Below, in pieces: positions 1 to 32,358 of a stretch of DNA of 32,358 nt. Position numbers and translations under genes: made by a program. Location of the stretch: positions 1-32,358 of the forward strand of contig JACSRQ010000036.1 in assembly GCA_014879675.1 (NCBI GenBank). The letters run 5' to 3'. The DNA is from Ignavibacteria bacterium. Lineage in GTDB: Bacteria > Bacteroidota > Ignavibacteria > Tepidaquicellales > OLB5. Every line of letters starts with the position of its first letter. The first letter of the stretch is position 1. The notes beneath the pieces are model-generated. The model was not told the DNA's origin. It worked only from the letters and a program-made list of their open reading frames with translations, and did not search any database.

Positions 1-13
1 GTAAATTACTATA

Positions 14-2164
14 ATGAAAACCTTAATTTGTTTCTTGCTGATCTTTATGACTTACTCTGAATTGTATTCGCAAAATTCAGATTGGACTTATCGTAACACA
101 AACCCTCAAAATGATTTTTATGGAATAAAATTTTTCAATCAGAATACCGGTTATGTTATTGGTTCAGGCGGGGTATTACTGAAAAACGTTTCAGGTTCAA
201 ATAACTGGATCAATATACCAACGTACACTACCAGGGATCTTTATGCTTTGTATTTTTTTGATGTAAACTCCGGATACATTGTTGGAGATAGAGGTACTAT
301 ATTATACACCTCTAACGGAGGAACGAACTGGACTTCAATTGTTGCTAATAATAGTTATGCGCTTAGAAGCATAACATTTGTTAATCAAAATACAGGCTTT
401 GCTGCCGGCGATCGCGGCGAGTTATATAAAACTACGAACGGTATCACAGGATGGCTGCAAATAAATGTTACTTCAACGAATCTGAAGCATGTGTACTTTT
501 ACGACCAGTTAACCGGATTTGTATGCGGCGACAGCGGCAAAATACTCAGAACTACGAATTGCGGGATAGACTGGAGTTCGCAGACCATTGGAAATGAAAA
601 CCTGTATAGTGTAGGATTTATCAATTTACTTACAGGCTATATTACAACACGCAACGGTGGAATGAAAACAACAAACAGCGGGAATAACTGGAGTTCATTT
701 ATGTTTGGATACGGCGGACAGGAAAATCGCGTAAAATTCGCAGATGCTAATACCGGATATATGTATGGGATGAACGGGCCCATTTCCAGGACTACAAACG
801 GCGGCACAAACTGGTCTGCTTGGTGTTCTGCCCAGCTATTCTCCGGAAATACCTTTACCGACTTAAGTATTGTAGATTCAAACAATGTCTTTGCCTGCGG
901 TGCCGGAGGATGGATCCTAAAATGTTTTGGCCAACAAATGAACCAGACCGCCACACATCTTGGCGGATCCAAATCACCACTATCCCGGATAAGTTTTACA
1001 AGTTTATCAACCGGCGCAATGATTGGGCAGAGCTCGCTCTTGTTCACCACAAGTAACGGCGGAGATAATTGGAATATTTCGCTTTGCGGAAACAATAGCT
1101 GGTTTGAAGGCTCAAGCTATTTAACGGGGCTGTGGCTCTTTTCGCCAACAAGCTGGTATAGGAAAATATACTCCCCCGGACTTGGAGGATTTTCTTATAC
1201 TTCAATTCATCAGTCAACTGATGGAGGAGTTACCTGGGCGGGGAACAGATCATATGGTACGTATTCTTTGGGTGATGCAGGTATGAATGTTTCTGAAGCT
1301 GGCGGCACTACTTATGTTACTTCATACTCTAATATTCTAAAAAATTCAGGTTCCGGCTGGAGCACTATATACACCGGTTCACCTACTGGCAGTATTTGTT
1401 TCGCAGATGCAAACACCGGATTAGCAGCAATACATCCAACTGGATTTAGAGAAGTACTATTTACTTCAAACGGTGGAGCAAACTGGACAACACACTCAAC
1501 AGGATCTACTAAATATATAGAATCTGTATATCTAAGAACATCAGGACTTGGATTTATTGGCTGTGATTCCGCGTTACTGCTCAGAACAACCAACTTTGGA
1601 CAGAATTTTTCTCAGGTACCGGTACCAAACAATCTGCATGTTCAGAATATCAGGTTTGTTAATGATGTTACAGGTTGGTTCCTGGGAGTTGACCATACAT
1701 ATCCTGGTATGGGCAGACTCTTTGTAAGCAATAATGGCGGTACTTCGTTTCAGCAAATGTTATCGCTGATGAATTTTGATGTGAAGGGTTTTTCATTTGT
1801 TGATCCACTAAATGGTTATGTTTGCGGTGATTCCGGCAAAGTTTTGAAAACAACAAATGGAGGATTGACATTTGTCAGCCACGATCCGGTAATCACACCG
1901 CAAGAGTTTTCACTTTCCCAAAACTATCCCAATCCATTTAATCCAGGTACGAATTTCGGATTTCGGATTGCTGATTTCGGATTGGTGAAGCTTACAATTT
2001 ATGATGCTCTTGGCAAAGAAGTAGCGATCATCGTAAACGAAGAAATGCAACCCGGCATCTATAGTGTTAATTGGGACGCATCCAACTATCCCAGCGGTGT
2101 ATATTTTTATAAGCTTCAAAGCGGCGAGTTTGTAGAATCTAAAAAAATGATCTTAATAAAATGA
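14..2164 (+). CDS. Secreted YCF48/Asp-box-like beta-propeller protein with T9SS sorting domain (paralog 1)
   Basis: 716-residue exported protein. Residues 1-20 form a signal peptide ending in YSQ. The body is a chain of about 14 degenerate repeats of roughly 40-50 residues, pattern F-x-[DN]-x-x-[TS]-G-[YF]-x-x-G...K/R-T-T-N-G-G-x-N-W, typical of YCF48/BNR (Asp-box) beta-propellers; 14 repeats would suit two seven-bladed propellers. From about residue 632 comes a T9SS type A sorting domain (QNYPNPFNP, then [16 protein letters not shown], and KKMILIK at the end). The function is unknown; such proteins are surface-exposed or secreted after T9SS export. It is first of five co-directional paralogs and its stop overlaps the next start by 4 bp (ATGA), so they are probably co-transcribed. 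Repeat 7 is degenerate and repeats 9-10 keep little more than their Asp-box-like ends. The promoter lies outside the window. Confidence 0.9.
1952..1984 (+). repeat. TTTCGGA direct-repeat insert inside the T9SS domain of paralog 1
   Basis: Three copies of (A)TTTCGGA separated by TTGCTG, encoding FGFRIADFG, sit between the NYPNPFNP motif and the YDALGKE strand. The same stretch recurs with one base difference at 8932-8964 in paralog 5. The other paralogs have unrelated sequence at this loop. It could be a small intergenic-type repeat captured in frame, or simply a shared loop sequence kept by gene conversion. Confidence 0.55.
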
Positions 2165-4284
2165 AAAAAATTGTGGTCTTATCTTATCTTCTAAGTTTCT
2201 TTTTAGTCACTCATGATCTGACGATATCGCAAACTATAACCCAATATGGATGGCAGTGGCTAAACCCGAAACCTACAGGAAATACTCTTTATAAAGTAAA
2301 ATTTATTGACTCTAATACGGGTTATGCGATTGGCAGAAACAGCACAGTAATAAAAACTACAAATGGCGGCTTAAACTGGCTTTTTTTGCAAACGTACGAT
2401 TCCAGCGGCAACTGGATATATAAAACTATGCATGTTTTTAACAAAGATACTCTCATTATTGCAGGTTACTGGGGAAAAATATATAAAACTGTAAATGGCG
2501 GTGCTAACTGGCAATACATAAATTCCGGGGTGTTAAGTTCACTAAATGATGTATTTTTTCTGAATTCAACAACTGGATACATGACGGGAGAAAGTTACCT
2601 TATTAAATCCACAAATTCTGGTAATTCATGGTTTGTTGTGAATACCGGATATTCCTTCCTTAAGAGCTGCGTGTTTTTTACAGACGAGAACAACGGATTC
2701 GTGATTGGAAGTAAGTTCATGAAAACCACCAATGCAGGTTTGAGCTGGGATACTGCTTCCGGTCCAGGTTTGTCACAGTCAAATGATTTACATTTTTTTA
2801 ACGCGCAAACAGGTTATATAGCCGGTTCTAATCTTCAGTTGACCACTAATGGAGGCCAAAATTGGAGCGAAATACAGGTCAATTCATCGGTGATTAACAA
2901 TCTTCACTTTTTAAATTCTACCAGTGGTTGGCTTGCTGGTCTAAACGGGGTTTTTAAAACGGAAAATGGTGGTTTAAACTGGACTAGTCTTAATTTAAAC
3001 ATGGATGTAACAGATATCAGTTTTGTAAATGGATCTACGGGATATTACTGTAGCTATGCCAGTATTTTCGGCAAAACGACTAATGGCGGTATCAACTGGA
3101 TAAACCAGGGATATAAAATAAACACAGCTGACAATTGCGTGTATTTCTTAAATGAAAACACCGGATATATGGCAGGAGGTACTTTTTATAAAACTATTAA
3201 TGGCGGTTTAAACTGGAATGTGATTTCGTATACAGATGCAAACAGGATTAAATTTTTTAATGAAAATACCGGTTATGTTGCGACAGGCAGCTATTCAGGG
3301 CAGGGAAGTGTAAAAAAAACGACTAATGGCGGAGTTAACTGGATAAATGTTCAAACGACCTATGGAGTATATGATATTCATTTTATAGATGTTAATACAG
3401 GATATGGGGTTGGCGCTTCAAGATCAATTATCAAAACCACTAATGCAGGGCAGACATGGCAATCATTACATTCAGGTTTAGGCTGGTTGCACTCAGTTTT
3501 TTTTGTAGATGTTAGTACAGGCTTCGCAACTGGTTCTTACTCTAGTTGGCCTATTCAGCATTCTTTGGTTCTTAAAACAATTGATGGAGGCGCATCCTGG
3601 TCGGTTCAGGAAACAAGTTGGGGAACGGGTAATTCAGTTTTCTTCGTAAATCATAATACAGGATATATAGCAGCAGGTTATTCCGAAACGCAGGGCTATC
3701 TTTTTAAAACTACAGATTCAGGAAATAACTGGGTATCTCAGGAAATAGGATTTCCGTATAGTCTTTACCAGGTCCAGTTCATAAATGAAAACACAGGTTT
3801 TGCAAGCGGGTCCAAAGGGAAATTCATCAAAACTACTAACGGAGGTCTAAACTGGTTGCAGAGCTATTGCGTAACTGAATCTACTTTGTGGAGTATGCAT
3901 TTTGTAAATCAGAGTACTGGATATTTAAGCGGGTCGGGGGGTGTGCTTCTCAAGACAACTAATGGAGGAGGTCCGCTAGTCGGAGTATCTGAGTATACTA
4001 GTTCCTCAATTCCGAAGGACTTTTATTTGCATCAAAACTATCCCAATCCGTTCAATCCTGTAACTAATATCAAGTTTGATATAAGCGGTTCTTCAGTAGC
4101 ACAGACATTCCTCGCTGTGTATGATATTTTAGGAAGAGAAATTGCAGTTCTGGTGAACCAGGAAATACGCCCCGGAAGCTATTCCGTCAATTGGGACGCA
4201 TCAAACTTCCCAAGCGGTGTATATTTTTATAAGCTTCAAAGCGGCGATTTTGTTGAATCTAAAAAAATGGTGCTAGTTAAATAA
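2161..4284 (+). CDS. Secreted YCF48-like beta-propeller protein with T9SS sorting domain (paralog 2)
   Basis: 707 residues. A hydrophobic signal peptide (about 1-23, ending in ISQ) leads into about 14 clear repeats of the form F-[ILV]-[DN]-x-N-T-G-Y-x-x-G...K-T-T-N-G-G-x-N-W, the most regular of the five paralogs and consistent with two seven-bladed propellers. The T9SS type A domain starts near residue 622 ([15 protein letters not shown]) and ends in KKMVLVK. The start is fixed by the ATGA overlap with paralog 1; 12 bp separate it from paralog 3. The last 80 or so bases are nearly identical to paralogs 3 and 5 although the propellers have diverged. The catalytic or binding role is unknown; YCF48/Hcf136 homology reflects the fold and does not imply photosynthesis. 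Confidence 0.9.
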
Positions 4285-4296
4285 ATTCTTATACTA

Positions 4297-6495
4297 ATGA
4301 AAAAAATAATTCTAGTTGTGTTTTTATTATGCTATTACACAGCTATAAAAGCTCAGTCATCTGGCTGGTTTTTCGTAAATCCTCAACCAACAAATATGAC
4401 ATTGAATAGTGTCAGATTCTTAAGTCAGAATGCTGTCTTAGCAATTGGATATAACGGCACATTATTAAAATCCACAGATGGGGGATTCAACTGGAGCAAT
4501 CCATTGTCAACTTCGGCAGTAACCGGTTTAGAAAAACTGCAATATTTTGATATGGTATTCTTTGACCAAAATACAGGGTTTATATTGGGAGATAATACCG
4601 GCGGCGTTTCAAAACTTTTTAAAAGTACAAATTCAGGGTCTAAATGGACTTTAGTTTATGATTTTACCGGTATAGCCCGTGCGATGGATTTTGTTGATCA
4701 AAATACCGGATGGGTAGGAAACGGAGTCCAAATTCAAAGAACAACAAACGGAGGACTTAGCTGGCAAAACGCGTCCGGCACATTTCCTTCCGGTATACTG
4801 AGTGTCACATTTCTTGACCAAATGACAGGGTTTGCGACAGCATCAGATAAAATTTTCAGATCAACAGATGCCGGCCTAACCTGGCTTCTTCTCAATTCAC
4901 AGGCAGGCGGTAACGTTAATGATCTTCACTTTGTAAATTCTCAAACGGGATTTGCAGTCGGCGGAGCCTCAAATAGTGTAATACAGAAAACAACAAATGC
5001 AGGTTCTACCTGGACAACAAAGTTATTAAGTAATCTTACGGGTCAATTAAGCTCTGTTTGTTTTTCAATTGGCCAAACAGGATTTGCAGCGGGGGGAGGG
5101 TTTGATAGTCCACCGGGAGCAATATTCAGAACAACCAATGAAGGGGAAAACTGGAGCCAAATACCTATTACAACGGCCTTTCATTTGAATTCTATTAGCT
5201 CTATCGGGAATAATTGTGTGGTTGTAGGTTACGGGGGAAAAATTGGCCTATCTACAGATCATGGATTGACTTGGTCAATTCCCGAATCCTATTTGCAGCA
5301 AAAGCTTACTTTCAATCCCTTAAGTTTTATTGACGAAAATACCGGCTGGCTTTCAATATCAGGTTATACAGGGCAAGTACCCATATACAAGTCTACAAAC
5401 GGAGGACTTAACTGGGAAAGCATCTATATGACATCGCCAACTCCCAACTGGATGCAGTTCTTAAACTCCAGCACCGGGTACTATAAAAGCGGGAATACAT
5501 TGTATAAGTCTACAAACAGCGGATACAATTGGGCACAAACTACTTCGCTTAACATTACAGTTAGTTCAATTATTTTCTCAGACGCAAATTCCGGCTATGC
5601 CTGCGGATATACATCCACGCCGTACCGGCCCAGGCTTATTAAAACAGTAAATGGCGGATCTACATGGGATACTATTCATGTTATAGCTGAGATATCGGCA
5701 GTTACATCTTTTAGTTTCCTCAATTCAAATACCGGATGGGTAAGTGCAGCTTACGCAGTTTATCCCATGGGTACTAATAGTAAAATTTACAAAACTACAG
5801 ATGGTGGTGCAAACTGGTTTTTTCAGAGAATTGATACGAATGCCTCACACAAAAAGATCAGTTTTATAAATGAACTAACAGGATGGGCTGCAGTTACCGC
5901 TTTTAACACATCATCAAGCAGTTTGATAAAAACGACTGATGGAGGCAATAGCTGGTTTAATCTTCCCTTGAGTATTTTATGGGGAATGTTTCAGTTTATT
6001 GACCCTAATACCGGATGGGCGCAAGATGTAACGGGTTCAGTGTTCAAAACAACAAACGGGGGACTGAATTGGTATGCTCAGGTTGATATTGGTTTAGCAG
6101 GCTTTGAAAACATGCAGTTCATTAATTCAAATACAGGATGGATTGTTGGTAGCGGGGGGCTAATTGCAAAGACAACAAATGGTGGAGAATTGGTTAGTGT
6201 TAATAATGTATCAATTGAGATACCCCAAAAATTCTCAATATCTCAAAATTACCCAAATCCGTTCAATCCGGTTACAAATATAAAATTCGATATAAGCGGT
6301 TCTTCAGTTGCACAGACATTCCTCGCTGTGTATGATATCCTCGGGCGTGAAATTGCCATACTTGTAAACGCAAATCTCAAACCCGGCAGCTACAATGTTG
6401 ATTGGGACGCCTCAAACTTCCCAAGCGGGGTATATTTTTACAAGCTTCAAAGCGGCGATTTTGTTGAATCTAAAAAAATGGTGCTAATAAAATAA
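4297..6495 (+). CDS. Secreted YCF48-like beta-propeller protein with T9SS sorting domain (paralog 3)
   Basis: 732 residues. Signal peptide about 1-19 (ending in KAQ), about 14 YCF48/Asp-box repeats (examples: [20 protein letters not shown] and [18 protein letters not shown]), then a T9SS type A domain from about residue 648 to the KKMVLIK end. The domain shares the loop [20 protein letters not shown] with paralog 2 and only with it, so the two sorting domains are sisters or have been homogenised. It lies 12 bp after paralog 2 and 25 bp before the chosen start of paralog 4, which fits one transcript. The role is unknown; a surface-exposed binding protein is the most economical guess. Confidence 0.9.
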
Positions 6496-6520
6496 CTTCT
6501 TGCATAAAAAGGGGGTCGCA

Positions 6521-7849
6521 ATGAAAAATACGATTTTCATAATCATCTTCTTCGCAACGCAGAACTTTTTAGCCCAGACTTCCTGGATCGAACAGAATTC
6601 AGGCGTTACTGTACCTCTCAATTCTGTTTTCACCTCTAATTGGTCTCAAGCGGCGTGGATATGCGGAAACAATGGCACAGTTTTAAGAACTACTGATTCC
6701 GGTACAAACTGGATAAATGTAAGCGGAAATGGAATTCCATCGAACGTTGTTCTTAACACGATCTCGGATTGTGCTAACTATCCTGAGTATGCAATTACAG
6801 CCGGCGTAAGATCGGATACTGCAATTGCTTATCTAACCACAAACAGCGGGGCTTCATGGCAGGTGGTTTTGAGACAGTATGGCGGTTATATTAATGGTGT
6901 GGGACTTTCTTATTCAAGGGGCTTTATTATCGGCAATCCGGTTGGCGGCAGATGGACGATTTATAAAACTACAAATAACGGATTGAATTGGGATTCGACT
7001 GGAATGTACCTTCCTCAGAACAACTCCGAAACCGGATTCAATAATTCCTTTTTTATCAATTTCTATGATGTTGTTTTCGGAACAAATAACAACAGGATAT
7101 ACTCCTCTTCGAACAGCGGGGCAAACTGGGTATTTAAAACTACTGCAGGTTCAATGAATTCTTCGGTGCTTTCATCTGTTATGTTCGGAACCGCTACCCC
7201 TTTTTCCGGGTACATAGGCGGCAGTCAAAAAATTCTCTATACAACCAACGGCGGCAATAATTGGATCCAGGATAGCACATTGCCCGGGAATGGCAATATA
7301 GTCGGTATCTTCCCGCAGCCGCTTCCGGTCGATCTGGGATATTACAATTTAATAGTAACGCGTGGTGATAACAAAATATACATGCAGTATGCCTATAGTT
7401 CCGGGTGGACACTCCAATATACTTCACCGGCAGGAAATTACAGGCATATATCAAACAGACTGCCATATGGTGTTTGGGCAGTAAGGGATAATGGCGGGAT
7501 ATCATATTGCGGCTGCATGCTCGGAAGTGTATCGCAAAATGAAGGATATATTCCTGAAACATATTCACTCTCCCAAAACTATCCAAACCCATTCAACCCC
7601 GTAACGAATATAAAATTCCAAATTCCCCTCTCGAGAGGGGTGTCCGCCGAAGGTGGACGGGGTGTGTCTGTTAGACTCACGGTGTATGACTTACTTGGCA
7701 GGGAAGTACAAACTCTCATAAACCAGCAAATGCAGCCGGGCAGCTACAATGTTGATTGGGACGCATCAAACTATCCAAGCGGAGTTTATTTCTATAAACT
7801 GGAATCGATTGACTTTAAAGAAACCAAAAGGATGGTCTTAGCAAAATGA
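6521..7849 (+). CDS. Secreted single-propeller YCF48-like protein with T9SS domain carrying a palindromic insert (paralog 4)
   Basis: 442 residues from the ATG at 6521, chosen over an in-frame TTG at 6500 because it gives a normal signal peptide (MKNTIFIIIFFATQNFLAQ) and has a purine-rich GGGGG at 6511-6515. About seven repeats follow, several degenerate, consistent with one seven-bladed propeller. The T9SS type A domain begins near residue 350 ([16 protein letters not shown]) and ends in KRMVLAK. Between the first strands, residues 368-384 (IPLSRGVSAEGGRGVSV) are encoded by a palindromic element found again four times at 30.5-31.0 kb. This makes the domain about 10 residues longer than those of its paralogs without breaking the frame. 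The stop overlaps the next ATG by 4 bp. Confidence 0.9.
   Translation: MKNTIFIIIFFATQNFLAQTSWIEQNSGVTVPLNSVFTSNWSQAAWICGNNGTVLRTTDSGTNWINVSGNGIPSNVVLNTISDCANYPEYAITAGVRSDTAIAYLTTNSGASWQVVLRQYGGYINGVGLSYSRGFIIGNPVGGRWTIYKTTNNGLNWDSTGMYLPQNNSETGFNNSFFINFYDVVFGTNNNRIYSSSNSGANWVFKTTAGSMNSSVLSSVMFGTATPFSGYIGGSQKILYTTNGGNNWIQDSTLPGNGNIVGIFPQPLPVDLGYYNLIVTRGDNKIYMQYAYSSGWTLQYTSPAGNYRHISNRLPYGVWAVRDNGGISYCGCMLGSVSQNEGYIPETYSLSQNYPNPFNPVTNIKFQIPLSRGVSAEGGRGVSVRLTVYDLLGREVQTLINQQMQPGSYNVDWDASNYPSGVYFYKLESIDFKETKRMVLAK
7621..7674 (-). repeat. In-frame copy of the two-hairpin palindromic element
   Basis: Read on the minus strand this is ACACACCCC, then an inner hairpin (GTCC-arm and GGAC-arm with a 3-nt loop, 7 bp including one wobble), then ACCCC and a perfect 16-bp palindrome CCCCTCTCGAGAGGGG followed by AATT. 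The same outer modules flank different inner hairpins at 30542-30590, 30629-30683 and 30918-30966; 30850-30878 is a shortened copy. Here it lies wholly inside the coding sequence of the fourth propeller gene and is translated without stop or frameshift. Confidence 0.85.
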
Positions 7850-9144
7850 AAAAAATATGCTTTATTTTGCTTCTATGTATCATTGTTTTTCTAAATGAAA
7901 ATTTGATCTCGCAAGGTGGATGGGTAATTCAAACCACACCTGTTACTGATGACATATACGCCATTCAATTTGTTAATCTTTACACAGGTTATGCAGCAGG
8001 TGAAAACGGCAGAATTGTTAAGTCCACAAACGGTGGTATAACTTGGTTTTCAATTGGGTCCGGTTTAACAAGCCAGTTTTTATCGGTCATTAGATTTTTT
8101 GATGCAAATACAGGCTATGTTTCCGGCAACTGGAGTGGCAGTGTCACAAATAATTTCTTTAAAACTACAAATGGTGGCTTAAACTGGACTTTGATCGGTT
8201 CATTATCACCTGACCGAATGCAGTTTATTGATCTTAATCTAGGCTGGGGAATTGTAAACCAGAGTTTAGGAAAAACAACTAGTGGCGGAGTTCAATGGTC
8301 ATTTAGTACATTTGACCCTGTATGTCCTAATTGCAGCATGAATGATATCTATTTCCATAATGAAAATACCGGCTATACATCAGGTGACTATTGGAATTCC
8401 GCGCAAAATATGGGTTATATGTTTTTGTTTAAAACAACCAATGCCGGTGGTAACTGGAATCAGAAATTTGTTTATCAATCCAATGTGAATCCATACGCTC
8501 CGCAGCTTGGGCATATGTTTTTTCCTGATAACCAAATGCAGATTGGCTATGCACTTGGTTCGTTTGAAATTTATGCAGGTCTCTACAAAACAACCAATGG
8601 CGGAGAAAACTGGAGTCTTAAAAAGCAATTTCCCATTCAGGCAAATTACCAGTGGTTTACAAGTGCTGATACCGGTTGGGTTACCAGTACTCAAGGAAGA
8701 GTAATGTTTACTTCAGACGGAGGCAGTAATTTCTTTACTTATACCAATGGTATTAACTCTGAACTGAATAGAATTTTCTTTTTAAATGACTCAGTTGGAT
8801 GGATTGCCTGCAATGATGGAATAATTCTTGCAAGAAATGCCGGGATAAATGGTATCCATCCGGTTAGTTTCAATTACCCGTCCGAATTCATTCTCTTCCA
8901 AAATTATCCTAACCCGTTCAATCCCGTAACGAATTTCGGATTTCGGATTGCTGATTTCGGAATGGTGAAGCTAACAATATATGATGCTCTTGGCAAAGAA
9001 ATCGCAAGTGTTGTAAATGAAGAATTACAGCCCGGCAGCTACAATGTTGATTGGGACGCATCAAACTATCCAAGCGGTGTATATTTTTATAAGCTTCAAA
9101 GCGGCGATTTTGTTGAATCTAAAAAAATGGTTTTGATAAAATAA
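7846..9144 (+). CDS. Secreted single-propeller YCF48-like protein with T9SS sorting domain (paralog 5)
   Basis: 432 residues. Signal peptide about 1-23 (ending in ISQ), then seven recognisable repeats, from TGYAAGENGRIVKSTNGG to VGWIACNDGIILARNAG, as expected for one seven-bladed propeller. The T9SS type A domain starts near residue 349 ([16 protein letters not shown]) and ends in KKMVLIK. Its loop FGFRIADFG is the one found in paralog 1, 7 kb away, not that of its immediate neighbours. The start is set by a 4-bp ATGA overlap with paralog 4. It ends the propeller array; the next gene follows after 31 bp. Function unknown. Confidence 0.9.
   Translation: MKKICFILLLCIIVFLNENLISQGGWVIQTTPVTDDIYAIQFVNLYTGYAAGENGRIVKSTNGGITWFSIGSGLTSQFLSVIRFFDANTGYVSGNWSGSVTNNFFKTTNGGLNWTLIGSLSPDRMQFIDLNLGWGIVNQSLGKTTSGGVQWSFSTFDPVCPNCSMNDIYFHNENTGYTSGDYWNSAQNMGYMFLFKTTNAGGNWNQKFVYQSNVNPYAPQLGHMFFPDNQMQIGYALGSFEIYAGLYKTTNGGENWSLKKQFPIQANYQWFTSADTGWVTSTQGRVMFTSDGGSNFFTYTNGINSELNRIFFLNDSVGWIACNDGIILARNAGINGIHPVSFNYPSEFILFQNYPNPFNPVTNFGFRIADFGMVKLTIYDALGKEIASVVNEELQPGSYNVDWDASNYPSGVYFYKLQSGDFVESKKMVLIK
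8932..8964 (+). repeat. TTTCGGA direct-repeat insert inside the T9SS domain of paralog 5
   Basis: Same sequence as 1952-1984 with one substitution, at the same place in the sorting domain (between the PNPFNP motif and YDALGKE). It consists of three (A)TTTCGGA units around TTGCTG. Confidence 0.55.
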
Positions 9145-9175
9145 AGTTATCATCCGAATATATTTATTCACAACA

Positions 9176-9658
9176 ATGAAAATACTACTATCTATACTGT
9201 TCGTTTCAATTGTTATGATATGCTGCGGGGAGTTAACTCTTTCGCAGGAAACTGAGCTTGAAGGCACCTGGGTTAAAATAAAACCCGATACTCCGCTTGG
9301 TGGATTCAGCATCAAATTCACTTTCTCCGGCGACAATTTCTTCATGAGAAAAGGAGTGTATGTGGATTACATAGATTCTAAAGATACATGTAGGAAAAAC
9401 AGGGGATGGGTCGATTTCGCTGCCGGTAAGCTCAAAGCTGAAAGCGGGGAAGCATTACTATATGGTATGTGGACCGATAGCACTTACATCAATAAACAGG
9501 TCTATGGATGTTCAAGCCTGGGTGAATTTCAGGCGTTCTACTATTATAGCTTGAGAAATGATACTCTTATCTTCAATGTTAACGAAGCGGTCTTTGATGA
9601 ATCGAAAAAGTATCCGCATGTTTACGATATGCTGGTATTTGTTCGGAGCGAAAAATAA
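9176..9658 (+). CDS. Small exported lipocalin-like hypothetical protein
   Basis: 160 residues. A hydrophobic N-terminus (about 1-24, ending in LSQ) indicates export; a CC pair at 17-18 leaves lipoprotein processing possible but no good lipobox is seen. The mature part begins ETELEGTWVKIKP and continues with alternating beta-strand-like segments (FSIKFTFSGDNFFMRKG, GKLKAESGEALLYGMW, LRNDTLIFNV), resembling small lipocalin-like proteins that open with a GTW motif. No catalytic motif is visible. It lies 31 bp after the propeller array and just before a strong terminator, so it is probably the last gene of that transcript. The fold assignment is by eye. Confidence 0.75.
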   Translation: MKILLSILFVSIVMICCGELTLSQETELEGTWVKIKPDTPLGGFSIKFTFSGDNFFMRKGVYVDYIDSKDTCRKNRGWVDFAAGKLKAESGEALLYGMWTDSTYINKQVYGCSSLGEFQAFYYYSLRNDTLIFNVNEAVFDESKKYPHVYDMLVFVRSEK

Positions 9659-9680
9659 TTAATTTGATGTTACACACATA

Positions 9681-9706
9681 AAAAAAGCCCGCAAGCGGGC
9701 TTTTTT
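9681..9706. terminator. Bidirectional rho-independent terminator between convergent genes
   Basis: GCCCGC and GCGGGC arms around a 2-nt AA loop are flanked by six A on the left and six T on the right, giving a 12-bp stem with a T-tract on either strand. It lies 22 bp after the plus-strand stop at 9658 and 14 bp from the minus-strand stop at 9721, so it can serve both genes. Confidence 0.92.
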
Positions 9707-9720
9707 GCTACACGGAATCT

Positions 9721-10077
9721 CTATTTCGAAAATGCCACAAATACCGAATCACTTCCGCCGCACTCAAGCTTCTGCTTGGTTACATAGTTTATCGATTTTG
9801 GGTCAATGTAATCCGGATCCTGGTAATCAACCTTAACTTTGATCCTCTTGCCGGCATCATTTGCCAGGCTCACAGTGTATGTTTTGCTTTTGCCTACCAG
9901 CAGATTTCCCGAAGGAAAACCATCGATCGTCACGTTGATCTCAAACAGCGAGTTATTTGAGATATAGAGGAACGCATCGCAGCCTGCTTTATCAGCCGAA
10001 GCATTTCCCGGTGAAAACATCAGGCTGCCAATAACAACCACAGCCAGCATCATGATATTTCTAATTGTCTTTTTCAT
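9721..10077 (-). CDS. Small exported hypothetical protein
   Basis: 118 residues with a clear signal peptide (about 1-28, ending in ASA). The mature part is about 90 residues with two cysteines (one near the start of the mature chain, one in ECGG near the end) that could form a disulfide. It shows beta-sandwich-like alternation (LYISNNSLFEINVTIDG, SKTYTVSLAND, RIKVKVDYQD). I do not recognise the family. It is convergent with the preceding gene and shares its terminator. The 130-bp gap to feoB suggests its own promoter, but no convincing consensus was found upstream. Confidence 0.75.
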   Translation of the reverse strand: MKKTIRNIMMLAVVVIGSLMFSPGNASADKAGCDAFLYISNNSLFEINVTIDGFPSGNLLVGKSKTYTVSLANDAGKRIKVKVDYQDPDYIDPKSINYVTKQKLECGGSDSVFVAFSK

Positions 10078-10167
10078 TATGGTGTAATATTTTACTCTAA
10101 TTTAAGCAACTTTTTTTCAATTTGAAATCGATTTGCATATGCTTTCCGTAGGTACTTACTTTAAACA

Positions 10168-10200
10168 ATTCATCCGATGACTTAAAGTCATCGGATGAAT
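10168..10200 (-). repeat. 16-bp perfect inverted repeat just after feoB
   Basis: Arms ATTCATCCGATGACTT and AAGTCATCGGATGAAT are separated by a single base. It begins 7 bp beyond the feoB stop codon. Read on the minus strand it makes a strong hairpin, but the downstream sequence (TGTTTAAAG) is a poor U-tract. It could be a weak terminator, an mRNA 3'-end stabiliser or a REP-type palindrome. Confidence 0.7.
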
Positions 10201-10207
10201 ATGAAAA

Positions 10208-12274
10208 TTACTGTATTCCCAGCAGATTCAGCCCGTTATAAGTGATGAATGCCAGTACATATGCCATAATTGTATAAAATACTATCTGTATGGCCGGTAT
10301 CTTCCATGAACCTGTTTCCTTGCGAGCTACAGCCACAGTTGAAAGGCACTGCATTGCGAACATGAAGTATATAATAAGCGATATTGTTGATGCTGTGGTG
10401 AAAAGCGGTCTCGTGCCATCGGGTGATCTTGCTTCGCGCATTGAAGCCAGTATTGATGTCTGGAAATTATCTTCATCATCTTCACTTTCGGTAATATTGA
10501 AAGTAATTGCCATCGCGCTCACAAAAATTTCACGTGCTGCAAAAGCCGAAATTAATGATACTCCTACGCGCCAATCCCACCCAAGCGGTTTCAGTACAGG
10601 TTCAAATACATTCTTACCGATCGTTGCGGCGAACGAGGTATTAAGCCTCTCTGATTCGATGACTTTGGATATTTGTTCTTCTGTTAAACCTTTCGTCTTT
10701 GATTCCGGTATTTCGGGATTCACATTCGGAAAATAGGTTAATGCCCATAGCAGAAGAGATATTACAATAATGATGGGTCCGGCCTGTTTCACATAAACCA
10801 GGGCTTTGTAATAGGTGTTTTTAAATACATGCCTGAAAACCGGTGTCCGGTAGGGGGGCAGTTCAAGCATAAAGGTCGACTTCTCATCCGTCTTTTTGAA
10901 TTTACTTATTATCCCCGCTGTTACTGCGCTTGCTATGATGCTGAATAAATATAACGCGCCCAGTCCTATCCCCGCTATCCATGGTTTATCAGGGGGAACA
11001 ACCATTGCAAGCAACAGGGCATACACAGGTAACCTTGCACTACAACTCATTAAAGGGATTATCATAATTGTGAGATATCTCTCGCGCCTGTTTGAGATCG
11101 TCCTTGCTGCCATCATAGCCGGTATTGCGCAGGCGTAGCCTGAAAGCATTGGGATGAATGATCTGCCATTCAGTCCGAATTTTGAAAGCGGTTTATCTAT
11201 CAGCATTGCCGCTCTAGCTAAATAACCGGTATCTTCAAGCAAGCCCAGCAGTATAAATAGGATTACGATCTGCGGCACGAATATCATTACCGAGCCAAAC
11301 CCGTTTATTAGTCCGTTTGTGATAAGGTCGCTGTACCACGCGCCTGCCGGCAGTGAATCTGCCACAAGCTGGCTTAAGCTGCTGAAAGCAGTATCAATAA
11401 TATCCATTGCCGGCTGTGCTATCCAGAAAATGGATGTGAAGATAATCCCCATCGAGATCACAAAAATAAATATACCCCAAATTGGATGCAGGAACACCTT
11501 ATCTAACTTCATTGAGTTGAGGTCAGGAGTACGAGAAAGCGAGCGGAATGCTTTCCGGTTCACCTCGTTTATATCGATGTTATTTTTGGATTCCAGAACT
11601 TCGCGTTCGGTTTGCTCTGTATAATCATACAGTTTTGCTACATCTTCTTCAGCGGGATGACCAGGCTTGCGTATTGTTGATTTGTAATCTACAATTGATT
11701 CATCCAGATACATCTCTTCTGCTTTGCGGATCAGCTCGTTAATGCCCTCTTTTTTCTTGCTGTTGATCTTTATTACAGGTGCATTTAGAATCTTACCAAG
11801 CTTTTCTTCAGATACAAACATATCCTTTTTATCAAGCAGGTCATTCATGGTAAGGGCAACAATTGTCTTAAAGCCTGTATCTATTACCTGTTTAACCAGG
11901 AATAGCTGCCTGGAAAGCTGGGTACAATCACAGCTCACAATAACCACATCCGGCAAGCCGAACTTTGGGTGATTGAAGAGTCCGCTGATAGTTACATCTT
12001 CATCAGGCGAACTTGGATTCAGGCTTATTATGCCCGGTGAATCCATTACATATGAACTGAATCCGAATCTGTTTACCAGGCTGCCAATGGAATACTCAAC
12101 TGTTGCGCCGGGATAATTTGATGTTTTAAAATTTGAGCCGGTTAGAGCGTTAAATAATGTGGTCTTGCCTGAATTGGGCATTCCAATGAGTGCAATTACC
12201 GGAAGTTTGGTTTCGTTGATTGATTTCTTAAGGGGAGTGTTGTTGACAGCCGGATCTTTAATTTCTAATGCCAT
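10208..12274 (-). CDS. feoB: Ferrous iron transport protein B
   Basis: 688-residue inner-membrane Fe(II) transporter with an N-terminal GTPase domain. G1 is GMPNSGKTT (31-39) and G3 is DSPG (78-81). The G4 site reads T-M-N-D (142-145) where most FeoB proteins have N-x-x-D. After a linker helix region come the transmembrane core and the two conserved gate segments, GYACAIPAMMAARTI and MSCSARLPVYALL, then FAAREIFVSAMA. The start overlaps the end of feoA by 17 bp, so the two are translationally coupled. Length is near that of compact FeoB proteins, and no C-terminal FeoC-like part is present. Regulation by iron is likely through the promoter upstream of feoA. A 16-bp hairpin follows the stop. 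Confidence 0.96.
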   Translation of the reverse strand: MALEIKDPAVNNTPLKKSINETKLPVIALIGMPNSGKTTLFNALTGSNFKTSNYPGATVEYSIGSLVNRFGFSSYVMDSPGIISLNPSSPDEDVTISGLFNHPKFGLPDVVIVSCDCTQLSRQLFLVKQVIDTGFKTIVALTMNDLLDKKDMFVSEEKLGKILNAPVIKINSKKKEGINELIRKAEEMYLDESIVDYKSTIRKPGHPAEEDVAKLYDYTEQTEREVLESKNNIDINEVNRKAFRSLSRTPDLNSMKLDKVFLHPIWGIFIFVISMGIIFTSIFWIAQPAMDIIDTAFSSLSQLVADSLPAGAWYSDLITNGLINGFGSVMIFVPQIVILFILLGLLEDTGYLARAAMLIDKPLSKFGLNGRSFIPMLSGYACAIPAMMAARTISNRRERYLTIMIIPLMSCSARLPVYALLLAMVVPPDKPWIAGIGLGALYLFSIIASAVTAGIISKFKKTDEKSTFMLELPPYRTPVFRHVFKNTYYKALVYVKQAGPIIIVISLLLWALTYFPNVNPEIPESKTKGLTEEQISKVIESERLNTSFAATIGKNVFEPVLKPLGWDWRVGVSLISAFAAREIFVSAMAITFNITESEDDEDNFQTSILASMREARSPDGTRPLFTTASTISLIIYFMFAMQCLSTVAVARKETGSWKIPAIQIVFYTIMAYVLAFITYNGLNLLGIQ

Positions 12275-12539
12275 CTGTACTTATTTTGATGCATTCTGCT
12301 TCAGTTTTTCTCAGTGCGATGATTGTGCCTCTAACCGATACAGCGAGCGGATCTTTGAAAGGTGATTTGGCAACCACCGAAACTTCCTGCCCGGGAGTAA
12401 ATCCAAGTTCCATAAGCCTGAGGCAGTGACAGTGTATATCAAGGCAATCATCACCTACTGAAGATATTACCGCGCTTTCGCCGATAGTCATATCAGCAAC
12501 CGACCTGAATTCCGTAACTTTAGCTGTTTTAGTCAACAA
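12258..12539 (-). CDS. feoA: Ferrous iron transport protein A
   Basis: 93-residue cytosolic SH3-like partner of FeoB. Typical segments are LRLMELGFTPGQEVSVVAKSPFKDPLAVSVRG (written in parts: LRLMELGFTPG at about 40-50, then the DP-x-x-V-x-V-R-G turn). Cysteines and histidines in the stretch DDCLDIHCHC precede the helix. The start is TTG at 12537-12539; an adjacent in-frame TTG at 12534-12536 would shorten it by one residue, and no ATG is available. There is no Shine-Dalgarno sequence, in keeping with Bacteroidota-type translation. The 3' end overlaps feoB by 17 bp. Promoter and dyad elements lie 18-48 bp upstream. Confidence 0.93.
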   Translation of the reverse strand: MLTKTAKVTEFRSVADMTIGESAVISSVGDDCLDIHCHCLRLMELGFTPGQEVSVVAKSPFKDPLAVSVRGTIIALRKTEAECIKISTDGIRN

Positions 12540-12556
12540 TTAGTTCTATATAAGAC

Positions 12557-12587
12557 CAAATATGTCCAATATTGTAGACATTTTCAA
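12557..12587 (-). promoter_or_regulatory. Predicted Bacteroidota-type promoter of feoAB
   Basis: On the minus strand TTG (12585-12587) is followed after 20 bp by CATATTTG (12557-12564), a one-mismatch fit to the TAnnTTTG -7 element. Transcription would start near 12551, leaving a leader of about 12 nt before the TTG start codon. Spacing is the same as in the promoter at 30286-30316. Confidence 0.5.
12563..12580. promoter_or_regulatory. Dyad-symmetric candidate iron-regulator operator
   Basis: An 18-bp imperfect palindrome with TGTC and GACA outer arms and a central CAATATTG 8-bp palindrome fills the spacer between the two predicted promoter elements of feoAB. A repressor bound here would block RNA polymerase. 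It is not a clear Fur or DtxR consensus match, so the regulator is unknown. Confidence 0.35.
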
Positions 12588-12630
12588 TGCAAATATCATA
12601 CAATATAACGAAATCATAACAATTATGGAA

Positions 12631-12671
12631 GAAAAAGCAAAACCCCGAAACAAAAAATCGTTCCGGGGTTT
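12631..12671 (-). terminator. Rho-independent terminator of the metalloprotease gene
   Basis: On the minus strand AAACCCCGGAAC and GTTTCGGGGTTT pair over 12 bp (one G-U wobble) around an 8-nt T-rich loop, followed by a T-rich tail (TGCTTTTTC). The wobble becomes a mismatch on the plus strand, so it is directional. It lies 22 bp after the stop of the gene at 12694. Confidence 0.85.
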
Positions 12672-12693
12672 AAAATTAAAACAAGAAACCGTA

Positions 12694-14895
12694 TTACTTG
12701 ATAAGTATCATTTTCCTGGTTTCGCTGAAATCACCTGCGGTAATGCTGTAATAGTAAACACCGCTTGGTAAATTTGTAGCATCAAACTCAACGCTGTAAT
12801 AGCCTTCAGTCTGAGTTAAGTTGTTTATCAGCTGCGAAACGAGCTTTCCGGTTACATCATAAATGTTCATTGAAACATTTGATTTTTTTGGAATGCCGTA
12901 TTGAATTAAAGTAACCGGATTGAACGGGTTAGGATAATTCTGCGATAAACCGAATTTAACAGGTGTGCCTGAAAGATTCTGGATACCAATTGGCGGAGTA
13001 ATTGTGAAGTTTGTATTTGAAATATCAAAGAAGATATTGCCTACTGATTCGATCTTTACTCTTGCTGTTGTTGTGTTGATACTCGGCAGAGTAACCATTT
13101 CAGAACCGTCATTTGCAGTGCTTGCAGCAAGTACTGTTGGCCAGGTTGTACCGCCATCAGTTGAAAGAAGTATCTTCACATTCGCACAGTTAACCGGGGC
13201 TGCCGTTGTATTAGCAACATCCCAAGTAACTGTTTGATTTCCGCTCCATGTTACTGCGGTATTAGGTGCAGTCACAAGGAATGGACCTGCGGTGCTTGTT
13301 ACCTGGAATGCGATATCCTGGTAAGCGATACCGCCGCCGCCTGCACGGTTATCTCTAACTGTAAGTCTGAAGGTTAAATCTCTTGAGTATGTTGGAAGGC
13401 GTTCACCCAATGTTGATGCATTGTTGAGAATATCAGAAAGTTTTGGGAAAAGCCTTGTGCCGTCAACTGCAGGAACAAACGGCCTAAAAAGAGGCGCGTT
13501 GCCTGAGGGCGAGTTTGGATTGCCCTGGGGTCCGATATCAATTTCTTCCCAGCTATAAGTCATCGGATCATTGTTTGGATCCGTTGCAGTACCTGTAAGA
13601 CTGAAATATGTGGATATTGGAATGTTAAAACCGCCCGGAGGTACTGTTACTACCGGTGGTCCGTTTCCTGTTGAAGTAACAACCGGGCAAGTGCTGCCTG
13701 AGCTGCTCTGTGTGTATGGTATAAACTCATTGAAGATGTTACCGCCGTGCATGTATGGAATACTGTTGTTTGCAAGGCTTGGTGAGCAAACGCCTGCATA
13801 ACCCATGATAGATACACCGCTGCCCGGCTCCCATGCTGTTGATGGATTGGCGTTGCAGTTTGTATTGTTCTGTGTGTGGTTGCCGCCGAACTGGTGACCC
13901 ATTTCATGCGCAACATAGTCAATTGACCAGGGATCGCCGATCGGGTTAGTAGAACCTGTTGCGCCCCTGCCTTTTTGATTTGAAACGCAAACTACTCTGA
14001 GGCCGGCAATTCCGCCGAATGCACCCGTGCTGAATACGTGGCCAATATCAAAATTAGCAGTACCGATCACTGAAGTAAGATTATTCTGGTTTTCGGTAAG
14101 AAGGGTTGAACCGTTATTGTTAGTGTAAGGATCGGTTCCGGAATAAATGATCAGACTGTTGTTCGCTATTAATACCAGTCTTACGCTGAAATCAGTTTCG
14201 TAAACGCCGGATATCCTGTTCAGTGTGGTAACACAGTTCGAAAGCGCACCTGCTGCTCCGCCGCATACGGCCGTGAATTCTGTGGTTGTTGCAATTGCTG
14301 TTCTGTATGTGCGAAGATCTTCGCCGGTTCTGTTTACCATGAAGCTGGTTACAGGTTTTGTGCTTTCTTCGGATTCAACTTCACAATTGAATCTCTGTGA
14401 TACGGGAACGTCTTCCTTATAGTAAGACATGTAATAATCTGTACCGCCTAAAGTATATGGATCTATGAATACCTGGCCAAATGGTGAAAGCACCATAGCG
14501 CGGAATCCAAGATATGTGTAATCGATCCTGATAGTAGCATATGGGTCATCTATTCCCTGTCCCATATAGGTTTTGAAAGTAGGGTTCTGCATTGCGAGCC
14601 CTTCTTCAATCATCCTTGTTTCTACTATTCTGAAACGTGCCATTGTGCCGTTTGGCATCGGGATACTGAAAATTGAACTTGAATTGCGGACGTTTACATT
14701 CCTTTCGTGGGGAACTGTGCTCATAGTGTTGAAGTAGTCAGCCTTATTCAGAAGTACCGTCCTGAATTTGGAAGCATTTACGAGCCTTTCTGACGAAAGC
14801 GAATTAACATCCGCATCTTGCCAGTAAGTAACATCCGAATATGCGCCAGTTGCGAGGCATAAAAGCAAAGCGCAAATTGAAATAAATTTTTTCAT
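12694..14895 (-). CDS. Secreted reprolysin-like (M12) zinc metalloprotease with T9SS sorting domain
   Basis: 733 residues. Signal peptide about 1-20, propeptide-like region to about 200, then the metalloprotease domain with the zinc motif HEMGHQFGGNH (330-340; H330, H334 and H340 as ligands, E331 as general base) and a Met-turn at VSIMGYAG (M364). This is the HExxHxxGxxH metzincin arrangement of the reprolysin/adamalysin group. Residues about 410-640 look like two beta-sandwich domains (TDPNNDPMTYSWEE; TVTWDVANTTAAPVNC). The T9SS type A domain starts near 648 ([17 protein letters not shown]) and ends in RKMILIK. It is a predicted extracellular or surface protease, substrate unknown. It stands alone, with its own terminator and a 332-bp upstream gap. 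Confidence 0.94.
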   Translation of the reverse strand: MKKFISICALLLCLATGAYSDVTYWQDADVNSLSSERLVNASKFRTVLLNKADYFNTMSTVPHERNVNVRNSSSIFSIPMPNGTMARFRIVETRMIEEGLAMQNPTFKTYMGQGIDDPYATIRIDYTYLGFRAMVLSPFGQVFIDPYTLGGTDYYMSYYKEDVPVSQRFNCEVESEESTKPVTSFMVNRTGEDLRTYRTAIATTTEFTAVCGGAAGALSNCVTTLNRISGVYETDFSVRLVLIANNSLIIYSGTDPYTNNNGSTLLTENQNNLTSVIGTANFDIGHVFSTGAFGGIAGLRVVCVSNQKGRGATGSTNPIGDPWSIDYVAHEMGHQFGGNHTQNNTNCNANPSTAWEPGSGVSIMGYAGVCSPSLANNSIPYMHGGNIFNEFIPYTQSSSGSTCPVVTSTGNGPPVVTVPPGGFNIPISTYFSLTGTATDPNNDPMTYSWEEIDIGPQGNPNSPSGNAPLFRPFVPAVDGTRLFPKLSDILNNASTLGERLPTYSRDLTFRLTVRDNRAGGGGIAYQDIAFQVTSTAGPFLVTAPNTAVTWSGNQTVTWDVANTTAAPVNCANVKILLSTDGGTTWPTVLAASTANDGSEMVTLPSINTTTARVKIESVGNIFFDISNTNFTITPPIGIQNLSGTPVKFGLSQNYPNPFNPVTLIQYGIPKKSNVSMNIYDVTGKLVSQLINNLTQTEGYYSVEFDATNLPSGVYYYSITAGDFSETRKMILIK

Positions 14896-15227
14896 AGATT
14901 GTTAATTAGGTTAATTAAAAAAATTTTATTCACCATAAATCCTGTACAGTTAAATGGCGATCAGTAGTATTTTGTGATTAATTTTTGTTTTAATATTCCT
15001 ATTGACTCCTCTTGTCAATTCGGAATGTTTCTTGCTGCACTTATTGGAGCGTAATATAACTCCATTAATACTTTTATTCAATATATAAGTAAACCGGAAA
15101 TAGCCTGATTCCTGACATAATTTGCACATTTGATGGCTTAATATACGATGACCGGGGTAAAAATGTGATGAAAAATAAGCATAAAATTGTGAACATAGTA
15201 TTAATAGCCAAATCTTTATATTTGTAC
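14896..15227. other. Divergent intergenic region between the metalloprotease and pdp genes
   Basis: This 332-bp AT-rich gap must hold the promoters of both divergent genes. A 6-bp inverted repeat ATTGAC/GTCAAT with a 7-nt loop lies at 15001-15019, and GGAG/CTCC arms flank CGTAATATAA nearby. On the plus strand TATATTTG at 15217-15224 fits a -7 element. No convincing promoter was found for the metalloprotease. No RNA gene or further coding sequence is apparent. Confidence 0.5.
15217..15224 (+). promoter_or_regulatory. Possible -7 element giving a leaderless pdp transcript
   Basis: TATATTTG matches TAnnTTTG exactly. A start site about 6 nt downstream would fall on the ATG at 15228, giving a leaderless mRNA. 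No TTG lies at the usual 19-23 bp upstream (the nearest is 27 bp away), so support is weak. Confidence 0.28.
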
Positions 15228-16547
15228 ATGAATGCAGTTGAAATAATCAAAAAGAAACGTAACGGCGGTGAGCTTACTGATGAAGAGATAAGCTTCTTTG
15301 TTAAGCATTATGTGAAAGGCAGGATTCCCGATTACCAGAAATCCGCGCTGCTGATGACCATATATTTCAGGGGATTAAGTGATAATGAAACGCTCTCGAT
15401 GGTTAAAGCATTCATAGCATCGGGTGAAAGGGTTGACCTTTCGCATATCAAAAAGCCCAAAGTTGATAAACACTCAACCGGCGGTGTTGGAGACAAAACC
15501 TCCATAATCCTTGCACCGCTTATCGCGTGCTTTGATGTTGTTGTGCCAATGATGTCAGGCAGGGGACTCGGCCACACAGGCGGTACACTTGATAAGCTTG
15601 AATCCATTCCCGGCTTCAGAGTACATTTGAGCATCAAAGAGTTTGTAAGTATTCTCGAAAAGCTGAATGTATGTATGATAGGCCAGACAGATGACCTGAC
15701 CCCTGCCGATAAAAAAATATATGCCCTGAGAGATGTTACAGCTACGGTGGAAAACGTTGGACTCATAACCGCGAGCATAACCAGCAAAAAAATTGCTGAA
15801 GGTTCAGAAGGAATTGTATATGATGTTAAGGTAGGCAATGGCTCCACTCTGCCTACTTACGAAAAATCCAAAGAGCTGGCCTCGAAACTGCTGCAAACCT
15901 CGAAAGATTTTGGACAAAATGCCGTTGCTGTGTTAACCGATATGAGCTCGCCTCTTGGTTACGCCATCGGCAATTGGGTTGAGATCAAAGAGTGTATTGA
16001 TATCATGGATCCCGAAACAAAGAATTCTGATCAGAGCGGCGACCTGATCGAAGTTACCCATTTCCTTGCGGGCGCAATGCTTGAAGCAGCGGGGAAGGTA
16101 AGCTCAATAGATGAGGGCATTGAACAAAGCAGAAGAATGCTGGAATCCGGCGAGCCGCTTAAGAAATTTATTGAATTAGTGAAGATACAGGGCGGCGATG
16201 TGAAATATATCAAAGATACTACACTGTACCCGGAAGCGAAATTTAAGGATACGATTTCAGCCGAAACATGCGGGTATATCTCGAAACAGGATGCTCTTAC
16301 TTTCGGGCTGGCAGCCGTGAATCTTGGCTGCGGCCGAAAAACTATCGATGATAAAATTGACTACTCATCGGCTATAATACTGAAAAGGAAAATTGGCGAT
16401 GTTGTTGCCCCGGGTGAGGTGATTTGCGATATTACAGGCGAAAGTGCTGAAAAGGTGGATTCAACAAAACAAATGCTGTTAAAAGGCATTGAAATATCAG
16501 AAACTAAACCAATAGTTAAGAGCAGGATAATTGAAGTCATTAATTAA
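15228..16547 (+). CDS. pdp: Pyrimidine-nucleoside (thymidine) phosphorylase
   Basis: 439 residues from the ATG at 15228. An upstream in-frame ATG at 15165 would add 21 residues that do not look like the family, whose members start close to the EIIKKKRNGGELTDEEI helix. The enzyme splits uridine/thymidine and deoxy-analogues with phosphate to base and (deoxy)ribose-1-phosphate in the cytosol. Visible motifs are the phosphate-binding KHSTGGVGDKTS (about 80-91) and the family signature SGRGLGHTGGTLDKLES that follows. Length matches deoA/pdp (about 435 residues). Sequence alone does not settle thymidine versus broad pyrimidine specificity (deoA versus pdp). The nuclease gene that follows overlaps its 3' end by 17 bp. 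Confidence 0.93.
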   Translation: MNAVEIIKKKRNGGELTDEEISFFVKHYVKGRIPDYQKSALLMTIYFRGLSDNETLSMVKAFIASGERVDLSHIKKPKVDKHSTGGVGDKTSIILAPLIACFDVVVPMMSGRGLGHTGGTLDKLESIPGFRVHLSIKEFVSILEKLNVCMIGQTDDLTPADKKIYALRDVTATVENVGLITASITSKKIAEGSEGIVYDVKVGNGSTLPTYEKSKELASKLLQTSKDFGQNAVAVLTDMSSPLGYAIGNWVEIKECIDIMDPETKNSDQSGDLIEVTHFLAGAMLEAAGKVSSIDEGIEQSRRMLESGEPLKKFIELVKIQGGDVKYIKDTTLYPEAKFKDTISAETCGYISKQDALTFGLAAVNLGCGRKTIDDKIDYSSAIILKRKIGDVVAPGEVICDITGESAEKVDSTKQMLLKGIEISETKPIVKSRIIEVIN

Positions 16548-17127
16548 ACTAACCTTTAAATCTGTATTCACTTTAGGCGTTATAATTTTGCTGGCTTACT
16601 TCGGCTGGAAGTATATTGTCCCTAAGCTCAACGAAAGGGAACAGCGCGAAAGGAAGGAATATGTTATTACCAAAGTATTCGATGGTGATACTTTCGAAGC
16701 AGAAGCCAATGGGAAAAAAGAAAAGGTTAGAATGCTTGGTATTGATACTCCCGAGAAGTTTGACTCTGATAAGCTGACCCGTGATATCGAAAGAACAAAA
16801 AGGGATAGCGAAACCATTAAGAAACTGGGTGAGCTTTCTTCAGTATATACCCGGAATTTGCTTGATGGCAAAAAAGTACTGCTTGAACCCGATAAGACCC
16901 AGGATGACAAAGATAAGTACGGCAGGCTTCTGAGATACGTTTACCTGGAAGACGGAACATTTGTAAATAAAAAAATTGTTGCCGAAGGTTACGCAGTTGT
17001 TTTCAGGAAATTCAAAGTATCAAAAGAAAAAGAGCTGATCGGGGCCGAAGAAGATGCCCGAAAAGAGAAAAAGGGTTTATGGGGAGATATAGAGGGCCTA
17101 AAATACATGGAAAACAGTAACAAATGA
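16531..17127 (+). CDS. Membrane-anchored staphylococcal-nuclease (thermonuclease) homologue
   Basis: 198 residues. An N-terminal hydrophobic segment (about 12-27) acts as membrane anchor or uncleaved signal, placing the nuclease domain outside the inner membrane. The SNase domain keeps all catalytic positions: D53 in VFDGDTF, R67, D72 and E75 in VRMLGIDTPE, and R132 in KYGRLLRY (equivalents of Asp21, Arg35, Asp40, Glu43 and Arg87 of the S. aureus enzyme). A lysine/glutamate-rich insert (about 76-100) separates the two halves of the site. It starts at TTG, 17 bp inside the end of pdp, with no nearby ATG. Coupling a nuclease to a nucleoside phosphorylase suggests DNA or nucleoside salvage, which is inference. 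Confidence 0.9.
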   Translation: MKSLIKLTFKSVFTLGVIILLAYFGWKYIVPKLNEREQRERKEYVITKVFDGDTFEAEANGKKEKVRMLGIDTPEKFDSDKLTRDIERTKRDSETIKKLGELSSVYTRNLLDGKKVLLEPDKTQDDKDKYGRLLRYVYLEDGTFVNKKIVAEGYAVVFRKFKVSKEKELIGAEEDARKEKKGLWGDIEGLKYMENSNK

Positions 17128-17130
17128 ATA

Positions 17131-17161
17131 TTTCAAGTTAGCTTAAATTTTGCTATTTTTA
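17131..17161 (+). promoter_or_regulatory. Possible promoter of the small lipoprotein gene
   Basis: TTTC at 17131-17134, a 19-bp spacer and TATTTTTA at 17154-17161 approximate the Bacteroidota TTTG-N19-TAnnTTTG pattern with one mismatch in each box. Transcription would begin near 17167. Confidence 0.33.
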
Positions 17162-17200
17162 CATGTAAAATAAAAATTTCCAAAGGGGAAAACTTTTTTT

Positions 17201-17206
17201 AAGGAG
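17201..17206 (+). promoter_or_regulatory. Strong Shine-Dalgarno sequence of the lipoprotein gene
   Basis: AAGGAG 6 bp before the ATG at 17213. It stands out because most genes here lack a recognisable ribosome binding site. Confidence 0.7.
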
Positions 17207-17212
17207 AAAATA

Positions 17213-17608
17213 ATGAACCGAGTTAAACTTTTCGCTTCTCTTGCTGTACTGTTTTTGGTTGTTGTATCATGCTCAAAGCTTCAGAATCTTGCAGGCGGAG
17301 ACAGGCTTTACTTTTGTGAAAAATATACCACAAAAGAAGTTGGTGAAGGCAGCAAATTCCCGGCAGGTAATATTACAGTAATGCTTAAACTTTCAAAGCC
17401 CATCGGCGTTACATCGGTTGATATCAATGTAACAGATGCTGCTTCGGGCAAAGCTGTTGATACTTTCCCTTTCACAGTTCAATCAAGCTGGGATTATATC
17501 CATTTTGATGATGTAAACTTCAAGGAGGCAGGCAAATACAAAGTAAGCTGTCTGAAAAAAGACGGTACCGTTATTGCCTCGGGTGAAGTAGAGATCACTT
17601 CCAAATAA
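17213..17608 (+). CDS. Small lipoprotein of unknown function
   Basis: 131 residues. The signal sequence ends in a lipobox-like VVVSC with the lipidated cysteine at position 20, so the mature protein should be anchored in the inner or outer membrane. The mature part is about 110 residues, beta-rich, with NITVMLKLSKPIGVTSVDI, GKAVDTFPFTVQ and a C-terminal GKYKVSCLKKDGTVIASGE, which resembles an immunoglobulin-like sandwich. Two cysteines (one in YFCEKY, one in VSCLKK) could pair. No enzyme motif is seen. It has its own strong ribosome binding site, a possible promoter and a terminator, so it is probably monocistronic. Confidence 0.82.
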   Translation: MNRVKLFASLAVLFLVVVSCSKLQNLAGGDRLYFCEKYTTKEVGEGSKFPAGNITVMLKLSKPIGVTSVDINVTDAASGKAVDTFPFTVQSSWDYIHFDDVNFKEAGKYKVSCLKKDGTVIASGEVEITSK

Positions 17609-17628
17609 AATAATCCAAAAAATTAATG

Positions 17629-17667
17629 GCGGACATGACCGGAGTGGCGTGTCCGCTTCCTTTTTCC
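17629..17667 (+). terminator. Terminator after the lipoprotein gene
   Basis: GCGGACA (17629-17635) pairs with TGTCCGC (17650-17656), extendable to 9 bp with one wobble, loop about 10 nt, followed by TTCCTTTTT. It ends only about 3 bp before the chosen start of the next gene, which argues against the longer GTG start at 17649 for that gene. Confidence 0.65.
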
Positions 17668-17669
17668 AG

Positions 17670-18542
17670 ATGAAAAAACTAAACAAGTTCCTGTTATTAT
17701 TACTGGCTGCTATAATATTTATCCCGTCTTCAACGGAGTCGCAAAACAGGAAAAGGGTTAATACACTGCTCGACCTTTACGGACAAACCGCATATTCATA
17801 TTTTCTCAGTGCAAACCGGCCCGGTTATGGTGTGGATGCATACACTCTCGAAAAAGGAACAGGAAGCATTTCAACAGGCATTTCTTATGGCGATGAAGTA
17901 ATAGATGTTCCGGTGAGTTTCAGCTATGGCATTACAGACCGGCTTGAAGTTTCCGCGGGACTCTCACCATTCACCGAATCATACAATTTCGCCGGAAGCA
18001 AGATATCGGGCCTGGGAGATTCCTACGCATCAATGAAATACTCATTTCTCGAATCAGACCGTTTTATACATGCATTTCAGTTCCTTGTAAAGCTGCCAAC
18101 TGCAAGCAGTTCTAAAGAGCTTGGTACCGGCAAGGTGGATCTTTGTTTCGGGCTGGCACAGGCGTATGCTTACAGGAATTTCGGGTATGATCTGAGCGTA
18201 GAGCTTAATCTGTTGAACAGGAGAGATTTCCCGGGCTCTAAAAAATACCCGCCCATCATTCAAAACAAGCTTGATAGCGTCAAAAGCCAGTATGATTATA
18301 CATACGAACCCGAGTTTGTTATTTCAGGCGGCCCATCTTTTGAATTTTCAAAGATCGTTTCCGCTTTTGCCGGCTATTCGTTTTCAAGGAATACCCGTCT
18401 AAACTATAATTCATCTTCAGTTTATGGCGGTTTGGGCTTTATTGCAGGCAAAAGGATTGGGATCTCTATCGGCGGCTCATATGGACTTGAAGAAGCGGGC
18501 ACATGGGGCATTTCGGGAGGATTGAACTTTTCGATAAATTAA
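17670..18542 (+). CDS. Outer-membrane beta-barrel protein, hypothetical
   Basis: 290 residues from the ATG at 17670; an in-frame GTG at 17649 lies inside the preceding terminator stem. Signal peptide about 1-25 (leucine-rich, ending in TESQ). The mature part alternates short amphipathic strands and turns (GYGVDAYTLEKGTGSISTG, DRLEVSAGLSPF, SAFAGYSFSRNTRL, GISIGGSYGLEEAGTWGISGG; first and last shown in part) and ends in LNFSIN, typical of outer-membrane barrels of 10-14 strands. I do not recognise a specific family; small porin-like or surface-assembly proteins of Bacteroidota look similar. Neighbouring Lol-type genes fit an envelope role. Confidence 0.78.
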   Translation: MKKLNKFLLLLLAAIIFIPSSTESQNRKRVNTLLDLYGQTAYSYFLSANRPGYGVDAYTLEKGTGSISTGISYGDEVIDVPVSFSYGITDRLEVSAGLSPFTESYNFAGSKISGLGDSYASMKYSFLESDRFIHAFQFLVKLPTASSSKELGTGKVDLCFGLAQAYAYRNFGYDLSVELNLLNRRDFPGSKKYPPIIQNKLDSVKSQYDYTYEPEFVISGGPSFEFSKIVSAFAGYSFSRNTRLNYNSSSVYGGLGFIAGKRIGISIGGSYGLEEAGTWGISGGLNFSIN

Positions 18543-18665
18543 AACCTTTTTGCCCTTAAGTGCATTTCTAAATAAAAAGATCAGTCAATTATTGATAGGT
18601 ATTTATCTTTCTACGGAAATCCTGCTTAATGATTGCTATATTACTGCTTAAATAGTAATAAAATT

Positions 18666-19487
18666 ATGTCCATCCTCGCCGGCGAGAAGTTCTTTCTGAA
18701 GCTGCTTCCATCGGATATTATTGCGCTCCATGAAGAGTGTGAAGATAACCGCTATGGCAAGCTATTGGGAAGATTCAGAGAAGAGAATGTTCTCTATAAT
18801 CCGCTAATTGTTGCAGATCTTGGCGGAAAGTACATGCTGATAGACGGCGCAAACCGTTTTGAGGCTCTCAGGCAAATGGAATGCCATTCAATTTTAGCTC
18901 AGGTTGTTGATTACTCCAGCCCCGATGTTATATTGAGATCATGGTATCACTTCGTGAATGAAATGACTTTGGGTGAACTTGAAGAGTATCTCAAATCAGC
19001 GGGGATGAGCTACACTAAATGCGATTCTGCAAGAAGGCCCGAAAACAGGAATTCGCTTGTAGTTACATCAACCGGGGGCGGTACATTATACATCCCGCTG
19101 GATGAAGATCTGGAAAAAATGCTTAAGTCGCTTTCATTGCTTAACAGATTTTACGGCTCAAATTACAGCTACATGCGTATTGATAGCGATACTGATGTTA
19201 CCGATATCAAATCGCTTTCTGCTGATGAAGGGCTGCTGTTCATGTACCCGGATTTTTCGAAAGAGGATATTGCCGCAATATCAAAGCTGAAGCAAAAACT
19301 TCCTGCGGGAATTTCCAGGCATTTGATACCCAACAGGGTTTTGCATATTAAAATACTTATAGATGCACTCAAAAGCAGCGAGCATCTGGAAAAAAGAAAT
19401 GTTGAGCTGCAAAAGTATATACAGTTTAAAATAGATACCAAAAAGGTTAGGCTGTACAGGGAACCGATCCTGATATTTGATGAATAG
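18666..19487 (+). CDS. ParB/SerK-like fold protein of unknown function
   Basis: 273 residues from the ATG at 18666, preferred to an in-frame TTG at 18633. The N-terminal part has the ParB/sulfiredoxin-fold signature: a strand-turn segment NPLIVADLGGKYMLIDGANR followed by FEALRQMECHSILAQVVDY. The D-G-x-N-R step matches the nucleotide/phosphate-binding loop of ParB-like and free-serine-kinase (SerK/SbnI) proteins. There is no HTH DNA-binding module. The remaining 170 or so residues look alpha/beta with a helical end and match nothing I know. There is no partner parA, and the downstream neighbour is a LolE-like permease 20 bp away, so chromosome segregation is unlikely and a small-molecule kinase or CTPase role is possible. 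Confidence 0.78.
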   Translation: MSILAGEKFFLKLLPSDIIALHEECEDNRYGKLLGRFREENVLYNPLIVADLGGKYMLIDGANRFEALRQMECHSILAQVVDYSSPDVILRSWYHFVNEMTLGELEEYLKSAGMSYTKCDSARRPENRNSLVVTSTGGGTLYIPLDEDLEKMLKSLSLLNRFYGSNYSYMRIDSDTDVTDIKSLSADEGLLFMYPDFSKEDIAAISKLKQKLPAGISRHLIPNRVLHIKILIDALKSSEHLEKRNVELQKYIQFKIDTKKVRLYREPILIFDE

Positions 19488-19507
19488 AACTAAATTTTTT
19501 GTAATTA

Positions 19508-20734
19508 ATGTTTGAACGTTTCATAGCGCGAAGGTACCTGCTTTCAAAAAAGAAGGTACAGTTTATTACGATCATCACATTTATCTCTATTATAGGAGTA
19601 ACCGTAGGTGTAGCCGCGCTTATTGCTGTGCTCTCGGTTTTCAACGGCTTCAATAAATATCAAATGGATATACTTACCGGTTTTGATCCGCATATCAGGA
19701 TCGAGTCTGATTCCGGCAGCGTCATCAGTAACTATACCCAATTGATGGAAAAGATCGGCGCGGAAAACAAAGTGAAGACAATAGCTCCCTTTACCATAAG
19801 CAAAGGAGTAATTTCATCGCCTAAAAATAATCTGGTAGCGTTTGTAAAAGGTGTGGATGATAAAAAAATAGAAGGTCTAAGCGATGTTAAAGAAAAAACT
19901 ACGCTTGGTGATTTTGAATTCAGGGATAATGATGAATTCGGAGGCATAGTGCTGGGCAACAGCCTGGCTGCGAAGCTTGAAGCGAGAGTGCTTGATACAA
20001 TATCCGTTATGAGTACCGTAGGAATGGAAAAAGCACTTACACAGATAGTAACTCCCAGAACACAAAAATTTATAGTTCGCGGAATATTTGACGCGAATAA
20101 CCGCGATTATGATAAACTATATTCATTCATTTCACTTCCTAAATCACAATCGCTTTACGATCTTGGTAGTAACGTTGGCGGACTTGAGATAAGGCTGGAT
20201 AATATTGACGATTCCGAAGACGAGCGCGAAAAGCTGGCAGCACTGCTTGGGAAAGGTTACAAAGTGAGCACGTGGTATGACCTGCACGAGGACCTATATT
20301 CAGTAATGAAAGTTGAAAGATGGACTGCGTTTATAGTACTTTCGCTGATAATATCTGTAGCTTCTTTCAGCATTGTAGGCTCGCTTACTATGACAGTTAT
20401 GGAAAAACGCAGGGATATCGGTATCTTAAAAGCCATGGGTACCCCAAATAAGAGCATTGTGAAGATATTTATGTTTGAAGGAATACTGATCGGCATTTAC
20501 GGCACTGTGTTCGGCTGCGCGCTTGGACTCGCTGTTTGCCTGGCACAAATAAAATTCAAGTTCTTCGCGCTGGATTCCATGGTTTACTCCATAGATGCGC
20601 TGCCTATAGATATTAGGTATATGGATTACGTATATGTCAGTGTATGCGCGTTGCTGCTATCACTTGCCGCATCTCTTTATCCCGCACTGCGTGCCGCAAG
20701 AACCGAGCCGATCAAAGCTATAAGGTGGGAGTAG
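19508..20734 (+). CDS. lolE: LolC/LolE-family lipoprotein-releasing ABC permease
   Basis: 408 residues. The first transmembrane helix (about 18-44, ITFISIIGVTVGVAALIAVL) follows the typical FIARRYLLSKKK start of this family. A periplasmic MacB-like domain occupies about 45-270. Three more helices form the FtsX domain (about 278-405), with the coupling region EKRRDIGILKAMG (about 298-310). Two such permeases, or a homodimer, work with a LolD ATPase to extract lipoproteins from the inner membrane. The matching ATPase gene lies 264 bp downstream, separated by repeats. Only one permease is seen here, so a LolF-type homodimer is plausible. Symbol is by family only. Confidence 0.9.
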   Translation: MFERFIARRYLLSKKKVQFITIITFISIIGVTVGVAALIAVLSVFNGFNKYQMDILTGFDPHIRIESDSGSVISNYTQLMEKIGAENKVKTIAPFTISKGVISSPKNNLVAFVKGVDDKKIEGLSDVKEKTTLGDFEFRDNDEFGGIVLGNSLAAKLEARVLDTISVMSTVGMEKALTQIVTPRTQKFIVRGIFDANNRDYDKLYSFISLPKSQSLYDLGSNVGGLEIRLDNIDDSEDEREKLAALLGKGYKVSTWYDLHEDLYSVMKVERWTAFIVLSLIISVASFSIVGSLTMTVMEKRRDIGILKAMGTPNKSIVKIFMFEGILIGIYGTVFGCALGLAVCLAQIKFKFFALDSMVYSIDALPIDIRYMDYVYVSVCALLLSLAASLYPALRAARTEPIKAIRWE

Positions 20735-20739
20735 AATAA

Positions 20740-20812
20740 ATGACAAAGCTCAAATGTCAAATGACAATGAAGCAATGACGAAGCTCAAATATCGAATCTC
20801 AAATGTCAATGA
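20740..20812. repeat. Degenerate tandem repeat after the LolE-like gene
   Basis: Low-complexity stretch built from AAATGTCAAATGACAAT and GAAGCTCAAAT-type units (GACAAAGCTCAAATG, GACGAAGCTCAAATA, GAATCTCAAATGTCAATG). It is AT-rich, non-coding and starts 5 bp after the stop codon. Confidence 0.6.
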
Positions 20813-20840
20813 TTAGAATGGCAACTTAAATGAAATATCT

Positions 20841-20985
20841 ATAATCAGCCCAATAAGAGCAGCATGTTTGTAGATGAAAATGTTTATGCTATGATTAGCT
20901 CCGTAGGAGCTGCCTGTTTGTAGATGAAAATGGTATTGTTATGATTAGCTCCGTAGGTGCGTCATGTATTTAATAAATTTCATAA
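20841..20985 (+). repeat. Three tandem copies of an approximately 50-bp repeat with GCTCCGTAGGAGC palindrome
   Basis: Copies begin near 20841, 20894 and 20944. The middle copy reads attagctccgtaggagctgc, then ctgtttgtagatgaaaatgg, then tattgttatg (50 bp). The first copy has a decayed palindrome; the third is truncated after GTCATGTATTT. AGCTCC/GGAGCT forms a short hairpin in copy 2. The third copy overlaps the longest possible reading frame of the LolD-like gene, which is why a later start was chosen. Confidence 0.75.
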
Positions 20986-20998
20986 GTTAAACGAAATA

Positions 20999-21688
20999 TT
21001 GGAAACTGAAAAAAAGGTAATTATTAAAGCTTCAAACCTGAATAAGGAATACCAGGTTTCTAAAACGGAAACGCTTAAGGTATTGAAGAATATCAATGTT
21101 GAGATATATGAAGGGGAAGTGGCAACTATTGTGGGACCTTCAGGCGCGGGCAAAAGTACGCTGCTTCATATTATAGGCACTCTGGATAAGCCTACATCAG
21201 GTGAAGTCACTTTCGATGGCGAGAGCGTTTTTTCACTCGGAAGCAATGAGCTGGCCAGATTCCGCAACACCCGTATAGGGTTTGTGTTCCAGTTCCACCA
21301 TCTGCTGCCTGAATTTTCCGCTTTGGAAAATGTGTGCATCGCGGCTATGATATCAGGACAATCAATGAAATCAGTTGAGCCCAAAGCCAAAGAGTTGCTT
21401 AGCGAAGTTGGCCTCGGCTCGCGGCTCGATCATAAGCCATCAGAGCTTTCCGGCGGAGAAGCTCAGCGTGTTGCGATCGCAAGGGCGCTCATAAATTCAC
21501 CAAAGGTCATTCTTGCCGATGAACCCACCGGGAATCTTGATACTAAAAACAGCGATGAGGTTCTGAACCTGATATTTGACCTAAGAAAGAAATATAACCG
21601 CACATTCATTATTGTAACTCATAATGAAAAGTTCGCGGAAATGACTGACCGTACCATCAAAATGACGGACGGGATGATAGTACAATAA
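20999..21688 (+). CDS. lolD: LolD-like ABC transporter ATPase
   Basis: 229 residues from TTG at 20999. An in-frame GTG at 20957 would add 14 residues encoded partly by the upstream tandem repeat and is less likely. Walker A GPSGAGKST (about 46-54), Q-loop in FVFQFHHLLPEFSALEN, signature LSGGEAQRVAIARAL (about 150-164), Walker B VILADEPTGNLD and the switch histidine in IIVTHNEKF are all intact. The FQ-F-HHLLPEF stretch and the length are typical of the LolD/MacB/FtsE subfamily. With the LolE-like permease upstream it should form a lipoprotein-sorting ABC complex powering release toward the outer membrane. The receptor gene follows after 21 bp. Confidence 0.9.
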   Translation: METEKKVIIKASNLNKEYQVSKTETLKVLKNINVEIYEGEVATIVGPSGAGKSTLLHIIGTLDKPTSGEVTFDGESVFSLGSNELARFRNTRIGFVFQFHHLLPEFSALENVCIAAMISGQSMKSVEPKAKELLSEVGLGSRLDHKPSELSGGEAQRVAIARALINSPKVILADEPTGNLDTKNSDEVLNLIFDLRKKYNRTFIIVTHNEKFAEMTDRTIKMTDGMIVQ

Positions 21689-21709
21689 TGATTTACAGCC
21701 AACAAAGAT

Positions 21710-23620
21710 TTGTTTAAACACCTGCTCATATTCTGTTTTTTTGCAGCATTTGTTGTGAACCTGTTTTCGCAGGACTCAACACGAACTGATTCAACCCGTA
21801 CACCACGCACTACAACAAAAACTGATACAACACGGGTTCAAAATTTCATTCTCTCTGACCATAACTATCTTTACATCAACAAAACTGACCCGGATACACT
21901 TACCCGCAGAAGATTCCTGTGGTACCCGGCCAAATCACTTGAAGACATTCTGAACTATGTACCCGGCTACTATCTGTATTACATGGATGTAGGCCAGCTA
22001 AATCCCTTTACATTCAACCAGTTCGCACCTCACTTAACCGGAGTTTTGCGCAATGGCAGAGCCATTAACGACATGTTCGATGGTTACGCAGACATGAACC
22101 TTCTTTCAAGGAACGAAATATCTGAAATGGAATTTTCTGACGGTTATAACAATAACAGGTATGACTATAAAAATACTGTCAATATCATACAAAGAGAGCT
22201 GTTCCAGTTCCGTCCATATACAGAAATAAGCTTTTTTCAGGATAGGTATGAGAATCTATACTTCGACGGAAACTTCCATCAGAATTTTTTCAGCAAGCTG
22301 AATTTTAATTTCGGTATTACGAAACATTCATACGACGGGCATTATACTAACAGCGCATTCGATAAATGGCTGGGCAGATTTAATCTAACATTTGCGCCTT
22401 CAAACAGGCTGAATTTTTTCCTCAAAGTGAACTATTCAATGATCGATAGGGAACTGAACGAAGGTATTAATCCCGATACTGTGAATTTCGGCAGTAAAGA
22501 TGACCTCTTTGATGCCGCAAAAGCTGTTGTGTTTTATGACCGCCAGCATGAAAGGCGAGAAAGATTTGATGTAGATCTTGGCGGGATTCTGCTTGCGGGA
22601 AAAATTTCATTTTCAAAGCTGCAGTTTTTTGTAAGCAATTCGCTGAGAGAGTATTTCCAGATCATCAATCTTATAAATCCATTTTCCTCTGAGCGAAGAG
22701 ATGTTTACCACTGGATAAATTATGGCGTAACAGCTCAGCAGCAGTTTAAGTTCAAGGTGAACAATGATCTTTCGGTAACATCTAATTCAGAAGGGGAGTA
22801 TTCATACCTTATCAGGCAGATCGACCAGCAGGTTGTGAGCCCATCTTTTCATATATATAATGGCAGCATTAATTTAATGCAGGAACTTAGCCTCAAATAC
22901 AGGAATCTTTTGGTTTCAGGATTCATCAACGCATATTCTCATGACTTCCCCGATAACTCAGATTCCAGAACAACTATATATCTGAATGCGGGCGGCAGGG
23001 CAGTTTATGAAAATAAGCTGAACGAAAATACAAAATACAGGTTTAAAGGAACATATAACCACAGGTATGATTACTTCTCATTTTCGGGAAATATTTTTAA
23101 CCCCGTATTCAACTTAGGCTCTGAGTTCTATTACTATGCATTCAATGATGTGTACCGCGGAATAAACAACAAGCTTGAGCTTAAAGTGTTTAAGTTCAGG
23201 CTGAGTGCAAACCACAACTACAACTTCAGGAACAGTACAAACAGCACTAATCCCCAGAACTCCGGCAGAATAAATCTCGTATTCGAGGATAATGCGTTTA
23301 AAAATAAGCTGGAGTATAAAGTTGGTTTGACAAGCAGATTCTGGTCAGAGTACCTGGCAATGTTTTACAGCGGTCAATTGAATACTCTTTACTACACCAC
23401 GCGTGGATATTATCCAAACAGGAATCAACTTAAGGTACCGGCTAACGCAACGCTGGATTTTTATATTTCCGGAAAGATTGGCAAGGCTACATTTGGACTT
23501 ACACTTGAAAATATATTAGACAGGATTGTTTATAACACCGGATTGTACCCGTTCATGGATAGAGGGGGATTCTTAAATACAATTTCAAGATTCAATATTA
23601 CGTGGAATTTCTTCGATTAA
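21710..23620 (+). CDS. TonB-dependent-receptor-like outer-membrane beta-barrel
   Basis: 636 residues starting at TTG (21710); a nearby ATG at 21688 is quickly blocked by a stop. Signal peptide about 1-21 (ending in FSQ), then a striking Thr/Ser/Arg/Asp-rich linker (about 22-45, DSTRTDSTRTPRTTTKTDTT). A plug-like domain follows, about 60-165 (SLEDILNYVPGYYLYYMD, LRNGRAINDMFDGYADMNLL, NTVNIIQRE). The rest is a barrel of aromatic-rich strands ending in FNITWNFFD, with the terminal aromatic pattern recognised by the BAM complex. No TonB box was identified and the carboxypeptidase-like extension common in SusC proteins is absent. The substrate is unknown. Its 3' end overlaps the convergent GT9 gene by 36 bp. 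Confidence 0.82.
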   Translation: MFKHLLIFCFFAAFVVNLFSQDSTRTDSTRTPRTTTKTDTTRVQNFILSDHNYLYINKTDPDTLTRRRFLWYPAKSLEDILNYVPGYYLYYMDVGQLNPFTFNQFAPHLTGVLRNGRAINDMFDGYADMNLLSRNEISEMEFSDGYNNNRYDYKNTVNIIQRELFQFRPYTEISFFQDRYENLYFDGNFHQNFFSKLNFNFGITKHSYDGHYTNSAFDKWLGRFNLTFAPSNRLNFFLKVNYSMIDRELNEGINPDTVNFGSKDDLFDAAKAVVFYDRQHERRERFDVDLGGILLAGKISFSKLQFFVSNSLREYFQIINLINPFSSERRDVYHWINYGVTAQQQFKFKVNNDLSVTSNSEGEYSYLIRQIDQQVVSPSFHIYNGSINLMQELSLKYRNLLVSGFINAYSHDFPDNSDSRTTIYLNAGGRAVYENKLNENTKYRFKGTYNHRYDYFSFSGNIFNPVFNLGSEFYYYAFNDVYRGINNKLELKVFKFRLSANHNYNFRNSTNSTNPQNSGRINLVFEDNAFKNKLEYKVGLTSRFWSEYLAMFYSGQLNTLYYTTRGYYPNRNQLKVPANATLDFYISGKIGKATFGLTLENILDRIVYNTGLYPFMDRGGFLNTISRFNITWNFFD

Positions 23621-24664
23621 CGCTTCACATGCTGTCATTACATCGCTTACTTCAACGAGCTTAATACATTTGAACTCATCTTTACCCTTGTAGATACAAT
23701 TCACAGGCTTCGGAGAGTTAAAAAAACACGGCGAGCAGTCAAGCTCCGTGCGGCAAATTACGTGAGTGTTCTTCCATGGATGAAGCTCATGGTAATTGGT
23801 GTAAGCGAATATTGCAGCCTGCGGTATCTGCAGCGCAGCTGCGAGATGCATCAAGGCTGAATCATTGCTTACAAATATTGAACACTTTTCAACCAGCGCA
23901 AGCGATTGCATCAGGTTGCCTGTTTTGGGGATCATTACATTTTCGCCGCCGAGCTTCATTATCAGCTCGTTCACATCAGTTTCTGTTCCGAAGAGCAGTA
24001 TCTTTGCGCCGTATTTTTGCGAAAGCTGCTTGGCTAATGAGCCGAATTTGATAGCAGACCAGCGCTTGTTTATATGTCCCTTGAATGTTGCCGAGCCTGC
24101 ATGAAATCCAATCAATGGCTTACCATCCGGGTTGTTCTCAAACAAATAATTGACTGCAAACTTGCGGTCCTCTTCTGAAAGGAATATCTCCATCTTACCA
24201 AGCTCGCTTTCCTGCATGTTAGGAAAAATGAGTTTCGCCAGGTCGAAATTCTCCAGCACATTATGCCTGTTCAAAACTTCCTGCTTCAGTTCGGTATTCA
24301 GAAAGTCAAAATTAGAACGGGAGTAATGGTTGTACTTTGTTGCTGCCTTAACTTTCGCGCCGGTTAAAAGCTGTATCAAATTATATTCCCTGCGGTTCGA
24401 GGGATACACATTTATCGAAGCATCATAATTATTCTTGCGCACATCAAGGGTTTGCTTAAGTGACTTCAGCTTTGATTGCTTGAGGAAATCGATGAAGTAG
24501 ATATTGTTTAAGTGGGGATTAAGCCTGTAAAGGTCTTCTACCTGCTTGAACATTACCATCATATCAATCTGCGAGGCAGGGGAGTGTTTTTTCAGCAGTG
24601 CGAGTGCCGGCGAGAACATTATCGCATCACCTATGCCTGATAACGCATTGATGAGAATTCTCAT
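23585..24664 (-). CDS. Glycosyltransferase family 9 (heptosyltransferase-like)
   Basis: 359 residues with the GT-B architecture of ADP-heptose:LPS heptosyltransferases. The N-terminal Rossmann part begins RILINALSGIGDAIMFSPAL (G-x-G-D motif). The C-terminal half has GFHAGSATFKGHINKRW (about 181-197) and the nucleotide-sugar-binding run FVSNDSALMHLAAALQIP. A cysteine cluster near the end (C-x6-C-x2-C, then two more cysteines) is common in this family and may be structural. It probably adds a sugar to lipid A core or a related envelope glycan in the cytosol. It is the last of four genes on this strand, 10 bp after the methyltransferase. Confidence 0.9.
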   Translation of the reverse strand: MRILINALSGIGDAIMFSPALALLKKHSPASQIDMMVMFKQVEDLYRLNPHLNNIYFIDFLKQSKLKSLKQTLDVRKNNYDASINVYPSNRREYNLIQLLTGAKVKAATKYNHYSRSNFDFLNTELKQEVLNRHNVLENFDLAKLIFPNMQESELGKMEIFLSEEDRKFAVNYLFENNPDGKPLIGFHAGSATFKGHINKRWSAIKFGSLAKQLSQKYGAKILLFGTETDVNELIMKLGGENVMIPKTGNLMQSLALVEKCSIFVSNDSALMHLAAALQIPQAAIFAYTNYHELHPWKNTHVICRTELDCSPCFFNSPKPVNCIYKGKDEFKCIKLVEVSDVMTACEALIEEIPRNIES

Positions 24665-24674
24665 TGGCCGCTGC

Positions 24675-25355
24675 TTAAGGTTTTCTGATTATCATGAAGT
24701 ACTTGTCATTAAAATCTACCTTCGTAAGTACTTCGGCATTATTGCCGTATATTGCGAGATACCTGTCCAGTCCGCGCGGCTTTTCTATCCTGTTGAGCCT
24801 GAGCTTGTTGGATAGATACACATTTTTTTTCGGGTCCCACATGGTTATCATAAGCAATGCGCCGCTTTTCAGCGACTTCCACAGGTTATCCATTGCCTTG
24901 TTGAACCTGTCATCATCGGTTATATGCTGGGTTACATCTATCATTACACCAAGATCGAACTTATTTTCAGGAAGCTTGACTTCGCTTATATCGCCCTGTA
25001 TAAAACTGTACTGCGGGTATTTTTTACTCAGCTCGGTTACTGCAATTTCGGCAATATCGTTACCTGTATAATTTTCCGCGCCAAGTGAATTAAAGTAATC
25101 CGTCCAGTAGCCAACGCCCATACCTATTTCAATAATTGCTGTATCCTTGGTTATGGTAACACCGCTCTTCTTCATTTCTGCGGCAATGATAGCCTTTTTC
25201 TCTTCATACATCTTTAGGTTCTCTTCATTGCTCATCCTGTAATGACCAACACCCCTTAAGTCAAATGAATTTGTCAGCAGCTCATTCCAGAATGTCTTGG
25301 GCTTGTAGCTGAACATCATCTTAAAATATATCTTTACGTCGTTGAATAAACCCAT
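24675..25355 (-). CDS. Class I SAM-dependent methyltransferase
   Basis: 226 residues. Motif I EIGMGVGYW (about 75-83) and the acidic residue after the second strand (TGNDIAEIAV) bind S-adenosylmethionine. FDLGVMIDVTQHI (motif II-like) and LKSGALLMITMWDP (motif III-like) complete the Rossmann fold. The N-terminal 40 residues are basic and hydrophobic (VKIYFKMMFSYKPKTFWNEL), suggesting peripheral membrane contact. Substrate unknown; its place between glycosyltransferases (18 bp after one, 10 bp before the other) points to O-methylation of a sugar or lipid-linked glycan, which is inference. Confidence 0.88.
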   Translation of the reverse strand: MGLFNDVKIYFKMMFSYKPKTFWNELLTNSFDLRGVGHYRMSNEENLKMYEEKKAIIAAEMKKSGVTITKDTAIIEIGMGVGYWTDYFNSLGAENYTGNDIAEIAVTELSKKYPQYSFIQGDISEVKLPENKFDLGVMIDVTQHITDDDRFNKAMDNLWKSLKSGALLMITMWDPKKNVYLSNKLRLNRIEKPRGLDRYLAIYGNNAEVLTKVDFNDKYFMIIRKP

Positions 25356-25373
25356 TTCCGTGCTGCTTTCTTT

Positions 25374-27377
25374 CTATTGATTTAACATATCCGGTGCGTA
25401 CTTCTTAAGTTTTTCGATGTGCATCATTGCCGCGGCTGTATCACCGGTTTGCCTGCTGATATTGTACATGTAATAGTGCGAAAGTATATTCTGGTCGTCA
25501 AACTCAATTGCCTTTTCGAAATTTTCTTTAGCCTTTTCCGTATTCTTGGTTTGAATGTAAAGCTCTCCCATCATCTGGTAGGGCAATCCCCATCCGGAGG
25601 GTCCTGCCTGTATCGACTTGTTATACAGCTCAATTGCTTCCTGCAGTTTATTCTTATCTTTCTGTGTGTTCATTGCCTGGTTAAGCAGGTTAACGAACGA
25701 CTTCTGGTAATTCGGATTCGGCGGAAGCTGCGGCTTTAATGAAGCCTCTTCATCCGTCTTGCGCTTATAAATGATATCATTGAACGCGTATTCCTTCATT
25801 GTCATTACAAAAGGATAGTAATACTTGATGAACTCATCGCTGGTAAAGAGCCCTCTTTCAGCATATGCACTTGGCTTAAGGCTTGTTGAAAACAGGATAT
25901 AATCAGGCTTGCGTGAAAGTACGTAATCTACATTGTAATTCCGCTCTCTCCAGCCAACATCTTTACTGGAAATTTCCGGGATAGGTTTCGGATTGTGGGC
26001 CACTTCTTTATCAGTAAGCCCAAGCATATCTATCAGTGTTACTTCCGAATAAAACGAGATCGCGCCTATTGTAGTTGCGCCCACTACAAGCGGCCTGCCT
26101 GCCTGTGTTTGTTTATTCTTCAGCCATGTTGCGGTCAGCTTCATTTTCTCAACTAGGCCATTTTCCAGCACGCTGTACTGCTTAATTGTTTCGAACTCGT
26201 TCTTATAAGTGTAGTACGAAAGCCCGAGTACCGCCAGCAGAACAACTACTGCGCCCATGACGGCTTCCTTGCTCTTATCAAGCATGTCAGCTATCTGGTT
26301 GAGGCCTTCCTGTACCAAAATGAAAAATACCGGCATCAGCGGCACAAAGAACCGGTTTGGCCTCAATACATCGCCGCCTACGAATACTATGTAGATGCAG
26401 AAAATATAAAATACCATTACAAGGTAAAGATACTCGTTAAATCTTTTTTTATCACGAAGTGTAAGGAGCGAAACTGCTGCCAAAACTCCGTAACCGCCGT
26501 AAGCCTGCAGGAATCCCCATAGATACTCACCGCCGGTTTTAAAATATTCAAGCGAAGAGCCCGTTTTGGCGTAAAATGTATTTGGGAAAAGGTACCCATA
26601 GTATGAATATCGCCATATCATGTAGATGATTGCAGGGATTATATATATTGCCGCCCATGTGAGGTTTTTTTTGCTCCAAAGCATACGGAAAGCGCTGCCT
26701 GTTTCACCCTTGGGTGCGCGCAGAACAATAATTACTTTGTGCAGCACTGTAACAGCAAAGATGATATTTCCTTCCGGCCTTGTAAGCGATGCAAGCAGTA
26801 AAACCGCCGATGACCATGGTATTTGCAGGTCCGGTTGTCTTAATTCCTTCAAGTATAAGAATATGCCCAAAGTAACCAGCATACCGAAAAGCCCTGTTTC
26901 CATTCCGCTGACCGTCCAATAAGCGAACGAGCCGTTTGAGGCAAGCATTATAACAGCAATTATGCTAAATGCAAAATTGTAAAGTGTGCCTCTATCTTTC
27001 GGGAATATTCTTACCGATATTAAAAATGTAAAAAGCAGTGTAAGCAGAGATGAAATGATGCCAAGCGTTTGAGAGGCAGAAATATAATTGAATCCCAGCT
27101 GCTTAACCCCGGCAAGCAGCATTACCCACAGGAAACAGGTGTAGCCTTCAACCCTTTCGCCGATATTAAATACCAGCCCGTTGCCATCTGTGAAATTTTT
27201 AACATAGCGGTAGGTGATAAATGAATCATCCTGTATAAAGATGAAGCTTGCTGCGTAGTAATACAGCAAAATTGCAAGCAAGCCTAATGCTGCAAAACCG
27301 AATACTCTTGTATCCGGTCCGCCTGTTTTTTTTACTGTTTTAGCCTGTGAATTTTTTTGCTGTTTTTTGGGAGGCAC
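25374..27377 (-). CDS. GT-C-type membrane glycosyltransferase with C-terminal TPR repeats
   Basis: 667 residues. A lysine/glutamine-rich cytosolic N-terminus is followed by about ten transmembrane helices. Just after the first helix is FIQDDSFITYRYVKNFTDG with a DD pair (about 52-53), then NGLVFNIGERVEGYT, the first-loop arrangement of GT-C enzymes using polyprenyl-phosphate sugars; arabinofuranosyltransferase AftB-like and related uncharacterised proteins share it. The soluble part after about residue 400 includes TIGAISFYSEVTLIDMLGLT. The last 110 residues hold two or three TPR-like repeats (AIELYNKSIQAGP; MGELYIQTKNTEKAKENFEKA). It likely transfers a sugar at the periplasmic face of the inner membrane. 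The operon mate upstream ends 63 bp before it. Confidence 0.87.
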   Translation of the reverse strand: MPPKKQQKNSQAKTVKKTGGPDTRVFGFAALGLLAILLYYYAASFIFIQDDSFITYRYVKNFTDGNGLVFNIGERVEGYTCFLWVMLLAGVKQLGFNYISASQTLGIISSLLTLLFTFLISVRIFPKDRGTLYNFAFSIIAVIMLASNGSFAYWTVSGMETGLFGMLVTLGIFLYLKELRQPDLQIPWSSAVLLLASLTRPEGNIIFAVTVLHKVIIVLRAPKGETGSAFRMLWSKKNLTWAAIYIIPAIIYMIWRYSYYGYLFPNTFYAKTGSSLEYFKTGGEYLWGFLQAYGGYGVLAAVSLLTLRDKKRFNEYLYLVMVFYIFCIYIVFVGGDVLRPNRFFVPLMPVFFILVQEGLNQIADMLDKSKEAVMGAVVVLLAVLGLSYYTYKNEFETIKQYSVLENGLVEKMKLTATWLKNKQTQAGRPLVVGATTIGAISFYSEVTLIDMLGLTDKEVAHNPKPIPEISSKDVGWRERNYNVDYVLSRKPDYILFSTSLKPSAYAERGLFTSDEFIKYYYPFVMTMKEYAFNDIIYKRKTDEEASLKPQLPPNPNYQKSFVNLLNQAMNTQKDKNKLQEAIELYNKSIQAGPSGWGLPYQMMGELYIQTKNTEKAKENFEKAIEFDDQNILSHYYMYNISRQTGDTAAAMMHIEKLKKYAPDMLNQ

Positions 27378-27396
27378 TGACCGCGTATATAAATTA

Positions 27397-27425
27397 CGGC
27401 AGCATTAAACCAGTTAATGCTGCCG
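27397..27425 (-). terminator. 12-bp hairpin between the DUF2723 gene and the GT-C gene
   Basis: CGGCAGCATTAA and TTAATGCTGCCG pair perfectly around a 5-nt loop. On the minus strand the tail is TAATTTATATA, a weak U-tract. It may be a partial terminator that lowers expression of the three downstream genes, or a processing or stability hairpin. Confidence 0.55.
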
Positions 27426-27440
27426 CTGAATTATTAGTTA

Positions 27441-30260
27441 CTATTTGCCCTGCTGTTTAAGCTTCATTGCTTCGATCTTGCCTTTTACCTCAGGGTTATT
27501 TGGCGAGATCCTGTCAAGCTGGTAAAGAATCTCAAGTGTTTTGTTATAATCAGCACGAGCTTCATATATATCTATAAGCAGCTTGTATGGATTCCAAAAT
27601 GTCTGAATATCATTCGGATTCTTTTTCAATGCGTCAAGCGCTTCTTTTTCAACTATCGGTGAGAGCTCGTCAAATTTTGCTTTGTTATCAGCGCGGAAAT
27701 ACTGCATACAAACATCATACAATATCCTGTAATCATATGGGACAACATTTTTGGGGAATACTTCTTCCATCCTGTCTAAAACCTGGCTGGTTTTAGATTT
27801 ATCGCCGCGGTTCACATATTCATAAGCAAGCGTGAGGAACTGTGAGCGGTAGCTCTGTACAGCGTTCACTTCTACCTGGTTAAAAAATATGTCAGGGTTC
27901 TGGAAATTCTTGAAGAAATATCCGTCCTGCGGTGTTTTTGAAAATCCCGCCGGGGTTACCATAAAGTTGCTCCACATCTTTTCAGCGTTGACCCTGAACT
28001 GCGATGGCATTTCAGGCTTGAACGGCACAATACGTTTGCTCATACCTTCCTGAACAATGTATTCATCAAGACCTATGAAATTATCTTCGGTAACTGTTGC
28101 CGAAAAATACATTGGGCGCTGCCAGTTGTTCGTTTTCACGATATCAAATATCATCTGGTCCTGAACCTTTACTGCCTTAACATTTCCGGAAGCGAATGTA
28201 TATGGCATTCTCCATGAAAGCTTATCAGGTGTGAGTCCCTGGCTCTTTAGACTATCAGGGTATGCAGTTGGCGGAACATTTACAGATACCGCCTTGAAAT
28301 CACCCCACTGGATAGGCTGAAGCTGCCTGATCTGGTCATCAGAGTAACTGATCGGTACTTTCAATGAGCCGTAAGGCATAGAGTTTTTCATCTCCAGAAT
28401 GTACCAGTCGGTATTTAAAAGACTGAGGTTAACCACTCTTACATCTGTCCGGTAGCCTTCAACAGTCTGCAGGTACCAAAGAGGGAATGTATCGTTATCG
28501 CCATTTGTGAAAAGTATCGCGTCTTTATCAATACCCTGGAGCAGATTATATGCGTATTCAAAAGGAACTGTGTTATCGTTCCTGTTATTGTAATGCAAAT
28601 TTGTTTTGAACATCATTCCCGGAACAAATACCAAACAGATAACAAGTACAGCGCCTGAAAGCATCTTGCTTGCGCCTGACTCCCTGAAGCTCTCCTGGAT
28701 CAGTTCGAGTATGCCCATGATACCAATACCTATCCAGAGCGAATAAACGAAGAACGCGCCGGTATAGAAATAATCTCTTTCCCTGGGCTGCGGATCCTGC
28801 TGCCTTTGGAATAATGCTGTGAATATACCCATCAGAAGGAACATCCACAGGAATGTAAGCCCAAGCTTCCAGTCTTTCCGGAAGTGGTAGAATAACCCGA
28901 ACAGTCCGATCAGGAATGGTATCGCCTTGAAGGCCGTTGACCAGAATCCGGCTGCCCCCACCACCAGCAGTAAAATTACACTTATCAGGCTATACATATA
29001 TTTTTGAGATGAATAAAAATACATCGAGGCAAGCAGGAGTGCGCTCAGCCCGATAATTATTAACATCTTCGTACCGGATGATGCATCCCAGCCGATCCCG
29101 GTATCCTGGTCGTAACTTTCCCTGCCGATATACTGCCAGCCAAGGTAACGGTTGAACATCTGGTTGATCTGGTACTTCCACATGAAATCCATATCAGAAG
29201 TATAGTTTGCCCATGTTCTTTTGTGCATCGGCTCCTGGGAGTATCTCCTCGGCCAGAACGGTGCATCGCCGTATTGTTCACGGCTTAAGTATGATACTAG
29301 CCCCGGAAGATCTTTGGGGTCATTTTCATTTATAGGCAGGTTGTCAACACGTGCTCTCAAAATAACACCTGCGTAAATTGAATATCCTAATATGACTAAG
29401 AATAGCGCTGAAAAAGCAAGCGCATGTGTTTGTTTTTTGTTTTTGTTTGCCCAGTAAATACCGTATATCAAAGCCGGGGCTATCAGTGCGGCAAGCAGTG
29501 TAACAAATCCGCTATCTTCAACTTTGAAAGCTTTAATATCGCCGCCTAGCCATGTTGGGAACCATATTACAACTACCGGATAAACGGCAATGAATGCCGC
29601 GCATGAAACTGCAAATGCTATCATGAATGTTTTGCGCTCAAACTTGTGCCTTCTGAAGTAAAATATGAATCCGGCAACAAGCAATACCTGCACAACCAAT
29701 AAGTGGATACCGAGCGAAAGTCCGACAATGAATGCTACAAGAAGCAGAATACGCTCATTGCCTTTTTCATCGGCTTTTTCCCACCAGTACATTAACAGCC
29801 ATATACATAAACCAACAAGCATTGTGCCCAATGCGTAAACTTCCGATTCGTTGGCGTTGAACCATTCCGCATCACTGAAAGTGAATGAAAGCGCTCCTAT
29901 TGCCGCGGCGCTGTAAATTAAGATCGCATCCCAATTGGTCTGGATCTCTTTTTTCCATACTTTTATTACAGAGACTATTACAAGGTAGAGGAATGTTGCA
30001 GTAAACGCCGAGCTAATTGCCGCGAGCGCATTCATCCTTAAAGCGGGATTAGAGCCTATAGGCAGCAAAGTTGCCAGCTTGCCAAGCAATATCCACAGCG
30101 GCGCTCCCGGAGGATGAGGTACTGAAAGCGAATATGCACACGCTATAAATTCACCGCAGTCCCAAAAAGAGAGGGTTTTCTGCATAGTGTAGAGATAAGT
30201 AATTGCAGAAATAAGCAATACGATCCCTGCAAAAATATAATTAAGTCTCTTATAATTCAT
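27441..30260 (-). CDS. DUF2723 family polytopic membrane protein (putative protein/lipid glycosyltransferase)
   Basis: 939 residues. The family hallmark is the N-terminal segment TLSFWDCGEFIACAYSLSVP followed by HPPGAPLWILLGK (about 29-62), where acidic residues in the first periplasmic loop act as in GT-C enzymes. About 12 or more transmembrane helices extend to roughly residue 560. A large periplasmic part follows (ILFTNGDNDTFPLWYLQTVE; NWQRPMYFSATV). The last 130 residues are TPR-like helices (YDYRILYDVCMQYFRAD; ADYNKTLEILYQLDRISP). DUF2723 proteins are common in Bacteroidota and are suspected O-glycosyltransferases. It leads the four-gene minus-strand operon, with a good predicted promoter 26-56 bp upstream. 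Confidence 0.92.
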   Translation of the reverse strand: MNYKRLNYIFAGIVLLISAITYLYTMQKTLSFWDCGEFIACAYSLSVPHPPGAPLWILLGKLATLLPIGSNPALRMNALAAISSAFTATFLYLVIVSVIKVWKKEIQTNWDAILIYSAAAIGALSFTFSDAEWFNANESEVYALGTMLVGLCIWLLMYWWEKADEKGNERILLLVAFIVGLSLGIHLLVVQVLLVAGFIFYFRRHKFERKTFMIAFAVSCAAFIAVYPVVVIWFPTWLGGDIKAFKVEDSGFVTLLAALIAPALIYGIYWANKNKKQTHALAFSALFLVILGYSIYAGVILRARVDNLPINENDPKDLPGLVSYLSREQYGDAPFWPRRYSQEPMHKRTWANYTSDMDFMWKYQINQMFNRYLGWQYIGRESYDQDTGIGWDASSGTKMLIIIGLSALLLASMYFYSSQKYMYSLISVILLLVVGAAGFWSTAFKAIPFLIGLFGLFYHFRKDWKLGLTFLWMFLLMGIFTALFQRQQDPQPRERDYFYTGAFFVYSLWIGIGIMGILELIQESFRESGASKMLSGAVLVICLVFVPGMMFKTNLHYNNRNDNTVPFEYAYNLLQGIDKDAILFTNGDNDTFPLWYLQTVEGYRTDVRVVNLSLLNTDWYILEMKNSMPYGSLKVPISYSDDQIRQLQPIQWGDFKAVSVNVPPTAYPDSLKSQGLTPDKLSWRMPYTFASGNVKAVKVQDQMIFDIVKTNNWQRPMYFSATVTEDNFIGLDEYIVQEGMSKRIVPFKPEMPSQFRVNAEKMWSNFMVTPAGFSKTPQDGYFFKNFQNPDIFFNQVEVNAVQSYRSQFLTLAYEYVNRGDKSKTSQVLDRMEEVFPKNVVPYDYRILYDVCMQYFRADNKAKFDELSPIVEKEALDALKKNPNDIQTFWNPYKLLIDIYEARADYNKTLEILYQLDRISPNNPEVKGKIEAMKLKQQGK

Positions 30261-30285
30261 GTATTTTGCAAAATTTTATGAAAGA

Positions 30286-30316
30286 CAAATATATTTAATA
30301 AGTTAGTGAGTTTCAA
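30286..30316 (-). promoter_or_regulatory. Predicted promoter of the DUF2723-led glycan operon
   Basis: On the minus strand TTG (30314-30316), a 20-bp spacer and TATATTTG (30286-30293), an exact fit to TAnnTTTG. The start site would be near 30280, about 20 nt before the ATG at 30260. Confidence 0.62.
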
Positions 30317-30420
30317 TGAAAAACGGTCAAATTTTTGATTAAATGAGAAAAAGGCAATCCAGCGCACGCTGCAATAATTGACCTTAATTTATGATAAGAT
30401 GCCTGAGAAAGCAGGAAGTT

Positions 30421-30503
30421 GTAGAGTAGGTGAGTAGGTGAGTGGGTGAGTAGGCTAGTAGTGGAGTAGGTAAGTAGGATGAGTAGACTAGTGGGTGAGT
30501 AGA
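30421..30503 (+). repeat. Degenerate GAGTAGGT tandem tract (left arm)
   Basis: About ten imperfect 8-10 bp units (GAGTAGGT, GAGTGGGT, GAGTAGGC, TAGTAGTG, GAGTAGAC). The reverse-complement version of the same low-complexity sequence lies at 31088-31165, so the two tracts are inverted with respect to each other. Confidence 0.75.
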
Positions 30504-30541
30504 GAACCCCTCTTTCCCAAACTCCAGTTCTGAAAAGCAAT

Positions 30542-30590
30542 ACTGAACACACCCCGGCGCTAAAGCGCCACCCCTCTCCAGAGGGGAATT
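30542..30590 (+). repeat. Two-hairpin palindromic element, copy 1
   Basis: ACTGAACACACCCC, inner hairpin GGCGCTAAAGCGCC, then ACCCCTCTCCAGAGGGGAATT (outer palindrome with one C in place of T; 21-bp run given in two parts: ACCCCTCTCC and AGAGGGGAATT). The inner hairpin is the same as in copy 4. Confidence 0.8.
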
Positions 30591-30628
30591 AAAGACTACT
30601 CACCAACTAACCTACTCAATCTTTTTCT

Positions 30629-30683
30629 ACTGAACACACCCCGTCCCGATGTTCATCGGGGCACCCCTCTCTAGAGGGGAATT
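30629..30683 (+). repeat. Two-hairpin palindromic element, copy 2
   Basis: Same outer modules as copy 1, but the inner hairpin is CCCGATGTTCATCGGG. It lies in the left half of the direct duplication (30582-30711). Confidence 0.8.
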
Positions 30684-30744
30684 ATGTGTACAATCTCAAA
30701 ATCCTCTTTCCAAAGCTCCGGATTTTTATCAAAACTCTAGCAGG

Positions 30745-30765
30745 AGACGACCCACCGGGTCGTCT
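30745..30765. repeat. AGACGACCC palindrome
   Basis: AGACGACCC and GGGTCGTCT, 9-bp perfect arms around ACC, followed by CTACAGG. It occurs once in the window, between two direct-repeat blocks. Confidence 0.65.
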
Positions 30766-30809
30766 CTACAGGATAATTTTCAAAAATCGAAAAGATCTTG
30801 TTTACCCCT

Positions 30810-30835
30810 CTTTCCCAAACTCCAGTTTGGGAAAG
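30810..30835. repeat. TTTCCCAAACT palindrome, best copy
   Basis: Arms CTTTCCCAAACT and AGTTTGGGAAAG pair over 12 bp around CC. Related copies are at 30989-31014 (one extra base), 30512-30536 (right arm decayed) and 30706-30730 (strongly decayed). Confidence 0.75.
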
Positions 30836-30849
30836 GAATAATGTTTTCT

Positions 30850-30878
30850 ACTGAACACACCCCTCTCAAAAGGGGAAT
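30850..30878 (+). repeat. Two-hairpin element, copy 3 (inner hairpin missing)
   Basis: ACTGAACACACCCC runs directly into CTCTCAAAAGGGGAAT: the inner hairpin and one CCCC block are absent. This shows that the inner hairpin is a separable module. Confidence 0.7.
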
Positions 30879-30917
30879 CAAAAACTACTCGCCAACTAAC
30901 CTACTCAATCTTTTTCT

Positions 30918-30966
30918 ACTGAACACACCCCGGCGCTAAAGCGCCACCCCTCTCTAGAGGGGAATT
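30918..30966 (+). repeat. Two-hairpin palindromic element, copy 4
   Basis: ACTGAACACACCCC, inner hairpin GGCGCTAAAGCGCC, outer palindrome CCCCTCTCTAGAGGGG, then AATT. It lies in the right half of the direct duplication (30871-30994), where copy 2 of the left half carries a different inner hairpin. Confidence 0.8.
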
Positions 30967-30988
30967 ATGTGTACAATCTCAAAATCCT

Positions 30989-31014
30989 CTTTCCCAAACT
31001 CCAGTTTGGGAAAT
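30989..31014. repeat. TTTCCCAAACT palindrome, second copy
   Basis: CTTTCCCAAACT and AGTTTGGGAAA with CC in the middle; directly follows the right copy of the large direct duplication. Confidence 0.65.
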
Positions 31015-31045
31015 GAAACTTGGTATCGCTATATCGCGAATGTAC

Positions 31046-31080
31046 AAAAAAAAATGCCCGGCACTTTTCGTACCGGACAT
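31046..31080 (-). terminator. Rho-independent terminator of the adhesin-like gene
   Basis: On the minus strand ATGTCCGGTAC and GTGCCGGGCAT pair over 11 bp (two G-U wobbles) around GAAAA, followed by a run of T (A-run at 31046-31053 on the plus strand). It lies about 77 bp after the stop codon, beyond the tandem tract, which is therefore transcribed as 3' UTR. Confidence 0.85.
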
Positions 31081-31087
31081 TCTAATA

Positions 31088-31165
31088 AACTACTTACCTA
31101 CTCACCAACTCAACTACTCATCCTGCTCAACTACTTCACCTACTCTTCCTGCTCAACTACTTCAC
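31088..31165 (-). repeat. Degenerate tandem tract (right arm) including the stop codon of the adhesin-like gene
   Basis: On the minus strand it reads GTGAAGTAGTTGAGCAGGA, AGAGTAGGTGAAGTAGTTGA, GCAGGATGAGTAG and so on: units of GAGTAGGT and GTGAAGTAGTTGAGCAGGA. The first unit supplies the last codons and the TAG stop (31157-31159) of the gene. The tract then runs toward the terminator. Confidence 0.7.
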
Positions 31166-32128
31166 CAGAATCATTTTATTCGTCTGTGTGAAATCACCTG
31201 ATGTTAGTCTGTAGTAATATGTACCGCTGGGCAGACCCGAAGCGTTGAAATCATACTTATACGAGCCTGCTTTCATATCCTGGTTAACAAGCGTTGTAAC
31301 CTGCTGACCAATTGCGTTAAATATTACCAGATTCACAAAACCTGACTTCACGATGCTGAATTCAATGTTTGTAACCGGGTTGAACGGATTCGGATAATTC
31401 TGTTTAAGCTCAAAATTATTTGGTACTTCAGTTCCAATTTGTTGAATTCCGATTGTACTGTGATTTCCTACAAAAACATTGTCAATGTAACATAGTAGTC
31501 CGTCTGCAGTTGTATTCATGAAGTACCTGAATGCAATGCAAACAGTTTGCCCGTTGAAAGCACTAAGATCAAACGCATATCTTGTAAAGACATTATTAGA
31601 ATCTAAACTTCTGATCGTCTGTAGTTTCATTACTACAGCAGCAGGATCTTGGTCTACGCATACCCAAACTTGCATTGTATCGATGTAAGGTGGTCCGCCG
31701 TCAAGATTGTTTTTGCCTATGCCCATATCACCTACAGACTCCGGTAAAATCGGACTTCCAAGAATCATATAAAATATTAAGCTGTCACCGGTTTGAATTG
31801 GCATCGTCGGGGTAAATACCCAATCATCAGCCACAGGATCACCAGCTACCCAACCAATTGTCAATGACCTTTTGCTATTGTTATACGCCATTGTTTTGTA
31901 AAGCACATTTGACCCAGCAGGATAAACAACCCCTGAATCCCTGCATTCCCATGTCTCGCGGCCAGCTCCTCCACCATTATCCTGATTCACAGCTGCCCAA
32001 TTATTCGGCAGACTATCCGGCGGGGTCAAGCCAGAATTCTCAAAATTCTCATCAAGCAGTATTCTTTGGGAATATAAAAATGGTGATAATAGAAACAAAA
32101 GAATTACAATTGAGAATAACTTATTCAT
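31157..32128 (-). CDS. Secreted choice-of-anchor J (cleaved-adhesin-like) protein with T9SS sorting domain
   Basis: 323 residues. Signal peptide about 1-20 (ending in LYSQ). Residues about 21-225 form a jellyroll of the choice-of-anchor J/cleaved adhesin type: ILLDENFENSG, PNNWAAVNQDNGGG, VADDWVFTPTMPIQTGDSL, then an acid-rich end VCIAFRYFMNTTADGLLCYIDNVFVG. The T9SS type A domain begins near residue 240 ([17 protein letters not shown]) and ends in NKMILVK. Proteins of this kind bind carbohydrate or protein at the cell surface or serve proteases as domains; the exact role is unknown. It has a good GGAGG ribosome binding site, a plausible promoter and a terminator, so it is probably monocistronic. 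The TAG stop lies in a tandem repeat. Confidence 0.92.
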   Translation of the reverse strand: MNKLFSIVILLFLLSPFLYSQRILLDENFENSGLTPPDSLPNNWAAVNQDNGGGAGRETWECRDSGVVYPAGSNVLYKTMAYNNSKRSLTIGWVAGDPVADDWVFTPTMPIQTGDSLIFYMILGSPILPESVGDMGIGKNNLDGGPPYIDTMQVWVCVDQDPAAVVMKLQTIRSLDSNNVFTRYAFDLSAFNGQTVCIAFRYFMNTTADGLLCYIDNVFVGNHSTIGIQQIGTEVPNNFELKQNYPNPFNPVTNIEFSIVKSGFVNLVIFNAIGQQVTTLVNQDMKAGSYKYDFNASGLPSGTYYYRLTSGDFTQTNKMILVK

Positions 32129-32133
32129 TATTA

Positions 32134-32138
32134 CCTCC
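32134..32138 (-). promoter_or_regulatory. Shine-Dalgarno sequence of the adhesin-like gene
   Basis: GGAGG on the minus strand, 5 bp before the ATG at 32128. It supports that start. Confidence 0.7.
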
Positions 32139-32178
32139 GAAATTATATAATTAATTGATGGATTAATTTAACTCTTTT

Positions 32179-32208
32179 AAAAGGTAAATTCCACTGAGAA
32201 ATTTACAA
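32179..32208 (-). promoter_or_regulatory. Possible promoter of the adhesin-like gene
   Basis: On the minus strand TTG (32206-32208), a 19-bp spacer and TACCTTTT (32179-32186), seven of eight positions to TAnnTTTG. Predicted start near 32173, leader about 45 nt. Confidence 0.42.
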
Positions 32209-32247
32209 CAATATGATGAAATAAATATACCCCTGCGTCAAACCATC

Positions 32248-32358
32248 ATGTTCATAGTTGACGCAGAGGAGTTTTCAAATTCTAATTCTATTAGTATTTT
32301 GGACAGGGTTGAGCAGATGAACAAAGAGTATTTGCAGAAGGCGGATTATACCCGTTTT
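32248..32358 (+). CDS. Possible 5' end of a gene cut by the window edge
   Basis: An ATG-initiated frame stays open for 37 codons to the end of the window (MFIVDAEEFSNSNSISILDR, then VEQMNKEYLQKADYTRF). The composition is protein-like and charged-polar with no signal peptide, and it would be divergent from the adhesin-like gene. No Shine-Dalgarno sequence precedes the ATG; instead the ATG sits in the loop of a 9-bp inverted repeat (CTGCGTCAA at 32233-32241, TTGACGCAG at 32258-32266). Without the rest of the gene no family can be named, and the true start could be a later ATG. Confidence 0.35.
   Translation, partial: MFIVDAEEFSNSNSISILDRVEQMNKEYLQKADYTRF

What the first reader, a model, noticed from the sequence alone, without database searches (positions are those of the whole stretch)
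7621..7674. Palindromic repeat element translated in frame inside a T9SS sorting domain
The minus strand of 7621-7674 matches the two-hairpin element found four times at 30542-30966: ACACACCCC, a variable inner hairpin, then ACCCCTCTC-AGAGGGGAATT. In gene 6521-7849 it encodes IPLSRGVSAEGGRGVSV between strands of the sorting domain, with no stop and no frameshift, while the rest of the domain matches its paralogs. Known precedent: Rickettsia palindromic elements inserted in frame into many genes. I know of no description of such elements in T9SS cargo. It implies a mobile or spreading small repeat that can generate protein sequence, in a domain handled by the secretion machinery.
Basis: partly seen in the sequence, partly recalled or inferred. 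Interest (0 to 1): 0.82.

Follow-up and report, generated by a model that had tools for sequence, protein, structure and literature searches.

The report
Mobile DNA hairpins translated inside secretion tags
Small hairpin repeats scattered through the genomes of a group of uncultured bacteria have repeatedly ended up, in frame, in one turn of the protein tag that sends proteins through the type IX secretion system, so that spreading DNA becomes surface-protein sequence at one fixed place.

Summary
The window carries element A (ACACACCCC-hairpin-ACCCCTCTC..GAGAGGGGAATT) in frame in a T9SS sorting domain. Its genome has 27 strict copies. Of 138 copies read, 53 lie in sorting domains, 52 at one turn (Lβ2β3), strand and frame. 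In 22 protein-selected copies silent sites are nearly fixed while neighbouring codons vary; the inner hairpin covaries inside coding DNA, with exceptions.

The same turn holds other palindromes. Element B has a GT[AG]G foot and flanks a RAYT gene. A copy of element C lies in frame inside a RAYT gene, as published for subclass 2.4. More distant genomes show further families. Among 40 genes sharing one passenger, the turn's content changes at least 15 times on the tree; a closely related pair differs by a tract of roughly 80-90 bp.

Best reading: REP-like elements enter a tolerant turn and are copied between sorting domains by short gene conversion. Transposition of A is not shown and no RAYT was tied to it. 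In-frame REPs are known; this single-turn colonisation was not found in my paper searches.

The parts
7621..7667 (-). Element A, 17-nt inner hairpin, translated from the + strand as IPLSRGVSAEGGRGV in the turn I map as Lβ2β3
6521..7849 (+). T9SS cargo gene (Por_Secre_tail; weaker matches to Sortilin-Vps10 and PSII_BNR below their cut-offs) carrying the insert
7553..7846 (+). Sorting domain with the insert; AlphaFold2 keeps the strands, the insert is a low-confidence loop
4099..4119 (+). Element B (2 mismatches) translated as part of SVAQTFLAV at the same turn of gene 2161-4284
6310..6330 (+). Element B (2 mismatches) at the same turn of gene 4297-6495
1952..1981 (+). ATTTCGG heptamer-like repeat ([10 protein letters not shown]) at the same turn of gene 14-2164; dispersal not tested
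8932..8961 (+). Same heptamer-like repeat at the same turn of gene 7846-9144; dispersal not tested
30547..30590 (+). Intergenic element A, 14-nt inner hairpin
30634..30683 (+). Intergenic element A, 20-nt inner hairpin
30855..30879 (+). Short intergenic copy without inner hairpin
30923..30966 (+). Intergenic element A, 14-nt inner hairpin
30744..30766 (.). Intergenic element C (GAGACGACCCACCGGGTCGTCTC), the palindrome read as ETTHRVVS in other sorting domains

Best explanation
Short palindromic REP-like elements, at least two of them linked to RAYT (REP-associated tyrosine transposase) genes, enter coding DNA now and then. The turn between β-strands 2 and 3 of the T9SS sorting domain tolerates them, probably because it is a variable loop outside the conserved Lβ3β4 and C-terminal motifs. 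With at least 150 sorting domains in this genome, an accepted in-frame element is then copied to other domains by short gene-conversion tracts (turn plus flanking strands), so one turn collects many families, each in one frame as far as read. The hairpins stay mostly paired while translated, because copies are young, because conversion or quasi-palindrome repair corrects them, or because the hairpin is constrained. Shown: dispersed copies (A, B, C, L142 family), same site and frame, several families, tree-discordant content, a swapped tract, silent-site conservation of A, covariation. Inferred: RAYT-driven entry, tolerance, conversion as the main spreading step.
For: A: 27 strict copies in the genome, control 0; 53 of 138 read copies in sorting domains, 52 at one turn and frame. 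In the own genome A 7 of 27, B at least 10 of 50 and C at least 5 of 18 copies are in sorting domains; taking all 322 first-look candidates as domains (1.9% of the genome) binomial P is 6e-7, 4e-8 and 2e-5, though copies related by duplication are not independent. In 253 domains from four searches not aimed at repeats, inverted repeats with arms of 8 or more are 2.98 per kb in the Lβ2β3 region against 0.26, 0.34 and 0 in the other parts. RAYT links: B, C. Passenger tree: 15 changes of content; starred sister pairs differ. One native/C pair: printed flank blocks 88-98% alike, turn blocks 40 and 22 of 60. Models: native turn at residues 34-36; insert disordered, later strands kept.
Against: No RAYT is tied to A: of 38 Y1_Tnp loci scanned (of 63 matches), 2 have A within about 1.5 kb. 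In-domain A is not a random sample of the intergenic pool: inner hairpins are 11 or 17 nt (one of 18 in the other turn), against 12-30 nt and never 11 outside, which points to few founders. Codons beside A are no more alike between carriers than distant ones (0.47-0.49 against 0.49), so no conversion tract shows around A in general. B's silent sites are less fixed (0.62 against 0.41-0.51 around it, 7 copies). In the 17-nt type 27 of 133 hairpin pairs are not Watson-Crick, mostly at pairs 2 and 3. G010 has no A in a sorting domain, and 0 of 10 copies read of 44 in G022 are in one. The published translocon buries nearly 40% of a bound C-terminal domain's surface (PMC10994853, passages); I did not work out whether this turn is in that surface.
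Confidence: 0.62

Rival explanations
1. Site-preferring insertion: each element is inserted directly and repeatedly at this turn, the transposase or repair machinery recognising the conserved local sequence (for example ATTCC before the turn) or its microhomology with the element ends.
For: Nine B copies start exactly 60 nt inside the TIGR04183 match, on its strand. A carriers share the element but not neighbouring codons. Element ends overlap native codons (ATTCC....GT). L068 shows A in the opposite orientation at another turn.
Against: In-domain A has only 11- or 17-nt inner hairpins at this turn although intergenic copies of 14 or 20 nt would also keep the frame. A native/C sister pair differs over a tract wider than the element.
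Confidence: 0.2
2. Selected function of the palindrome itself (mRNA hairpin, recombination signal or diversification device): hairpins are maintained in coding DNA because they do something for the cell.
For: Silent sites nearly fixed in 22 protein-selected A copies. Covariation: 17-nt type 106 of 133 Watson-Crick pairs against a maximum of 103 in 10,000 shuffles; 11-nt type 27 of 28, 11 of 10,000 shuffles as high.
Against: Many unrelated palindromes and also tandem repeats occupy the turn, and relatives do without any. The 17-nt stems are often broken at pairs 2 and 3. Youth or repair templating also explains the pairing.
Confidence: 0.1
3. Ancestral peptide: the loop peptide is an old protein feature and the intergenic copies are derived from it.
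For: The peptide is shared by many paralogues in the genus.
Against: Copies outside domains have both element ends and 70 distinct inner hairpins of mostly other lengths; homologues have native turns or other repeats; silent sites of the peptide are nearly fixed.
Confidence: 0.03
4. Assembly artefact or chance.
For: The window is a contig of a fragmented assembly of 255 contigs.
Against: A at this turn in 11 of 13 genus genomes, one of them in 2 contigs (G008); reversed-pattern control 0.
Confidence: 0.02

Closest known systems
REP elements (GTAG and CGTC super-families) and their intragenic copies (Di Nocera et al. 2013, PMC3733652; abstract, passages and sections 6 and 15 read)
   Same: Short dispersed palindromes, some in frame inside genes. 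B has GT[AG]G in 12 of 12 copies read, C a one-sided GTAG in 9 of 10, and the L131, L142, G and L409 palindromes mostly have GTAG. One published case: different REPs at about the same site of recB.
   Different: There the insertions lie in varied genes, many for DNA repair; here one turn of one secretion domain collects many families.
TnpA_REP/RAYT subclass 2.4 with REPs inserted in frame in the transposase gene (PMC6006769; passages read)
   Different: The passages concern tnpA genes, not secreted cargo; subclass was not assigned by a tree here.
Rickettsia palindromic elements (RPE), in frame in many genes (recalled, and as cited in PMC3733652)
   Same: Palindromic repeat translated in frame.
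   Different: As I recall, RPEs hit many unrelated genes; a recurrent single site with a succession of families is not known to me.
T9SS C-terminal domain loop variation (PMC11285876; passages read)
   Same: Lβ2β3 varies, with a 13-residue hairpin-like connector in mirolase; Lβ3β4 and the C-terminus are the motifs found relevant.
   Different: No repeat origin of the loop is mentioned in the passages read.

Membership tests
REP element (GTAG super-family): element B | Dispersed palindrome with unpaired GT[AG]G foot | tested here: met
   50 matches in the own genome with up to 3 mismatches; GTAG in 10 and GTGG in 2 of 12 copies read.
REP element (GTAG super-family): element B | Association with a RAYT gene (REPtron) | tested here: met
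   Two copies before and three inverted copies after the gene at C181. The frame matches NF047646 REP_Tyr_transpos at E 1.9e-22, 79.7 bits against a cut-off of 80, and Y1_Tnp over its cut-off.
REP element: element C | GTAG foot | tested here: met
   GTAG (with the first base of the stem) on one side in 9 of 10 copies read; not a double foot.
TnpA_REP subclass 2.4 system: element C | REP inserted in frame inside tnpA between HuH and Y motifs | tested here: met
   L284: MPNHFHAII..ETTHRVVS..WQ..EYIIYNP; NF047646 E 6e-17 but 61.9 bits, under its cut-off of 80. The published Y motif is YIxNNP, here YIIYNP, one residue off; no tree of RAYT classes was made.
REP element: element A | GTAG foot or RAYT neighbour | tested here: not met
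   No GTAG at the ends; 2 of 38 Y1_Tnp loci have A within about 1.5 kb. A is therefore called REP-like.
CGTC REP: element A | CGTC end, 8-9 bp stem, 4-5 nt loop, CCA tail | tested here: not met
   49 of 85 non-domain inner hairpins begin GTC after CCCC, a partial likeness, but 75 of 85 stems are 3-7 bp and the main loops are TTC or TAAA.
Rickettsia palindromic element | Sequence membership in RPE families | not tested
   No RPE sequence was compared; only the analogy of in-frame translation is used.
T9SS sorting domain | TIGR04183/PF18962 match and Ig-like seven-strand fold | tested here: met
   Pfam E 2e-9 for the inserted window protein. A native-turn window paralogue models as a β-sandwich; Foldseek ranks mirolase CTD 6th (E 0.01), PorZ 10th, RemA-CTD 14th, FspA-CTD 42nd among other Ig-like folds. 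The inserted model was not searched.
Mobile element: element A | Demonstrated transposition | not testable with these tools
   Only distribution and tree evidence.

The most novel reading that the evidence does not exclude
The β2-β3 turn of the T9SS sorting domain is a general capture and exchange site for small mobile palindromes: RAYT-type REPs feed it, gene conversion shuffles the cassettes among the many cargo tags, and hairpin-templated repair keeps the palindromes intact while they are translated, giving a diversity-generating system for secreted proteins.
Probability: 0.17. Interest if true: 0.92.

Novelty: new variant of a known kind. Interest (0 to 1): 0.76.

Why it matters
In-frame palindromes are usually seen as scattered, tolerated accidents. 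Here more than a hundred homologous acceptor sites in one genome make the process countable: entry, exchange and decay of translated repeats can be followed site by site, with native-turn sister genes as controls. It bears on how new protein sequence arises from selfish DNA and on how far the secretion machinery tolerates change in its own signal. It also warns annotators that peptides such as PLSRGV, VETTRRVV or SVAQTFL in these tags are translated DNA repeats rather than conserved motifs.

Tried and rejected
Rfam scan of window 30500-31010: six weak matches, none near its gathering score. RAYT as mobiliser of A: not supported. The first silent-site test was partly circular, because the copies had been picked by a DNA pattern; it was backed by a codon-free pattern (181 matches, 21 with the reversed control, 150 listed, of which 125 fit CCCCTCTnnAGAGGGGT, non-domain copies included; counted) and by 22 in-domain copies found at the protein level. 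β-hairpin register as the reason for 11 and 17 nt: dropped as a rule, since other families give loops of odd and even length. I first took C for a double-foot REP; one search shows a one-sided foot. Palindrome of L131: only 3 copies in its genome, so dispersal there is weak. Dispersal of E, G, the L097, L116, L155 and L409 palindromes and the heptamer repeat was not tested. Searches for T9SS together with palindromic, REP or related terms; two searches found no paper, four, and one search listed 8 of 105, none of whose titles and shown abstract openings deal with this. That covers open-access papers only.

Full report
What was checked. I take it for an Ignavibacteria genome because most of the named relatives of the window protein are titled so, and because two contig lengths of its genus-mate G002 equal those of records titled Ignavibacteria bacterium UBA2360. 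The minus strand of 7621-7667 is a full copy of the intergenic element at 30547, 30634 and 30923, each with its own inner hairpin. The gene is open and the insert is residues 368-384, inside PF18962.

Element A. A strict two-part pattern has 27 matches in the own genome and matches in 13 of 13 genus members (own included). Of 46 other genomes only G022 has it, with 44 matches; the reversed control has 0. I read 138 distinct copies (136 in the genus, 2 in G022). Of these 53 lie in sorting domains: 52 at one turn, on one strand and in one frame, in 11 of 13 genus genomes, and one (L068, G006) in the opposite orientation at the turn before the last strand; G010 has none. Three further G012 copies and eight of G022 were read later; none is in a sorting domain. 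Inner hairpins in domains are 11 nt (24), 17 nt (28) or 18 nt (L068). Outside they run from 12 to 30 nt, none of 11 and six of 17, three of which (L060, L070, L181) sit in frame in what looks like one other gene family.

Not only A. Among 180 domains the loop between NPFNP and the YD..G motif is 18 residues in 134, and several longer loops carry perfect inverted repeats. In 114 domains from the contig search, loops over 18 residues have arms of 7 or more in 8 of 23 (0.63 expected after codon shuffling), 18-residue loops in 2 of 91 (1.73 expected); the 8 include two A copies and one gene pair with the same loop. In 253 domains from four searches not aimed at repeats, arms of 8 or more occur 34 times in the Lβ2β3 region (2.98 per kb) against 7 (0.26), 5 (0.34) and 0 in the other parts. 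Of the 34, three lie in loops of native length and one is an A+T-rich stretch before the loop; of the other 12, about five look like repeats too (L131, L155 twice, L250, L277). Limits: the set holds related paralogues, the query carried the insert (its peptide patterns did not), and the query came from an A-bearing gene, without the domain.

Families. B (GCACAGACATTCCTGTCTGTG) has 50 matches in the own genome with up to 3 mismatches. Nine fall in TIGR04183 spans listed, each exactly 60 nt from the start of the match and on its strand, and one more in a domain cut by a contig end (L262); one search scored 150 of 322 candidates, so 10 is a lower bound. C (GAGACGACCCNNCGGGTCGTCTC) has 34 strand-wise hits, which I count as 18 places; at least five are in domains (C66 twice, C99 by coordinates, C106, C11). 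The L142 palindrome has 25 places in its genome, and 3 of the 8 loci read are sorting-domain turns. The L131 palindrome has 3 places, 2 in such turns. Seen once or a few times, with dispersal untested: E (TCTCCCCCTGTCAGGGGGAGA), G (GGAATGGTCGTGACCATTCC), the L409 palindrome, and those of L097, L116 and L155. Record titles of the more distant loci name Ignavibacteriae, Ignavibacteriaceae, Bacteroidetes, Chlorobiota and Stygiobacter.

Link to RAYTs. The own genome has eight Y1_Tnp matches. At L044 the gene lies between two B copies and three inverted ones; its product matches NF047646, REP-associated tyrosine transposase, at E 1.9e-22 with 79.7 bits against a cut-off of 80. B has GT[AG]G before the stem in 12 of 12 further copies read. 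In G009 a C copy lies in frame in a frame with MPNHFHAII, WQ and EYIIYNP (L284), NF047646 E 6e-17 but 61.9 bits, below cut-off. PMC6006769 describes in-frame REPs between HuH and Y motifs for subclass 2.4; its Y motif YIxNNP differs from this one in one residue. A 2-mismatch L131-family copy lies in a similar frame (L421, 42.3 bits, below cut-off). Pfam scores L284 and L421 under its Y1_Tnp cut-off. For A, 38 of the 63 Y1_Tnp matches were scanned and 2 have A within about 1.5 kb.

History of gene families. The three nearest homologues of the window passenger (53-56% identity) hold A (G012), B (another gene of the own genome) and a different 22-residue loop (G009) at the same turn. The passenger of L063 has matches in all 13 genus genomes. 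From the stretches fetched I kept 40 of 53 frames, from 10 genomes: native turn 15, A 11, C 8, E 3, G 1, other 2. On the passenger tree the content needs 15 changes (least possible 5, shuffled mean 21.4), native/insert alone 7. Starred sister pairs differ: A against C, and native against C twice. In one native/C pair the printed flanking blocks are 88-98% identical while a tract of roughly 80-90 bp, from just after NPFNP to the GKEI codons, is not (40 and 22 of 60); in a second such pair the flanks are more diverged and the tract has similar limits. That is what a short conversion tract would leave.

DNA-level upkeep. In 22 in-domain A copies found at the protein level, CTC and GTG are unchanged in 22, CCC in 21 of 21 prolines, AGA in 21 of 21 arginines and GGG in 19 of 21 glycines, while NYPNPFNP codons just upstream vary. 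The inner hairpins covary in coding DNA. In the 11-nt type (7 distinct) one pair occurs as T-A, A-T, C-G and G-C, one side of it a silent glycine position; 27 of 28 pairs are Watson-Crick, 11 of 10,000 shuffles as high. In the 17-nt type (19 distinct) 106 of 133 are, against a shuffled maximum of 103, but pairs 2 and 3 are often broken. Copies are related, so the shuffles overstate independence. Against a simple conversion story for A, codons beside A are no more alike between carriers than distant ones; and B's silent sites are only somewhat more alike (0.62) than those around it.

Structure. A native-turn window paralogue models at pLDDT 90 with a tight turn at residues 34-36 between strands 27-33 and 37-45. 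The inserted domain models at 80.8 with residues 30-34 below 50 and the later strands in place. Foldseek puts the native model near solved T9SS C-terminal domains at weak E-values, among other Ig-like folds. By the nomenclature of PMC11285876 (passages) I place the insert in Lβ2β3 and L068 in Lβ6β7; this mapping is mine. None of the 53 in-domain A copies lies in the Lβ3β4 motif.

Conclusion. How A moves, and whether the palindromes do anything for the cell, is open.

Noticed in passing
window 14-9144: Five consecutive T9SS cargo genes, none with a clearly native turn: heptamer repeat, B, B, A, heptamer repeat.
   Followed up: partly
L042 about 1204-2215: Y1_Tnp gene surrounded by seven CGATGGGC..GCCCATCG hairpins: another REPtron-like array, with such hairpins also at L315, L320, L328, L330 and L331.
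   Followed up: no
window 30810-30835 and 30990-31013; L045 about 565-591: Palindrome TTTCCCAAACT..AGTTTGGGAAA in the window resembles the hairpin next to a Y1_Tnp gene in L045.
   Followed up: no
L060, L070, L181: Element A in frame (PLSRGVTAEGSRGV) in what looks like another long protein family of the genus.
   Followed up: partly
L426 (G022:C2, near 477331): Element A with 15-nt inner hairpin in a 340-residue open frame of another genus; function of the frame not searched.
   Followed up: no
L192, L226, L250, L277 (C-terminal part of the sorting domain): The turn before the last strand also takes repeats: SPSTGSGRG peptides and the palindrome AGACGTCCCAGCGGGACGTCT.
   Followed up: partly
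window 30855-30879 against 30923-30966: Short copy lacks the inner hairpin, which in full copies lies between ACCCC direct repeats: nested insertion or slippage deletion.
   Followed up: no
window about 30430-30500 and 31100-31150: Degenerate GAGTAGGT / ACCTACTC tandem repeats flank the repeat cluster.
   Followed up: no
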